In this document: positions 1-64,000 of the stretch, in pieces | Position numbering within the stretch: position 1 is the first letter of the stretch | Layout of the letters: each line of letters opens with the position of its first letter | Assembly (NCBI RefSeq): GCF_000701345.1 | Contig: NZ_JNIJ01000025.1 | Span: 1 to 64,000, forward strand | Reading direction: 5' to 3' | Source of the DNA: Bradyrhizobium sp. URHD0069 | GTDB lineage: Bacteria > Pseudomonadota > Alphaproteobacteria > Rhizobiales > Xanthobacteraceae | Length of the DNA stretch: 64,000 bases | Program-made: the position numbers and the translations under genes | Notes under the pieces: generated by a model | Database searches by the model: none | The model's input: only the letters and a program-made list of their open reading frames with translations | What the model was told of the DNA's origin: nothing

Positions 1-513
1 AGGGAAACCGCAGCAGCATGAGGGGCACATAAGATCAGTGCGATAGGAGGACACCCGAGATCCACCGGGCAGTGGAAGGATGTCCCTCGCGGGACGATGG
101 ATGAGGTGAGTTCGCATGTCCGCTTGGACCTGCCGTTATCTGACGGCAAGGCCGACTAAAAGATTGTTCCGCCTCGTCTTCGAATCCCATGATGGAAGGG
201 CCTGGTGCCGATTCCGAAGAGAAGCACGAGCCCGCGAGCGACATCGACACTGCAGTGGCGGATAGTCTGAAAGCGCTTGACCCCAAATGGCCGATTAGAG
301 AAGCGGACATTGCTTGATACAGTCGGCACGTCTCAAAGGTGCCACTAACGGAAGTGGCTGTTCGTAAAACCGCTTAAGCCTTTATGGCGTCAATGCTTGT
401 CGAGGAACATGAGCAGCCTGATCGTAAGCGTCAGGGCTCTCCTCGGCATGATCGTACGTCGTTCTCAATAGAAGCTTAACTGGTAAAGAAATACTGTCGC
501 CGATGCATTTGTC
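1..513. other. Gene-poor left edge with a repeat copy and a small ORF remnant
   Basis: I see no convincing complete gene here. A 42-codon plus-strand ORF (189-317, two tandem ATGs) ends inside a repeat that recurs near 3.5 kb. Its product is acidic and hydrophilic and ends in WPIREADIA. It resembles the tail of a longer protein more than a gene of its own, and no ribosome-binding site precedes it. The minus-strand ORF over 35-310 has no supporting features. Confidence 0.4.
303..344. repeat. Dispersed repeat, segment B, copy 1
   Basis: These 42 bases, from gcggacattgcttgatac to aaggtgcca, are identical to 3477-3518. The second copy is fused to another repeated segment (copies at 2426 and 3422), so the full element has at least two modules. 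It is non-coding in any consistent frame and probably belongs to a dispersed repeat family of this lineage. Confidence 0.8.
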
Positions 514-528
514 ATGAAGGCACTCATT

Positions 529-2226
529 ATGCGACATCTTACTGTCTACAATCGTTTTGCAATGATCATCGCGGTTTTGACCGTTGTCTTCGTCGCCGCG
601 CTAGCCGCTCAAGTGATGGTCCTTCGCAATACCGTCATCGAGGAACGTCGGACCAAGGTGTTCGATCTGGTCGAGGCCGCGAAGAAGATCCTGTCGAATT
701 ACGAGGAAAAAGCCAAAGCCGGCAAGATCTCGGCGGAGCAAGCACGGCAGCTTGCGTTCGATGCGATCGGCGCAATGCGCTGGGGCAAATCCGCTGACTA
801 TCTTGGAATCTACGGCGCCGGCAGCACCAATGCCGGCGTTACCTATGTGCACGCCAACCCGAAATACATCAATGTCAATCGCTGGGATTACAAAGACAAT
901 CAGGGCCAGCTGCTGATTCAAAATATCGTTGGCAAAGCCCGCACCGGCGGCGGTTACCTCGAATACCAGGTGCCGAAAGCGGCGGGTGGTCCCGAGCTGC
1001 CGAAGCTCACCTATGCCGGCGGGTATGGTGAGGGCGACAAGCTGCTCGCAATCCAGGCCGGCGTCTATACCGACGATATCGACGCGGTGGTGTTCGACCG
1101 CGCCATCTGGATCGCCGCGGGCGGTCTGGCGGGGTTGCTGGTCGCGGGATTGGCCGCATTCGCTCTCGGTCGCGGCCTGGTTCGTCCGCTCGGTGCGATA
1201 TGCGGCGTCATGGACGGTCTGGCGAAGGGTGACTTGAGCGTTGAGGTGCCGTTCGTTGAGCATCGTAACGAGATCGGCCGTATCTCACGCAGCCTGGCCG
1301 TTTTCAAGGATCGGTTGATTGACGCCGAACGTCTCCGCGCAGAGCGGGAGGAGGCGACGGCTCGCGCCGTGGCGGAACGGAAATCGGCCATGAACCGGAT
1401 CGCGCGCGAGTTCGAGAAAAGTGTCGGCGGAATTGTCGCCGGGGCCGCTTCAGCAGCCACCGAAATGCAACGCTCGGCGCAATCGCTGTCCGCAATCGCG
1501 AAGGAGACGACGCGGCAGAGCACCACCGTCGCCGCAGCCGCGCAACAGACCACGGCAAACGTGCAGACCGTTGCTGCCGCGGCGGAGGAACTTTCGACAT
1601 CGGGGCAGGAAATCTCCCGTCAGATTGTTCACTCGGCATCGATAGCGCAAAGCGCCGTTGCTCAGGCCGACCGCACCAATGCAATGGTGGAAGGGTTGCT
1701 GGAGGCGACACAGAAGATCGGCGAGGTGATGGGGCTCATTCAAAACATCGCCGCACAGACCAACCTCTTGGCCTTGAACGCGACGATCGAAGCCGCGCGA
1801 GCCGGCGCGGCAGGCAAGGGCTTTGCCGTGGTGGCAAGCGAAGTGAAGGCACTGTCGACCCAGACCGCGAAAGCGACGGAGGAGATCGCCGATCAGATCC
1901 AGGCGATCCGCGACGCTACCGGGGAAACGGCTGGGGCGATTCGCGAGATCGGCGCCACCATCGGGCAGATCGACGAGATCGCCACAACGATCGCCGCTGC
2001 GGTGGAGGAGCAGGGTGGATCGACCAATGAAATTGCCCGCAGCGTGCAGCAGGCCGCGAAGGGCACGCATGAGGTCATGAAAAACATTGCGGGCGTGACG
2101 CAGGCATCGGGCCAGGTGGGAACTGCCGCCGAACTGGTTCTCGGTTCGGCCGGCGAGCTCGCAAAACAGTCCGAGCGTCTGAAGCAAGAGGTCGAGAGTT
2201 TTCTCGCGACAGTCCGGGCGGCGTAG
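529..2226 (+). CDS. Methyl-accepting chemotaxis protein with sCache-type sensor
   Basis: Inner-membrane chemoreceptor that passes ligand binding to CheA/CheW. Domain order, counted from an alternative upstream ATG at 514: membrane segment about 15-37, a periplasmic sCache_2-like domain about 38-190 ([14 protein letters not shown] signature), a second membrane segment about 197-219, HAMP about 220-272, then the coiled-coil signalling domain. The conserved hairpin tip, containing [20 protein letters not shown], lies near residues 410-430. I chose the ATG at 529 because GAAGG sits 8 bases before it, while the ATG at 514 has no ribosome-binding site. There is no C-terminal CheR-binding pentapeptide. 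No che genes lie nearby, so it is an orphan receptor whose ligand cannot be told. Confidence 0.93.
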
Positions 2227-2658
2227 CCTCGCTACTGAGGTAGGAAAGGTGTTCGGCATTTTGAAAGACTAGTGGCGGCGGGTTCTGCGTCAGAAATGCC
2301 GATCTTTCCTCCTTCGAGGCGCACCTCGCTCGTGGCTCTAGGGAGAATGACACACTCGAACCGATCCCGCCGTGGTCTGACCCCGCCTCGTGCAGGTTGT
2401 TGGACAGGCGCGAGAGTCCGAGATAGGTCAAACTGAGAAAAACTCAGTGCGAGCAAATGTCTTCCGGGTTGCCCCTGAAAGCGGACCTTGAGTTGGCACT
2501 TCGCATTTGTGCCAGGATCGGAAGTCGCGATTCATGGTTCAAGTCTCAGAGCAAAGGCTATCAGACCCGCACAACACGATTTTGCGGCGCTATTCCGAGA
2601 CCCATCGCAGGGCGGTTAGCCATTGCATACGAGGACGCCTCGGCAGAGATCGAGCTGG
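2227..2658. other. Intergenic stretch with a dispersed repeat
   Basis: This gap separates the chemoreceptor from the convergent TMEM175-type gene. Apart from repeat segment A at 2426-2486 I see no gene, RNA or clear terminator. An ORF at 2457-2735 starts within the repeat and runs into the reverse strand of the neighbouring gene, so I do not call it. Confidence 0.5.
2426..2486. repeat. Dispersed repeat, segment A, copy 1
   Basis: It runs from ggtcaaactgagaaaaactc to ctgaaagcggac and matches 3422-3482 with only a handful of substitutions. In the second copy segment A continues directly into segment B, but here the homology stops at gcggac. Confidence 0.8.
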
Positions 2659-3228
2659 CTAATTCGTTCTCGGCGGCCAACGCCGGGCCGCCAACCAACC
2701 CGCCAGAGGCGCGCCAAATGCCAGGCACCAGATGAATTGTGCAACGAATGGAGCGACGGCGGCCATCACCATTCCGAACAACAATGCGAAGACCGGAAAG
2801 ACCGCGATTGCCAGCAACTCGGAATTGCGGCGACCTCGCAGCGCCAGAACCCATAGCAGCGCATTCAAGCCGGCAATGGCTGTCAGATGGAGGCCGTAGC
2901 TTACTGCGACGACGCTATCGAGCCGATACACGCCGTAAAGTCCATTCGTCACCGGAAGCATGACAATCGACAGCAGGAAGATCAGATTGAGGAAGACTTC
3001 GCCGCGGCTGCCTTCCGGCGCGAAAGTGAGTCGCCGATGATGGCTGAGCCAAAACACGCCGGCCACGATAAAACTGATCATCAGCGCGATGACAGGTTGT
3101 GCGTAGGCATCCACAAGCTCCATCCAGGCCGGCGCGTTCGCGAACCTGCTGGCCTTCGGCAGATCGTAGGCGAGCAACGTCATCGCAACGCCGAAGATGG
3201 TGTTGCTCAACGTCTCCAATCGGCGCAT
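2659..3228 (-). CDS. TMEM175-family (DUF1211) membrane protein, probable potassium channel
   Basis: The protein is 189 aa and strongly hydrophobic, with about five to six membrane segments. The N-terminus RLETLSNTIFGVAMTLLAYDLP matches the first-helix signature of bacterial TMEM175 (usually RxxxFSDGVFAIxxTLL), which forms the potassium-selective filter helix in that family. Leu replaces the usual Phe and Asn the usual Asp. The reading frame stays open upstream to 3411, but that extension is proline- and cysteine-rich and unlike the family, so I start at the Met directly before the signature. No good ribosome-binding site is visible, so the start is the weakest part of the call. Confidence 0.8.
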   Translation of the reverse strand: MRRLETLSNTIFGVAMTLLAYDLPKASRFANAPAWMELVDAYAQPVIALMISFIVAGVFWLSHHRRLTFAPEGSRGEVFLNLIFLLSIVMLPVTNGLYGVYRLDSVVAVSYGLHLTAIAGLNALLWVLALRGRRNSELLAIAVFPVFALLFGMVMAAVAPFVAQFIWCLAFGAPLAGWLAARRWPPRTN

Positions 3229-3421
3229 TTCGAAAAGACCGATCTGCTTCAACCTCGCTCCCCCGTCAAAGCCGCCGGGCACGAGACCCGGACATGCTTT
3301 CAGCTGTTGGATTGTCGGACATAGATTGCCCCTTGTGGGCAAGATAAGAAGTCGCGACGCTTCTATAGTGATCATCAAAGCACGTTGGTTGCTATTGGGA
3401 TAGGCCGCCATGTCCGAGTTG

Positions 3422-3518
3422 GGTCAAACTGAGAAGAACTTAGTGTGAGCAAATGTCTTCCGGGTTACCCTTGAAAGCGGACATTGCTTGATACAGTCGG
3501 CACGTCTCAAAGGTGCCA
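3422..3518. repeat. Dispersed repeat, segments A and B joined
   Basis: This is the fullest copy of the element. Segment A (3422-3482) matches 2426-2486, and segment B (3477-3518) is identical to 303-344. The two partial copies elsewhere look like fragments of this arrangement. Confidence 0.85.
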
Positions 3519-3550
3519 ACAGCCGACATCGCGGCTGTGCCGGAATGACG

Positions 3551-3583
3551 AAAGAGGCCGCCGATTGAGGCGGCCTCTTTTTA
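3551..3583 (+). terminator. Rho-independent terminator hairpin
   Basis: A perfect 12-bp stem (aaagaggccgcc / ggcggcctcttt) with a six-base loop is followed by further T residues on the plus strand. It lies between the repeat and the 3' end of the minus-strand cupin gene. The A/T ends of the stem could let it stop transcription from both sides. Confidence 0.75.
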
Positions 3584-3601
3584 TGCTTCGGCGCTTCGTT
3601 T

Positions 3602-4054
3602 TTACTTCTTGCGCGGATCGTCGGCTGGATCGATGAACACGATGCCCCCCGGCCCGGTGAATACAATTTGGACCATCGTTTCTTCGTCTGTCGTCCAAAC
3701 ATAATGGGGGTGCTTCGCCGGCAGCGCGAAGACGGAGCCCGGCTTCAATATCTCGCCTTTCGAGGGATCAAACTTTTCCCCCATGGCGTTCCCAAAGCTG
3801 CCACTCATCACGGTGACGACCTCGGCATAGGGATGAGTGTGCGGCGGAACTTTATAATTCGGCGGGAATTTCACCCGCTGGACGATCGTCTCGGCCTTTG
3901 TTGGGTCACCGATCAAGATGGCGGTTTGCACGCCCCTGAAGACCGGATGCTCTATCCACGTCAGCCAATCGGGCTTGACCACCTTCATCGCATCTTGAGC
4001 CATCGCAGAACTTGCCAACGCGATCAAAGTGGCGGCGACAAAGGACTTGTTCAT
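3602..4054 (-). CDS. Periplasmic single-domain cupin protein
   Basis: The protein is 150 aa. Residues 1-19 form a signal peptide (positive start, hydrophobic core, AMA cleavage site), so it should be periplasmic. The mature part is one cupin barrel. The metal-binding motif is PPHTHPYAEVVTVMSG, followed by the second motif ALPAKHPHYVW. Substrate is unknown; such small secreted cupins are common in rhizobia and have no assigned reaction. A decayed paralogue lies about 330 bp upstream on the same strand (4386-4630). A gene-side AGGAGG-like stretch (revcomp of cctcctccc) precedes the ATG. The C-terminus ends DPADDPRKK. Confidence 0.88.
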   Translation of the reverse strand: MNKSFVAATLIALASSAMAQDAMKVVKPDWLTWIEHPVFRGVQTAILIGDPTKAETIVQRVKFPPNYKVPPHTHPYAEVVTVMSGSFGNAMGEKFDPSKGEILKPGSVFALPAKHPHYVWTTDEETMVQIVFTGPGGIVFIDPADDPRKK

Positions 4055-4385
4055 CCTAACCTCCTCCCAAATGTTGCGGAGCTCGAAGGCCCAATAGGAT
4101 ACAGCAAAAACTCAGACTGAAGCGCTTAAAATTCATTTTCGGATCGGCTTGAACCGTCCATCGCGAACCAAGTCCGGTTTGGGTCATTAGCGCCGTTTTG
4201 ACCGTGCGGCGCTCACTTCCACTCTGCCCCGATGAACAGACATGCTCGCAGTCCGTCGGCATGTCCTAAAAGCGCCAACTCCGGACTCATGCGCCGCAGC
4301 AAGCAGCCGCTTTATTCGATCTTTCCGTCAGCAGTGGAGAGCACCTTTTTGGGGAGGGCTCTTCAATGCAGAATCCGGGCTGCGA
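4055..4385. other. Spacer between cupin gene and its decayed paralogue
   Basis: I see no open gene on either strand that looks coding. The first bases next to 4055 hold the ribosome-binding site of the minus-strand cupin gene, and its promoter should lie within this stretch, but no confident -35/-10 pair stands out. Confidence 0.4.
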
Positions 4386-4630
4386 TTACTTCTTGCGCGG
4401 ATCGTCTGCTGGATTGACGTAATCGACGCCCCAGGCCCGACGAACTGAACTTGGAGAATTCCCTCCTCATTTCCGGTCCAAGCGTAGTGAGGGTGCCTTG
4501 CCGGATATACCCACAAGGAGCCCGGCCCAGTCGCCCGTAAGGCCGACGATTTGTTGCGCGTGCCCAACTCGCGGGACGAATGGCATAAGGGGAACTTGCC
4601 GGGTCCGTTCGCGTTTTCGTGTGAGGCGGA
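4386..4630 (-). pseudogene. Decayed cupin gene (paralogue of 3602-4054)
   Basis: On the minus strand the sequence encodes GPGSLWVYPARHPHYAWTG and then NEEGILQVQFVGPG. This aligns with KPGSVFALPAKHPHYVW and onward in the intact neighbour. After VQFVGPG the frame breaks. Shifting one base restores GVDYVNPADDPRKK and a stop, matching the neighbour's ending FIDPADDPRKK. Upstream, KSSALRAT aligns with DPSKGEIL, but the first cupin motif with its histidines is unrecognisable and the N-terminus is lost. It reads as a tandem duplicate that decayed. The coding start of the divergent permease gene overlaps its ruined 5' part. Confidence 0.7.
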
Positions 4631-4635
4631 CCAAA

Positions 4636-7062
4636 ATGCCCAATTTGCCCACAGCCCCAAGGGTTCTACCAAGCCAAGTCCGCGGGGATTCGGTCACGTC
4701 TGGCGAACTGGATATTGTGAAAGTTGCGGCCGCCCTGGTGTCGGCCGCTGGCCTCCTTGCCGGCCTGTATTACGGCCGCGATATACTCATACCGCTCGCG
4801 ATCGCGTTCCTGATCACGTTCGCGCTGAACCCGCCGGTTACGTGGTTTGTCCGACTCGGCCTGCCCAGACTGCTCGCGACGAGCCTCGTCATGGTAACCG
4901 TCGTGTGCGCTCTCGTGGGACTAGGCGTCATTCTCGGCGCCCAGGTCCGTTCGATCGCGATCGAATTGCCGGCCTATCAATCGACGATACTGACGAAGTT
5001 GTCGGATCTGCGCCAGAATCTCAAAGCACCGGGATTGTTCGACGGCGTGCTGAAAGCGGTCGAACGCGTACAGAAGGAGGTCGAGTCAAAAGACGATAAA
5101 CCCGCGGACGGCCCCGTCCCACAGCGCGTCGAAATCGTCCCCACACCGCAAACGCCGTTCGAGCAGGCATTTGCTTGGCTTATGCGGTCAGCGGAGCCTG
5201 TGGCCACCGCCGGCATCATCTTGATCTTCGTCTTTCTGGCCCTGCTGGATATCGGCGATCTTCGCGACCGGTTTCTGCGCCTGTTGGGTGGGAACTTCCA
5301 TCGTTCTACCGATGCGATTCAGGAGGCTGGTGCACGTATCAGCAGATATCTTCTGATGCAGGTACTCGTAAACGTCGGTTACGGCGTGCCGCTAGCGGCC
5401 GGCCTCTGGATCATCGGCGTACCAGGCGCCCTGCTGTGGGGCGCCGTGGGCGCGGTCATGCGCTTCGTGCCCTATGTCGGCCCGTTGATTGCTGCGATCT
5501 TTCCAATCGCGATCGCCTTTGCCGTCGACAGCGGCTGGAACATGCTGCTCTGGACCGTTGCGCTGATTGTCATCCTCGAGTTGATAAGCAACAACATTGT
5601 CGAGCCGCTCCTCTATGGTTCCAGCACCGGCCTGTCGGCCATATCGCTGATCGCCGCGGCGATACTGTGGACAGCGCTTTGGGGGCCCGTGGGGTTGATC
5701 CTCTCCACCCCCCTCACAGTTTGTCTACTCGTCCTCGGGCGCAATCTGCCGCAGCTGCGCTTCCTCGACACCATGCTCGGCTCGACGCCTGCACTGGATG
5801 TTCCGGCCCGCATCTATCAGCGGCTGATTGCAAATGATGCCGACGAAGCTGTCGAGATCGCAAGCACCGAGATCGAAAAGTCTTCGGTCGTATCATTCTA
5901 CGATGCAATCGGCATTGAGGTCCTTCGTCTGGCAAGCGAGGAGTATCTCCAAAACGCAAGCGCCGAGCACCGTCTGCGTCTGGCAAGCGGAATGGATACA
6001 CTGCTCGACGATCTGAAAGATCAATACCCTGCCTCCCTGAGTCCGGAAGCAAAGCCAACGGTCCTGTGCATCGGAGGAAAATGGGAGATCGATGCCCTCG
6101 CCGGCGAGATGCTAGCCCATGCGCTCGCTTTCGAAGGGATCGCCGCAGTTTCCCAACCCGCTGCAAGCGTCAATGCCAACTATCTGGCCAAGCTCGACCT
6201 GAAGGGCGCGGACATTGTCTGCCTCAGTTACTTTACGCCGAATCCAGCGATCCCCGCTCGCCACGCCTGCCGGCGTCTGCGAAGACGATGGCCGAATGTG
6301 CGCATCGTTCTGGCGCTATGGAACGCGCCGCCGGAACTGTTGACCGACGAATCCCTTGAAACGCTCAAAGCCGATGCTGTCGTGACTTCGGTTCGTGAGG
6401 CGGTTAGTCGCACTCAACGCATCATCGATCCTGAAGAAGCAAAGGCAGCCCAACAAGCCCCAGTGCCTGACAACGACACAGAGCGTGTCGACGCGCTGAA
6501 AGCGACTGGGGTCTTGCAGGGCGACAAACGTGAAGCTCTGGATGCACTCGCCAAACGTGCGGCCGACGTATTCAACACCAGCGTTGCCGTGATCACCACT
6601 ATCGATAAGGACCGCGAATACTTCGTCGGACAAAGTGGAAAATTGCCAGATGCCATCACCGATGATACAGGCACGCTGCTGCCGATGGACCGCGAACACG
6701 CGATCTGCAACTACGTAGTAGCCAACGACGAGACGCTGGTGGTTTCGGATATCGAGCGCGACCCGCGCTTTGCCGATAACGAGACGATCGAGCAATGGAA
6801 CGTGCGCTTCTACGCCGGCGCGCCGCTGCGCGCAGCCAATGGTCTGATAATCGGTGCGCTATGCGTTCTCGACTCCGAACCCCGCATCCTGGAGGAAAAT
6901 GAGGTCGCATTGCTTGAAACGATGGCCGCCGATGTCGTAGCCACCATTACAACGAGTGATGCGGAGGAAGAAGCATCGGTGAAATCGGCCCCTGCTGCCT
7001 CATCGGCAACGGCCGGGCAGGAGGTGCCCCAGTGGCCTGAGCAGCGCCAATCGGCATCATAA
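4636..7062 (+). CDS. AI-2E-family transporter fused to a Rossmann-like domain and a GAF domain
   Basis: The protein is 808 aa from the ATG at 4636, which has GAGGCGGA just upstream. Residues about 25-378 are an AI-2E/PerM-type permease with paired N-terminal helices, an extended soluble insert and the conserved late helices around LWGAVGAVMRFVPYVGPLIAAI. Residues about 474-600 form a flavodoxin-like region (TVLCIGGKWEIDALAGEMLA to IVLALWNAPPE) that resembles a B12-binding fold but lacks the DxHxxG cobalamin motif. Residues about 618-771 are a GAF domain ending near GLIIGALCVLDSEPR. Most AI-2E permeases stop after the membrane part. The open frame extends upstream to 4498, but that extension overlaps the cupin pseudogene and looks non-coding. 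Confidence 0.85.
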   Translation: MPNLPTAPRVLPSQVRGDSVTSGELDIVKVAAALVSAAGLLAGLYYGRDILIPLAIAFLITFALNPPVTWFVRLGLPRLLATSLVMVTVVCALVGLGVILGAQVRSIAIELPAYQSTILTKLSDLRQNLKAPGLFDGVLKAVERVQKEVESKDDKPADGPVPQRVEIVPTPQTPFEQAFAWLMRSAEPVATAGIILIFVFLALLDIGDLRDRFLRLLGGNFHRSTDAIQEAGARISRYLLMQVLVNVGYGVPLAAGLWIIGVPGALLWGAVGAVMRFVPYVGPLIAAIFPIAIAFAVDSGWNMLLWTVALIVILELISNNIVEPLLYGSSTGLSAISLIAAAILWTALWGPVGLILSTPLTVCLLVLGRNLPQLRFLDTMLGSTPALDVPARIYQRLIANDADEAVEIASTEIEKSSVVSFYDAIGIEVLRLASEEYLQNASAEHRLRLASGMDTLLDDLKDQYPASLSPEAKPTVLCIGGKWEIDALAGEMLAHALAFEGIAAVSQPAASVNANYLAKLDLKGADIVCLSYFTPNPAIPARHACRRLRRRWPNVRIVLALWNAPPELLTDESLETLKADAVVTSVREAVSRTQRIIDPEEAKAAQQAPVPDNDTERVDALKATGVLQGDKREALDALAKRAADVFNTSVAVITTIDKDREYFVGQSGKLPDAITDDTGTLLPMDREHAICNYVVANDETLVVSDIERDPRFADNETIEQWNVRFYAGAPLRAANGLIIGALCVLDSEPRILEENEVALLETMAADVVATITTSDAEEEASVKSAPAASSATAGQEVPQWPEQRQSAS

Positions 7063-7184
7063 GCCAGCCTTCCTGCCCTCAAAACCCTGGTCGATAAAGC
7101 GAGGTGCGGCTGGCACATCGTCTGAACCTCAGGGCGGCGCTCTTAGTGGAATCCGTTCAGGCCCGCAGCGGAAATGGCGGCCGC

Positions 7185-7220
7185 AAAAAACAAAAGGCGC
7201 CCCATCGGGAGCGCCTTTTG
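7185..7220 (-). terminator. Terminator of glnA
   Basis: A 10-bp perfect inverted repeat (caaaaggcgc / gcgccttttg) is followed on the minus strand by a run of six T. It lies 44 bp after the glnA stop codon. Confidence 0.9.
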
Positions 7221-7263
7221 CATTTCTCGAGCAATGATGCCGGCGGGCGAACCCGCGAAAAAA

Positions 7264-8673
7264 TCAAAGCGAATAGTACATTTCGAATTCGACCGGATGC
7301 GGTGTCATCTCGAAACGCTCGACCTCGGCCATCTTCAGCTCGATATAGCTGTCGATGAAGTCGTCGTCGAATACGCCACCGTTCTTGAGGAACGCGCGAT
7401 CCTTGTCGAGATTCTCCAGCGCCTCGCGGAGCGAACCGCACACCGTCGGGATCGACTTGAGCTCTTCCTTCGGCAGATCGTAGAGGTCCTTGTCCATTGC
7501 GGGACCCGGATCGAGCTTGTTCTTGATGCCGTCGAGGCCGGCCATCAGCATTGCCGCGAAGCCGAGATACGGATTGGCCATCGGATCCGGGAAGCGCACC
7601 TCGACCCGCTTGGCCTTCGGATTGGAGGTGTAGGGAATTCGGCACGAGGCCGAGCGGTTGCGCGCGGAGTAGGCGAGCAACACCGGCGCCTCATAGCCCG
7701 GCACCAGACGCTTGTAGGAGTTGGTGGACGGGTTGGTGAAGGCGTTGATCGCCTTGGCATGCTTGATGATGCCGGCGATGTAGGAGAGGCAGGTCTCCGA
7801 GAGGTCGGCGTATTTGTTGCCGGCGAATACCGGCTTGCCGCCCTTCCAGATCGACTGGTGGCAGTGCATGCCCGAGCCGTTGTCGCCATAGACCGGCTTC
7901 GGCATGAAGGTGGCGGTCTTGCCGTAGATATGCGCGACCTGGTGGATGCAGTATTTGTAGATCTGCATCTGGTCGGCCATCAGCGTCATCGTGTCGAACT
8001 TCATGCCGAGTTCGTGCTGGGCGGACGCCACTTCGTGGTGATGCTTCTCGACCTTGACGCCCATCTTGGCCATCGCGCCGAGCATTTCCGAGCGCATGTC
8101 CTGCACCGAATCCTGCGGCGGAACGGGGAAGTAGCCCGCCTTGGTCCGGATGCGGTGACCGAGATTGCCGCCCTCATATTCGGTGTCCGAGTTGATCGGC
8201 AGTTCCGACGAATCCAGTTTGAAGCCGGTGTTGTAGGGGGTGGTCTGGTAGCGGACGTCGTCGAACACGAAGAATTCGGCTTCGGGTCCAAAAAAGACGG
8301 TGTCGCCGATGCCCATCGACTTCACCATCGCTTCGGCCTTCTTGGCCATGCCGCGGGGGTCGCGATTGTAGGGCTCGCCGGTGGTCGGCTCCAGCACGTC
8401 GCAGGTGATGACCATGGTGGTTTCGGCGAAGAACGGATCGATCGTCGCGGTGACCGGATCGGGCATCAGGCACATGTCGGATTCGTTGATCGCCTTCCAG
8501 CCGGCGATCGACGAGCCGTCGAACATCGTGCCCTCGGCAAATATTTCCTCGTCGATCATGCCGACGTCGAAGGTCACATGCTGCCACTTCCCGCGCGGAT
8601 CGGTGAAACGCAGGTCGACGTATTTCACGTCGTTGTCCTTGATCGATTTCAGGACGTCATTGGCGGTCTTCAT
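7264..8673 (-). CDS. glnA: Glutamine synthetase, type I
   Basis: Makes glutamine from glutamate, ammonia and ATP; cytoplasmic dodecamer and the main entry of ammonium into biosynthesis. The 469-aa length is normal for GSI. Visible landmarks are the N-terminal FDGSSI loop, the ATP/metal region [12 protein letters not shown], the HCHQS motif after [16 protein letters not shown], and the adenylylation site LYDLP with Tyr398, so activity is likely controlled by GlnE. GGGG precedes the ATG by 7-8 bases. It follows glnB on the same strand with a 116-bp gap, the usual alphaproteobacterial glnB-glnA arrangement, and has its own strong terminator. Confidence 0.98.
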
Positions 8674-8789
8674 GAATACCCCTTTTGGGTTGCGGGTCGT
8701 CGTGATCTGGCCGCGGGGAGCGACCGTCGGGTAATTGCTCTACAATTGGGGGATGCCCAATACAATATCAGAGTATCGGCAAGTTCAGG

Positions 8790-9500
<711 letters not shown>

Positions 9501-11000
9501 ATGGAAGTTCTCACCACAGCTGAAATGGAGCGTGCTGATCGGCTGACCATTGCCGCCGGTACCCCCGGCTTCGGACTGATGCTGAGCGCGGGCCAGGCTG
9601 TTGCGGAAGCCGCCATGGACCTCGTGGAGGAGGGGCCGATCCTGGTAATCGCCGGGCGCGGCAATAATGGTGGCGATGGCTTCGTGGCCGCGGCTGAACT
9701 GGCAGCGCGAGGCCGCGAGGTCTCGGTCATCCTGCTGTGCGAGCGGGATAGCTTGCAGGGCGACGCGGCGTCGGCGGCGCGGGGGTGGAAGTATCCGGTG
9801 TTGCCGTTCAATCCTCAGGCGATCGGCCGGCCGGCGCTGATCATCGATGCGCTGTTCGGCGCCGGTCTCAACCGGCCGGTGAAGGGCGAGCCGCACGACA
9901 TGATCGAGGCGGTCAACGCCAACGGCGCGCCGGTTCTTGCCGTCGACCTGCCGAGCGGCATCAACGGCACCAGTGGTGCCGTCATGGGCGTTGCGGTCCG
10001 CGCCACGGAGACCGTGACGTTCTTCCGGCGCAAGCCGGCGCATTTGCTGTTGCCGGGCCGGATTCATTGCGGTCGCGTGCGCCTTGCCGATATCGGCATC
10101 GATGCCGATGTGCTCGGGGAAATTCAGCCGCAGACCTTCGAAAACATTCCGCAAGTCTGGCGCAGATCGTTTCCGGTGCCGAAGATCGACGGCCACAAAT
10201 ACGCTCGCGGCCACGCCGTCGTCGTCTCCGGCGACCTTTGTGCGACCGGCGCGGCGCGGATGTCCGCGCGCGGCGCGCTGCGGGCTGGGGCCGGGCTCGT
10301 GACGCTGGCCTCCCCGCGCGATGCGCTCGCCGTCAACGCCTCCGCTCTGACCGCCGTGATGGTTCGCGCCATCGATACGGTGGTCGAGTTTGCCGAACTG
10401 TTGTCCGACAAGCGCCTCGACACCTGCGTGATCGGACCGGGCGCAGGCCTTGGCGAGCGCACTCGTGATTTTGTCCTCACTGGGCTGTCTGCGAAGCGAA
10501 ATCTGGTGCTGGATGCCGATGCCCTGACAAGCTTTGCCGATGCGCCGGATCATCTGTTCGAAGCGATCAAGGCTTCGCACGACCCGCAGGTCGTTCTCAC
10601 GCCGCATGAAGGAGAGTTTCCGCGGCTGTTCAGCGATATCAGCCATATGCATCCGGGTCGCTCGAAACTGGAACGGGTGCGGGCGGCCGCCGAACGCTCG
10701 GGCGCCGTCGTCCTGCTCAAGGGACCGGACACCGTGGTCGCGTCACCGGACGGACGCGCCACCATCGCCGCCAACGCGCCGCCCTGGCTGGCTACCGCGG
10801 GCGCCGGCGACGTGCTGTCGGGAATGATTGCGGGTATGCTGGCACAGGGCGTTCCGGCCTTCGAGGCTGCGTCCATCGGGGTCTGGATGCACGGGGAGGC
10901 GGCACGCGAAGCAGGTCCGGGCCTGATCGCGGAAGACCTGCCGGAGGTAACCCCCGCCGTGTTCCGGCACCTCTACGACGAACTCGGCATCGACTACTGA
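9501..11000 (+). CDS. nnr: Bifunctional NAD(P)HX epimerase / dehydratase
   Basis: Repairs hydrated NADH and NADPH. The N-terminal half (about 1-215, YjeF_N fold) epimerises S/R-NAD(P)HX; GRGNNGGDGFVAA near residue 51 is its nucleotide-loop signature. The C-terminal half (about 235-495, ribokinase-like carbohydrate-kinase fold) is the ADP-dependent dehydratase, with VLTPHEGEFPRL and the catalytic/anion loop GAGDVLSGMIAGM near residue 433. The length of 499 aa fits the fused enzyme. The start at 9501 has AGGGA nine bases before it; the open frame extends to 9399 without family similarity. Confidence 0.95.
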   Translation: MEVLTTAEMERADRLTIAAGTPGFGLMLSAGQAVAEAAMDLVEEGPILVIAGRGNNGGDGFVAAAELAARGREVSVILLCERDSLQGDAASAARGWKYPVLPFNPQAIGRPALIIDALFGAGLNRPVKGEPHDMIEAVNANGAPVLAVDLPSGINGTSGAVMGVAVRATETVTFFRRKPAHLLLPGRIHCGRVRLADIGIDADVLGEIQPQTFENIPQVWRRSFPVPKIDGHKYARGHAVVVSGDLCATGAARMSARGALRAGAGLVTLASPRDALAVNASALTAVMVRAIDTVVEFAELLSDKRLDTCVIGPGAGLGERTRDFVLTGLSAKRNLVLDADALTSFADAPDHLFEAIKASHDPQVVLTPHEGEFPRLFSDISHMHPGRSKLERVRAAAERSGAVVLLKGPDTVVASPDGRATIAANAPPWLATAGAGDVLSGMIAGMLAQGVPAFEAASIGVWMHGEAAREAGPGLIAEDLPEVTPAVFRHLYDELGIDY

Positions 11001-11013
11001 GACACTGCCAGAT

Positions 11014-12339
11014 TTACTCGATGCTGTACCAGCGCACCAGGCGTGGCGCGGCCCAAGCGGTCGCGCTCGTCTCCATCAGCCAGCGTCCGGCATGTGCGGC
11101 GGCGAAGGCGATGCGCTGGGTCTGTCCGGGTTCGATTGCCAGCGTATCCAGCCAGAATGGCTTCCAGCCGTCGTCGAGCCGATCCAACAGCCTAAAGTGA
11201 TGTCCATGGAGGTGGAAGACCTCAGACCTGTCGCCGCGATTGGTCAGGGCCAATACCACGATGCGGCCGGGCTTGGCGCGGAACGCGGGCGCAGCGGAGC
11301 CTGCAAAGTTCGCTGGCGTCACCCAGCCGGCCTGCGATCCGCCAAGCGTCAGGTCGATCCGCAAGGCGCTCTTGAGGTCGAGCTGCGCTGGCAGGCCATT
11401 GGATGGCAGCGGGGGCGGGGCCGGCAGGGCTGCGTCCCTGATCGGCGGCTCCTTCGAGGCGACCAGCCGGGCTATCGGGCGGGCCTCCTTGCCATCATGC
11501 AGCAGGATCGAAGACGTCGAGCCGGGCGGCACGGCCGCATCAATGAAGGCGTCGACCCGGGTGCCCGGCGCCAGCACGAGCGCGCCGTCCCGCGCCAGGA
11601 ATGGCTCCGCCGGCTGGCTGTCCAGGGCCATGACGCGAACGTCGTGTTGTTCTATTTTAATAGCAATAACATTGCGTTGGCAGCCATTGATAAAACGAAA
11701 TCTTAGACGTTCGTGGGTGCGGGTGGGGATATCCAGGGCGGTCAGCCCATTGATCGTGTAGAGCGGCGTTGTCTCCTTGGGATCGGTGCCGGGCGCGATC
11801 GCGGTCCCGTCGGGGCGTAGCCGCCAGTCTTCGATCAAAAATACCTCGTCGCGGTCGACAGTGACGGCCTCGCTCTCCCGGACCACCAATGGCAGCATCC
11901 GCGATGGCTGCGCCTGCCCGTCGCCCAGGAGCCGGTGGTCGCACGTGAAGATGCCGGCATGACGCAAGGGAATCACGAAGCTTTCCCGCGCTCCGGGTAA
12001 GAGGGGTCTCCGCGCTGCCAGCGGTTCGGCTGCCGGCGCGCCGTCGATCCCGTGCCAGTTGAGCACCGTGGGCACCGGCAGCTCATTCAGAAGCGTGATT
12101 TCAAGCTCGTCGCCGCGCTTTGGGCGGATATCACGGTCTGGCGTTGAGCTGAGAAGCGACCATATCGGTGTATTGGCTACTCCGGGACGCAGACCGATGA
12201 CGCCAGTTTTGGCCTGCAGCCTCAGGGAGAAGCGTCCTTGAGCGGCAGCAATCCGAGGCATGGCCGGACTGAGGGCGGCGGCGCCCAGTCCGGCCAAAAG
12301 CTCGCGTCGGTCCAGGGGAAAAAAGATGCCATCGGCCAT
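11014..12339 (-). CDS. Multicopper-oxidase-fold protein lacking most copper ligands (FtsP/SufI-like)
   Basis: The protein is 441 aa from the Met at 12339. The N-terminus has a twin-arginine signal (DRRELLAGLGAAAL), so it is exported folded. Three cupredoxin domains are recognisable, with NWHGI at about residue 94 and VFHLHGHHFRLLD near the C-terminus. The usual HWHG is NWHG, the second motif is FTCDHRLL instead of WYHPH, and the C-terminal HCHIxxH segment, which carries the type 1 cysteine, is replaced by METSATAW. Type 1 and trinuclear copper sites therefore cannot form as in laccases. SufI/FtsP of E. coli is a precedent for a copper-free member. It converges on nnr; tRNA-Leu lies upstream. 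Confidence 0.85.
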   Translation of the reverse strand: MADGIFFPLDRRELLAGLGAAALSPAMPRIAAAQGRFSLRLQAKTGVIGLRPGVANTPIWSLLSSTPDRDIRPKRGDELEITLLNELPVPTVLNWHGIDGAPAAEPLAARRPLLPGARESFVIPLRHAGIFTCDHRLLGDGQAQPSRMLPLVVRESEAVTVDRDEVFLIEDWRLRPDGTAIAPGTDPKETTPLYTINGLTALDIPTRTHERLRFRFINGCQRNVIAIKIEQHDVRVMALDSQPAEPFLARDGALVLAPGTRVDAFIDAAVPPGSTSSILLHDGKEARPIARLVASKEPPIRDAALPAPPPLPSNGLPAQLDLKSALRIDLTLGGSQAGWVTPANFAGSAAPAFRAKPGRIVVLALTNRGDRSEVFHLHGHHFRLLDRLDDGWKPFWLDTLAIEPGQTQRIAFAAAHAGRWLMETSATAWAAPRLVRWYSIE

Positions 12340-12489
12340 GATCGATGCGGACCATTTTCCAGTTGTTATGTCCAGTCGGCGCGAGTACTTCCCGGGAGGC
12401 TTTGAGATGGCCATTTTTTTGCTGCGGAGTGGTGTGCGCATGTTATAAGCCCGCCGCCCGCGGCATCGCGGCCGGATTTGATGCTATCA

Positions 12490-12574
12490 GCGGGCGTGGC
12501 GGAACTGGTAGACGCGCTGGATTTAGGTTCCAGTGACGAAAGTTGTGGGGGTTCGAGTCCCTCCGCCCGCACCA
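12490..12574 (+). tRNA. tRNA-Leu (TAG)
   Basis: The gene is 85 nt with encoded CCA. The acceptor stem is gcgggcg / cgcccgc, the anticodon stem ctgga / tccag encloses loop tttaggt (anticodon TAG), there is a long variable arm as in leucine tRNAs, and the T-loop is gttcgagtcc. It lies between the divergent MCO-like gene and tig. Confidence 0.97.
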
Positions 12575-12745
12575 AGCGCTGACAGCGTTTGCACGAGATT
12601 ATTGGAGGACCTATTTCCAAAAGGGCATGTCTCCCCTGAAGGATAGGGTCCGCCGAACCACTGACGCAGGCTGTTACGGCGCGCGTCGACCAGATTGACA
12701 ATGTCGCGGCGTTTAGCCCGACCAAGCGGGAAGTAGATTGACGCC

Positions 12746-14107
12746 ATGCAGGTCACAGAAACCCTCGCTGAGGGATTGAAGCACGAATTCCAGATCAGCG
12801 TTCCGGCATCGGATCTCGATGCGAAGGCGGATGCGCGCCTTGTTGACCTCAAAGACAAGGTCCGTCTCAACGGCTTTCGTCCCGGCAAGGTGCCGGTAAG
12901 CCACCTCAAGAAGGTGTATGGCCGCTCGGTGATGGCGGAAACCATCGATCAGACGATCCGCGATACCAACTCGCAGATCTTCACGGAGCGCGGCTTCCGC
13001 CTGGCGACCGAGCCCAAGATCACCATGCCGACGGAGCAAAAAGCCGTCGAGGACGTCCTCACCGGAAAATCCGATCTTACCTACACCGTTTCGATCGAGG
13101 TCGTGCCTGCGATCCAGCTCGCCGATTTCAAGAGCTTTACGGTCGAGAAGCCGGTCGCCGAGGTGACCGATACCGATGTTGACGAGGCCATCAAGCGCAT
13201 CGCCGACCAGAACAGGACATTTGCTGCGAAGGCGGAGGGCACGAAGGCCGAAACCGGGGATCGCGTCACGATTTCCTTTAAGGGCAGCATCAACGGCACG
13301 CCGTTCGAGGGCGGCACCGGTGAAAACATCCAGGTTACGATCGGCTCGAACACCTTCATTCCCGGGTTCGAAGAGCAACTGCTCGGTATCGCCGCAGGCG
13401 AAACCCGCACCCTGAAAGTGTCGTTCCCGAAGAACTATGCGAGCGAGAAGCTGGCCGGCCAGCCGGCCGAGTTCGAAACCACCGCAACCTTGATCGAAGC
13501 ACCGCAGGACGCCAAGATCGATGACGAGTTCGCCAAGACGCTGGGTCTGGAATCGCTCGACAAGCTGAAGGAGGCCGCGCGCGAGCGGCTCGCAGCCGAA
13601 TTCGCCGGCGCTACGCGCCAGCGCGTCAAGCGCATGCTGCTGGACCGGCTCGACGAGAGCCATCGGTTCGAGGCGCCGCCGTCCCTGGTCGACGAAGAGT
13701 TCAATCTGATGTGGAACTCGATCAAGGCGGAGATGGAGTCCAGCGGCAAGACCTTTGCCGACGAAGATACGACGGAAGAGGCCGCCAAGGAAGAATACCG
13801 CAAGATCGCCGATCGCCGGGTCCGGCTCGGCCTCGTGCTGTCCGAGATCGGCGAAAAGAACAAGATCACGGTCACGGACGACGAAGTCAGCCGCGCGGTG
13901 ATCGAGCGCGCGCGCCAGATGCCGGGACGCGAGAAAGAAGTCTGGGACTACTATCGCAACAACGCCAATGCGCTGGCCCAGCTCCGCGCGCCGATCTATG
14001 AGGACAAGGTCGTCGATTTCATCCTCGAACTCGCCAACGTGACCGAAAAGAAGGTGACGCGGGAAGACCTCTACAAGGACGACGAGGCGGAAAAGAGCGC
14101 CGCCTGA
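12746..14107 (+). CDS. tig: Trigger factor
   Basis: Ribosome-bound chaperone and peptidyl-prolyl isomerase that meets nascent chains. The protein is 453 aa, normal length. The N-terminal ribosome-binding domain carries the signature FRPGKVP near residue 47. The FKBP-type PPIase domain (about 165-250) includes [20 protein letters not shown], and the long C-terminal chaperone arms follow. The upstream ribosome-binding site is weak. It heads the tig-clpP-clpX-lon block, a classic arrangement that couples folding to proteolysis. Confidence 0.97.
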
Positions 14108-14368
14108 GCTTGTCAGCCCGGCGTTAAGGTTGAGAAGCGAAACAGGCATGGCGGCGGCATCCGTCGCTATGCCGACTGGTGCGAATCAGCTTGAACTGCG
14201 GCCGCTAAACCCGATCCTGCTCCGGTCTTGTCACCGGGCAATTGGCCCATATCTGTGAACCCTGTTTTTTGATAAGTCCTGCATCACGGGACGTTCGTCC
14301 GCGCCGGCAATTCGAACCAGCTCCGCCTTGCCGGTGGATGTTCGCCTCCGCCAACCCTTGGGTGATAA

Positions 14369-15004
14369 ATGCGCGATCCGGTGGAAACCTACATGAACCT
14401 CGTGCCGATGGTGGTCGAGCAGACCAACCGCGGCGAACGGGCCTACGACATTTTTTCGCGCCTGTTGAAGGAGCGCATCATCTTCGTGACCGGCCCGGTC
14501 GAGGATGGCATGTCGACGCTGACGGTCGCGCAGCTTCTGTTTCTCGAAGCCGAGAATCCGAAGAAGGAAATCTCGATGTACATCAATTCGCCCGGTGGGG
14601 TGGTGACGTCGGGCCTCGCGATCTACGACACGATGCAGTTCATCCGTCCTCCGGTGTCGACACTTTGCACCGGCCAGGCCGCCTCGATGGGCTCGCTGCT
14701 GCTCGCGGCCGGCCACAAGGACATGCGCTTCTCGCTGCCGAACTCGCGCATCATGGTGCACCAGCCCTCCGGCGGCTTCCAAGGCCAGGCCACCGACATC
14801 ATGCTCCACGCCCAGGAAATCCTGAACCTCAAGAAGCGGCTCAACGAGATCTACGTGAAGCACACCGGGCAGACCTTCAAGGCGATCGAGGACGCGCTCG
14901 AACGCGACAAGTTCCTTACCGCCGACCAGGCCCGCGACTTTGGTATTGTCGACAAAGTGATCGACAAACGCACCGAAGACCCGACACTAACGAAAGCCCT
15001 GTAA
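14369..15004 (+). CDS. clpP: ATP-dependent Clp protease proteolytic subunit
   Basis: Serine protease forming the 14-mer degradation chamber used by ClpX and ClpA. The 211 aa contain the catalytic triad Ser106 (GQAASMGS), His131 (MVHQPSGG) and Asp180. Residues [20 protein letters not shown] form the oligomer/oxyanion region. The 260-bp gap after tig probably holds its own promoter. clpX follows after 429 bp, so the pair may not be strictly one transcript. Confidence 0.97.
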
Positions 15005-15058
15005 TTTACGGATTGGAAGCCTTGCATCTACGTTAACGGGCCATCGCCACTGGCAATT

Positions 15059-15079
15059 CCGGCTTCCGGCGGCTTTTTT
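15059..15079 (+). terminator. Weak terminator after clpP
   Basis: Two ccgg boxes separated by ctt are followed by cggc and six T, 55 bp past the clpP stop. The stem is short, so this is a tentative call. Confidence 0.3.
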
Positions 15080-15369
15080 GTGCCATCGCTTGGACAGAAA
15101 GTTCCGCTTTCGTGCTCATCTGGCAGCGTGGCAATCGCGCAACGCTCAACTGGTTTTTGCAAGGTAACCTCATGCGAATGCTGCAAATCACGGTATTGTC
15201 ACGGCTATCGGGTGGTTGCCGATTAGCGAATTCTTGATAGTCGGGTGCGACCATGGTTGGCTAGGGCGAACAGGTGATGATCGCGGGGAAGATTCGAGTT
15301 AGGCACGATCGGTGCGGATGTGGAGCGCAAGGTCTTTTTTGGTACGGATTTTGCTCTATCTACAACACA

Positions 15370-15389
15370 ATTCCGGTACGTACCGGAAT
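15370..15389. promoter_or_regulatory. 20-bp perfect palindrome upstream of clpX
   Basis: The core ttccggtac-gtaccggaa has no spacer and is perfect over 20 bases. It ends 44 bp before the clpX ATG. This geometry fits a homodimeric repressor or activator site near the transcription start. No regulator can be named from the sequence. Confidence 0.5.
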
Positions 15390-15433
15390 AGGGCGATCGA
15401 GCGGACGGGATCGAACGGCGGACGGAGAGAAGA

Positions 15434-16708
15434 ATGAGTAAGGTCGGCACGAGCGACTCCAAGAACACGCTATATTGCTCGTTCTGCGGCAAGAGCCAGC
15501 ACGAAGTCCGCAAATTGATCGCGGGCCCCACCGTATTCATCTGCGACGAATGCGTTGAACTCTGCATGGACATCATTCGCGAGGAGAACAAATCCTCGCT
15601 GGTGAAGTCGCGCGATGGCATTCCGACCCCGAAGGAAATCTGCAAGGTTCTCGACGATTACGTGATCGGCCAGAGCCATGCGAAGAAGGTGCTCTCGGTC
15701 GCCGTCCACAATCACTACAAGCGCCTCAATCACCAGACCAAGCACAACGATGTCGAACTGGCGAAGTCGAACATCCTGCTGATCGGCCCGACCGGGTCCG
15801 GCAAGACGTTGCTGGCGCAGACGCTGGCGCGGATTCTCGACGTGCCGTTCACGATGGCGGACGCGACGACGCTGACGGAGGCCGGCTATGTCGGCGAAGA
15901 CGTCGAAAACATCATCCTGAAGCTGTTGCAGTCGGCGGACTACAATGTCGAGCGCGCGCAGCGCGGCATCGTCTATATCGACGAGATCGACAAGATCAGC
16001 CGCAAATCCGACAATCCCTCGATCACCCGGGACGTCTCGGGCGAGGGCGTGCAGCAGGCGCTTCTGAAGATCATGGAAGGCACAGTGGCCTCGGTTCCTC
16101 CGCAGGGCGGCCGCAAGCATCCACAGCAGGAGTTCCTGCAGGTCGACACCACGAACATTCTGTTCATCTGCGGTGGCGCGTTCTCGGGGCTGGAGAAGAT
16201 CATCTCCGCGCGTGGACGCTCGACCTCGATCGGTTTCGCGGCCCAGGTGCTGGCGCCGGAGGATCGCCGGACCGGCGAAATCTTCCGTCATGTCGAGCCT
16301 GAGGATTTGCTGAAATACGGTCTGATCCCGGAGTTTGTCGGCCGCCTGCCGGTGGTCGCCACGCTGGAGGATCTCGACGAGGCTTCGCTGAAGAAGATCC
16401 TGACCGATCCGAAGAACGCGCTGGTCAAGCAATACCAGCGGCTGTTCGAGATGGAGAACATCGAACTGACGTTCGCCGACGAAGCTCTCGGCGCGGTTGC
16501 GCGCAAGGCGATAGAGCGCAAGACCGGCGCGCGCGGCCTACGTTCCATTCTCGAAAGTATCCTGCTCGAGACCATGTTCGATCTTCCGGGCCTGGAAGGC
16601 GTCGAAGAGGTCGTGATCTCACGCGAGGTGGTCGAGGGAACCGCTCGGCCGCTCTACATCTACGCCGATCGTTCCGACCGCGCGATCGAAAGCAGCGCCA
16701 GCGCCTGA
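15434..16708 (+). CDS. clpX: ATP-dependent Clp protease ATP-binding subunit ClpX
   Basis: AAA+ unfoldase that feeds tagged proteins to ClpP. The protein is 424 aa. The N-terminal zinc-binding domain has Cys15, Cys18, Cys37 and Cys40. Walker A GPTGSGKT lies near residue 118, Walker B is [10 protein letters not shown], and the ClpP-docking IGF-type loop appears as [15 protein letters not shown] directly precedes the ATG. In alphaproteobacteria ClpXP controls cell-cycle regulators such as CtrA, which is a family inference here. Confidence 0.98.
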
Positions 16709-16796
16709 TCGCGTTTTGGCTCGCGGCGAATTGAGTGTGTAAAAAGGACGCTGTCGAGCCATTCGGTGGTCGTGTTTGCGTAAGTATTCCCAAGCG

Positions 16797-16822
16797 TTAG
16801 GCCCGAATTGGCGGGCTTTTTT
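16797..16822 (+). terminator. Terminator after clpX
   Basis: The stem gcccg / cgggc with a six-base loop is followed by six T. It sits about 90 bp past the clpX stop. The remaining spacer to lon (to 17018) shows no other feature. Confidence 0.65.
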
Positions 16823-17018
16823 CACCGACTTGACACCCCCATGGCCGATAGCCACGTTATGCTATCGGCGATGAGAATTACCCCTTGGGATTCGTCGCAC
16901 CAACCATCCGGAAAGTCGGCCAACAGACGGTCAAACGATCCCGGAATACTCGGCACCTTGTGGCGGTTGCGCAAACTGGCGGACTGCGTGCAAGGGGGCA
17001 CGACAAAAGGAATAGGCC

Positions 17019-19445
17019 ATGACCACCCCAAAAATCCGGCCATCTATCGTTCACGGCGAAAGCCACGCTTATCCGGTGCTGCCGCTTCGCGACATCGTCG
17101 TGTTCCCGCACATGATCGTGCCGCTGTTCGTCGGCCGCGAAAAATCGATCCGTGCGCTCGAAGAGGTCATGAAGAATGACGCCTTGATCATGCTTGCGAC
17201 GCAGAAGAACGCGTCGGACGATGATCCGACCCCGGATTCGATTTATGAAACCGGCACGCTAGCCAGCGTGTTGCAGCTGCTCAAATTGCCCGACGGCACC
17301 GTGAAGGTGCTGGTGGAAGGGCTCGAGCGCGCGCGGGTACAGAAATATTCCGACCGCACAGAATATTACGAAGCGACCGCTATCACGCTCGCCGACACCG
17401 ACGCCACCTCCGTCGAGGCGGAGGCCATGGCGCGCTCGGTGGTGTCCGACTTCGAGAGCTATGTGAAGCTGAACAAGAAGGTCTCCGCCGAAGTCGTCGG
17501 CGTGGTTCAGGCGATCACCGATTTCGCCAAGCTCGGCGACACCGTTGCCTCGCATCTCGCCGTCAAGATCGCCGATCGCCAGGCTATCCTGGAGACGCTG
17601 TCTGTGACCGCGCGCCTTGAGAAGGTGCTCGGGCTGATGGAGAGCGAAATCTCGGTGCTGCAGGTCGAGAAGCGAATCCGCTCGCGCGTCAAGCGCCAGA
17701 TGGAGAAGACCCAGCGCGAATATTATCTCAACGAGCAGATGAAGGCGATCCAGAAGGAACTCGGCGACGACGAAGGTCGTGACGAGCTGGCCGACCTGGA
17801 AGAGAAGATTGCCAAGACCAAGCTCTCCAAGGAAGCACGCGAGAAGGCACAGCACGAGTTGAAGAAGCTGCGCCAGATGTCGCCGATGTCCGCGGAAGCA
17901 ACGGTCGTGCGCAACTACCTCGACTGGCTGCTGTCGATCCCGTGGAACAAGAAGTCCAAGGTCAAGAAGGATCTGGTCGCAGCCCAGACGACCCTCGATA
18001 ACGATCACTACGGACTTGAGAAGGTCAAGGATCGTATCGTCGAGTATCTGGCGGTGCAGTCGCGCGCCAACAAGCTGACCGGACCGATTCTGTGCCTGGT
18101 CGGGCCTCCCGGCGTCGGCAAGACTTCGCTTGGCAAGTCGATAGCGAAGGCGACGGGACGCGAGTTCGTGCGCGTGTCGCTCGGCGGCGTGCGCGACGAG
18201 GCCGAAATCCGCGGTCACCGTCGCACCTATATCGGCTCGATGCCCGGCAAGATCATCCAGTCGATGCGGAAGGCGAAGACCTCGAATCCGCTGTTCCTGT
18301 TGGACGAAATCGACAAGATGGGCGCCGACTTCCGCGGCGATCCGTCGTCGGCGCTGCTCGAGGTTCTCGACCCCGAGCAGAACTCGACCTTCAACGACCA
18401 CTATCTCGAGGTCGATTACGATCTCTCCAACGTGATGTTCATCACCACCGCGAATACGCTGAATATTCCGGGGCCGCTGATGGACCGCATGGAGATCATC
18501 CGGATCGCCGGCTACACCGAGAACGAGAAGGTCGAGATCGCGCGCAAGCATTTGATCCCGACCGCGATCTCCAAGCACGGCCTGGATTCGAAGGAATGGT
18601 CGATCGACGACGACGCGCTGCTGTTGATGATCCGCCGGTACACCCGCGAAGCGGGCGTGCGTAATCTTGAGCGTGAGCTTTCGACACTCGCCCGCAAGGC
18701 GGTGAAGGAGCTGATGATCTCCAAGAAGAAGTCGGTGAAGGTCACCGAGAAGTCCCTCGAGGAATTTCTCGGGGTGCCGAAGTATCGCTACGGCGAGATC
18801 GAGACCGACGATCAGGTCGGCATTGTCACCGGCCTGGCGTGGACCGATGTCGGTGGCGAACTGCTCACCATCGAAGGCGTCATGATGCCCGGCAAGGGCA
18901 AGATGACGGTCACCGGCAATCTGCGCGATGTGATGAAGGAGTCGATTTCGGCGGCGGCATCCTATGTCCGCTCGCGTGCCGTCGGCTTCGGTATCGAGCC
19001 GCCGTTGTTCGACAGGCGCGATATCCACGTCCACGTGCCGGAGGGGGCGACCCCGAAGGATGGACCTTCGGCCGGTGTGGCGATGGCCACTGCGATCGTT
19101 TCCACCATGACCGGCATCCCGATCCGGCACGATGTCGCCATGACCGGCGAGATCACGTTGCGCGGGCGGGTGCTGCCGATCGGCGGCTTGAAGGAGAAGC
19201 TGCTGGCGGCCGCACGCGGCGGCATCAGGACGGTGCTGATCCCGGAGGACAACGCCAAGGATCTCACGGAAATTTCCGATGCGATCAAGGGCGGCATGGA
19301 GATCATTCCAGTCGCCCGCCTTGACGACGTGATCTCCAAGGCCTTGGTACGCCCGCCGGTGCCGATTGTCTGGGAAGAGGACACCAAGGTGCCGGTCAAG
19401 CCGGAGGCCGGCGACGAAGCCGCGGGCGGCCTGACAGCGCACTGA
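17019..19445 (+). CDS. lon: ATP-dependent protease Lon
   Basis: Cytoplasmic AAA+ serine protease for damaged and regulatory proteins. The 808 aa show an N-terminal substrate domain ([20 protein letters not shown]-like start), a coiled-coil region about 190-310, Walker A GPPGVGKT near residue 364, and the C-terminal S16 protease with catalytic Ser in [11 protein letters not shown] (about residue 684) and Lys in the [10 protein letters not shown] segment. AGGA precedes the ATG by nine bases. A strong terminator follows. Confidence 0.98.
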
Positions 19446-19463
19446 GCCTGACAATATGACAAG

Positions 19464-19494
19464 AGCGGCGTCCCGTGAGGGGCGCCGCTTTTTT
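19464..19494 (+). terminator. Terminator of lon
   Basis: The stem agcggcg-ccc / ggg-cgccgct is followed by six T, 19 bp past the lon stop. Confidence 0.85.
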
Positions 19495-19552
19495 ATGGGG
19501 CGGCGTTGCGCGGCTTGCGCCTGACGGCACTGCGGCGCTAAACAGATGGCGA

Positions 19553-19629
19553 GGGCGGTTAGCTCAGCTGGTTAGAGCGCCTGCTTTACACGCAGGATGT
19601 CGGCGGTTCGAATCCGTCACCGCCTACCA
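19553..19629 (+). tRNA. tRNA-Val (TAC)
   Basis: The gene is 77 nt with encoded CCA. Acceptor stem gggcggt / accgcct has a G-U closing pair, anticodon stem cctgc / gcagg encloses tttacac (anticodon TAC), and the T-arm contains gttcgaatc. It marks the left edge of the AT-richer segment carrying the methyltransferase and regulator genes. Confidence 0.95.
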
Positions 19630-19757
19630 ATGAATCAATGACTTAGCGCTCGAACGGCACGCATAAGTCGCGATATCCTCACGCCATAGCCCGAATGGGT
19701 CATGCGCTTTTTTGACCGATCTGCTCTCCCTTAAATGGGCCATGGAGAGAGCACGGT

Positions 19758-20699
19758 ATGGAACGCCTGGGCCGGAAATCACGACTCGGCCATCCGAGCG
19801 CTCTTACGCTTGCGCTAGACCATTATCTTGATCGGCTCGAGAGGGTGTCTTGCGTGTCGATCGTGGATGAACTCACCCGTTCTCTCGCCCATTTTTATGA
19901 CATCGCGGCTGCATCAGGCAGCCTGCCCGAATTTCGAGCCGAATGTCAGGGCCATCCGCTGCATAGGCTGGTTCTACAAGACCCCTTCACCGAAAGAGCG
20001 TTCGCGAAACCGCGGGGTTATGCGGGCGATGCCGTGATGCTGGACTACATTTATCGTCCGGCGCGGTTATCGTTGACTGCGATCGGGGAGGCATTTCACT
20101 TCATGACGACTGGCACAAGCACTGCTCGAAGCATTGCTTGGCGGCGAGATCGTTTGGGCGCCCAGATCGGAAAGACGATCAGAAGTAAACGCCATGCGCA
20201 GATACTTTCTGTCGCGAACGGTCATCTCCGAGAACTGGACTTGGTCAGAAAGCTGACCGACAAGCGCGACGCTGGGATTGTTGCGCTGGATCAAGACGAG
20301 GCTTCTCTGCGAGAAGCTGTAAACTCATACTCAGACTTCAACATCAGACCCGTCAATGGGTGGATATCATACCTGTTTAGGGAAGGAGAGGTCGCGAAAT
20401 ACGATCTGATCTATTCGGCTGGGCTTTTCGATGATCTCTCGGCCAACGCAGCCTCGTCAGTCCTGAAACGGCTGATCCGAATGCTTCGGCCTCAGGGTAG
20501 GCTTCTCATCGGAAATTATGCTCCCGAAAATTACAGCCGGGGCTATATGGGAGGTATGATGGATTGGACCCCGGTTTGCAGAAGTGAATCCGATCTGAAG
20601 AGCCTTGTGGCGACGGTTTCAGAGGGTCGTGGGCACAAGATCTACCGGGATAGTCCCGGAAATCTGGTCTACCTTGAGGTATTCTCTCACGGGAAGTAG
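19758..20699 (+). CDS. PhcB-like class I SAM-dependent methyltransferase
   Basis: The protein is 313 aa. The N-terminal third has HPLHRLVLQDPFTERAF and then KPRGYAGDAVMLDYIY, a signature I know from proteins annotated as 3-hydroxypalmitate methyl ester (PhcB-type) synthases. The C-terminal Rossmann domain has SAM motif ILSVANGHLREL (Asn where Cys is usual), an acidic loop ALDQDEASLRE, and YDLIYSAGLFDDLS. Likely reaction is methyl transfer from SAM, possibly to a fatty-acid carboxyl, but the substrate is inferred. GGAGAG stands 8 bases before the ATG. Base composition is visibly lower in GC than lon. A LuxR-type regulator gene starts 54 bp downstream on the same strand. Confidence 0.75.
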   Translation: MERLGRKSRLGHPSALTLALDHYLDRLERVSCVSIVDELTRSLAHFYDIAAASGSLPEFRAECQGHPLHRLVLQDPFTERAFAKPRGYAGDAVMLDYIYRPARLSLTAIGEAFHFMTTGTSTARSIAWRRDRLGAQIGKTIRSKRHAQILSVANGHLRELDLVRKLTDKRDAGIVALDQDEASLREAVNSYSDFNIRPVNGWISYLFREGEVAKYDLIYSAGLFDDLSANAASSVLKRLIRMLRPQGRLLIGNYAPENYSRGYMGGMMDWTPVCRSESDLKSLVATVSEGRGHKIYRDSPGNLVYLEVFSHGK

Positions 20700-20753
20700 G
20701 GGACGAGCCGGATTAGTTTGCGATTTTGCCGGACCGGTTCTAAGTTATGCCTA

Positions 20754-21839
20754 ATGCAGGTGTGGGACCTCAACGCCATCGAAGAAGTTTTTGCGGCTGC
20801 GGCTGTTGACCCCAGTCTCTGGCCGAAGGCTTTGCAACTTATTTCGGACCAGACCCAAAGTAAGGGCGCCGTATTTCTCCCTCTCAGCGGAGACCAAATC
20901 CCCAATGTTCCGGCCAACGACAGCATTGCACGAGCGTCGGAAGCCTATTTTCGCGATGGCTGGTACAAGCGGGACATAAGATACACCCCTCTCGAAGCGG
21001 CGTTGCAAGGAAATGTGGTCGATGATCTGGATTTTATCACAACCGACCAGATGAAGCGGCATCCATATTACGAGGATTTCCTTGCGCCCGCAGGCTTGCG
21101 CTGGTTCGCCGGAGTTCCGATGGGCGGCGGCGATCAAATTTGGTGCTTGTCAATTCAACGAGGGATAGATCAGCAGCCATTTTCGCCCGGCGAAAAGCAA
21201 ACTTTGCTTCGCCTATCTCGCACGCTCTCGGCAACGGCAGTTTTTGCTCAATCACTGGGATTTGCGGCCTCTTCCGCTGCTCTTGAAGCCTTCGAGATCA
21301 GCCGGACGGCAGTTGTGCTTCTCAACCGAAATGCGGAAGCCATTCGAACAAACCCTTCCGCCGATCGCCTGCTCGATGGAGACATCTCGATCCAGCAACG
21401 GCGCATTTCCGTTTTTGATAGAGCGGCGAATGACAATCTTGATCGCTCTCTTAGCCAGCTTCTTTGGATGCCATCCGGGGCATCACTTATGCCGCCGGTT
21501 GCCCTTCCGCGAAGAGAGAAGCGGCCGGTACTGGCCTATCCGGTCAAGCTGTCGCGATTGAGCGATAATTTCTTGTCTGAATGTCAGGCGGCCGTAATTC
21601 TGGTCGATACGGAAGGACGACCAAGATCGCCCGAGTCAGCACTGAAGCGCGCATTTGGCCTGACCCCGGCAGAAGCGCGGCTCGCGTCTCGTCTGGTGAG
21701 CGGCGACACACTGGAAGTTCTCTGTGAAAAACTGGCAATCACAAAGGAGACCGGTCGAAACCAGCTAAAGAGTGTGTTCGCAAAAACCCAAACCAGCCGC
21801 CAGGCTGAGCTTGTACTGCTTATGGCACCAATGCTCTAA
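20754..21839 (+). CDS. LuxR-family transcriptional regulator
   Basis: The protein is 361 aa from the Met before QVWDLNAIEEVF. The C-terminal 60 residues form a LuxR/FixJ-type helix-turn-helix: LTPAEARLASRLVSGDTLEV followed by LAITKETGRNQLKSVFAKTQ. The N-terminal 290 residues contain no recognisable receiver, and I cannot name the sensing fold; a PAS- or GAF-like domain is plausible. The same-strand position after the PhcB-like gene suggests the two act together. Low GC is shared with that gene, which hints at joint transfer next to tRNA-Val. Confidence 0.8.
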   Translation: MQVWDLNAIEEVFAAAAVDPSLWPKALQLISDQTQSKGAVFLPLSGDQIPNVPANDSIARASEAYFRDGWYKRDIRYTPLEAALQGNVVDDLDFITTDQMKRHPYYEDFLAPAGLRWFAGVPMGGGDQIWCLSIQRGIDQQPFSPGEKQTLLRLSRTLSATAVFAQSLGFAASSAALEAFEISRTAVVLLNRNAEAIRTNPSADRLLDGDISIQQRRISVFDRAANDNLDRSLSQLLWMPSGASLMPPVALPRREKRPVLAYPVKLSRLSDNFLSECQAAVILVDTEGRPRSPESALKRAFGLTPAEARLASRLVSGDTLEVLCEKLAITKETGRNQLKSVFAKTQTSRQAELVLLMAPML

Positions 21840-21912
21840 ACCAACTCTGTCGGCCCGCGCTTCACGTCTCTCTGCCATAGTGATATACCGAGAAAACGCC
21901 GGGAGTATACCC

Positions 21913-22188
21913 ATGAGAGTTTTCTGTGCTGCAGCGGTAATCGCGTTACTGGCCGGAACCGCTTACGGGCAAAGTGCGGTCCCCAGATACGGCGAAACTG
22001 ACAAGACAAAAACACCGCAGGAGATCCAGGCCGAACGGGAAGCCGAAAAAGCCTACAAGAGATCGCTCGGCAATATTCCTGAACAGGCCGCTACCGACCC
22101 GTGGGGCAACGTGCGCAGCAACAGCGCGCCCAAGGCTACCGCGAAGACCGCTCCGGTGAAGTCCACCAAAAGCGGCACCGCAAACTAG
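21913..22188 (+). CDS. Small secreted protein of unknown function
   Basis: The protein is 91 aa. Residues 1-20 form a signal peptide ending AYG-QS. The mature part is hydrophilic and charged (QAEREAEKAYKRSL) with a Lys/Ala/Ser/Thr-rich tail. GGGAG lies just before the ATG, supporting this start over the longer open frame from 21772. It is followed after 6 bp by the methyltransferase gene, so the two are probably co-transcribed. I do not recognise the family. Confidence 0.7.
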   Translation: MRVFCAAAVIALLAGTAYGQSAVPRYGETDKTKTPQEIQAEREAEKAYKRSLGNIPEQAATDPWGNVRSNSAPKATAKTAPVKSTKSGTAN

Positions 22189-22194
22189 CGCGCG

Positions 22195-23055
22195 ATGGAT
22201 ATACCGCCAGGCCACGAGCTAAATGCGGACCAGATTGCGTACTGGAACGGACCAGGCGGCCAGCACTGGACCGACCGCCAGCAGGCCCAGGACACCTTGC
22301 TTGCACCGATCTCCGATATTTTGATCGATCGCGCCAAGCCTAAAGCCGGCGAGCGGATTGTCGATGTCGGGTGCGGCTGCGGGGCCACCAGCATTGCGTT
22401 TGCGCAAAAAGTCGGGCCGACCGGGCACGTTTTCGGCATCGACATTTCGGTACCGATGCTGGCCCGCGCGCGGCAACTCGCCCCAGCGGGCCTTCCGGTT
22501 GATTTCGTACTCGCCGATGCCACCGTCTATCCGTTCGACACGGCGAGCTTCGATCTCCTGGTCTCCCGGTTCGGCGTGATGTTTTTCGCCGAGCCGGCGA
22601 TTTCCTTTGCCAATATGCGCCGGGCGCTGCGCCCGTCGGGCCGGCTCACATTCGCTTGCTGGCGGGAGCCGCGCCATAACCCGTGGATGATGACGGCGCT
22701 TCAGGCGGTCTATAGGCACGTGCCGGAACTGCCGCAGCCTGGACCGGAAGATCCGGGGCCGTTCTCATTTGCATCGGAACAGCGCGTGCAGCGGATACTG
22801 AACGAAGCCGGATTCTCCGGGGTAAAAATGGAGCGGTGCGATCTTTCGCTCGACGTCGCGATCGGGCGCGGTCTCGATGCAGCGGTCGAGACCGGGCTCG
22901 AAATCGGCCCGGCCTCCCGCGCGCTTGAGGGGCAGCCGGCTGAGGTGCGCGCCGCTGCTGGGAACTCAATCCGGGAAGCGCTTACACCATTCGCCAGAGG
23001 ACAGGCGGTGCCGCTTCCCGCATCAATCTGGATGGTGACGGCGCCGGCCTCATGA
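22195..23055 (+). CDS. Class I SAM-dependent methyltransferase (UbiE-like)
   Basis: The protein is 286 aa with a single Rossmann methyltransferase fold. SAM motif I is ERIVDVGCGCGATSIAFAQK, followed by GIDIS (acidic loop) and FDLLVSRFGVMFF (motif II region). The region after HFGVMFF resembles small-molecule methyltransferases of the UbiE/COQ5 superfamily. The substrate is unknown, and no quinone-pathway genes adjoin. The start ATG lies 6 bp past the preceding gene and lacks its own clear ribosome-binding site, suggesting translational coupling. Confidence 0.85.
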   Translation: MDIPPGHELNADQIAYWNGPGGQHWTDRQQAQDTLLAPISDILIDRAKPKAGERIVDVGCGCGATSIAFAQKVGPTGHVFGIDISVPMLARARQLAPAGLPVDFVLADATVYPFDTASFDLLVSRFGVMFFAEPAISFANMRRALRPSGRLTFACWREPRHNPWMMTALQAVYRHVPELPQPGPEDPGPFSFASEQRVQRILNEAGFSGVKMERCDLSLDVAIGRGLDAAVETGLEIGPASRALEGQPAEVRAAAGNSIREALTPFARGQAVPLPASIWMVTAPAS

Positions 23056-23125
23056 AGCGCCTGACGCGAGAGATTTTCTTGCGGTGACGCGTACGCGAAC
23101 CGGTACCCACGTCGCTTGAAACGCT

Positions 23126-24379
23126 TTACGCCCGCTCTTCCCAGATTGTCGCGAGATGGACGATGGTCTGTACGGCTTTTTCCATATCCTGCACGCTGAC
23201 CCATTCCAGCCGCGAATGGAAAGCGTGCTCGCCGGCGAAAATGTTGGGGCAGGGTAGCCCCATGAACGACAGCCGCGAGCCATCGGTGCCGCCGCGGACG
23301 CTGGTCTTCACCGGCTTGAGTCCTGCGCGGCGGATCGCCTCCATCGCGTTGTCGACAATTTCCGGATGACGGTCGATCACCTGCTTCATGTTGCGGTATT
23401 GCTGCTTGATCTCCAACCGGTAGGTTGATCGCGGAAAACCCTTCATCACCTCTTTGACGATGCTTTCCAGCAGGGCTTCCTTCTCGCTCAGTCCCTGATC
23501 GGTGAAATCGCGCACGATGAAACTGAGCGTGGCCTTTTCCAGCGCGCCTGTGATGCCGATCGGATGCAAAAAGCCTTCCTTGCCTTCGGTAGTTTCCGGC
23601 GAGCAGGTATTTTTGGGGAGGCGTTCGACGATGGCGGCGGCGATCTTGATCGCGTGCTCCATTTTGCCTTTGGCAAAGCCGGGATGGGTGCTGACGCCTT
23701 CGATCGTGATGGTGGCGGCGTCCGCCGAGAAGGTCTCGTCTTCAAGATTCCCCGCGGTTTCGCCGTCGATGGTGTAGGCAAAATCGGCCCCGAGCTTTTT
23801 CAGGTCGGCCTTGTCGACGCCGCGGCCGATCTCTTCGTCGGGCGTGAACAGGATCTTGACGGCGCCGTGTTTGATCTGCGGATTATTGATCAGGAAGTGG
23901 ACCGCATCCATGATTTCGGCGAGGCCGGCCTTGTTGTCGGCTCCTAACAGCGTGGTGCCGTCTGTCGTGACGATGTCGTTGCCGATCTGTTCGTTAAGCG
24001 CCGGATGCTCCGCAACACGGATGACCTGTGTGGGGTCGCCCGGCAGCACGATGTCGCCGCCGCGATAATTCCTGACGATCTGCGGCTTGACGTCCGTTCC
24101 GGTGCAGTCCGGCGAGGTATCCATGTGCGAGCAGAAGCAGATCACGGGGACCTTTTTGTGCGTATTCGCCGGGAGGGTCGCGTAGACGTAGCCGTACTCG
24201 TCCAAATGGGCGTCGCGGATGCCGATCTCCTGTAGCTCGCGCGCGAGCAGACGGCCTAAGTCTTTTTGCTTTTCGGTAGACGGGCTGGTCGCCGACGCGG
24301 GGTCCGACTGAGTGTCGATGACCGCATAGCGCAGAAAGCGCTCGGTCACGGTGTGCGTAAACCTGAGGGGTGAACTCAC
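23126..24379 (-). CDS. pepT: Peptidase T (aminotripeptidase)
   Basis: Dizinc M20B exopeptidase that removes the N-terminal residue from tripeptides in the cytoplasm. The 417-aa length matches PepT. Visible elements are the first zinc histidine in CFCSHMDTSPD, the bridging Asp in LLGADNKAGLAEI, the catalytic Glu pair in TPDEEIGRGVDK, and the C-terminal His in AGEHAFHSRLEW. The start codon is GTG at 24379. It converges with the upstream methyltransferase gene, 70 bp away. Confidence 0.95.
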   Translation of the reverse strand: MSSPLRFTHTVTERFLRYAVIDTQSDPASATSPSTEKQKDLGRLLARELQEIGIRDAHLDEYGYVYATLPANTHKKVPVICFCSHMDTSPDCTGTDVKPQIVRNYRGGDIVLPGDPTQVIRVAEHPALNEQIGNDIVTTDGTTLLGADNKAGLAEIMDAVHFLINNPQIKHGAVKILFTPDEEIGRGVDKADLKKLGADFAYTIDGETAGNLEDETFSADAATITIEGVSTHPGFAKGKMEHAIKIAAAIVERLPKNTCSPETTEGKEGFLHPIGITGALEKATLSFIVRDFTDQGLSEKEALLESIVKEVMKGFPRSTYRLEIKQQYRNMKQVIDRHPEIVDNAMEAIRRAGLKPVKTSVRGGTDGSRLSFMGLPCPNIFAGEHAFHSRLEWVSVQDMEKAVQTIVHLATIWEERA

Positions 24380-24422
24380 AGCCAGAACCCCGCTAGCACT
24401 CGAACATTATACGACAGTCGAA

Positions 24423-24462
24423 GCGTCATTCCGGGGCCGCTTACGCCGTGCCGGAATGACGC
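24423..24462. repeat. Palindromic repeat of the cgtcattccgg type
   Basis: A 12-bp inverted repeat (gcgtcattccgg / ccggaatgacgc) with a 16-base GC-rich loop lies between the HU gene and pepT. Half of the same motif (gccggaatgacg) occurs at 3539-3550. It may fold in RNA and act as terminator for the HU gene, but has no T-run. Confidence 0.7.
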
Positions 24463-24490
24463 AAAGTCAAAGCTAAGAAAGCGCCTCCTA

Positions 24491-24790
24491 TCAGACGGCT
24501 TCCTTGAGCTCCTTGGCCGCACGGAAGGCAACCTTCTTGCTGGCCTTGATGTGGATCGCTTCGCCGGTGGCGGGGTTGCGGCCCATGCGGGCGGCGCGCT
24601 TGCGCACCTGGAGGATGCCGAGACCGACGATGCGGATGCGCTCGCCCTTCTTCAGGTGCTTGGTGATGCGGTTGACCAAATCGTTCAGGATCGACTCGGC
24701 CTGCTTCTTGGACAACTCCTGATCGTCGGCGATCGCCGCTGCCAGATGCTTGAGCGTGACAGTGGTCGGGGTCGCTGCTTTCTTCGCCAT
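24491..24790 (-). CDS. HU-family DNA-binding protein
   Basis: Nucleoid-associated dimeric DNA-bending protein, 99 aa. The N-terminus is helical, then the beta-arm signature GLGILQVRKRAARMGRNPATGEAI is clear. Compared with canonical HU the tip has GLGIL instead of GFGxF. GGAGG precedes the ATG. In many bacteria hupB sits directly after lon; here the two are separated by a 5-kb stretch with two methyltransferase genes and pepT, and the HU gene is reversed. Confidence 0.95.
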   Translation of the reverse strand: MAKKAATPTTVTLKHLAAAIADDQELSKKQAESILNDLVNRITKHLKKGERIRIVGLGILQVRKRAARMGRNPATGEAIHIKASKKVAFRAAKELKEAV

Positions 24791-24815
24791 ATTTGGCCCT
24801 CCTCTTTGTTGGTAG

Positions 24816-24829
24816 CTTAGGAACCTAAG
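24816..24829. promoter_or_regulatory. Inverted repeat in the HU leader
   Basis: CTTAGG-AA-CCTAAG lies 25 bp upstream of the HU start codon, close to its ribosome-binding site. It could be a protein site or a small RNA hairpin that affects translation. Confidence 0.35.
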
Positions 24830-25009
24830 ACATATCAGGCATTAAACGATTCGGGGGGCGCCTGACTACGCTGTTTTGCCTATAAACAGCCTATTATTTG
24901 CATCGCTATCCCAAAAATGCCCAACTGGCAGGAGGATTCGCGACAACCTTGACTTGGATAGGTCCGGCCTTTAAGTCCTCACTCCTGTGCGGATTAGACT
25001 ACGGCATCC

Positions 25010-25086
25010 GCGGGAGTAGCTCAGTTGGTTAGAGCGCCGCCCTGTCACGGCGGAGGCCGCGGGTTCGAGTCCCGTCTCTCGCGCCA
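25010..25086 (+). tRNA. tRNA-Asp (GTC)
   Basis: The gene is 77 nt with encoded CCA. Acceptor stem gcgggag / ctctcgc has one G-U pair, anticodon stem ccgcc / ggcgg encloses ctgtcac (anticodon GTC), and the T-arm contains gttcgagtcc. Confidence 0.96.
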
Positions 25087-25433
25087 CCGTTTCAAGCACT
25101 TAAGGCACTTTATCCTATCCCGATCCGTCTCCGGACGCCCCTGAGATCAATGCCTACGCCGCTTTTCCTTCCTTCGGCTCGCGTTTCGGGGCGGTCGAAT
25201 GAGATCGTCAAATCTGGGAAAAACGGGCCCTGAGGTATTTTCGGATGGCCCGCCATGGCATGTGGGCCGGTACGCAGTCGCTGCGCTTCCGCTTCTGTTG
25301 CTTATCAAAGCCCTGGCTGTTCAGTGGATCTTGTTCGGCGCGTCGCGGGCTTCCGGGTCATCGTCAGAACTGCGGCACGCAAACCACTCGCGGCTGTTTC
25401 GGGTCGGGCCTTTACCGTGTCCCGCACCACCTG
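25087..25433. other. Spacer after tRNA-Asp
   Basis: A plus-strand ORF (25199-25471) has one hydrophobic segment but runs through the terminator below and lacks a convincing ribosome-binding site, so I do not call it. Nothing else is visible. Confidence 0.4.
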
Positions 25434-25462
25434 CAAAAAGCAAAGGCCGCCCGGAGGCGGCC
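25434..25462 (-). terminator. Terminator of the 64-aa membrane protein gene
   Basis: The stem ggccgcc / ggcggcc with a 4-base loop is followed on the minus strand by a T-rich tail (tttgctttttg). Confidence 0.75.
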
Positions 25463-25488
25463 GTACCCTGAAAACCTTCGATTTTGCC

Positions 25489-25683
25489 CTAGCGGACTGC
25501 CGATGTGTTCGAGCTGGTCACCGCGATCGGCTTGCCCGCCTTAACGACGTGAGCGGCCTGGGTGTAATCCGAACTCGTCCGGGCGAAGATACCTAAACCA
25601 GCCACCGCAATCCCAGCCACGAGCGCGACAACCACGATTTTCAGGTGCGTAGAACGGTCCGCTGAGTGAATTGAGTGGTTCAT
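25489..25683 (-). CDS. Small single-pass membrane protein
   Basis: The protein is 64 aa. A 14-residue polar N-terminus is followed by one membrane segment (LKIVVVALVAGIAVAGLGIF) and a polar tail. A strong GGAGG site 7 bases before the ATG and a terminator 27 bp past the stop show this is a real gene. I do not recognise a function. It stands alone, divergent from the nuo operon. Confidence 0.75.
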   Translation of the reverse strand: MNHSIHSADRSTHLKIVVVALVAGIAVAGLGIFARTSSDYTQAAHVVKAGKPIAVTSSNTSAVR

Positions 25684-26132
25684 TTGAGCCTCCAGGCGTT
25701 TTGGCGCCGCTAGTTGGCAGAAGGTTTACCCGCGGTTTGTTTCACGGTGGTTTCGTGGGTTCCTCAATATGGTTTCGTCGGACAGGCGGACGGTTTCATC
25801 ACATTGTGATGCCGAGTTCGCGATCCCGCTGGACCGTTAATTGCCGCCTCTAATCCACGGCGTTGGCGATTCTTGTTTGCGATCGGGGCGAGAAGAATTC
25901 AGGTCGGGGCAGCCGTGAATGCCGGAGGAAGCAGGGAGCGTGAAGCGGCCGGGTCTTTGCCGCGGGAATGTCTCTACCCAGCGGGGGCTTCCGGCATTTT
26001 CCGCTGCGCTCGGGGTAGGGGAACCCGTGGGAACGGCTTGTCTTGCGCCCCTTGTTGCGCTGCGCTAAGCCTCAGAATAATTCCAATTTAACGAATCTGC
26101 GGGGGCCAGAACCGCAGGAAAAGGCACCGCCG
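25684..26132. other. Regulatory region before the nuo operon
   Basis: No gene is visible. A long-range inverted repeat (aatgccgga near 25918 and tccggcatt near 25991) could form a hairpin. A candidate promoter for nuoA lies at 26052-26081. Confidence 0.4.
26052..26081 (+). promoter_or_regulatory. Candidate nuo operon promoter
   Basis: TTGTTG and AATAAT are separated by 18 bases, about 50 bp before nuoA. Both boxes are reasonable but not perfect sigma-70 matches. Confidence 0.35.
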
Positions 26133-26498
26133 ATGACCGGCATTCTGCAGGATTACCTTCCACTTGTCGTATTTGTCGGAGTCGCAAGCCTGATCGGTTT
26201 GGCGCTGCTCATCGCTCCCTTCCTGGTCGCCTTCCAGCAGCCCGATCCGGAAAAGCTTTCCGCGTATGAATGCGGGTTCAACGCTTTTGACGACGCCCGG
26301 ATGAAATTCGACGTCCGGTTCTACCTGGTGGCCATCCTGTTTATTATCTTCGATCTGGAGGTGGCATTCCTGTTCCCGTGGGCGGTGGCATTCGGGAAGC
26401 TTGGCGCCACCGGTTTCTGGTCGATGGTGGTTTTCCTCGCGGTCCTCACCGTCGGCTTTGCCTACGAATGGAAGAAAGGCGCGCTCGAATGGGACTGA
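26133..26498 (+). CDS. nuoA: NADH-quinone oxidoreductase subunit A
   Basis: Small membrane subunit of respiratory complex I, 121 aa with three membrane helices. The family hallmark [20 protein letters not shown] is intact; its Cys lies in the quinone-site loop. It opens the 14-gene nuo operon. The stop overlaps the nuoB start by 10 bp. I start at 26133 because the longer frame from 26043 adds residues foreign to the family. Confidence 0.97.
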
Positions 26499-27085
26499 GC
26501 CCCGCTGCCGCAAAGCTCGGACTTGCACCGGCCGTTGCCCCGGCCGCAACCGGCATTCTCGATCCCGCCACCGGAAGGCCGGTCGGCGCCAATGACCCTT
26601 ACTTTCTCGAGGTCAATCACGAACTGTCCGACAAGGGCTTTTTCGTCGCCGCGACCGACGACCTGATCACCTGGGCGCGCACGGGTTCGCTGATGTGGAT
26701 GACCTTCGGTCTGGCCTGTTGCGCGGTCGAGATGATGCAGATGTCGATGCCGCGCTATGACGCCGAGCGCTTCGGTTTCGCGCCGCGCGCTTCGCCGCGT
26801 CAGTCCGACGTCATGATCGTTGCGGGCACGCTGACCAACAAGATGGCGCCGGCGCTGCGCAAGGTCTACGACCAGATGCCGGAGCCGCGCTACGTGATCT
26901 CGATGGGGTCGTGCGCCAATGGCGGCGGCTACTATCATTATTCCTATTCGGTGGTGCGCGGCTGCGACCGCATCGTTCCCATCGACATCTATGTGCCCGG
27001 CTGCCCGCCCACGGCGGAAGCGCTGCTTTACGGCGTGATGCTGCTGCAGAAAAAGATCCGGCGCATCGGAACCATCGAACGCTAA
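26489..27085 (+). CDS. nuoB: NADH-quinone oxidoreductase subunit B
   Basis: Peripheral-arm subunit carrying cluster N2, the last iron-sulfur centre before quinone. The 198 aa contain the ligand cysteines in [28 protein letters not shown] and [15 protein letters not shown]. The start overlaps nuoA by 10 bp, which implies translational coupling; an upstream in-frame start at 26378 lies inside nuoA and is not used. Confidence 0.97.
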
Positions 27086-27095
27086 GGTTTTAACA

Positions 27096-27704
27096 ATGGA
27101 CGACGGCAGGCTCGACGCCCTGGGGCAGACGATTGTTGGTGCGCTTCCGGGCGCTGCGACCGGTCATTCGATCGCGTTCAACCAGCTCACGGTCACGGTG
27201 CAGGCGGACAAGATCGTCGATGTCGTGCGCTTCCTGCGAGACGATCCGGGCTGTCGCTTCGTTAGCTTCATCGATGTGACGGCGGTGGATTATCCGGGCC
27301 GTGAAAAGCGTTTCGACGTGGTCTATCACCTGCTGTCGCCGACACTGAACGAGCGCATCCGTCTGCGCGCCGAAGCCGATGAGACCACCCAGGTGCCGTC
27401 GATCATCGAGGTGTTTCCGGGTGCCGACTGGTTCGAGCGCGAAGCCTATGATCTCTACGGCGTGATCTTCACCGGTCATCCGGACATGCGGCGGTTGTTG
27501 ACCGATTATGGCTTTGAGGGCCACCCGCTGCGCAAGGATTTCCCACTCACCGGCTTCGTCGAGGTGCGCTACGACGATCAGGAGAAGAGGGTGCTCTACG
27601 AACCCGTCCGTCTCAATCAGGAATTCCGCAACTTCGATTTCCTCTCGCCATGGGAAGGGGCGGACTATCCGCTGCCGGGCGATGAGAAGAAAAGCAGCGA
27701 ATAG
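27096..27704 (+). CDS. nuoC: NADH-quinone oxidoreductase subunit C
   Basis: 30-kDa peripheral-arm subunit, 202 aa. The signature [20 protein letters not shown] and [11 protein letters not shown] are present. nuoC and nuoD are separate genes here, as in alphaproteobacteria, not fused as in E. coli. The last codons and the stop TAG lie inside a heptad repeat (gcgaata gcgagta) that flanks the inserted S23-type gene, so the C-terminal SSE is repeat-encoded. Confidence 0.97.
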
Positions 27705-27717
27705 CGAGTAGCGAATA
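27697..27717. repeat. Left heptad array of the S23 cassette
   Basis: Three tandem heptads, gcgaata-gcgagta-gcgaata, lie here. The same unit in inverse orientation (ttcgcta, ctcgcta) forms the array at 28128-28160. The nuoC stop codon is in the first junction. Confidence 0.85.
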
Positions 27718-27727
27718 GGAATGGCTG

Positions 27728-28108
27728 TTGACCGACCAATCGATCAATTCATACCGGGACCTGAGGGTATGGCAGGATGCCATGACCTTGGCGGAGTCCT
27801 GCTATCGATCGACGCGCCAATTTCCTCGCGACGAACAGTTCGGATTGACGTCGCAAATCCGGCGGGCGGGGGGATCGGTGCCAGCCAACATTGCAGAAGG
27901 TCACGGACGGGAAAACACCGGCAACTTCGTCCAGCATCTGCGAATCTCGCAGGGATCTCTGAAAGAGCTGGAAACGCACCTGCTCTTGGCGGAGCGCGTA
28001 GGCATCCTGCCGGTGCTGGATTTGCAACCGATTCTCGTTCAGTGCGAGAGTTTGGGCAAAATGCTTCGCGCTTTGATACGGTCGCTGCAGGACAAGGCAG
28101 CGAAATGA
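27728..28108 (+). CDS. Four-helix-bundle protein of the S23 / bAvd-like family
   Basis: The protein is 126 aa, start codon TTG with AGGA 8 bases before it. The opening SYRDLRVWQDAMTLAESCY and the motif SQIRRAGGSVPANIAEGHGR are diagnostic of the family encoded in 23S rRNA intervening sequences and of the retroelement accessory protein Avd. The fold is a pentameric four-helix bundle that binds nucleic acid in studied relatives. Here it is inserted between nuoC and nuoD and bounded on both sides by inverted heptad arrays. Function in this context is unknown. No reverse transcriptase or rRNA gene is in the window. Confidence 0.85.
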   Translation: MTDQSINSYRDLRVWQDAMTLAESCYRSTRQFPRDEQFGLTSQIRRAGGSVPANIAEGHGRENTGNFVQHLRISQGSLKELETHLLLAERVGILPVLDLQPILVQCESLGKMLRALIRSLQDKAAK

Positions 28109-28127
28109 TGCCCATCGCTAGTTGCAA

Positions 28128-28160
28128 TTCGCTACTCGCTACTCGCTACTCGCTACTCGC
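28128..28160. repeat. Right heptad array of the S23 cassette
   Basis: The array is ttcgcta followed by three ctcgcta units and a partial ctcgc. It is the reverse complement of the units at 27697-27717. An isolated atcgcta occurs at 28114-28120. Confidence 0.85.
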
Positions 28161-28181
28161 CAAGGCGCGGAGCGCACGTCA

Positions 28182-29372
28182 ATGACCGAGCACAATCTCC
28201 GCAATTTCACCATCAATTTCGGGCCGCAGCATCCGGCCGCGCACGGCGTGTTGCGTCTGGTGCTGGAGCTCGACGGCGAAGTGGTCGCGCGGGTCGATCC
28301 GCATATCGGCCTGCTTCATCGCGGCACCGAGAAGCTGATCGAGCACAAGACCTATTTGCAGGCGATCCCGTATTTCGACCGGCTCGACTACGTCGCGCCG
28401 ATGAATCAGGAGCACGCGTTTTGTCTGGCTGCGGAAAAGCTGCTCGGCATCACCGTGCCGCGCCGCGCGCAGCTGATTCGGGTTTTGTACTGCGAGATCG
28501 GTCGCCTGCTGTCGCATCTTCTCAACGTTACGACACAGGCGATGGATGTCGGCGCGCTGACCCCGCCGCTATGGGGCTTTGAAGAGCGCGAAAAGCTGAT
28601 GGTGTTTTACGAGCGCGCCTCCGGCTCGCGGATGCATGCGGCCTATTTCCGGGTCGGCGGCGTGCACCAGGACCTGCCGCCAAAACTGATCGACGACATC
28701 GATGCCTGGTGCGATCCGTTCCTGGGCGTGGTCGACGATCTCGAGCAGCTGCTCACCGGTAACCGCATCTTCAAGCAGCGCAACGTCGATATCGGCGTCG
28801 TCACGCTCAAGCAGGCCTGGGAATGGGGTTTTTCCGGCGTGATGGTGCGCGGCTCCGGCGCCGCGTGGGATCTGCGCAAGGCGCAGCCTTACGAATGCTA
28901 CGACGAGATGGATTTCGACATCCCGATCGGCAAGAACGGCGATTGCTACGACCGCTACTGCATCCGCATGGAAGAGATGCGCCAGTCCGTGCGAATCATG
29001 AAGCAGTGCATCGAGAAGCTGCGCGCCCGCGACGGCCAGGGTCCTGTCGCGGTGGAGGACAACAAGATCTTCCCGCCGCGCCGGGGCGAGATGAAGCGCT
29101 CGATGGAAGCGCTGATCCATCACTTCAAGCTCTACACCGAGGGATTCCACGTACCGGCCGGCGAGGTCTACGCCGCGGTCGAGGCGCCGAAAGGCGAGTT
29201 CGGCGTCTATCTGGTCGCCGACGGCAGCAACAAGCCCTACAAATGCAAGATCCGCGCGCCGGGCTTTGCGCATCTGCAGGCGATGGATTTCATCTGCAAG
29301 AACCATCTGCTGGCCGACGTCTCCGCGATCCTGGGCTCGCTCGACATCGTGTTCGGAGAGGTCGATCGGTGA
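28182..29372 (+). CDS. nuoD: NADH-quinone oxidoreductase subunit D
   Basis: 49-kDa subunit that forms the quinone pocket with NuoB, 396 aa. The N-terminus has [18 protein letters not shown], with the quinone-site histidines; the hydrogenase-derived [10 protein letters not shown] and the late [17 protein letters not shown] are intact. I start at 28182; the upstream in-frame Met at 28122 would translate the heptad repeats. The stop TGA overlaps the next gene's ATG by one base. Confidence 0.97.
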
Positions 29373-30334
29373 TGGCGGTGCCGCCCATCCAGTTTGATCG
29401 GGCCACCGGCGTTCTCGAGGGAGCCAATGCGTGGGAGCGCCTTGCCGCGCTTGCGCTGTCGTCAGGCTCGAAGGTGGCGTCGAATTTTTCCCATCGCGGC
29501 TATAACGGCTGCGCCAATCTCCTGCGCAAGACGCTGCCCGCGCGCGACATCGCGATCAAACTCAATTCGGATGCGACCTTCGCTTTTCCCTATGGCGACG
29601 GTTACTGGAGCAAGCTGCTCAACCGTTCGTTCTCCTACGAAAACGAGCTTGAACTGCTGTTTCAGGATTCCGCCGACGTCGATTATACGCTGCTCGATTG
29701 CGGCGCCAACTATGGCTACTGGTCGGTGCTGATCTCGAGCGCGCCCTACGGTTCGCACAAAGCGATCGCGATCGAGCCGTCGTCGCAGAATTTCGCCAAG
29801 CTCAAGAACAACGCCGAAATCAACGGTAACCGTTTTAAGGTCATGAAATGCGCAATCGGGGCAGCGCGCGGCACTGCGCGGCTGTCCGGCACCAAGCATG
29901 AGGCATTCAGCATTGCAGGCGGCCCCGGCGGCTGCGGTGAGGAGGTGCCGGTCATTGCGCTCGACGACCTGCTGGACGACGGCAAGATTTCTGCTGGCGG
30001 AAAGTACCTGATCAAGCTCGACGTCGAAGGCGTCGAGATTGAAGCCATCAAGAGCGGCACCCGGCTGTTGCGGAGCGACAGCGTCTTGTTGTGCGAGGAA
30101 CACGGCAACGATCCCGGGCATACCGTATCGCGGTATATCCTCGAACAGACGCCGCTCAAGCTGATCGTCTACGATCCGCGCAGCAACCGGCTGGAAACCG
30201 TGACCGAGCTTTCGATCCTCGACCGCATCAAGGTTTCAACCCACGTCGGCTATAACGTGTTCGGCACCGCAAGCGCCTTCTGGCAAGACCGGATTAGCGC
30301 CCTCAACGCCAATGCCGCGCGCCGCATGCAATGA
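29372..30334 (+). CDS. FkbM-family methyltransferase
   Basis: The protein is 320 aa. SAM motif I is YTLLDCGANYGYWSVLIS, the acidic loop is IAIEPSSQNFAKLKNN, and the FkbM signature KLDVEGVEIEAIKSG follows. Such enzymes O-methylate sugars or small molecules; the acceptor is unknown. The ATG overlaps the nuoD stop (TGATG) and nuoE follows after 14 bp, so it is co-transcribed and probably coupled. It is not a known complex I subunit or assembly factor, though methyltransferases do assist assembly of the mitochondrial enzyme. Confidence 0.88.
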   Translation: MAVPPIQFDRATGVLEGANAWERLAALALSSGSKVASNFSHRGYNGCANLLRKTLPARDIAIKLNSDATFAFPYGDGYWSKLLNRSFSYENELELLFQDSADVDYTLLDCGANYGYWSVLISSAPYGSHKAIAIEPSSQNFAKLKNNAEINGNRFKVMKCAIGAARGTARLSGTKHEAFSIAGGPGGCGEEVPVIALDDLLDDGKISAGGKYLIKLDVEGVEIEAIKSGTRLLRSDSVLLCEEHGNDPGHTVSRYILEQTPLKLIVYDPRSNRLETVTELSILDRIKVSTHVGYNVFGTASAFWQDRISALNANAARRMQ

Positions 30335-30348
30335 GAGACTGAACGACA

Positions 30349-30960
30349 ATGTCCGTCCGCCGCCTCGCACCGAAGGAACTACAGCCCGCGAACTTCACGT
30401 TCACGGACGAAAACCTCGCCTGGGCGAAAGCGGAGATCGCGAAATATCCGCCCGGTCGGCAGGCGTCCGCTGTCATCCCGATCCTGTGGCGGGTCCAGGA
30501 GCAGCACGAGGGGTGGGTTTCGGAAGTCGCGATCCGCGCAGTCGCAGATTTGCTCGACATGCCCTACATCCGCGCGCTGGAAATCGCGACCTTCTACACG
30601 ATGTTCCAGTTGCAGCCGGTCGGCAAGAAGGCGCATGTCCAGGTCTGCGGCACCACGCCCTGCCGGCTGCGCGGCGCCGGCGATATTATCGAGGTCTGCC
30701 AGAGCCGCATACACCACGATCCCTTTCATCTGTCCAAGGATGGAAATTTCAGCTGGGAGGAGGTCGAATGCCTTGGCGCCTGCGTGAACGCGCCGATGGT
30801 GCTGATCTGGAAGGATACCTACGAGGATCTGACCAAGGAAAATTTTGGCAAGGTGCTGGACGGATTTGCCTCCGGCAACCCTCCGAAGCCTGGGCCGCAG
30901 GTCGATCGTCAGTTCTCAGCACCGGTAGGCGGGCCGACCACGTTGAAGGAAACCTCATGA
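30349..30960 (+). CDS. nuoE: NADH-quinone oxidoreductase subunit E
   Basis: 24-kDa subunit with the 2Fe-2S cluster N1a, thioredoxin-like fold, 203 aa. Cluster ligands are in [11 protein letters not shown] and [10 protein letters not shown]. The helical N-terminus includes [21 protein letters not shown] 40-residue proline-rich C-terminal tail extends past the core, as in other rhizobia. Confidence 0.97.
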
Positions 30961-31006
30961 AGGGGACCGCACATTGCAAGTGGCCGGACCGGGGAGTATC
31001 GGAGCA

Positions 31007-31171
31007 ATGAAAAGTTGGCGCTATATCGCGCTGCATGCGACAGCAGCCGCTGCATTCATTTTCCTGCTGCAGCGTTACGCGCTGAGTGCAACGTTTGAAT
31101 CAAGCCTGCTATGGGCGCTGACCTTCGGTGGATGCGCCGCAGGCCTCGCCTACATGCAGTCCAATCGCTGA
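31007..31171 (+). CDS. Small two-helix membrane protein between nuoE and nuoF
   Basis: The protein is 54 aa with two hydrophobic segments (YIALHATAAAAFIFLLQ and SSLLWALTFGGCAAGLAYM). GGAG precedes the ATG by 5-6 bases. It fits snugly between nuoE (46 bp) and nuoF (21 bp). Not a canonical complex I subunit. A role in assembly or stability is only a guess. Confidence 0.65.
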   Translation: MKSWRYIALHATAAAAFIFLLQRYALSATFESSLLWALTFGGCAAGLAYMQSNR

Positions 31172-31192
31172 CCCCTTAGGAAGCCGCACGTC

Positions 31193-32518
31193 ATGCTCGA
31201 CGACAAGGATCGCATCTTTCGCAATCTCTACGGCCTCCACGACTGGCGCCTCGAAGCCGCGCGCCGCCGCGGCGCCTGGGACGGCACCAAGGCGATCATC
31301 GACAAGGGCCGCGACTGGATCATCAACGAGATGAAGGCTTCCGGCCTGCGCGGGCGCGGCGGGGCCGGTTTTCCGACCGGGTTGAAATGGTCGTTCATGC
31401 CGAAGGAATCGACCGACGGCCGGCCGAGCTATCTGGTAGTCAATGCCGACGAGTCCGAACCCGGCACTTGCAAGGACCGCGAGATCATGCGGCACGACCC
31501 GCATCTTCTGGTCGAGGGCTGCCTGCTCGCGAGCTTCGCGATGGGCGCGCACGCCTGCTACATCTATGTGCGCGGCGAATTCATCAGGGAGCGCGAACAT
31601 CTGCAGGCCGCGGTCGATCAGGCCTATGAGGCGAAGCTGATCGGCAAGGACAATGTCAACGGCTGGCCGTTCGACCTTTACGTGACGCATGGCGCGGGCG
31701 CCTATATCTGCGGCGAAGAGACCGCGCTGCTGGAAAGCCTCGAAGGCAAGAAGGGCATGCCGCGGTTAAAACCGCCGTTCCCGGCCAATGTCGGTCTTTA
31801 TGGCTGCCCGACCACCGTCAACAATGTCGAGTCGATCGCGGTCGCCCCGGATATCCTGCGGCGCAGCGCGGCGTGGTTCGCGGCCATCGGCCGGCCCAAC
31901 AACGTCGGTACCAAACTGTTCTGCATCTCCGGTCATGTCGAGCGCCCCTGCAACGTCGAAGAGGCGATGGGAATTCCGTTCCGCGAGCTGATCGAACGCC
32001 ACTGCGGCGGCATCCGCGGCGGCTGGGATAATCTCAAGGCGGTGATCCCCGGCGGCTCCTCGGTGCGCATGGTGCCGGCCGAACAGATCATCGATACGCC
32101 GATGGATTTCGACAGCCTAAGCAAACTGCGCTCCGGTCTCGGCACCGCCGCCGTGATCGTGATGGACAAATCGACCGATCTGATCCGCGCGATCGCCCGG
32201 ATCTCCTATTTCTACAAGCACGAGAGCTGCGGCCAATGCACGCCGTGCCGCGAGGGAACCGGGTGGATGTGGCGGGTGTTGACCCGGATGGCCGAGGGCC
32301 GCGCCCATAAGCGCGAGATCGACATGTTGCTGGAGGTTACCAAGCAGGTCGAGGGCCATACCATTTGCGCGCTCGGTGACGCCGCAGCGTGGCCGATCCA
32401 GGGCCTGATCGCCCATTTCCGTCACGAGATCGAGCAGCGGATCGCACAGTATTCGCACAAGGCGGATATTGACGATGTCGGCGTTCTCGATCCCGCGCAC
32501 ATGGTCGCGGCGGAGTGA
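31193..32518 (+). CDS. nuoF: NADH-quinone oxidoreductase subunit F
   Basis: 51-kDa NADH-oxidising subunit with FMN and cluster N3, 441 aa. [13 protein letters not shown] binds [23 protein letters not shown] binds FMN, and [16 protein letters not shown] plus a later Cys in TICALGD coordinate 4Fe-4S. AGGAAG lies upstream of the ATG. Confidence 0.98.
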
Positions 32519-32523
32519 TATCG

Positions 32524-33015
32524 ATGTCGCAACCGAGTATTCTCTGGTGGCAGAAATACGGGACGCTGGCGCAGATGGCGCAAGCCACCGTGGCGCTGCT
32601 CGGCTTCGCGGCGATCCTGTTTCAGATCAACGAAATCCGCTCGAACAATCGTGCGGCAAGCGCGCGGCAGGCGTTTCTCGGGTACACCGACCTGGCGTTC
32701 AGAAACCCGAAATTCTCGCAGCCGGACTTTGACAAGATCAAGGAGAGCAGCCGCGACGAGCAGGTTCAATACGAGAGCTTTGTCTCCTATTTCCTCTATG
32801 CCTGCGAGGAGGCGACCGTCGCATTCGCCGACCGGCGGGAATGGGTGGCTTCCTGCGATTACGATCTGAAGCCGCATCTGCCGTTCTTGTGCGAGAAGGA
32901 CAAGGCCGAGCCCGCTTATCTCGCGACCTACAGCACTGATACCCAGCAATGGGTAAAGGCGTCCATGAAGACCGCCAGCGTCACACCTCCGGATTGCAAG
33001 CTGGGAAAGACTTGA
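32524..33015 (+). CDS. Membrane-anchored protein of unknown function between nuoF and nuoG
   Basis: The protein is 163 aa. One N-terminal membrane segment (ATVALLGFAAILFQINEI) is followed by a soluble domain with four cysteines, two of them in CDYDLKPHLPFLCEKD. GGAG stands 8 bases before the ATG at 32524; a GTG at 32515 overlapping nuoF is possible. It is followed by nuoG after 4 bp. I do not recognise the soluble domain. Its place inside the electron-input module genes makes a complex I link possible but unproven. Confidence 0.7.
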   Translation: MSQPSILWWQKYGTLAQMAQATVALLGFAAILFQINEIRSNNRAASARQAFLGYTDLAFRNPKFSQPDFDKIKESSRDEQVQYESFVSYFLYACEEATVAFADRREWVASCDYDLKPHLPFLCEKDKAEPAYLATYSTDTQQWVKASMKTASVTPPDCKLGKT

Positions 33016-33019
33016 GGCA

Positions 33020-35095
33020 ATGACCAAACTCATCATCGATGGCAAAGAGATCGATGTTCCCGCGGAATTCACGCTGTTGCAGGCGTGCGAGGCCGCGGGC
33101 GCGGAAATTCCGCGCTTTTGCTACCACGAGCGGCTGTCGATCGCCGGCAATTGCCGGATGTGCCTGGTCGAGATCAAGGGCGGCCCGAAGCCCGTCGCGA
33201 GCTGCGCCTGGGGCGTTCGCGATTGCCGTCCCGGCCCCAAGGGTGAGCCGCCGGAAATCTCCACCCGCTCGCCGATGGTGAAGAAGGCGCGCGAAGGCGT
33301 GATGGAGTTCCTGCTGATCAACCATCCCCTGGATTGCCCGATCTGCGATCAGGGCGGCGAGTGCGACCTGCAGGATCAGGCGATGGGATACGGCGTCGAC
33401 ACCAGCCGTTTCGCCGAAAACAAGCGCGCGGTCGAGGACAAATATCTGGGCGCGCTGGTCAAGACCTCGATGAACCGCTGTATCCAGTGCACGCGCTGCG
33501 TCCGCTTTGCCGCCGAAGTCTGCGGCGTGCCTGAGATCGGCGCGACCGGCCGCGGCGAGGACATGGAAATTACCACTTATCTCGAATCGGCACTGACTTC
33601 GGAACTGCAGGGCAACCTCGTTGATATCTGCCCGGTGGGCGCGCTGACCTCAAAGCCTTACGCGTTCGCGGCGCGGCCGTGGGAGCTCGGCAAGACCCAG
33701 TCGATCGACGTGATGGATGGCGTTGGGTCGGCTATCCGGGTCGATACCCGCGGCCGCGAGGTGATGCGGATCCTGCCGCGCGTCAACGAGGCGGTCAACG
33801 AGGAGTGGATTTCTGACAAGACCCGGCACATCGTCGACGGCCTGCGCACGCAGCGGCTCGACCGTCCCTACATTAGGGAGAATGGCCAACTGCGCGCCGC
33901 ATCGTGGTCGGAAGCGTTCAGCGCTATCGCAGCCAAGGCAAGGCTCAGCGACGGCAGGCGGATCGGGGCTATTGCCGGCGATCTCGCTGCGGTCGAGGAG
34001 ATGTTTGCGCTTAGGGATCTGCTGGCAAAGTACGGCTCGGTCAATCTCGCGGTCCAGGGCGGCGACGCTTTCGACCCGGCGGCCGGCCGCGCCTCCTATA
34101 TCTTCAATCCGACCATCGCCGGCATCGAGCAGGCTGACGCACTGCTGATTGTCGGTTCGAATCCGCGCAAGGAGGCCTCCGTTCTCAACGCGCGCATCCG
34201 CAAGCGTTGGCGCACCGGTCAACTCAAGATCGGCGTCATCGGCGCCAAGGCCGAGCTCACTTACGGTTACGACTATCTTGGCGCCGGCACGGATTCACTC
34301 AGGGAACTCGCCGCCGGCAAGCATTTTTTCGCCGACGTGCTGAAGGCTGCCAAACATCCGATCGTGCTGGTCGGAACCGGTGCGGCCGCCCGGCATGATG
34401 GCGCCGCGGTTCTCGCGCTTGCGGCAACGCTCGCGCTGGATCTCGGCGTGGTGAAAGAGGGCTGGAATGGCTTCTCTGTCCTGCACGATAGCGCCTCGCG
34501 CGTCGGCGCGCTCGACATCGGCTTTGCCGCAGCCGCGGGCGGTCTGAGCACAGCGCAGATGACGACGTTCGGGACCCTCGATCTGCTGTTCTTGCTCGGC
34601 GCCGATGAGATCAAGGTACCGGACGGTACATTTGTGGTTTACATCGGTACCCATGGCGAGCGCGGCGCCCACCGTGCCGACGTGATCCTGCCCGGTGCGG
34701 CCTACACGGAGAAATCCGGCATCTACGTCAACACAGAAGGTCGGGTACAGATGGCGAATCGCGCGGCATTTCCCCCGGGGGAGGCGCGTGAGGACTGGGC
34801 GATCATCCGCGCGCTGTCGGAGGTTATGGGCAAAAAGCTGCCTTACGATTCGCTCAGCGCGCTGCGGCAGGCGCTGTTCAAGGCGACGCCGCATCTGATG
34901 CGCATCGACCAGATCGAAGCCGGCAAGGCGGCCGACATCAAGACGCTTGCCCGCAGAGGCGGCAGCGTCGAGAAGACCCCGTTGCGGTCTTCGGTTGAGG
35001 ATTTCTACCTGACCAACCCGATCGCGCGGGCGTCTGCGATAATGGCGGAATGTTCGCGGCTGGCTGCCGGGCAAATGCTGACGGCGGCGGAGTGA
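33020..35095 (+). CDS. nuoG: NADH-quinone oxidoreductase subunit G
   Basis: 75-kDa subunit, 691 aa, with several iron-sulfur clusters of the input arm. The N-terminal ferredoxin-like domain has [18 protein letters not shown] (2Fe-2S), then [17 protein letters not shown] (N4/N5 region) and [16 protein letters not shown] (4Fe-4S). The C-terminal two thirds is a molybdopterin-oxidoreductase-derived domain without cofactor. Start ATG follows TTGAGG. Confidence 0.97.
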
Positions 35096-35105
35096 GCGTG
35101 ACCTG

Positions 35106-36176
35106 ATGGCCGAATTTTTCACAAGCGCATTCTGGACGGGCTTTCTTTGGCCGCTGATCGTCATGGTCGCGCAGAGCCTCTTGCTGCTCGTGGTGCTCCT
35201 GATCGCGATTGCCTACATCCTGCTCGCCGACCGCAAGATCTGGGCGGCGGTGCAGATTCGCCGGGGACCCAACGTGGTCGGCCCCTGGGGCCTGTTCCAG
35301 TCCTTTGCCGATCTTTTGAAGTTCGTGCTGAAGGAACCGATCATTCCCTCCGGTGCCAACAAGGGCGTATTCCTGCTGGCGCCCCTGGTATCATGCGTGC
35401 TGGCGCTGGCGGCCTGGGCGGTGATCCCGATGGATCTCGGCTGGGTGATCTCCGACATCAACGTCGGCGTGCTCTATATCTTCGCGATCTCCTCGCTTTC
35501 GATCTACGGCATCATCATGGCCGGCTGGTCGTCGAACTCGAAATATCCATTCCTCGCAGCGCTTCGTTCGGCGGCGCAGATGGTCAGTTACGAAGTTTCG
35601 ATCGGCTTCGTCATCATCACCGTGTTGCTTTGCGCGGGGTCGCTGAACCTGTCGGCCGTCGTCGAAGCGCAGAACACGCGCGGGCTTGCTAGCCTGATCG
35701 GCTTGCCCAAGCTGACATTCCTGAACTGGTACGTGCTGCCGCTGTTTCCGATGTTCGTGGTGTTCTATGTCTCGGCGCTGGCGGAAACCAACCGGCCGCC
35801 GTTCGACTTGGTGGAAGCCGAATCCGAGCTGGTCGCGGGCTTTATGGTCGAATACGGCTCGACGCCGTATTTGTTGTTCATGCTCGGCGAATACGTCGCG
35901 ATTACCACGATGTGCGCGCTGGCTACCATCCTGTTCCTGGGCGGCTGGCTGCCGCCGGTCGCGCTGCCGCCGTTCACCTGGGTTCCCGGGGTGATCTGGT
36001 TCACCCTCAAGCTACTGTTCATGTTCTTCCTGTTTGCGATGGCGAAGGCGATCGTGCCGCGCTACCGCTACGACCAATTGATGCGGCTCGGCTGGAAGGT
36101 GTTCCTGCCCTTGTCGCTGGCGATGGTGGTTGTTGTCGCCGGCGTGCTGCATTTCGCGGGGCTCGCGCCGAAATGA
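35106..36176 (+). CDS. nuoH: NADH-quinone oxidoreductase subunit H
   Basis: Membrane subunit at the quinone-binding interface, 356 aa with about eight helices. Hallmarks are [18 protein letters not shown], the acidic E-channel loop [23 protein letters not shown], and [20 protein letters not shown]. Confidence 0.97.
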
Positions 36177-36183
36177 GGTCGCT

Positions 36184-36678
36184 ATGAGTGTCAATGTCAA
36201 CGCCACAGCCCGCGCGCTTCTGCTGTCCGAATTCGTATCGGCGTTCTTTCTCGCCATGCGCTATTTCTTCAAGCCGAAGCCGACGCTGAATTATCCATTC
36301 GAGAAGGGGCCGATCTCGCCGCGCTTCCGCGGCGAGCACGCGCTGCGCCGTTATCCCAATGGCGAGGAGCGCTGCATCGCCTGCAAGCTGTGCGAGGCGA
36401 TCTGTCCGGCGCAGGCGATCACCATCGAGGCCGGCCCGCGCCGCAACGACGGCACCCGCCGTACCGTGCGCTACGACATCGACATGGTGAAATGCATCTA
36501 TTGCGGGCTGTGCCAGGAGGCCTGTCCGGTCGATGCCATCGTCGAGGGACCGAATTTCGAATTCGCCACCGAGACCCGCGAGGAACTCTACTATGACAAG
36601 GCGAAACTTCTCGCCAACGGCGACCGCTGGGAGCGCGAGATTGCGAAATCAATCGAACTCGACGCGCCGTACCGGTGA
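36184..36678 (+). CDS. nuoI: NADH-quinone oxidoreductase subunit I
   Basis: 8Fe ferredoxin-like subunit carrying clusters N6a and N6b, 164 aa. Two CxxCxxCxxxCP motifs are visible: [16 protein letters not shown] and [16 protein letters not shown]. The amphipathic N-terminus anchors it to the membrane arm. Confidence 0.98.
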
Positions 36679-36687
36679 GGTGAGGGC

Positions 36688-37326
36688 ATGATCCTTCCCG
36701 CGCTGTTCTTCTATCTGTTCGCCGGCGTTTGCGTGGCTTCCGCGGTCATGGTGATTGTGTCGCGCAATCCCGTGCACTCCGTGCTGTTTTTGATCCTGGC
36801 GTTCGTCAACGCGTCCGGCCTGTTCGTGCTGATGGGCGCCGAATTTCTGGCGATGATCCTGGTCGTGGTCTATGTCGGCGCGGTCGCGGTGCTGTTCCTG
36901 TTCGTGATCATGATGCTGGATGTCGATTTCACCGAGCTGCGCGAGGGCTTTCTGGAATACCTGCCGATCGGTCTGGTGATCGGCGCAATATTTCTCGCCG
37001 AATTGCTGCTGGTCGGGGGCGGCTGGGTCATCAATGTCGCCGCCACCAAGTCGATCACCGCGGCTATTCCGACCAACGTCAGCAATACCGAAGCGCTCGG
37101 TCTGGTGCTTTATACGAAGTACATTCATTATTTCCAGATCGCCGGGATGGTGCTCTTGGTCGCGATGATCGGCGCCATCGTGCTGACGCTGCGCCACAAG
37201 GTCGGTGTGAAGCGCCAGGACATCAACGTGCAGAACGCGCGGACGCCCGAACTCGCCATGAGCGTGCGCAAGGTGGCCTCGGGGCAGGGACTGCAGGACG
37301 CCGACGCGGCGGAGTGGGTGCAATGA
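36688..37326 (+). CDS. nuoJ: NADH-quinone oxidoreductase subunit J
   Basis: Membrane subunit of 212 aa with five helices. [20 protein letters not shown] and [19 protein letters not shown] are the conserved stretches, including the pi-bulge helix. The stop overlaps the nuoK start by 4 bp (ATGA). Confidence 0.97.
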
Positions 37327-37631
37327 CGATCGGCCTCGGACACTATCTCTCGGTCGGCGCGATCCTTTTCACGCTCGGAATCCTCGGCATCTTTCTCAAC
37401 CGCAAGAACATCATCGTCATCCTGATGTCGATCGAACTGATCCTGCTCGCGGTCAATATCAACCTGGTGGCGTTCTCGACCTTCCTCGGCGACATCGTCG
37501 GTCAAGTGTTCGCGCTGCTGGTTCTGACAGTGGCGGCGGCGGAAGCCGCGATCGGTCTTGCGGTGCTGGTGGTCTATTTCCGCAACCGCGGTTCGATCGC
37601 GGTTGAAGACGTCAATCTGATGAAGGGCTAA
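37323..37631 (+). CDS. nuoK: NADH-quinone oxidoreductase subunit K
   Basis: MrpC-like membrane subunit, 102 aa, three helices. The conserved glutamates lie in [13 protein letters not shown] and [14 protein letters not shown], part of the proton path. Confidence 0.98.
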
Positions 37632-37639
37632 CGCGCCAA

Positions 37640-39739
37640 ATGATCCAGGCAATCGTTTTTCTGCCGCTGATCGGGGCGATTATCGCCGGCCTGATCGCTA
37701 TCTTTGGTGCGCATGCGCGCAATCCGAGCGGCGATACGGTCGAGCATCATGGTGACGCGCATGGCCACGGCGCGGTGCCGGCCAATGAGGATGCCGGCAT
37801 TGTCCATGCGTCTAGCCACGAGCCCGGCGCCCGTGACGACCACGGTCACGACGACCACCACGCGGTCGAGCCGCCGGCGATGGGATCGCGCGCGGCCGAA
37901 TTGATCACGACCGGATTGTTGCTGGTTTCGGCGGCGCTGTCCTGGTTCGCGCTGGTCGATGTCGGCTTCATGCATCATGACGCCCGGATCGCGCTGTTCC
38001 CATGGATCAATTCCGGCGATCTGCAGGTCGCGTGGTCGCTGCGGGTCGATACGCTGACCGCCGTGATGCTGGTGGTGGTCAATACGGTGTCGTCGCTCGT
38101 GCATCTCTATTCGATCGGCTACATGGATGAAGACCCGTACCGGCCACGGTTCTTCAGCTATCTGTCGCTGTTCACCTTCGCGATGCTGATGTTGGTGACG
38201 GCGGACAATCTGGTGCAGCTGTTCTTCGGCTGGGAAGGCGTCGGGCTCGCGAGCTATCTCTTGATCGGCTTCTGGTATCAGAAGCCGTCGGCGAATGCGG
38301 CGGCGATCAAGGCCTTCGTGGTCAACCGGGTCGGCGATTTCGGTTTTGCGCTCGGCATTTTCGCGATCTTCATGCTGATCGGCTCGACCGACTTCGACAC
38401 GATCTTCGCCGGCGCGCCGGGCCTGACCGGCAAGACCATAGACTTCTTCGGCTGGCACGCCGACGCGCTGACATTGACATGCGTGCTATTGTTCATGGGG
38501 GCGATGGGCAAATCGGCCCAGTTCCTGCTGCACACCTGGTTGCCGGACGCCATGGAAGGCCCAACGCCGGTCTCGGCATTGATCCACGCCGCGACCATGG
38601 TCACCGCCGGCGTCTTCATGGTGGCACGGCTGTCGCCACTGTTCGAACTGGCGCCGAACGCACAAGCGGTGGTGATGTTCTTCGGTGCGACCACCGCATT
38701 CTTCGCCGCGACCATCGGCCTCGTGCAGAACGACATCAAGCGCATCGTCGCCTATTCGACCTGTTCGCAGCTCGGCTACATGTTCGTGGCGATGGGGGCG
38801 GGGGCTTATTCCGTCGGCATGTTCCATCTGTTCACGCACGCGTTCTTCAAGGCGCTGTTGTTTTTGGGCTCAGGCTCGGTGATCTATGCGATGCATCACG
38901 AGCAGGACATCCGCAACATGGGGGGCTTAAAGGACAAAATCCCATTCACCTACATCGTGATGGTGATCGGCACGCTGTCGCTGACCGGCTTTCCGCTCAC
39001 CGCCGGCTATTTCTCAAAGGACGCGATCATCGAATCCGCGTTCGTTTCCCACAATCCGTTGGCGTTCTATGGCTTCCTGCTGACAGTGATCGCCGCGGGG
39101 CTGACCTCGTTCTATTCCTGGCGCCTGATCTTCAAGACCTTCCACGGCGAGCCGCATGATCAGGAGCACTACGAAGCCGCGCATGAGAGCCCGCTGTGGA
39201 TGCTCATTCCGATCGGCATTCTCGCAGCCGGATCGATCCTCGCGGGCTTCCCGTTCAAAGAGCTGTTCGCGGGCCACGGGGTGGAAGAATTCTTCCGCGA
39301 ATCGCTGAAGATGAACCCGCACATCATCGAGGAAATGCACCACATCCCCCAGACCATCGCGTTCCTGCCGACGGTCATGATGGCGGTGGGCTTTTTGGTG
39401 TCGTGGCTATTCTATATCCGCCGGCCCTATTTGCCTGTCGAACTCGCCAAGCAGCACCATGGGCTCTACCAGTTCCTGCTCAACAAATGGTATTTCGATG
39501 AGCTCTACGATCTGATCTTCGTGCGCCCAACGAAGCGGATCGGACTTTTCCTTTGGAAGGTCGGCGACGGCTACATCATCGACGGTTTTGGGCCCGATGG
39601 CGTGTCGGCGCGGGTACTTGACGTAACCCGCAACGTGGTGCGGCTGCAGACCGGCTATCTCTATCACTACGCCTTCGCGATGCTGATCGGGGTTGCCGGA
39701 TTGATCACCTGGTTCATGTTCGGCCTGGGAGGCCAGTGA
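37640..39739 (+). CDS. nuoL: NADH-quinone oxidoreductase subunit L
   Basis: Largest antiporter-like proton-pumping subunit, 699 aa, ending in the long lateral helix. Conserved features include [44 protein letters not shown] and [16 protein letters not shown]. Between helix 1 and helix 2 (residues about 25-80) there is an insert very rich in His and Asp, with eleven histidines, not part of the family core. Confidence 0.97.
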
Positions 39740-41247
39740 TGACAACCTGGCCGATTCTTTCCGTCGTCACCTTCCTGCCGGTGGTCGGCGCGTTGATCAT
39801 CTATATCAGCCGGGGCGACGATGAAGCCGCGCGGCGCAATGCGCGCTGGATTGCGCTGTGGACCACGCTGATCACCTTCGCGGTGTCGCTGATCCTGGTC
39901 TGGCGCTTCGACCCGGCGCAGCCGGATTTTCAGTTCGTCGAAAAGGCGCCGTGGCTCGCCAACACCATCACCTATCACATGGGCGTCGACGGCATCTCGC
40001 TGCCGTTCGTGATCCTGACCACCGCATTGATGCCGCTCTGCATCATCGCGAGCTGGAAATCCGTGACGATGCGCGTGCGCGAATACATGATGGCGTTCCT
40101 GTTGTTGGAAACGCTGATGGTCGGCACCTTCTCCGCGCTCGACCTCGTGCTGTTCTACCTGTTTTTCGAGGGCGGCCTGATCCCGATGTTCCTGATCATC
40201 GGGGTGTGGGGCGGCCCGCGCCGGGTCTATGCTTCCTTCAAGTTCTTCCTCTACACGCTGCTCGGTTCGGTGCTGATGCTGCTGGCAATCATGGCGCTGT
40301 ACTGGAATGCCGGCACGACCGATATTCCGACCCTGATGCAGACCACCGTGCCGCGCTCGCTGCAGACCTGGGCATGGCTGGCGTTCTTCGCTTCGTTCGC
40401 AGTGAAGATGCCGATGTGGCCGGTGCATACCTGGCTGCCCGACGCGCATGTCGAGGCGCCTACCGCAGGCTCGGTAATCCTGGCCGCGATCCTCCTCAAG
40501 ATGGGCGGCTACGGCTTCCTGCGTTTCTCGCTGCCGATGTTCCCGATCGCGTCGCATGATTTCGCGCCGCTGATCTTCTCGCTGTCAGTCATCGCCATCA
40601 TCTACACCTCGCTGGTGGCGCTGATGCAGGAGGATATCAAGAAGCTAATCGCCTATTCCTCGGTGGCTCATATGGGCTTCGTCACCATGGGCATTTTCGC
40701 CGGCACCACCCAGGGCGTCGCCGGCGGCGTGTTCCAGATGGTGTCGCACGGCATCGTGTCGGGGGCGCTCTTCCTCTGCGTCGGCGTCGTCTACGACCGC
40801 ATGCACACCCGCGAGATCGCGGCCTATGGCGGCCTCGTCAATCGCATGCCGCTCTATGCGCTGGTGTTCATGGTGTTCACCATGGCCAATGTCGGCTTGC
40901 CCGGCACTTCCGGCTTCGTCGGTGAGTTCATGACGCTGATCGGCACCTTCAAGGTCTCGATCGCCACCGCCACTCTCGCCACCACGGGCGTCATCCTGTC
41001 AGCGGCCTATGCGTTATGGCTTTATCGCAGAGTCGTGTTCGGCGCTCTGACCAGACCGTCGCTGGCGAGCATCAAGGATCTTACCTTCCGCGAGAGCCTG
41101 ACGCTGATGCCGCTGGTGGCTCTCACCATCCTGTTCGGCTTCTACCCGAAGCCGGTGCTCGACATGTCGGCGGCGTCGGTGCAGCAACTCGTCAACAATT
41201 ACAACGCCGCAGTAACTGCCGTGAAGGCAGCCGCGCTGCCGCAGTGA
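39739..41247 (+). CDS. nuoM: NADH-quinone oxidoreductase subunit M
   Basis: Second antiporter-like subunit, 502 aa. [20 protein letters not shown] holds the key helix-5 glutamate; [20 protein letters not shown] carries conserved residues of the proton path. The ATG overlaps the nuoL stop by one base; a GTG three bases earlier is an alternative. Confidence 0.97.
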
Positions 41248-41255
41248 AGGCACTA

Positions 41256-41303
41256 GAGCATGATCCGGAAAAGCGGCAACCGGTTTTTCGAAAGATCATG
41301 CTC
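41256..41303. repeat. Palindromic repeat in the nuoM-nuoN gap, unit 1
   Basis: The ends gagcatgatc / gatcatgctc are perfect inverted repeats around a ccggaaaagcggcaaccgg core. A diverged copy lies after nuoN at 42904-42951, so it is a dispersed family. Confidence 0.75.
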
Positions 41304-41317
41304 GAACCAAGAGATGA

Positions 41318-41353
41318 GATCATGATCCGATTCGATCTAATCGGATCATGATC
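41318..41353. repeat. Palindromic repeat in the nuoM-nuoN gap, unit 2
   Basis: A perfect 15-bp inverted repeat (gatcatgatccgatt / aatcggatcatgatc) with loop cgatct lies here. It shares gatcatgatc with unit 1. The rest of the gap to nuoN (to 41465) also has a weaker repeat around gttttcg / gaaaacg. Confidence 0.8.
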
Positions 41354-41465
41354 TGGAAGCGTTTTCGGCGAAGCGAGAACCGTTTCGCGTGAAGAAAACG
41401 CGTAAAAACAAAGAGGATGAGCCTCGGTTCTGATTCAATCGGAATCGAAGTCAGGACAACGCGCC

Positions 41466-42902
41466 ATGAGCTTTGAGAGTGCAGGTTATCAGTTGCTGCC
41501 GGTGCTGCCGGAGCTTGTGCTCGCCGTGGGCGCCATGGTGCTCCTGATGTTGGGGGCCTATCGGGGCCAGCAGACCACCAGCCTCGTCACCAACCTTGCG
41601 ATTGGTCTGCTGGTATTGACCGGCGTGCTGGAGTTGGCGTTGCCGGCCGGTAAACTCACGACCTTCGACGGCAGCTTCATCGTCGACGATTTTGCCCGGT
41701 TTCTGAAAATCCTCGCCCTGATCGGCTCGGTGGCGACGCTCATTCTTTCGGCGGAATTTCTGTCCGATCCGTCGCGGCGGATTTTCGAATACCCCATCCT
41801 GGTGCTGCTCTCGACCTTGGGCATGATGGTGCTGATCTCGGCCGGCGACCTGATCATGCTCTATCTCGGGCTCGAGCTGATGTCTCTCGCGCTTTACGTG
41901 GTGGCGGCGAGCAATCGCGACAACGCGAAATCGACCGAAGCGGGTTTGAAATATTTCGTGCTGGGCGCGCTGTCGTCGGGCATGCTGCTCTACGGCGCCT
42001 CCCTGGTCTACGGCTTCACAGGCACCGTGAGTTTCGCAGGCATCGCGGCGGCGGTGAAGACCGGCAGCATCGGCGTCGTGTTCGGCCTGGTGTTCTTGCT
42101 CGCCGGGCTTTGCTTCAAGATATCGGCGGTGCCGTTCCACATGTGGACGCCCGACGTCTATGAGGGCGCCCCCACGCCGGTCACCGCGTTCTTCGCTTCC
42201 GCGCCGAAGGTCGCTGCCCTTGCGGTGTTCACCCGCGTGGCGCTCACCGCATTTCCGGGCATTCTTTTGCAGTGGCAGCAGATCGTGGTGTTCGTGGCGA
42301 TCGCCTCGATGGCGCTGGGATCGTTTGCCGCGATCGGGCAGAAGAACATCAAGCGACTGATGGCCTATTCGTCGATCGGCCATATGGGCTTCGCTCTGGT
42401 GGGGTTGGCCGCCGGCACCGCTGAGGGCGCCCAGGGCGTGCTGGTCTATATCGCGATCTATGTGGCGATGACGCTCGGCAGCTTCGCGGTGATCCTGACC
42501 ATGAAGCGCAACGGCCAGCATGTCGAAAACATCAGCGACTTTGCCGGATTGTCGCGCACCAATCCCTTGCTGGCATTCTTCTTCGCCATGCTGCTGTTTT
42601 CGCTGGCGGGCATTCCGCCGCTCGCGGGCTTTTTCGCGAAATTCTACGTGTTCATTGCGGCGATCAAGGCCGGATTATTCACATTGTCGGTGGTCGGCGT
42701 GCTCACCAGCGTGGTCGGCGCTTACTACTATCTCCTCATCATCAAGGTGATGTATTTCGATGAGCCGGTTGGCGCGCTGGATCCGATGCGCATGGAATTG
42801 CGCACGGTGCTGGCAGTCGCGGGACTCTTCAACATCTTTTTCTTCGTCTATCCGGGACCGCTGGTGAGTGCGGCCACGGTGGCGGCGAGGTCATTGTTCT
42901 AG
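41466..42902 (+). CDS. nuoN: NADH-quinone oxidoreductase subunit N
   Basis: Third antiporter-like subunit, 478 aa, closing the nuo gene set. Landmarks are [20 protein letters not shown] with the conserved Glu, [22 protein letters not shown], and [19 protein letters not shown]. It is separated from nuoM by 218 bp of palindromic repeats, the largest gap within the operon. Confidence 0.97.
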
Positions 42903-42903
42903 A

Positions 42904-42951
42904 TATGATCCCGAAAAGTGGACCCCCGGCTTTCGGAGAAGATCATGCCCA
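42904..42951. repeat. Palindromic repeat after nuoN
   Basis: The stretch tatgatcccgaaaagtgg to gatcatgccc is a diverged copy of the unit at 41256-41303 with the same inverted ends. It separates nuoN from birA. Confidence 0.65.
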
Positions 42952-43002
42952 AACAGCACATCCGCGCCCGGACGGATTTGGCAAAGCCGGATCACCCCTG
43001 AG

Positions 43003-43815
43003 ATGATATTCTCGCTCGGTCATCGAGCCGTATCGGCGGGCTATCGGCTCGCTGCCTTCGAGAGCATCGGCTCAACCAATGCGGAAGCCATGTCGCGCGC
43101 GCGCGATGGCGAGCGCGGGCCGATGTGGTTTGTGACATCGGAGCAGACAGCCGGGCGCGGACGGCGCCATCGGCGCTGGATCGCGCCGCGCGGTAACCTC
43201 GCCAGCAGCATCCTGGAGGTGATCGAGGTCTCGCCGGCCGTCGCGGCGACACTGGGCTTTGCGGCGGGACTGGCGCTGGAGGCGGCGCTGCAAAAAGTAA
43301 GCATCGAAGCGTCGTTGAGATCGGCGGGATCGGACCATATGAAATTCTCGCTGAAATGGCCCAACGACGTGCTGGCGGGGCGCCAAAAACTCGCCGGCAT
43401 CCTGCTGGAAGCCGAGGCCGTGACCGCCGATCAGCTCGCCGTCGTGGTGGGCATCGGCACCAACGTAATCGCTGCGCCCGAGTGCACCCCGACGCCTGCG
43501 ACCTCGCTTGCGGCGCTCGGCGTCCATATCGGCGCGGAGGAATTATTCGCTTGCCTGTCGGACGCCTGGGCGGAATTTCGCGGCATCTGGGACGATGGCC
43601 GCGGCTTTACCGAGATTCGGCGACTATGGTTGGAGCGCGCGGCCGGACTCGGAGAGAAAGTTGCGATCCTGACCAACGGCTCCGCCGTGGAGGGCATATT
43701 CGACACCATCGACGAGGCAGGCTGTCTGATCGTGCGGACGGCCGACGGCAAGCGGGTCCCGATATCCGCGGGTGACGTTCATTTCGGCTCGGCGGCATCG
43801 GCAGGAGCAGCCTGA
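43003..43815 (+). CDS. birA: Biotin--[acetyl-CoA-carboxylase] ligase
   Basis: Attaches biotin to the carboxylase carrier protein by way of biotinyl-AMP. The 270 aa contain the active-site loop SEQTAGRGRRHRRWIAPRGN, the KWPNDVL motif and GIGTNV. The N-terminal DNA-binding domain of E. coli BirA is absent, so this is a class I ligase and not a repressor. The stop overlaps the ATG of the next gene by one base. Confidence 0.95.
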   Translation: MIFSLGHRAVSAGYRLAAFESIGSTNAEAMSRARDGERGPMWFVTSEQTAGRGRRHRRWIAPRGNLASSILEVIEVSPAVAATLGFAAGLALEAALQKVSIEASLRSAGSDHMKFSLKWPNDVLAGRQKLAGILLEAEAVTADQLAVVVGIGTNVIAAPECTPTPATSLAALGVHIGAEELFACLSDAWAEFRGIWDDGRGFTEIRRLWLERAAGLGEKVAILTNGSAVEGIFDTIDEAGCLIVRTADGKRVPISAGDVHFGSAASAGAA

Positions 43816-45485
43816 TGGCGCGACCGGACGAACTGACCTTCGCGCCCCTTGGCGGCGTCGGCGAGATCGGCATGAACCTGTCGATTTACGGCCTCGGCAA
43901 CCGCCATCAGCGTTCCTGGCTCGCGATCGATCTCGGCGTGTCCTTTGGTGACGAGGAACACCTGCCGGGCATCGACCTGATCATGCCCGATATCCAGTTT
44001 CTTGAAAAAGAGCGCAACAATCTCGTTGGCCTCGTGCTGACGCACGCCCACGAAGATCACTTCGGCGCCATCATCGAGCTGTGGCCGAAGCTGAAATGCC
44101 CGATCTACGCGACGCAATTCAGCGCCGCCCTGTTCGAAGCGAAATGCGCTTCCGAGCGCAATCCGCCGAAAATTCCGGTCACGGTGGTACCCTCGGGCGG
44201 CCGCATCGATCTCGGGCCGTTCAACGTCGAATTCATTCCGGTGGCGCATTCGATTCCGGAATCGCATGCGCTGGCGATCCGTACGGAAGTGGGCACTGTG
44301 CTGCACACCGGAGACTGGAAGATCGATCCGACGCCGATCATCGGCGTGCCGACCGACGAGCGGCGATTGCGCGAGCTCGGCGATGCCGGCGTGCTGGCGC
44401 TGGTCGGCGATTCCACCAATGCGGTGCGGGAAGGGCGCTCGCCGTCGGAAGCCGAGGTTTCCAAGACCATCACCGAGCTGGTGAAGGCGGCCAAAGGTCG
44501 TGTCGCCGTGACTACGTTTGCTTCCAACGTCGCGCGGCTGCGCGCGGTCGCGGATGCGGCACGCGCCGCCGGACGCGAGGTCGTGGTGGTCGGCCGCGCC
44601 ATGGAGCGCGTGGTGCAGGTGGCGCGCGAGACCGGCTATCTCGACGGCGTGCAGAAGTTCCGCGGCGCCGATCTCTACGGCCATTTCCCGCCCGACAAGG
44701 TGCTGGCGCTGTGCACCGGAAGCCAGGGCGAGCCGCGCGCGGCGCTGGCGCGCATCGCCAATGACGATCATCCGGAGGTGACGCTCAACAAGGGCGACTG
44801 CGTGATTTTTTCCTCGCGTACGATTCCCGGCAACGAGAAGGCGGTCGGCGCCATCATCAATGGCCTCATCACCCAGGGCGTCGAGGTCATTACCGACCGC
44901 ACCCACCTCGTGCATGTGTCCGGCCACCCGCGCCGCGACGAGCTGCGCGACATGATTTCGTGGGTGCGCCCGCAGCTGCTGATCCCCGTCCATGGCGAGG
45001 CGCTGCATCTGTTCGAGCACGCCAAGCTGGCGCGATCCGCCGGCGTGCCCAAGGTGCTGATCTGCCGCAACGGCGATCTGGTGAAGCTCGGACCGGGCGA
45101 TCCCGGTATCATCGCGGAACTGCCGTCGGGACGGCTCTACAAGGATGGCTCGATTCTGGAGGATTCCAAGTCACGCGCGGTAGTCGAGCGAAGGCGAATG
45201 GGATTTGCCGGCTGCGCCTTCGTAGCCATCGCCATGACCGAAACGGGCGAGCTGGCCGACGACCCCGAGGTTGATCTGGTCGGCATACCCGAGAAGAATA
45301 CGGCCGGAGAGACCATCGACGAGATCGTGTTCGACGTGGTGGTATCTACGATCGAAGGCCTGGCGCGTCCTCGGCGGCGCGACCCTGACGCGCTGGCGGA
45401 ATCGGTGCGCCGGGCGGTGCGGGCGTCAATCAGCGAGCAGTGGGGCAAGAAGCCGCTGTGCCTGATACACGTTCTGACGGTTTAG
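43815..45485 (+). CDS. rnj: Ribonuclease J
   Basis: Metallo-beta-lactamase/beta-CASP ribonuclease with endo- and 5'-exonuclease activity in RNA maturation and decay. The protein is 556 aa. The zinc motif is LTHAHEDHFGAI; other ligands lie in VAHSIPESHALAI, LHTGDWKID and LIPVHGEALHLFEHA. The C-terminal region is helical. Alphaproteobacteria often carry both RNase E and RNase J. Co-directional with birA. Confidence 0.95.
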   Translation: MARPDELTFAPLGGVGEIGMNLSIYGLGNRHQRSWLAIDLGVSFGDEEHLPGIDLIMPDIQFLEKERNNLVGLVLTHAHEDHFGAIIELWPKLKCPIYATQFSAALFEAKCASERNPPKIPVTVVPSGGRIDLGPFNVEFIPVAHSIPESHALAIRTEVGTVLHTGDWKIDPTPIIGVPTDERRLRELGDAGVLALVGDSTNAVREGRSPSEAEVSKTITELVKAAKGRVAVTTFASNVARLRAVADAARAAGREVVVVGRAMERVVQVARETGYLDGVQKFRGADLYGHFPPDKVLALCTGSQGEPRAALARIANDDHPEVTLNKGDCVIFSSRTIPGNEKAVGAIINGLITQGVEVITDRTHLVHVSGHPRRDELRDMISWVRPQLLIPVHGEALHLFEHAKLARSAGVPKVLICRNGDLVKLGPGDPGIIAELPSGRLYKDGSILEDSKSRAVVERRRMGFAGCAFVAIAMTETGELADDPEVDLVGIPEKNTAGETIDEIVFDVVVSTIEGLARPRRRDPDALAESVRRAVRASISEQWGKKPLCLIHVLTV

Positions 45486-45506
45486 GTTTAAGGCAGAGGG
45501 AGCACC

Positions 45507-45911
45507 ATGCTGGGCCGGCTCAATCATGTAGCGATCGCGGTGAGGGACGCCGAGAAGGCCGCCAAGATCTATGGCGCGGCGTTCGGTGCCGACATCTCGG
45601 CGGCGGTGCCATTGCCGGAGCACGGGGTCATTACCGTGTTCGTGACCCTGCCCAACACCAAGATCGAATTCATCCAGCCGCTCGGCGAAGCTTCGCCGAT
45701 CGCCAAATTTCTGGAGCGCAACGCCGACGGCGGCATCCACCACGTCTGTTATGACGTGCCCGACATCATTGCGGCGCGCGACACCCTGATCAAGGAGGGT
45801 GCGCGCGTGCTCGGCGACGGTATCCCGAAGATTGGCGCGCATGGCAAGCCGGTGCTGTTTCTGCATCCGAAGGATTTTTCCGGCGCGCTCGTCGAAATCG
45901 AGCAGGCTTGA
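45507..45911 (+). CDS. mce: Methylmalonyl-CoA epimerase
   Basis: Interconverts (2R)- and (2S)-methylmalonyl-CoA in propionyl-CoA breakdown. The protein is 134 aa with a VOC fold. Metal ligands fit the His in LNHVAIAV, Glu in TKIEFIQPL, His in GGIHHVCYDV and Glu near the C-terminus. GAGGGAG precedes the ATG. It follows rnj by 21 bp. Confidence 0.93.
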   Translation: MLGRLNHVAIAVRDAEKAAKIYGAAFGADISAAVPLPEHGVITVFVTLPNTKIEFIQPLGEASPIAKFLERNADGGIHHVCYDVPDIIAARDTLIKEGARVLGDGIPKIGAHGKPVLFLHPKDFSGALVEIEQA

Positions 45912-45917
45912 CGCCAG

Positions 45918-46205
45918 ATGGTCTACTCAATCTCAACGGCGTTCGCGATCTACTTCGTGCTGTGGTGGATCGTGCTGTTTCTGACGCTGCCGTTCGGCAT
46001 ACGCAGCCAGCACGAAGACGATGAAGGCGCGGGTCAGATAATTCCTGGCACCGATCCCGGCGCGCCGATCGCGAGCGGGATGGGCCGCAAGCTGATCTGG
46101 ACCACGGTGATCTCTGCGATCATTTTCGCCGTTGCGATGGTGGCCTACAATGCGGGCTACCTGAATATCGAGCGACTGTCGAAACTGATGTCGATACCGC
46201 TCTGA
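45918..46205 (+). CDS. DUF1467 family membrane protein
   Basis: The protein is 95 aa with two membrane helices (about 8-27 and 61-80) flanking a polar loop (RSQHEDDEGAGQIIPGTDPG). It starts 6 bp after mce. The family sits near mce and proS in many alphaproteobacteria but has no assigned function. Confidence 0.85.
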   Translation: MVYSISTAFAIYFVLWWIVLFLTLPFGIRSQHEDDEGAGQIIPGTDPGAPIASGMGRKLIWTTVISAIIFAVAMVAYNAGYLNIERLSKLMSIPL

Positions 46206-46215
46206 GCGAACCGAT

Positions 46216-46385
46216 CTAGCGGGGCTTGGGGAAACAGCGCCAGCTCGATCCCTTCACGAGATCGTTTGCCTCGCGCCGAACATCGCTTCGGTTTCAGGGT
46301 GTTCGCGAAACAGCCACCGATAGACCAGCGGCGTTAAGCCCTCACAACGCTCGGCGGCCAGTTCAAAGCTGTGCGGGATCGGATT
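46216..46385 (-). pseudogene. Remnant of a globin-like protein gene
   Basis: On the minus strand one frame reads SFELAAERCEGLTPLVYRWLF, given here in part, then a one-base shift gives EHPETEAMFGAR, and a second shift gives ANDLVKGS. Joined, they resemble the first helices of small bacterial globins (pattern LVYxxLFxxHPExxxxF). There is no start codon, two frameshifts are needed, and the rest of the domain is absent. I call it a decayed fragment. Confidence 0.5.
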
Positions 46386-46450
46386 GCTTCGCGCATCGTT
46401 TCAGCATCTTGCAAAAGGAGGGCAGAGGGCAAGCCTGCTAAAAAAAGAGA

Positions 46451-46520
46451 GCAGGGCCCGCGCCCCGCTCCAAAGAAACAAGCCCCGCTTCAAAGAAACG
46501 AGCCCCGCTTCAAAGAAAAA
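46451..46520. repeat. Tandem 20-bp repeats
   Basis: Units caaagaaacaagccccgctt (46471) and caaagaaacgagccccgctt (46491) differ at one base, with partial units on both sides. They abut the hairpin at 46522-46543. Confidence 0.75.
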
Positions 46521-46543
46521 AGAGCAGGGCGCAAGCCCTGCTC
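46515..46543 (-). terminator. Hairpin with T-run on the minus strand
   Basis: The perfect 9-bp stem gagcagggc / gccctgctc with loop gcaa is followed on the minus strand by six T. It may be the terminator of a lost minus-strand gene, or may serve plus-strand transcripts weakly. Confidence 0.55.
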
Positions 46544-47006
46544 AAAATTGTGTCGACCCTATTTCCCCGAAAATGTGGATTTGATCTTGGTTGACGGGGC
46601 GACGCCGCTTGTGCGCGCCAGGGCTCCTCCCGAGACTTGGACCACCAGACTTCGCCTTGCGGCTCGCCTGAGCCTTTATCCGTAGACCATCTTTTTCGCC
46701 TTGTCACCTTTTTTGGCAACGATTGTTCAAAATTCGATCAATTTGCGAAATGATTGGTATTTCGCCGTCCCAAAGTTGTATTCGGCTGCGCGGATATCTC
46801 GGGATAAGGCAACAGGGCCGAAAAGAACTTGAGAAAGACTGTCGCACAACAACACCGGCGCCCTCCCGTTATTTCATTGTTATTCCCCCCAGAAGAATCT
46901 TGCTTTCGAGCTCCGCGGCGACGCGGCCGCAAAAGGTTGGGAACCGACCTCGACTTGCGACGTCCTGCGTGGTTAGTTATCGGTATTGGAACAGGTGGAC
47001 TCGTTG
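46544..47006. other. Upstream region of the copper cluster
   Basis: No gene is visible. This stretch is AT-richer than its surroundings and should contain the promoter of the cluster that starts at 47007. Confidence 0.4.
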
Positions 47007-47381
47007 ATGCGCCGGCGGTTGCGGAAGTTCCTTCCAATCGTCCTGATTGCCCTGGTGGTGCAGATCTTCGCACCGATCGCGGCATGCTGGGCGGCCGGCA
47101 TCGCCGCCTCAGATCCCCTGTATGCGGCTGCGATCTGTCACGACAACGGGGCTTCGAGTTCCGGCCAGACCGATCAGACCGGTCAGCCCCGTGCCCATGA
47201 CGGCTGCTGTTCGGTCTGCAGCGTCGCCCATAACGGCGCGCCGATTGACGCGCCTCAGGCCGCGGTCACGACACCTTATCGCGCCTCCGAGCGCGTGGTC
47301 TGGCTCGATCCCGCCCCGGGCCTGCTCGGATCCCGAACCGGCTTTCACGCCCAAGCCCGCGCGCCGCCCTCCATTTCCTGA
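47007..47381 (+). CDS. DUF2946-type secreted protein
   Basis: The protein is 124 aa. A signal peptide (RRRLRKFLPIVLIALVVQIF) runs into PIAACWAAG, then a Cys/His-bearing region AAICHDNG and DGCCSVCSVAHNG. DUF2946 proteins are commonly found beside copper-handling genes and TonB receptors. The ATG at 47007 has AGGTGGA upstream and is preferred to the Met at 46986. Confidence 0.75.
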   Translation: MRRRLRKFLPIVLIALVVQIFAPIAACWAAGIAASDPLYAAAICHDNGASSSGQTDQTGQPRAHDGCCSVCSVAHNGAPIDAPQAAVTTPYRASERVVWLDPAPGLLGSRTGFHAQARAPPSIS

Positions 47382-47470
47382 CCGAAGAACCTCGCGATCG
47401 GTGCGGTTACTGCCGCGCCGGATAGTGCCGTTGAGCAGACTGGCCACAGCGCCAGTGTCAGGATTTTCAG

Positions 47471-49867
47471 GTGTTTCGTTATCGTGCTTTAAGTAGCACC
47501 AGCACGCTCGTGCTTTGCAGCGCGCTTTGCGCAATCCCTTCTATGACAAAGGCCCAGACGGCGGATCGGTCGCTGCCGCCGGTCACCATTGACGCGCCTC
47601 CTGAGCTTCGGGCCCGACCCGCCGCGCAGAAGCCAAGAGTTCGTTCCTCCTCCGCCCGGCAGCAGACGAGGCCGGTTGCGACCGCTCCGACCCCGGTATC
47701 GGTTTCGAACACGAACCTTACGGCGAGCGCCGCGGTTGCCAAACTGTATCAGACACCAACGGGACAGACGGAGACGACCATCGATCGAAGCCAATTCGAG
47801 TACAGGCCCGCGTTTTCAGTCGGCGACGTCTTGCGCGATAGCCCCGGGGTCTCTGTGAAACAGGGCAACGGGCCACGCGATCTTGGCATCTCTATCCGAG
47901 GTTCCAACGCCCGCAACGCTTTTGGCATCCGGAATATCGTGATCTTTGACGACGGCTTCCCGGTCACGCAGCCGGATGGCCTTTCGCGCAGCGACCTTAT
48001 CGACCCACGCGCCTACGCCGCCATCGATGTCATCAGGGGGCCGTCGTCGGCGCTCTATGGCAACTACGCGACCGGCGGCGCGCTCAATTTCCGGACACGG
48101 CCGGGCGGCACTATCGACGGGGTGGAATATGGGGTCGATGGCGGGAGTTTCGGCTATCTCAACAACTATCTGGCTGCCGGCAAGAAGGTCGGCAACTTCG
48201 AGGCCTCGCTGTTTGCGAGCGACGCGCGAGGCGATGGCTTCATCGACAATAGCTGGTTCAACACGCAGACGGTCAATTTTCTCGGGACCCTGCAGGCAAC
48301 TCCCGACGATCGCTTCACGGTCAAGTTCATCAACAACGATCTGAGCGCGCGGCTGCCAATCCGGCTGTCGCTCAACCAGTACAACCGAAATCCCTTCCAG
48401 GCGGGATGCGATGCTGCGGGGGTTGCCGGGTGCGGATCAGTCCTCCTGTTTAACAACGGCTTCAATGGTGCGAGGAGTTCCGTCACCGCGGTGCAGGCCG
48501 GCCTTGGACGGGATGACCGCCGGACTATCGTCGGCGGCCGCTGGGAACACGATTTCGACAATCAGACGACTTGGCGCAACCAGTTCGTCTTCGATGATCG
48601 CAATATCAGTCAGCCAACCGGAACGACCAGCGCGATCGGCGATTTCCCTTCCTACAATTACATGAGCGACGTGACCAGGCGTGGCGAAATCCTTGGCATG
48701 GAGTCGACGACGTATTTCGGCGGCTTCTACAACACGCTGGTTGCATCGAGCGATACGCGTAACGTAATGCCGGGCGGCAATGCCAGACTGGGCCTGCTTC
48801 AGAGCAACACATTCAGTGACACTTCGAACTATGGGGTTCATGCGCGGCAAGAGCTGAAGCTGAATCCGAACCTGACGGCGGTTGCAGGCATTGGATGGGA
48901 AACGACGCATCTAAAGGGGATCAATACCGTCTACAATTACAACACACCTAATGTTCCGACGGCGACGATCCGTCCGCCAACGACCGCCGACCGGCAATTT
49001 CAGAATACCGCCCCCGAACTGGCGTTGCTCTACAGACTGAACAACGAGTGGCAATTTCGCGGCCGCGTCGCCACCGGGTATGGGACGCCGCAGGTCGGAA
49101 ACCTCTTTGTTCTCTCCGACGGTCAGAACGGCAACAATACGCAGCTAAAGACGCAAAAGAACCTCGGTTATGACCTCGGCTTCGACTGGACGCCGAACAA
49201 CGCGCTCAAGCTGAGTGTGACCGGCTTCTATGAATTCTTCAAAGACGAACTGGTCACTCAGGCAACCCCGGCCAACACACCGAATGCGAGCTTCACGTTC
49301 AATGCGCCGAGATCGGAGCATCGCGGGGTGGAGCTTGCCGCGGACTGGAAGTTCCATCCCGGTTGGCGGGTCTTGGCGGCTTATACCTATCTCGATGAGG
49401 TTTACACCGAATACACGGAGAACATCACCAACGGCGCGGTCTTCAGCTTCAACCGGGCAGGAAACAAGATTCCCGGTATCTCGCCGAACGAACTGACGGC
49501 ACGGCTTGGTTATGACGAGTTCTCGGGACCGCTGGCAGGGCTCGGTGCGTTCGTCGAGGTCCAGTGGAAGGACTCGTTCTACATGGACAACGCCAATCTG
49601 CTGAAGGCGCCCGGCTACGAACTGGTCAATCTCAATGTGCACTACAAGACCAATTTGGCGTCGGACTACCTCAGGTCATTGAGCCTTTATCTGGAGGTGA
49701 GAAACGTGTTCGACCGGACATATGTTGCTTCCGCGAACAACATCGGGAATTCGGTCACCGCTCTCGGCGTTCAAAATCCCGCGAGCATCCTGGCGAACAC
49801 GACCGGTTCGATCTATGCCGGGTCGCCCCGAGCTTTTGTCGCTGGAATGAAAGTGGCGTTCAAATGA
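47471..49867 (+). CDS. TonB-dependent outer-membrane receptor, probably for copper
   Basis: The protein is 798 aa with GTG start. It has a signal peptide (to about TKA-QT), a proline-rich linker, a plug domain (about 110-230: SVGDVLRDSPGVSVKQGNGP, RNIVIFDDGFPVTQPDG, VIRGPSSALYGNYATGGALN) and a 22-strand barrel ending in a terminal aromatic-rich strand ...VAGMKVAFK with final Phe-Lys. The substrate is inferred from neighbours (DUF2946, PCu(A)C, TlpA-like); siderophore uptake cannot be excluded. Its stop overlaps the next start (ATGA). Confidence 0.88.
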   Translation: MFRYRALSSTSTLVLCSALCAIPSMTKAQTADRSLPPVTIDAPPELRARPAAQKPRVRSSSARQQTRPVATAPTPVSVSNTNLTASAAVAKLYQTPTGQTETTIDRSQFEYRPAFSVGDVLRDSPGVSVKQGNGPRDLGISIRGSNARNAFGIRNIVIFDDGFPVTQPDGLSRSDLIDPRAYAAIDVIRGPSSALYGNYATGGALNFRTRPGGTIDGVEYGVDGGSFGYLNNYLAAGKKVGNFEASLFASDARGDGFIDNSWFNTQTVNFLGTLQATPDDRFTVKFINNDLSARLPIRLSLNQYNRNPFQAGCDAAGVAGCGSVLLFNNGFNGARSSVTAVQAGLGRDDRRTIVGGRWEHDFDNQTTWRNQFVFDDRNISQPTGTTSAIGDFPSYNYMSDVTRRGEILGMESTTYFGGFYNTLVASSDTRNVMPGGNARLGLLQSNTFSDTSNYGVHARQELKLNPNLTAVAGIGWETTHLKGINTVYNYNTPNVPTATIRPPTTADRQFQNTAPELALLYRLNNEWQFRGRVATGYGTPQVGNLFVLSDGQNGNNTQLKTQKNLGYDLGFDWTPNNALKLSVTGFYEFFKDELVTQATPANTPNASFTFNAPRSEHRGVELAADWKFHPGWRVLAAYTYLDEVYTEYTENITNGAVFSFNRAGNKIPGISPNELTARLGYDEFSGPLAGLGAFVEVQWKDSFYMDNANLLKAPGYELVNLNVHYKTNLASDYLRSLSLYLEVRNVFDRTYVASANNIGNSVTALGVQNPASILANTTGSIYAGSPRAFVAGMKVAFK

Positions 49868-51108
49868 TCGAACTGTCAGATAAAGGCCGCAAGGCGAGGC
49901 GTCGAGGAAAGCTACTCGCGACGTTAGCGTTTTTCCTTTGGCAAACCGCTGCATACGGACAAATGAATCATCAGCACGCCTCGGAAGCAGCGTGCGACGA
50001 ACCGATCTTGCGTTGCGCGTCGAAGGTCACCCCTGCGTTCGGCCCAGACGGAACGCTCTGGTTAGTCTGGATTGCAGGCGGGCAGATTTCCGTCGCGAGT
50101 TCGAAGGATCGTGGCCACAGCTTTTCAGCGCCGGTTCTCGTCACCAAAGAGCGCCTCAACCTGGATTGGGGACCGGATGCGCGCCCCAAGATTGTGGTCG
50201 ACCGCACCGGCGGCATCGCTTTGGCCTTCTCGATCTTCAGGGACAAGGCGTTTAACGGTCAGGTGCTCTACACGCGATCGGCCGACGGAGGACAGAGTTT
50301 TTCCGAGTTGCGGCCGATCACACCGAGCAGCGAGAGCCAGCGTTTTGAGGCGCTAGCCCTTGATGCCGATGGCTCGGTGTTTGCAGCTTGGCTCGACAAG
50401 CGCAACCGTGTTCCAGCGCAGCAGCGCGGTCAGAAATACGAAGGCGCCGGGTTGTTCTTTGCGTCGTCGAACGACGGCGGCGCGACCTATTCTGAATCGC
50501 GGTTGGCTCAGGACAATACCTGCGAATGCTGCCGACTCGGGCTGGCATTTGCCGGGCCCGGCCGCCCGGTCATTGTATTCCGGAACATTTTTGAAGGTGG
50601 TGTTCGGGATCACGCGATAGTGACGTTTGCCAATCCGGCGACGCCCGGCGAGGTCCACCGTGTCAGCCAGGATGACTGGCAGATTGCCGCATGTCCGCAC
50701 CACGGGCCAAGTCTGTCGATCTCGACCGCGGGAACCTATCATGTGACGTGGTACACCAACGGCACGGTTCGCAAGGGCCTGTTTTATGCCCGCTCGCAAG
50801 ACGGGGGCAGGACGTTTTCCGATCCGCTTCCAATTGGCCAATCGGACCGCAGTCCGTCGCGACCATACGTCCTTGCGGGCCCACATGGTACGGCGATCGT
50901 CTGGAAGGAGTTCGACGGCGAGCAAACGACCGTCAATCTGATGACGTCCCATGATGACGGCGTAACATGGTCGAAGGCAAAGGCCGTTGCCAAGACAGCA
51001 GACACCTCCGATCACCCGTTGCTTGTCAGCGACGGGCAAAGAGTCTTTCTTTCCTGGATGACCAAGGCTGACGGGTATCACATTCAGCCGATTGAGGATG
51101 AGCCATGA
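49864..51108 (+). CDS. Secreted BNR/Asp-box beta-propeller protein
   Basis: The protein is 414 aa with a signal peptide (LLATLAFFLWQTAAYG-Q), followed by MNHQHASEAACDEP. Five Asp-boxes are visible: SKDRGHSFS, SADGGQSFS, SNDGGATYS, SQDGGRTFS and SHDDGVTWS. These mark a sialidase-like propeller, but sialidase catalytic residues cannot be assigned. A CECC motif (DNTCECCRLG) and the His/Met-rich mature N-terminus are consistent with metal binding. Overlap of ATGA with both neighbours means tight coupling with the TonB receptor and the thioredoxin. Confidence 0.8.
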   Translation: MIELSDKGRKARRRGKLLATLAFFLWQTAAYGQMNHQHASEAACDEPILRCASKVTPAFGPDGTLWLVWIAGGQISVASSKDRGHSFSAPVLVTKERLNLDWGPDARPKIVVDRTGGIALAFSIFRDKAFNGQVLYTRSADGGQSFSELRPITPSSESQRFEALALDADGSVFAAWLDKRNRVPAQQRGQKYEGAGLFFASSNDGGATYSESRLAQDNTCECCRLGLAFAGPGRPVIVFRNIFEGGVRDHAIVTFANPATPGEVHRVSQDDWQIAACPHHGPSLSISTAGTYHVTWYTNGTVRKGLFYARSQDGGRTFSDPLPIGQSDRSPSRPYVLAGPHGTAIVWKEFDGEQTTVNLMTSHDDGVTWSKAKAVAKTADTSDHPLLVSDGQRVFLSWMTKADGYHIQPIEDEP

Positions 51109-51605
51109 AGCGCCAGTTGCTTGCAGGAGTATTCCTGGTCGCGTTTCTCCTTTCGGCGCCGGCTTCGGAAGCGCCGCCGCAGCTTAAACCGTTCGGGCGT
51201 GGCAGTTGGCAAGACGTCCTGCGTGCGCACGCCGGCCGTCCCACGATCGTGCATTTTTGGGGAGTGACCTGCGGTCCGTGCAAGGTCGAGCTACCTCTGC
51301 TCGGGGAATTCATGAAAGATCATCCTTCGATCGACGTGGTGACGATCAGCGCAGACCTCGTTCCGAACCTGTCGGCTGCCACCCAATCAATGCTTGAAAA
51401 ATCCGGCCTCTCGTCCGCCGAAAACTGGATTTTCAGCGATGGTTTTGTCGAGCGGTTAAGATTCGAAGTCGACCCAAGTTGGCAAGGCGATATCCCGCGC
51501 ACGATGTTGATCTCGCGAGAAGGAACGATCACGACAATTGAGGGTTCGGCCGAAATCACCGACCTGGAGAAGTGGTCTGATCAGCAGCCCGCCGCAACGC
51601 GATGA
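51105..51605 (+). CDS. TlpA-like periplasmic thioredoxin
   Basis: The protein is 166 aa: signal sequence, then a thioredoxin fold with active site WGVTCGPCKVELP. TlpA-type reductases keep copper-chaperone and cytochrome-oxidase cysteines reduced. It overlaps the previous gene by 4 bp and is followed by the PCu(A)C gene, which supports a role in copper delivery. Confidence 0.88.
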   Translation: MKRQLLAGVFLVAFLLSAPASEAPPQLKPFGRGSWQDVLRAHAGRPTIVHFWGVTCGPCKVELPLLGEFMKDHPSIDVVTISADLVPNLSAATQSMLEKSGLSSAENWIFSDGFVERLRFEVDPSWQGDIPRTMLISREGTITTIEGSAEITDLEKWSDQQPAATR

Positions 51606-51721
51606 AGACGAAGCAGTTCACCTGTCGGCGCCGAGATCGTTGTGACGCTGCGATCTTCGATTGAGGCGACGGCGCGGGATAGTTTGCCTCACGGATGCAA
51701 TGCTGGCACAACTCGAAAGAC

Positions 51722-52234
51722 ATGAACATGACACCCATTCTGCGATTCTTCGCTTACGCCCTTCTTGTCGTTACTTTCACCGCCCCGGCATGCGCCGAGG
51801 AGGTCAAGGCCGGCAATCTAGTGATCACGCAAGCCTGGAGCCGTGCCACGCCGGGCGGCGCCAAAATCGCCGGCGGGTATCTGACCATCGAGAACAAGGG
51901 CTCAGCGCCGGACCGGCTGATCGGCGGCTCCGGCGATGTCGCCGGCAAGGTCGAGGTGCATGAGATGTCCATGAACGATGGCGTGATGACGATGCGTCAG
52001 CTCGATAAAGGTCTTCCCATCGAAGCCGGCAAGACCGTAAAGCTTGCGCCGGGCGGCTATCATCTGATGCTGCTCGATCTCAAGACCCCGCTGAAGCAGG
52101 GCGACAAGGTGCCGGTGACGCTGGAGTTCGAAAAGGCCGGCAAGGTGAAGCTCTCATTGGATGTGCAGGGCGTCGGCGCGCAAGCCCCGGCGAGCGCTGG
52201 CGGTCACGATCACTCCGGCATGAAGAAGATGTAA
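51722..52234 (+). CDS. PCu(A)C copper chaperone
   Basis: The protein is 170 aa with a signal peptide. The copper motif is seen as VHEMSMNDGVMTMR and, after the usual gap, GGYHLMLLDLK. The C-terminus GGHDHSGMKKM adds further His/Met ligands. Such periplasmic chaperones load CuA of cytochrome oxidase. The start has two nearby Met codons (51722 and 51728). Confidence 0.92.
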   Translation: MNMTPILRFFAYALLVVTFTAPACAEEVKAGNLVITQAWSRATPGGAKIAGGYLTIENKGSAPDRLIGGSGDVAGKVEVHEMSMNDGVMTMRQLDKGLPIEAGKTVKLAPGGYHLMLLDLKTPLKQGDKVPVTLEFEKAGKVKLSLDVQGVGAQAPASAGGHDHSGMKKM

Positions 52235-52235
52235 G

Positions 52236-52421
52236 GCCGATAATATCCAGAGGTCGGGGGACGTCTCCATACCGTTCGCCGGCCGCGGGCACATGCGCGT
52301 GGAGGCCTTGGTGACCGACTTCCAGAAAATCACGGTGGAAGACGAATTCGACGTACCGGCGCACCAACAAGCCACTGGAGTTCGTTCATCAGCCGCGGCT
52401 TGCGACCCATTCAGGCCTTAA
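52236..52421 (+). pseudogene. Fragment resembling the C-terminus of a CopD/YtkA-like domain
   Basis: In the plus frame directly after the chaperone, the sequence reads SGDVSIPFAGRGHMRVEALV then TDFQKITVEDEFDVPAHQ to a TAA stop. The pattern G-x-M-R-V-x-x-L-V-x-D-F resembles the last strands of CopC/CopD- or YtkA-type domains. There is no start codon or upstream part. It is probably a truncated relic of the copper cluster. Confidence 0.4.
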
Positions 52422-52459
52422 TCGTCGGGTCTAGATCACGGGAAAAAAGGGCAGGAAAT

Positions 52460-52480
52460 CCGCTGCTTTAGCGGCTTTTG
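52460..52480 (+). terminator. Weak terminator after the copper cluster
   Basis: Stem ccgct / agcgg is followed by cttttg. It is short, and the call is tentative. Confidence 0.35.
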
Positions 52481-52561
52481 TTGAACCCGCCCTTGTATTT
52501 TCACATCCAATCCGGTTTCACTGCTGGCTTCCCGTGTCCGACCGATTCTTTGAGTGTACCC

Positions 52562-53881
52562 ATGCGATTGTCGCGGTTTTTTCTGCCCATCCTCAAGGAA
52601 AATCCGAAAGAGGCCGAGATCGTATCGCATCGGCTGATGCTGCGCGCGGGCATGATCCGGCAGGAGGCGGCGGGCATCTATGCCTGGCTGCCGCTGGGTC
52701 TGCGGGTGTTGAAAAAGATCGAGCAGATCGTCCGCGAGGAGCAGAACCGCGCCGGCGCGCTCGAACTGCTGATGCCGACGTTGCAGCTTGCGGAACTGTG
52801 GCGCGAAAGCGGCCGCTACGATGCCTACGGTCCGGAAATGCTGCGCATTACCGACCGGCACAAGCGCGAATTGCTGTACGGGCCAACCAATGAGGAAATG
52901 ATCACCGAGATTTTCCGCTCTTACGTCAAATCGTACAAGAGCCTGCCGCTCAATCTCTACCACATCCAATGGAAATTCCGCGACGAGCAGCGTCCGCGCT
53001 TCGGCGTGATGCGCGGCCGCGAATTCCTGATGAAGGATGCCTATTCGTTCGACACCGACGAGGCGGCTGCGCGCCGCTCCTATAACAAGATGTTCGTCGC
53101 GTACCTGCGGACCTTCGCGCGGATGGGATTGCAAGCGATCCCGATGCGCGCCGAAACCGGGCCGATCGGCGGCGATCTCAGCCATGAATTCATTGTGCTC
53201 GCCGAGACCGGCGAGTCCGCTGTTTATTGCGATCGCGACGTGCTCAATCTGCCGGTGCCCGGCGAGGAGATTGACTACGATGCCGATCTCACGTCGATCA
53301 TCAAGCAATGGACCTCGGTCTATGCCGCGACCGAAGACGTCCACGACGCCGCGCGCTTTGATCGCGAGGTGCCCGCTGAGAAGAAGGTGCATACGAGAGG
53401 CATCGAAGTCGGCCAGATCTTTTACTTCGGCACGAAATATTCGGAGTCGATGAAAGCCATGGTCGCGGGCCCCGATGGCGCAGAGGTACCGATCCACGGC
53501 GGCTCCTACGGCGTCGGCGTGTCGCGTCTGGTAGGCGCAATCATCGAGGCCTGCCATGATGATGCCGGCATCAAATGGCCGGAAGCCGTCGCCCCGTTCA
53601 AGGCAGCGATCCTTAATCTGAAGCAGGGTGCCGACGACACGGATGCTGCATGCGAACGGCTTTATCGTGAACTGACGGCAAAGGGCGTCGAGGTGCTGTA
53701 CGACGACACCGACCAGCGCGCCGGCGCCAAGTTCGCCGCCGCCGACCTGATCGGCATCCCTTGGCAGATACTGGTGGGCCCGAAGGGCCTTGCCGAAGGC
53801 AAGCTCGAGCTCAAGCGGCGCAGCGACGGGACGCGGGAGAATCTAAGTCCGGCAGATGTCGCGGCGCGGCTGACCTCGTAA
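52562..53881 (+). CDS. proS: Prolyl-tRNA synthetase (short bacterial type)
   Basis: Class II synthetase charging tRNA-Pro, 439 aa, the length of the alphaproteobacterial form without the editing (INS) domain. Motif 2 is [20 protein letters not shown], motif 3 lies near [14 protein letters not shown], and the anticodon domain ends in [18 protein letters not shown]. The start at 52562 matches the family (MRLSRFFLP); the open frame upstream is not conserved. Confidence 0.97.
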
Positions 53882-53968
53882 TGAATTATCCACCGGCTGT
53901 GCCGGGATATCAGCCGTTGCGGCTACAATTAGCCCGAATCGTGTGAAAATCGAACTATAGATGAAGAC

Positions 53969-55237
53969 ATGAGCGAGCCAGTTCGAACCCCAGCTTTCGC
54001 GCCTTTCGAATGGCTGCTGTCCGGGCGTTATTTGCGGGCACGTCGCAAGGAAGGCTTTATCTCTGTCATCGCTGGATTCTCCTTCTTGGGGATCATGCTC
54101 GGCGTCGCCACGCTGATCATCGTGATGGCCGTGATGAACGGCTTTCGGAAAGAGTTGCTGGACAAGATTCTCGGCCTCAATGGACATCTTTTGGTGCAGC
54201 CGCTGGAATCGCCGCTGACGGACTGGAAGGATGTTGCCGAACGCATCAATCAGGTCGCGGGCGTACGCCTGGCCGCGCCGGTCGTGGACGGCCAGGCGCT
54301 GGCGTCTTCGCCGTTCAATGCATCGGGTGTGTTCGTGCGCGGCATTCGCGCTGACGATCTCAATAACCTGACCTCGATCGCCAAGAACATCAAACAAGGC
54401 TCGCTCGAGGGGTTCGATGAAGGGCAGGGCGTCGCCATCGGCCGCCGGCTCGCCGATCAACTGTCGCTGCACGCCGGCGACAGCATCACGCTGGTGGCGC
54501 CAAAGGGTGCGGTGACCCCGATGGGGACGACGCCGCGCATCAAGCCGTACAAGATCGCGGCGGTATTCGAGATAGGCATGTCGGAATATGACGCGAGCTT
54601 CGTGTTCATGCCGCTTCCGGAAGCGCAGGCCTATTTCAATCGCTCCAATGACGTCACCGCGATCGAGGTGTTTACCGTCAATCCCGACAGGATCGACGCC
54701 TTCCGCAAGACCGTGACGGAAGCGGCCGGGCGGCCGGTATTCCTGGTGGACTGGCGGCAACGCAATTCGACCTTCTTCAACGCGCTTCAGGTCGAGCGCA
54801 ACGTGATGTTCCTGATCCTGACGATGATCGTCCTCGTTGCGGCGCTGAATATCGTCTCGGGCCTGATCATGCTGGTGAAGGACAAGGGCAGCGACATCGC
54901 GATCCTGCGCACCATGGGCGCCTCGCAAGGCTCGATCATGCGGATATTCCTGATCACGGGGGCCGCGATCGGGGTGGTCGGCACGCTGACCGGAGTTTTC
55001 GTCGGTCTCACGATCTGCATGAACATCGAATCGATCCGGCAATTCCTGTCCTGGCTCACCAACACCGAACTGTTTCCGCCGGAGCTTTACTTTCTTTCCA
55101 AGTTGCCGGCCGAGGTCGATTTCGGCGAGACCACGGCCGTCGTGATCATGGCGCTGACGCTGTCATTCCTCGCCACGCTGTATCCATCCTGGCGTGCTGC
55201 CCGCCTCGACCCTGTCGAAGCGCTGCGGTACGAGTGA
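53969..55237 (+). CDS. lolC: Lipoprotein-releasing ABC transporter permease (LolC/LolE)
   Basis: Inner-membrane component that extracts lipoproteins for transfer to LolA. The protein is 422 aa: helix 1 (about 30-53, [20 protein letters not shown]), a large periplasmic domain, then three C-terminal helices with [20 protein letters not shown] and the end [19 protein letters not shown] single LolC/E-type permease is normal for alphaproteobacteria. Followed by lolD. Confidence 0.95.
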
Positions 55238-55245
55238 GGACGAAG

Positions 55246-55944
55246 ATGGAGCAGGGGACGGAAGATGTACCGGTCGTTTATCTCCACGAGATAAAACGCC
55301 AGTACACTCAGGGAACGGCGACACTGACGATCCTTGATGGCGCCAAGCTCGCGCTGTGGGCGGGACAGTCGGTCGCGCTGGTGGCGCCGTCGGGCGCGGG
55401 TAAATCGACGCTGCTGCATATCGCGGGCCTGCTCGAAAGCCCCGATAGCGGCGAAGTCTATGTCGGCGGCGCGCCGACTTCGGGACTGTCCGACGTCGCG
55501 CGTACCCAGATCCGGCGCACCGATATCGGCTTCGTCTATCAATCCCACCGGCTGCTGCCGGAATTCTCCGCGCTCGAGAATGTCATGCTGCCGCAGATGA
55601 TCCGGGGCCTGAAGCGCGCGGAAACCGTCAAACGCGCTTCTGAAATCCTGGCCTATCTGGGGTTAGGCGATCGCATCACGCATAGGCCGGCCGAACTGTC
55701 CGGCGGCGAGCAGCAACGCGTGGCAATCGCGCGCGCCGTCGCCAACGCACCGCGCGTCCTGTTCGCGGACGAGCCGACCGGCAATCTCGATCCGAACACC
55801 GCCGATCACGTGTTCCATGCGCTGATGCAGCTGGTCAAGGCGACCCGGGTGGCGATGCTGATCGCAACCCACAACATGGAGCTGGCGGGCCGGATGGATC
55901 GTCGGGTATCGCTGGTCGACGGCAAGGTTGTTGAATTGGATTAG
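55246..55944 (+). CDS. lolD: Lipoprotein-releasing ABC transporter ATPase
   Basis: Cytoplasmic ATPase of the LolCDE complex, 232 aa. Walker A is APSGAGKST, the signature is [14 protein letters not shown], Walker B is [17 protein letters not shown] stands 6 bases before the ATG at 55246; a GTG at 55234 overlapping lolC is an alternative. A tail ending VDGKVVELD completes the domain. Confidence 0.96.
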
Positions 55945-55968
55945 AGCAGTTTCGGTTTGAAGTGATGC

Positions 55969-56232
55969 TCAATAAACTTGGCGATGCCGACGGTAGGCTC
56001 GCCCCGGCGTCACTTCCGCGTTCGCGACATAGGGATTGACCACGCATTGCGCCGAGCGGCCCGATGCCGAGGCGTTGCACTGAGGCAACGATGTATAGCG
56101 GCAGTCGTAATAGGTGGCCGGTCCGTACACGTGCAGGCAAACCGGATAACCCGGGGCGTATGTTTGGGCCGCCGCCGGCCCGGCTGCCGAAACTGTTCCG
56201 ATTGCCAAAATCGCCAAAGCCAGAATACGCAT
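55969..56232 (-). CDS. DUF3551-type small secreted protein
   Basis: The protein is 87 aa with a signal peptide ending PAAAQ. The mature part carries the Cys pattern YPVCLHVYG, YYDCRY and LPQCNASASGRSAQCVVNPY typical of the small four-cysteine family of Bradyrhizobium. CGGAGA precedes the ATG. A paralogue is encoded 141 bp upstream in the same direction. Confidence 0.85.
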   Translation of the reverse strand: MRILALAILAIGTVSAAGPAAAQTYAPGYPVCLHVYGPATYYDCRYTSLPQCNASASGRSAQCVVNPYVANAEVTPGRAYRRHRQVY

Positions 56233-56373
56233 CAGAATCTCCGTTTGAATTGGCGGCTGCGATCAGGCTGCAACTCTGCCGTGGCGTTGAAATAGGGGTT
56301 GGCGGCGCAACAGGTCAATCGCCCGGAGGCGGTCGCCTGGCATTATTCTGCGATGGGGGCGTCGCGCCAAATT

Positions 56374-56652
56374 TCAGTAGGAGGGATAGACCGAACGTAC
56401 GCGATTGCGGCCGCGATAGGCGCGCGGGTCGGGAATGCCGGGATCGTAAAAGGGATTCTCGATGCAGTAGAGAAACCGCCCCGAAGCGCTGGCCTGACAC
56501 TGCTCATAGCTCATGAAGGTGCAGTTGCTGAGACCTGGATGGTCATTGCCCTGAATGCAGAAGGGATAGCGGCTGCCGACGGCTTCGGCCGGTGCGGCGC
56601 CAATGACAGCGAGCCCGCCAGCGGCCAGCAAAGCCAGTATTATGTTGCGCAT
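56374..56652 (-). CDS. DUF3551-type small secreted protein, paralogue
   Basis: The protein is 92 aa with a signal peptide ending APAEA. Cysteine pattern YPFCIQGND, LSNCTFMSY and EQCQASASGRFLYCIENPF aligns with the neighbour. GAGAGG precedes the ATG. The two genes look like a tandem duplication. Function unknown. Confidence 0.85.
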   Translation of the reverse strand: MRNIILALLAAGGLAVIGAAPAEAVGSRYPFCIQGNDHPGLSNCTFMSYEQCQASASGRFLYCIENPFYDPGIPDPRAYRGRNRVRSVYPSY

Positions 56653-56850
56653 GAAACCTCTCTTCGGCCGCGGCCGTTCCTTCGTCGATTCCTTGAGCGC
56701 TACCCAAGCCGGACCAGCAAACGCTCGTCAACTCACATTCAGGGGCGCGGATCCCGAAGCTCTATCTACGTGAGTAAATGTGTCGGCGGGAACCGGTCAA
56801 AGAAGAGTTCCATAGTGGCAAACGGGCGGTTCTAGGCGCATAATTGATGA

Positions 56851-57039
56851 ATGGCGCGCCTTGACGAATATCTGACCGCCGACGAATTCCGCGCCCTTGA
56901 GGAAATCAGGGACGGTAAGAAGCGCACCATGCCAAACCACATTCGCAATCGGCTGCTCGAACTCGGCTACATCCAGGACGTTTTGGGCAGGCCGGCGCTC
57001 ACGGACGCGGGCCAGATGCGGCTGGCGCTAGGAAAATGA
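56851..57039 (+). CDS. Small conserved-looking protein, unknown function
   Basis: The protein is 62 aa, hydrophilic and helical: LTADEFRALEEIRDGKKRTM, then a turn and LTDAGQMRLALGK. The shape resembles a small winged-helix half. There is no strong ribosome-binding site; a second ATG lies 4 bases earlier in another frame. Confidence 0.5.
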   Translation: MARLDEYLTADEFRALEEIRDGKKRTMPNHIRNRLLELGYIQDVLGRPALTDAGQMRLALGK

Positions 57040-57267
57040 CGGGATAGGCAATAACACCGCGCCAATGATCATATCCGTTGGTGCGCCAGGCGCTGGTTGT
57101 AGAAAGACGCACCACCATCCAGCCCGCAAGTTTGTCCGCCGATTCTTGCCAACGGCGAGTCTAGACGCGCCAAGTCCCGGCTTAGACTTTGCTGGCCCGA
57201 CCCGCCCCCGGGTTAACCAAGGGGTATTTTAGTGGGTCGTTCGCCAAACTGACCCACTAACCCGGCC
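57040..57267. other. Upstream region of the SOS microprotein gene
   Basis: No gene is visible. A 9-bp inverted repeat (tagtgggtc at 57230 / gacccacta at 57251) with a 12-base loop lies just before the promoter of the microprotein gene. It could be an operator or the 3' hairpin of an upstream transcript. Confidence 0.5.
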
Positions 57268-57311
57268 TTGACTCCAAGGAACAAAAGCGGAACAATGTTC
57301 TTCTTATGTTC
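57268..57311 (+). promoter_or_regulatory. Promoter overlapped by two mirror-image SOS (LexA) boxes
   Basis: The -35 box TTGACT (57268-57273) and -10 box AACAAT (57291-57296) are 17 bases apart. GAAC-N7-GAAC occupies 57279-57293 and GTTC-N7-GTTC 57297-57311, with three bases between, so four half-sites form one symmetric array over the -10. GTTC-N7-GTTC is the established alphaproteobacterial LexA target. Binding here would block RNA polymerase directly. Confidence 0.8.
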
Positions 57312-57329
57312 TAGCATGAGGAGACGATC

Positions 57330-57428
57330 ATGTTGAAGATATTCGTGGAAGAAGCGGCGGCGCTGGCGTCGATCACGCTGTTCGTCGGGATGATTGCAGT
57401 CTGGGCGCAGTTGATCCCGCAGCTCTGA
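57330..57428 (+). CDS. SOS-controlled single-pass membrane microprotein (SidA-like)
   Basis: The gene has 32 codons and is too short for usual gene finders. GAGGAG lies 6 bases before the ATG, an excellent ribosome-binding site. The product begins MLKIFVEEAAALAS, continues with a hydrophobic run ITLFVGMIAVWAQL and ends in LIPQL, so a short polar head is followed by one membrane helix. Together with the LexA-box promoter it resembles SidA of Caulobacter crescentus, a 29-aa SOS-induced membrane peptide that blocks division through FtsW. Homology cannot be shown from the sequence alone. dnaE follows on the same strand 199 bp downstream. Confidence 0.7.
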   Translation: MLKIFVEEAAALASITLFVGMIAVWAQLIPQL

Positions 57429-57460
57429 CGCAGTTTTGGGGCGGTGGGGCGGACGGAGCG

Positions 57461-57496
57461 CCGCCTTGGTGAGCCGCCTTGGTGAGCCGCCTTGGG
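57461..57496. repeat. Short tandem 13-bp repeats before dnaE
   Basis: Two exact units of ccgccttggtgag are followed by a partial third. They lie in the 5' region between the microprotein gene and dnaE. Replication slippage can explain them. Confidence 0.75.
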
Positions 57497-57626
57497 GAAA
57501 AGCAGGATGGCGGGCGACAATGGCGCGTTCCGCATGGACTCCCCAAATCCAAGGCAGCAACATTGGGGGCGAGTCGGCCCTTGAGGGCGGCTTTCCCTCC
57601 CTCAAGCCCAGCGATCGCTCAAGTCC

Positions 57627-60600
57627 ATGACCCAAAAGCCGTCGGCAAACGTGTCCAATGCCGGATTTGTCCATCTCCACGTCCATTCGGCCTATTCGCT
57701 GCTGAAGGGGTCGATCAAGATCCAGAAGCTCGGCGAACTCGCCAAGGCGGACCGCCAGCCGGCGCTGGCGCTGACCGACACCGACAACATGTTCGGGGCG
57801 CTGGAATTTTCCGACAAGATGGCCGGCTACGGCATCCAGCCGATCATCGGCTGCGAGCTTGCGGTCGATTTCGGCGACCAGGATCCAAACGCGCGCAATG
57901 CGCTGGCCGCGGGGCCGTCGCGGATCGTGCTGCTGGCGGCGCGCGAGCGCGGCTATCGCAGCCTGATGCGGCTGAACTCGCGGGCGTTTCTGGAGACGCC
58001 GGTGCATCAGTCTCCCCACGTCAAGTTCGAATGGCTGCAGGACGACGCCGAGGACCTGATCGTGCTAACCGGCGGTCCCGACGGACCGATCTCGCTTGCG
58101 CTCAATGCCGATCATGCCGGTCTCGCGGCGACGCGCTGCGACCGGCTGGCGAGCCTGTTCGGCGACCGGCTCTATATCGAGTTGCAGCGCCACGGCATCG
58201 AGAAGGAGCGCCGCGTCGAAGCCGCGCTGATTGATCTGGCCTATGTGAAGGGGTTTCCACTGGTCGCGACCAACGAGCCCTATTTCGCGGCTACAGACGA
58301 CTACGAAGCCCACGATGCGCTGCTCTGCATCGCCGGCGGACGCCTGATCGCCGAGACTGACCGCGATCAACTGACCCCGGATCACCGCTTCAAGACCCGC
58401 GCGGAAATGGCGGTGCTGTTCGCCGACGTGCCGGAGGCGCTGGCCTCCACCATCGAGATTGCCGAGCGCTGCTCGTTCCGGCCGACCACGCGCAAGCCGA
58501 TCCTGCCGCGGTTCACGGTCGGCGCCGGCGCCAACGCGGCGGATGCGCAAAGCGATGAGGCGGCGGAATTGCACCGTCAGGCGGAGGAGGGCCTGAGCAA
58601 CCGGCTCAAGGTCCACGGCCTTTCGCAAGGAACCTCCGAGGAAGACTATCGCGCAAGACTTGCCTTCGAGCTCGATGTCATCACCCGCATGAACTATGCG
58701 GGCTATTTCCTGATCGTTGCGGATTTCATCAAATGGGCCAAGGCGGAAGGCATTCCGGTCGGGCCGGGCCGCGGCTCCGGCGCGGGATCGCTGGTGGCCT
58801 ATGCGCTGACCATCACCGATCTCGATCCGATCCAGTTCGGCCTGCTGTTCGAGCGCTTTCTCAATCCGGAGCGCGTGTCGATGCCGGACTTCGACATCGA
58901 TTTCTGCCAGGACGGACGCGACCAGGTGATCCGCTATGTGCAGCAGCGCTACGGCCGCGATCAGGTCGCGCAGATCATCACCTTCGGTACGCTGCAGGCG
59001 CGCGGCGTGCTGCGCGACGTCGGGCGCGTGCTGCAGATGCCCTATGGGCAGGTCGACAAGCTGACCAAACTGGTGCCGCAAAATCCCGCGGCACCGGTGA
59101 CGCTGGCAGCCGCGATCGCGAGCGAGCCGAAGCTGCAGGCGTTTCGCGAAGAAGACCCGGTGGTGGCCCGCGCTTTCGATATTGCGCAACGCCTTGAGGG
59201 CCTGACCCGCCACGCGTCCACCCACGCCGCGGGCATCGTGATCGGCGACCGGCCCTTGAGCGAACTGGTGCCGCTTTATCGTGACCCGAAATCCGATATG
59301 CCGGTGACCCAGTTCAACATGAAATGGGTCGAGCCTGCGGGCCTGGTCAAATTCGACTTCCTCGGCCTGAAGACGCTCACGGTGCTCGATCTCGCGGTGA
59401 AGCTATTGAAGCGGCGCGGCATCGATCTCAACCTGGCGCGCCTTCCGCTCGATGATGCGCCAAGCTACGCGATGCTGGCGAAGGGCGATGTGGTCGGCGT
59501 GTTCCAGGTCGAAAGTCAGGGCATGCGGCGGGCGCTGGTCGACATGCGGCCCGACCGTTTCGAGGATATTATCGCGCTGGTGGCGCTCTATCGTCCCGGT
59601 CCGATGGCGAACATTCCGACCTATTGCGCTCGCAAGCATGGCGACGAAGAGCCAGAATATCTGCACCCCATGCTCGAGCCGATCCTGAAGGAAACGTTTG
59701 GCGTCATCATCTATCAGGAACAGGTGATGCAGATCGCGCAGGTGATGGCCGGCTATTCGCTCGGCGAAGCCGATCTGCTGCGCCGGGCGATGGGCAAGAA
59801 GATCCGCAAAGAGATGGAGCAACAGCGCGAGCGCTTTGTCTCCGGCGCGGTCGAGCGCGGCATTGCGCGCGGGCAGGCGGACACGATTTTCGAGCTGCTG
59901 GCAAAGTTCGCCGACTACGGCTTCAACAAGAGCCATGCCGCGGCCTACGCGCTGCTGTCGTACCAAACCGCCTACATGAAGGTGCATTATCCGGTTGAAT
60001 TCCTGGCGGCGTCGATGACGCTCGACCTCAACAACACCGACAAGCTGTCGGAATTTCGCGCCGAGGCGCAGCGGCTCGGGATCAAGCTCGAGGCCCCCTC
60101 GATCAACCGTTCCGCCGCCACCTTCGAAGTCAGTGACGGCACCATCTACTACGCCCTTGCCGCGCTGAAGGGCGTCGGATCGCAGGCGGTCGAACTGATT
60201 GTGGAAACGCGGCGCGACGGGTTATTCACCTCGCTGGCCGATTTTGCAGCCCGGGTTAGTCCGCGCGCGATCAACAAGCGCGTGATCGAGAGCCTTGCGG
60301 CTGCCGGCGCCTTTGACGCACTCGATTCCAATCGCGCACGGGTGTTCGCCGGCGCCGAGGCGGTCCTCGCAGCATGCCAGCGCGGCCACGAGGCCGCGAC
60401 CATGGGGCAGAACGACATGTTCGGCGGCGCGGCCGACGCGCCGACCATCATGCTGCCGCAGGTCGAGCCATGGCTGCCGGCCGAGCGGCTGCGGCGCGAA
60501 TATGACGCGATCGGATTTTTCCTGTCCGGTCATCCGCTCGACGACTACGCCACCGTGCTGAAACGCTTGCGGGTGCAGACCTGGGCGGAGTTTTCCCGCG

Positions 60601-61157
60601 CCGTTAAAACCGGTGCGACCGCGGGCAAGGTGGCTGCGACCGTCGTGTCGCGGATGGAACGCCGTACCAAGACCGGCAACAAGATGGGTATCATGGGCCT
60701 GTCCGATCCGACCGGCCATTTCGAGGCCGTGCTGTTCTCCGAAGGCCTCGCGCAATATCGCGAGGTGCTGGAGCCCGGCGCTGCCGTGTTGCTGCAGCTC
60801 GGCGCCGAACTGCAGGGCGAGGACGTCCGCGCGCGGGTGCTGCACGCCGAGCCGCTCGATGACGCCGCCGCCAAAACCCAAAAAGGCCTGCGGATCTTTG
60901 TCCGCGACACCAAACCGCTCGAGTCCATCGCCAAGCGGCTATCGATGCCTGAGTTGACACAGCAGGGTAGTCCGGCCCGAAGTCCTCAGACAAAGCCCGT
61001 TCCGGTTGCGGGAGCCGACGGCGACGTGTCGCTGGTGATGATGCTCGACCTCGAAACCGAGGTGGAGATGAAGCTGCCGGGCCGTTTTAAGGTCTCGCCG
61101 CAGATCGCGGGCGCGATCAAGGCTGTGACGGGCGTGGTGGACGTGCAGACGCTTTAG
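57627..61157 (+). CDS. dnaE: DNA polymerase III alpha subunit (DnaE1)
   Basis: Replicative polymerase, 1176 aa. The PHP domain opens FVHLHVHSAYSLLKG. The catalytic palm holds PDFDIDFCQDGRD near residue 420 with the two catalytic aspartates. GFNKSHAAAYALLSYQTAYM marks the fingers. An HhH and OB domain (about 950-1080) follow. The length and C-terminal extension identify the main replicative DnaE1, not the error-prone DnaE2. The start codon has a weak ribosome-binding site; transcription may partly come from the SOS promoter upstream. Confidence 0.97.
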   Translation: MTQKPSANVSNAGFVHLHVHSAYSLLKGSIKIQKLGELAKADRQPALALTDTDNMFGALEFSDKMAGYGIQPIIGCELAVDFGDQDPNARNALAAGPSRIVLLAARERGYRSLMRLNSRAFLETPVHQSPHVKFEWLQDDAEDLIVLTGGPDGPISLALNADHAGLAATRCDRLASLFGDRLYIELQRHGIEKERRVEAALIDLAYVKGFPLVATNEPYFAATDDYEAHDALLCIAGGRLIAETDRDQLTPDHRFKTRAEMAVLFADVPEALASTIEIAERCSFRPTTRKPILPRFTVGAGANAADAQSDEAAELHRQAEEGLSNRLKVHGLSQGTSEEDYRARLAFELDVITRMNYAGYFLIVADFIKWAKAEGIPVGPGRGSGAGSLVAYALTITDLDPIQFGLLFERFLNPERVSMPDFDIDFCQDGRDQVIRYVQQRYGRDQVAQIITFGTLQARGVLRDVGRVLQMPYGQVDKLTKLVPQNPAAPVTLAAAIASEPKLQAFREEDPVVARAFDIAQRLEGLTRHASTHAAGIVIGDRPLSELVPLYRDPKSDMPVTQFNMKWVEPAGLVKFDFLGLKTLTVLDLAVKLLKRRGIDLNLARLPLDDAPSYAMLAKGDVVGVFQVESQGMRRALVDMRPDRFEDIIALVALYRPGPMANIPTYCARKHGDEEPEYLHPMLEPILKETFGVIIYQEQVMQIAQVMAGYSLGEADLLRRAMGKKIRKEMEQQRERFVSGAVERGIARGQADTIFELLAKFADYGFNKSHAAAYALLSYQTAYMKVHYPVEFLAASMTLDLNNTDKLSEFRAEAQRLGIKLEAPSINRSAATFEVSDGTIYYALAALKGVGSQAVELIVETRRDGLFTSLADFAARVSPRAINKRVIESLAAAGAFDALDSNRARVFAGAEAVLAACQRGHEAATMGQNDMFGGAADAPTIMLPQVEPWLPAERLRREYDAIGFFLSGHPLDDYATVLKRLRVQTWAEFSRAVKTGATAGKVAATVVSRMERRTKTGNKMGIMGLSDPTGHFEAVLFSEGLAQYREVLEPGAAVLLQLGAELQGEDVRARVLHAEPLDDAAAKTQKGLRIFVRDTKPLESIAKRLSMPELTQQGSPARSPQTKPVPVAGADGDVSLVMMLDLETEVEMKLPGRFKVSPQIAGAIKAVTGVVDVQTL

Positions 61158-61382
61158 GCGCCAGGCGCGATCATGAGGGCGGATCGCCCGGCGGATAGAC
61201 GGCGACCGCAGCCAGGCGAGGGCGGACGATGGCCGCCGGTAACAAGACGTTTGGACGGAGGCCGGCGGTTACGTCCTGAAACAGGGGCATTTCGGTGCTT
61301 CGGGGCATATTGGGCTCCCGAGGCCACCGGCCGGCGAGGGCGGCGTATTCGCGAGCTACGCGCCAAAATCGCCCGTATTTCC
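61158..61382. other. dnaE-rpsB spacer
   Basis: A minus-strand ORF (61171-61434) overlaps the rpsB promoter and has no family I know. I see no terminator with a clear T-run. No gene is called. Confidence 0.4.
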
Positions 61383-61410
61383 TTGCTTCTCGCCGAAATC
61401 CCGCTATATA
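61383..61410 (+). promoter_or_regulatory. rpsB promoter
   Basis: TTGCTT and TATATA are separated by 16 bases, leaving a leader of about 105 bases before rpsB. Such a leader could carry S2 autoregulation, as in other bacteria. Confidence 0.6.
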
Positions 61411-61521
61411 CCGCGCCATCTCACACGGAAACATGGCTCAAAAGGCCGTCCGGTGGCAGCCGGGCCGAGAAGGCTCGCTTGCTCACACGTTTCCGGAGGA
61501 ACCAACCGGAGAATCTTGACT

Positions 61522-62520
61522 ATGGCGCTTCCCGAATTTTCTATGCGTCAGCTGCTTGAAGCTGGCGTTCACTTTGGCCACCAATCGCACCGTTGGAATC
61601 CGAAAATGGCGGATTACATTTTCGGTGCCCGCAACAACATTCACATCATCGACCTCGCCCAGACCGTGCCGCTGCTTCACCGCGCGCTACAGGCGGTCAG
61701 CGATACCGTCGCCAAGGGCGGCCGTATCCTCTTCGTCGGCACCAAGCGACAGGCGCAGGACGGCGTGGCCGAGGCTGCCAAGCGCTCGGCGCAGTACTTC
61801 GTCAATTCGCGCTGGCTCGGCGGCACGCTGACCAACTGGAAGACGATTTCCGGCTCGATCAAGCGGCTGCGGCACCTCGATGAAGTGCTCAATTCCGGCG
61901 ACGCCAACGCCTACACCAAGAAAGAGCGGCTGACGCTGCAGCGCGAGCGCGACAAGCTCGATCGTTCGCTGGGCGGCATCAAGGACATGGGCGGTCTGCC
62001 CGACCTCATCTTCGTGATCGACACCAACAAGGAAGACATCGCGATCCAGGAAGCGCAGCGCCTGAATATTCCGGTTGCCGCGATCGTCGATACCAATTCC
62101 GACCCCAAGGGCATCACCTATGTGGTGCCGGGCAATGATGACGCCGGCCGCGCCATCACGCTGTATTGCGACCTGATCGCACGCGCCGTCATCGACGGCA
62201 TTTCGCGCGCACAGGGCGATTCGGGCATCGATATCGGCGCTTCCGCGCAACCGATCCGTGAGGAAATCCCGGTCGCCCCGCAGCCCGCGGGCTTCCAGGG
62301 CCTGGCCGGACCACGTGGTGCGGCTGACGATCTCAAGAAGCTCACTGGCGTGTCCGGCGCGATCGAGAAGAAGTTCAACGACCTCGGCATCTTCCATTAC
62401 TGGCAGCTTGCCGAACTCGATCACGACACCGCGCACAAGATCGGCGAAGAGGTCGGACTTCCGAGCCGCGCCGATGGCTGGGTCGCCCAGGCCAAGGCGA
62501 TGACCGCGGAAGCGGAATAA
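61522..62520 (+). CDS. rpsB: 30S ribosomal protein S2 with C-terminal extension
   Basis: Small-subunit protein needed for S1 binding. The core (1 to about 228) is standard: [55 protein letters not shown]. It is followed by an extra 100 residues with a helix-hairpin module [20 protein letters not shown], giving 332 aa against about 240-250 elsewhere. This extension is common to rhizobial S2. I start at 61522. Confidence 0.97.
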
Positions 62521-62530
62521 CGCGAATCGT

Positions 62531-62548
62531 TGGCCGGAACACCGGCCA
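62531..62548 (+). other. Hairpin between rpsB and tsf
   Basis: A perfect 7-bp stem tggccgg / ccggcca with loop aaca lies here. No T-run follows, so it is more likely an RNA processing or stability element than a terminator. Confidence 0.45.
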
Positions 62549-62640
62549 TCAGCTTCCAATTTACGTAAATCCTGGTGGTGGACGGCGGCGAGGGCTTTAG
62601 GCCTCGTCGCGGCCGCCCTGACAGGCAAGGATACGCAACG

Positions 62641-63564
62641 ATGGCAACAATCACAGCGGCGATGGTCAAGGACCTGCGCGAAACGACCGGCGTTGGCATG
62701 ATGGACTGCAAGCAGGCGCTCGCCGAAAACCAAGGCGACATGCAGGCGGCAATCGATTGGCTGCGCAAAAAGGGCCTCTCGAAGGCTGCGAAGAAAGCCG
62801 GCCGCGTTGCCGCGGAGGGCCTGATCGGCGCGCACACGGCGGGCCTCAAGGGCGTCTTGGTCGAGGTCAATTCCGAAACGGACTTCGTCGCGCGCAACGA
62901 GCAGTTCCAGGGACTGGTCAAAATGGTCGCGCAAGTCGCGCTGAAAGTCGGCGCCGACATCGAGAAGATCAAGGCCGCCAAAGTCGGCAGCGTCACGGTC
63001 GAGACCGCGATTGCGGATGCGATCGCGACCATCGGCGAAAACATGACGTTGCGTCGCGCGGCTTCCCTAGAAGTTACCAAGGGCGTCGTGTCGAGCTACG
63101 TGCACAACGCCGTGATCGAAGGCGCCGGCAAGATGGGCGTGATCGTGGCGCTGGAATCCACGGGAGAGGCCGATGAGCTCGCTCATCTTGGCCGCCAGCT
63201 CGCCATGCACGTCGCCGCGGCCAATCCGCAGGCGCTGGACCCGGCCGGGCTCGATCCCACGATCGTGAAGCGCGAGAAGGAAGTGCTGGCCGACAAATAC
63301 CGCCAGCAGGGCAAGCCGGAGAACGTGATCGAAAAGATCGTCGAGTCCGGGCTGAAGACCTATTACAAGGAAGTCTGCCTGCTGGAGCAGGCTTTCATCC
63401 ACGACAACGCCAAGTCGGTTGCCCAGGCGGTGAAGGAAGCTGAGGGCAAGATCGGCGCGGCTGTGAAGATTACCGGCTTTGTGCGCTATGCTCTGGGCGA
63501 GGGAATCGAAAAGCAGGAATCCGATTTCGCAGCCGAAGTCGCGGCGGCGAGCGGTAGGAAGTAG
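62641..63564 (+). CDS. tsf: Elongation factor Ts
   Basis: Nucleotide exchange factor for EF-Tu, 307 aa. The N-terminal UBA-like domain contains [19 protein letters not shown] and the core motif [12 protein letters not shown]. It is the usual partner of rpsB in the same operon. Confidence 0.98.
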
Positions 63565-63581
63565 CGGTCCGAAGAGTGCTT

Positions 63582-63597
63582 CCGGCGCCAGCGCCGG
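63582..63597 (+). other. Hairpin between tsf and pyrH
   Basis: The stem ccggcg / cgccgg with loop ccag has no T-run after it. It may tune expression of pyrH relative to tsf. Confidence 0.4.
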
Positions 63598-63632
63598 GAG
63601 TGGCCCGCGCTGGCTAAGGAAAGCGATTCGCA

Positions 63633-64000
63633 ATGGCTGAGCCGGTCTATCGTCGCGTGGTGATCAAGATCTCGGGCGAATACCTCGCCGGCGCGCAGTC
63701 CTTCGGCATCGACCAGCCGACGGTCGACCGGATCGCCGGCGATCTCATCGCAGCCCGCCAGCTGGGCGCCGAGGTCGCAGTTGTGGTCGGCGGCGGAAAC
63801 ATCGTTCGTGGCGTGGAAGTATCGTCGCGCGGCGTTTCCCGGCCGACCGGCGACACCATGGGCATGCTCGCCACCGTGATGAACTGCCTCGCGCTCGAGG
63901 CGGCGATCGAGCGGCGTGGAATGCCTGCACGCGCGCTGTCGGCGTTCGTGATGCCGCAGATCTGCGAGCTGTTCACCCGCGGTTCCGTGCACAAATATCT
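63633..64000 (+). CDS. pyrH: Uridylate kinase (3' end outside the window)
   Basis: Phosphorylates UMP to UDP in pyrimidine synthesis; hexameric amino-acid-kinase fold. The 122 codons present read [14 protein letters not shown] at the start (UMP/ATP-binding strand), then [12 protein letters not shown] and [25 protein letters not shown] precedes the ATG. The gene runs off the right edge, where frr is expected next. Confidence 0.96.

What the first reader, a model, noticed from the sequence alone, without database searches (positions are those of the whole stretch)
27697..28160. S23/bAvd-type gene inserted between nuoC and nuoD, bounded by inverted heptad arrays
A four-helix-bundle gene of the family known from 23S rRNA intervening sequences lies within the core respiratory operon. 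The same 7-mer (tagcgaa / tagcgag) flanks it in opposite orientation, 3 copies left and nearly 5 right, and the nuoC stop codon and C-terminus are made of the repeat. This looks like a roughly 460-bp mobile or site-specific cassette with an unknown mechanism.
Basis: partly seen in the sequence, partly recalled or inferred. Interest (0 to 1): 0.72.

Follow-up and report, generated by a model that had tools for sequence, protein, structure and literature searches.

The report
S23 gene inside dispersed heptad-repeat hairpins
A small gene of a long-unexplained bacterial protein family sits between two mirror-image runs of a seven-letter repeat inside a respiratory operon, and relatives of the gene in many bacterial phyla sit in the same setting, with repeats that also occur elsewhere in the same genomes, which suggests the protein acts on these repeats.

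Summary
In detail: an S23-family ORF (27728-28108) lies between nuoC and nuoD, bounded by inverted TAGCGAR heptad arrays. It comes and goes: 16 of 265 genomes of the genus carry S23, each with a copy at nuoC-nuoD; 25 of 30 junctions read are empty and heptad-free. Two congeners hold a different S23 lineage at the same junction.

The larger result is general. S23-family genes across phyla lie between inverted, purine-first heptad arrays (period-7 array in 155 of 169 loci, 5 of 268 random places, 8 of 211 other ORFs). Heptad type follows the S23 tree (4 changes, minimum 3; shuffled mean 22). The same type recurs elsewhere in S23-bearing genomes; here at 13 S23-less sites, hairpins where read. 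A 23S rRNA intervening sequence (Azospirillum) has the same anatomy.

Best reading: S23 plus dispersed heptad hairpins form a two-component repeat system, like REPIN-RAYT in logic but with an unrelated protein without a known nuclease domain. The association is shown; binding and propagation by S23 are inferred. Strand-asymmetry and arm-matching tests were null, and no target duplication was found. Ten full-text searches showed no report of the link.

The parts
27096..27704 (+). nuoC; its last codons and stop come from the left heptad array
   Evidence: empty junctions end differently
27694..27718 (+). left heptad array, units (T)AGCGAR, three full units
27717..27720 (+). AGGA formed by the end of the last heptad, possible ribosome-binding site of the S23 ORF
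   Evidence: read by eye; inference
27728..28108 (+). S23 / 23S_rRNA_IVP four-helix-bundle gene, 126 aa
   Evidence: dN/dS median 0.107 over 78 pairs of 13 Bradyrhizobium/Rhodopseudomonas sequences
28115..28160 (-). right heptad array, inverse of the left (perfect 4.6 units at 28129-28160)
28165..28175 (+). small hairpin GCGC-GGA-GCGC before nuoD; hairpins with a GGA loop stand there in at least 20 of 42 filled sites
28182..29372 (+). nuoD

Best explanation
The cassette is the gene-bearing ('master') form of a heptad-armed hairpin element. Two inverted arrays of about four heptads, purine-rich strand first, enclose a single S23 gene. Shorter elements with the same arms and no gene are scattered through the genome, mostly at gene ends. 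The S23 protein (the Xanthomonas relative XCC0516, 2gsc, is described as a toroidal homopentamer in PMC4990558) most likely binds the arms of its own heptad type, as a hairpin in single-stranded DNA or RNA, and acts in trans to maintain or spread them. S23 has no recognised nuclease domain, so cutting and joining would be done by host enzymes or by copying (replication or reverse transcription). Shown: anatomy, empty sites, the family-wide association, co-variation of heptad type with the S23 tree, recurrence of the same type elsewhere in the genome, purifying selection on S23. Inferred: binding, action in trans, movement. Unknown: the chemical step.
For: Period-7 array (score >=10 on at least one side) at S23 genes: 49 of 50 nuo loci (8 of these repeat a genome), 44 of 47 other loci, 56 of 66 loci of a phylum-wide Pfam sample, 6 of 6 plasmid loci (6 taken of 27 records); 5 of 268 random places and 8 of 211 other ORFs in the same loci. 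Inverted pairing beating all 100 dinucleotide shuffles: 47/50, 38/47, 44/66, 6/6, against 1/268; 4/211 ORFs beat 100 mononucleotide shuffles. Purine-first rule: G>C in 121 of 125 left arrays and 125 of 128 reverse-complemented right arrays. Four heptad types, 59 of 82 rows, need 4 changes on the S23 tree (least 3), shuffled mean 22.4, 0 of 200 as low. In 28 S23-bearing genomes the GCGARTR pattern occurs in 7 of 7 of matching type and 2 of 21 others, the GGTGTY pattern in 9 of 10 of matching type and 1 of 18 others. Own genome: 13 S23-less sites, all 11 printed read as convergent arms. Genus: S23+ genomes have more array matches, median 11.5 v 1.0, 16 v 241 genomes, p 5e-9; after taking 4 matches off each S23+ genome 7.5 v 1.0, p 4e-6 (counts, S23 status). 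Empty nuo sites 25 of 30. The nfuA-tsaB hairpin is also patchy: intact in 27, eroded in 2, lacking in 19 of 48 sites.
Against: No movement was seen, and patchiness can also come from loss. No target-site duplication or exact footprint could be defined at nuoC. 151 of 241 S23-less congeners also hold arrays, 22 of them 10 or more, and the nfuA-tsaB hairpin stands in many of them. Arms of one hairpin do not share their A/G pattern more than arms of different hairpins (0.613 v 0.594; 748 of 2000 re-pairings as high; 9 hairpins). G.U against A.C arm mismatches show no strand preference (127 v 129). S23 has no nuclease match. Genome counts are not corrected for relatedness, and overlapping matches in one array are counted apart. 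Matches of 1-2 may be the S23 locus itself. In the phylum sample 22 of 66 loci fail the pairing test and 10 of 66 the period test.
Confidence: 0.55

Rival explanations
1. RNA-level system: S23 is an RNA-binding protein that recognises heptad hairpins in transcripts (operon joints, 3' ends, 23S rRNA precursors) and steers RNase III cleavage, stability or translation; the hairpins spread by some other route.
For: S23 elements lie inside transcribed units: nuo operon, and 23S rRNA in L261 and L331. Predicted transcript hairpin with paired arms, z -5.0. The Coxiella IVS is excised by RNase III (PMC4990558, passages). Of 13 own-genome hairpins 10 overlap the neighbouring ORFs by 22 nt or less and lie at their ends.
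Against: No strand asymmetry in arm mismatches, which pairing in the S23 sense RNA should give (127 v 129). Arm-matching test null. At least five of the 13 own-genome hairpins lie between convergent ORFs, so not inside an operon. These tests are weak, since mostly transitions at the R positions vary.
Confidence: 0.25
2. Heptad hairpins are independent repeats (slippage-prone or quadruplex-forming) and S23 genes merely insert into them or are captured between them.
For: Many congeners have heptads without S23. Heptads in Xanthomonas and Nostoc were described without any link to a gene (PMC4692102: abstract, passages and Discussion).
Against: The 25 empty nuoC-nuoD sites read have no heptads, so there is no sign of a pre-existing hairpin there. 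Heptad type follows the S23 tree, including an Acidobacteriota MAG (L057) and two Planctomycetota MAGs (L040, L062) with GCGA-type arms whose S23 lies in the mainly alphaproteobacterial part of the tree.
Confidence: 0.12
3. S23 is an old, vertically inherited accessory gene of the nuo operon (a complex I helper) that has been lost repeatedly; the heptads are an operon-internal hairpin.
For: Same junction in Bradyrhizobium, Rhodopseudomonas, Rhizobium, Agrobacterium, Nitratireductor and others. In the main Bradyrhizobium clade S23 distance correlates weakly with nuoC/nuoD distance, r 0.35, 12 of 2000 permutations as high.
Against: Only 16 of 265 genomes of the genus have it. Two congeners carry a different S23 lineage there (S23 distance 0.355 and 0.369 against a clade mean of 0.174, with ordinary nuoC/nuoD distances). 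Many S23 elements lie elsewhere.
Confidence: 0.05

Closest known systems
23S rRNA intervening sequences (IVS) with S23 ORF (Coxiella, Leptospira and others)
   Same: S23/PF05635 gene between inverted repeats within a transcribed unit; L261 (Azospirillum 23S rRNA) has heptad arms of the same style. The Coxiella paper describes tandem heptamers (GACAGAT), variable in number, upstream of its S23 ORF (PMC4990558, passages).
   Different: Here the host is a protein operon, not rRNA, and the arms recur in gene-less hairpins through the genome. The Coxiella paper reads its S23 ORF as undergoing reductive evolution; here dN/dS is about 0.11.
REPIN-RAYT
   Same: Dispersed inverted pairs forming hairpins, and a single-copy partner gene linked to the same repeats (PMC3116915, passages).
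   Different: Partner is a four-helix bundle, not a Y1 tyrosine transposase; the repeat is an array of heptads, not a REP.
Heptameric G-rich repeats of Xanthomonas and Nostoc (Rehm et al. 2015)
   Same: Heptad arrays, preference for four units, 70 convergent inverted pairs in X. campestris, mostly non-coding near gene ends (PMC4692102).
   Different: Interpreted as quadruplex formers of unknown role; a word search of the main text gave 0 occurrences of 'S23' or 'four helix'. X. campestris XCC0516 is an S23 protein (2gsc, E 2e-22); whether GGGAATC arrays flank it was not tested.
DGR accessory protein Avd / bAvd
   Same: Related protein family; weak matches (bAvd 25.8 bits, cut-off 40; Avd 20.3 bits, cut-off 80).
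   Different: The match to PF05635 and TIGR02436 is far stronger; reverse transcriptase and template repeats were not searched for.

Membership tests
S23 / 23S_rRNA_IVP protein family (PF05635, TIGR02436) | profile score above curated cut-off | tested here: met
   PF05635 123.1 bits, cut-off 33.8; TIGR02436 119.8, cut-off 24; NF008911 172, cut-off 137
S23 / 23S_rRNA_IVP protein family (PF05635, TIGR02436) | related solved structure | tested here: met
   2gsc XCC0516 E 2.3e-22; 2rld E 0.0028; by sequence only, no model was built
23S rRNA intervening sequence | inserted within a 23S rRNA gene | tested here: not met
   site is nuoC-nuoD; no Rfam match in 27000-29000
23S rRNA intervening sequence | S23 ORF between inverted repeats | tested here: met
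23S rRNA intervening sequence | RNase III excision of the transcript | not testable with these tools
   needs RNA data; predicted fold only
REPIN-RAYT | Y1 (HUH) tyrosine transposase as partner | tested here: not met
   the S23 ORF matches only PF05635 and bAvd in Pfam and four-helix families in NCBIfam; the rest of the genome was not searched for RAYTs
REPIN-RAYT | dispersed inverted repeat pairs forming hairpins | tested here: met
   13 S23-less sites in the own genome, convergent arms in the 11 printed; orthologues of one
REPIN-RAYT | single-copy partner gene flanked by the same repeat | tested here: met
   one PF05635 match in the own genome, heptads on both sides
DGR | Avd equivalog score | tested here: not met
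   NF033474 20.3 bits against cut-off 80
DGR | reverse transcriptase with template and variable repeats | not tested
   no search was made
MITE / insertion sequence | target-site duplication and defined ends | tested here: inconclusive
   filled and empty nuoC ends compared by eye; no clean duplication, replaced segment ambiguous
MITE / insertion sequence | transposase in the full-length element | tested here: not met
   the S23 ORF has no transposase match; overlapping mechanical ORFs were not scanned

The most novel reading that the evidence does not exclude
S23 proteins are the dedicated trans-acting factors of a previously unrecognised, widespread class of hairpin repeats: each S23 lineage recognises and propagates its own heptad by a route that needs no transposase of its own, and the 23S rRNA intervening sequences, the heptad repeats of Xanthomonas and Nostoc and this nuo cassette are all products of that one system. 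The typical arm of 31-32 nt would even fit four to five heptads on a pentameric ring, one per subunit (speculation).
Probability: 0.35. Interest if true: 0.93.

Novelty: categorically new. Interest (0 to 1): 0.85.

Why it matters
The S23 family is known from 23S rRNA intervening sequences and is still called functionally uncharacterised in the papers I saw (PMC4990558, PMC11270868, passages), and heptameric repeats have been reported from several genomes without a partner (PMC4692102). Tying the two together gives the family a general genomic setting and gives the repeats a candidate protein. It makes both questions testable with one binding assay and one deletion. If S23 does spread the hairpins, it is a repeat-propagating system built on a protein with no known nuclease. 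I rate it 'categorically new' because neither nearest kind passes its own membership test here (not in rRNA, no Y1 transposase); a reader who counts IVS elements broadly could fairly call it a new variant of that kind.

Tried and rejected
G.U against A.C test for RNA-strand selection on the arms of 79 loci (only loci whose arms aligned with score 12 or more; identical arms dropped): 127 v 129, null.

Arm-to-arm A/G pattern matching in 9 own-genome hairpins found by a strict pattern: null.

Rfam scan of the junction for a known RNA: none. Defence families (PADLOC): none.

Old nuoC tail to the right of the right array: my first reading, dropped after looking at 42 filled sites, where that stretch is often a small hairpin of varying sequence (20 of 42 with a GGA loop by script).

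nfuA-tsaB hairpin: I first took 25 of 28 sites as showing it to be old and general. Those loci were the best matches to a query that contains the hairpin, so the count was biased. Reading 20 of the other 50 genomes gave 2 with the hairpin, 2 with eroded remnants by eye and 16 without. Total 27 intact, 2 eroded, 19 lacking of 48.

Literature: ten searches over open PMC papers only; none of the listings or passages I saw joins S23 to dispersed heptads. Subscription papers and preprints are not covered.

One search used a wrong BLAST column and is void; one search replaces it. My own S23 profile did not recover L178, the second PF05635 match of G176, so that locus is in no count.

Rows dropped: in the trees eight loci that repeat other loci's genomes and proteins under 100 aa were left out (82 rows kept; 23 of these in no heptad type). 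In one search the same repeats and identical S23 DNA were removed (166 to 164 loci, 159 with both flanks). One search keeps the repeats and uses loci with at least 100 nt on each side. From I used 29 returned loci and 40 fetched regions (66 with both flanks); 15 rows at the end of its list were left out, mostly partial matches but one nearly full length (G317).

Full report
Observation. An S23-family ORF (27728-28108, +) lies between nuoC (27096-27704) and nuoD (28182-29372), with three TAGCGAR units on its left and 4.6 perfect inverted units plus degenerate ones on its right. The arms are 86-91% complementary and pair in the predicted transcript. The nuoC stop lies in the left array. The ORF is preceded in frame by a TAG of the last heptad, and an AGGA from that heptad ends seven bases before its TTG start (read).

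It comes and goes. Of 265 genomes of the genus, the own genome included, 16 encode a relative of this S23; named records that match these loci make the genus Bradyrhizobium. All 16 loci have nuoC and nuoD hits on the two sides. PF05635 in 257 genomes also gives 16, one with a second, divergent copy. Of 30 nuoC loci, the best matches among 60 genomes, 5 hold S23 and 25 are empty, with 2-26 nt from the end of the nuoC match to nuoD and no heptads. The filled sites diverge just after the codons for Asp-Glu-Lys near the end of nuoC. In the S23 tree, whose bootstrap had not settled, the clade of most Bradyrhizobium with Rhodopseudomonas (97/94) excludes two congeners, L019 and L020, which form their own clade (100/97). 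Their S23 distance to the main clade is 0.355 and 0.369 against a mean of 0.174 within it, while their nuoC and nuoD distances are ordinary. So the junction was filled at least twice in the genus, or its S23 was replaced. Distances inside the main clade correlate weakly with nuoC/nuoD (r 0.35, 12 of 2000 permutations as high), so inheritance with loss also plays a part.

The pattern belongs to the family. I asked whether S23 genes in general lie between inverted period-7 arrays. The test took about 160 nt on each side and compared the inverted alignment with 100 dinucleotide-preserving shuffles. Inverted pairing beat all shuffles in 47 of 50 nuo loci (8 of them repeat a genome), 38 of 47 other loci found by similarity, 44 of 66 loci from genomes drawn evenly over the phylum and searched with the Pfam model (59 of 398 genomes had a match), and 6 of 6 plasmid loci (five cyanobacterial, one Azospirillum; 6 taken of 27 records). 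Random places in the same loci gave 1 of 268. A period-7 array on at least one side was present in 49/50, 44/47, 56/66 and 6/6, against 5/268. Other ORFs in the same loci gave 4 of 211 for pairing (100 mononucleotide shuffles) and 8 of 211 for period 7; the single ORF with arrays on both sides (L034 4698-5069) is itself a second S23 gene. Seven is the best period in 155 of the 169 loci, eight in 6. Ten phyla as labelled include loci whose pairing beat every one of 100 shuffles; many are metagenome bins, so single labels may be wrong. Loci that fail include L035, L076, L077, L079, L085, L090, L096 and L101.

The units differ by lineage: TAGCGAR, TAGSCAR, AGGTGTY, AGGATTC and others. They obey one rule. 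On the S23 sense strand the left array has G over C in 121 of 125 loci, and so has the reverse complement of the right array in 125 of 128, out of 159 loci; median tract length is 32 and 31 nt. Four unit types (59 of 82 rows) on the S23 tree need four changes, one more than the minimum, against a shuffled mean of 22.4. Close relatives inflate such clustering. But L057 (Acidobacteriota) and L040 and L062 (Planctomycetota) carry GCGA-type arms, and their S23 lies in the mainly alphaproteobacterial part of the tree, apart from most others of their phyla.

The same heptads recur in the genome without S23. In the own genome the GCGARTR pattern has 36 matches and its reversed control none, at the S23 locus and 13 other sites. 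All 11 whose sequence I printed read as convergent arms around a short loop; a strict pattern recovers 9 hairpins. By greedy longest ORFs, 5 of the 13 sites do not overlap an ORF, 5 overlap by 7-22 nt at an ORF end, and 3 overlap by 40-94 nt. In the listed (partial) matches of six genomes, tracts within 150 bp of each other are plus-then-minus 24 times and minus-then-plus 0 times. Over 28 S23-bearing genomes that I picked by heptad type, the GCGARTR pattern occurs in 7 of 7 whose S23 has that type and 2 of 21 others; the GGTGTY pattern in 9 of 10 of its type and 1 of 18 others, that one with an equal reversed control. Five of 7 and five of 10 have five or more matches; the rest have 0-2, which may be the S23 locus itself. 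In the genus, 167 of 257 genomes have matches. The 16 with S23 have a median of 11.5 and the 241 without 1.0; 90 of the 241 have none and 22 have ten or more. This is not corrected for relatedness.

One dispersed hairpin was followed across the genus, between nfuA and tsaB (gene names recalled from the translation; C17:92350 of the own genome). Among the 28 resolvable of the 30 best-matching loci 25 have it, a set biased by a query that contains it. Among 20 of the other 50 genomes 2 have it, 2 keep eroded remnants and 16 lack it. One S23-bearing congener (G031) lacks it, and many S23-less ones have it. It is thus patchy, by gain or loss.

Link to intervening sequences. In L261 (Azospirillum lipoferum plasmid AZO_p2) and L331 the S23 gene lies inside a 23S rRNA gene, and both are flanked by inverted heptads (L261 read). 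The Coxiella IVS paper describes tandem heptamers (GACAGAT), variable in number between strains, before its S23 ORF, and RNase III excision (PMC4990558, passages). Heptad repeats in Xanthomonas and Nostoc, with 70 convergent pairs in X. campestris and a preference for four units, were described as quadruplex formers of unknown role (PMC4692102: abstract, passages, Discussion). X. campestris XCC0516 is an S23 protein of solved structure. I did not find the two observations joined in print in ten searches (listed in Tried and rejected).

How it might work. S23 is a functional protein by selection: median dN/dS 0.107 over 78 pairs of 13 Bradyrhizobium/Rhodopseudomonas ORFs, one further ORF with an internal stop left out. 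Its conserved core (Q43, R46, S50, N54, A56, E57, G58, R61, G76, S77, E80 in this protein) gives no nuclease match. S23 follows the 3' end of a greedy ORF on the same strand within about 125 nt in 11 of 14 non-nuo loci looked at; where Pfam named the upstream neighbours they were unrelated (ATP-grasp, asparagine synthase, M24 peptidase, YicC, DUF4159; 5 upstream ORFs named of 6 scanned). The most economical account is a master element carrying the factor and gene-less hairpins that the factor acts on in trans, as in REPIN-RAYT (PMC3116915, passages), with S23 in the place of the transposase. I hold the association itself at about 0.95, a functional link in trans at about 0.7, and movement by S23 at about 0.5.

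Results against. Arm mismatches show neither RNA-strand preference nor arm-to-arm matching. No target duplication was found. S23-less congeners with many arrays exist; they may have lost S23, but this was not tested. A third of the phylum sample (22 of 66) fails the pairing test. The RNA-processing rival stays open.

Noticed in passing
window 28165-28175 and the same place in filled sites: Between the right array and nuoD many filled sites have a small hairpin of differing stem sequence (GCGC-GGA-GCGC, GCAGC-GGGA-GCTGC, CGCAAG-CGGAG-CTTGCG) with GGA in the loop, at least 20 of 42 by script, shortly before the nuoD start; it looks like a repeated solution for starting nuoD translation once coupling to nuoC is broken.
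   Followed up: partly
L034 4698-5069: A second, distant S23 gene, itself with period-7 arrays on both sides, lies just after nuoD in Amphiplicatus metriothermophilus.
   Followed up: partly
L284, L298, L301, L305, L313: In some genomes of the same order as the own genome (family f24) the arrays at S23 have period 8 instead of 7, with TAGGGGAG- or TAGGGCAG-like units.
   Followed up: no
L178 (G176:C155): One congener has a second, divergent PF05635 gene (E 5e-21) on another contig than its nuo copy; my own profile did not recover it.
   Followed up: no
window about 29374-30334: An ORF after nuoD looks like an FkbM-type methyltransferase (translation; name recalled, not searched), an odd passenger in the nuo operon.
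   Followed up: no
L037 about 2497-2970: Here a long extra stretch, apparently with a further ORF, lies between nuoC and the S23 element.
   Followed up: no
window 46462-46522 and 57460-57495: Short tandem arrays: three 20-mers GCCCCGCTTCAAAGAAACAA and 2.8 perfect 13-mers GCCGCCTTGGTGA.
   Followed up: no
genomes G251, G140, G260, G079, G195: Congeners without a PF05635 match yet with 17-33 heptad matches; in G079 many of these are long single tandem arrays.
   Followed up: no
L341-L360: Several nfuA-tsaB junctions that lack the heptad hairpin hold another inverted repeat instead (CATGCCCGGGCTTGTCCCGGGCATCCACG type), so different hairpin repeats seem to use the same gap.
   Followed up: no
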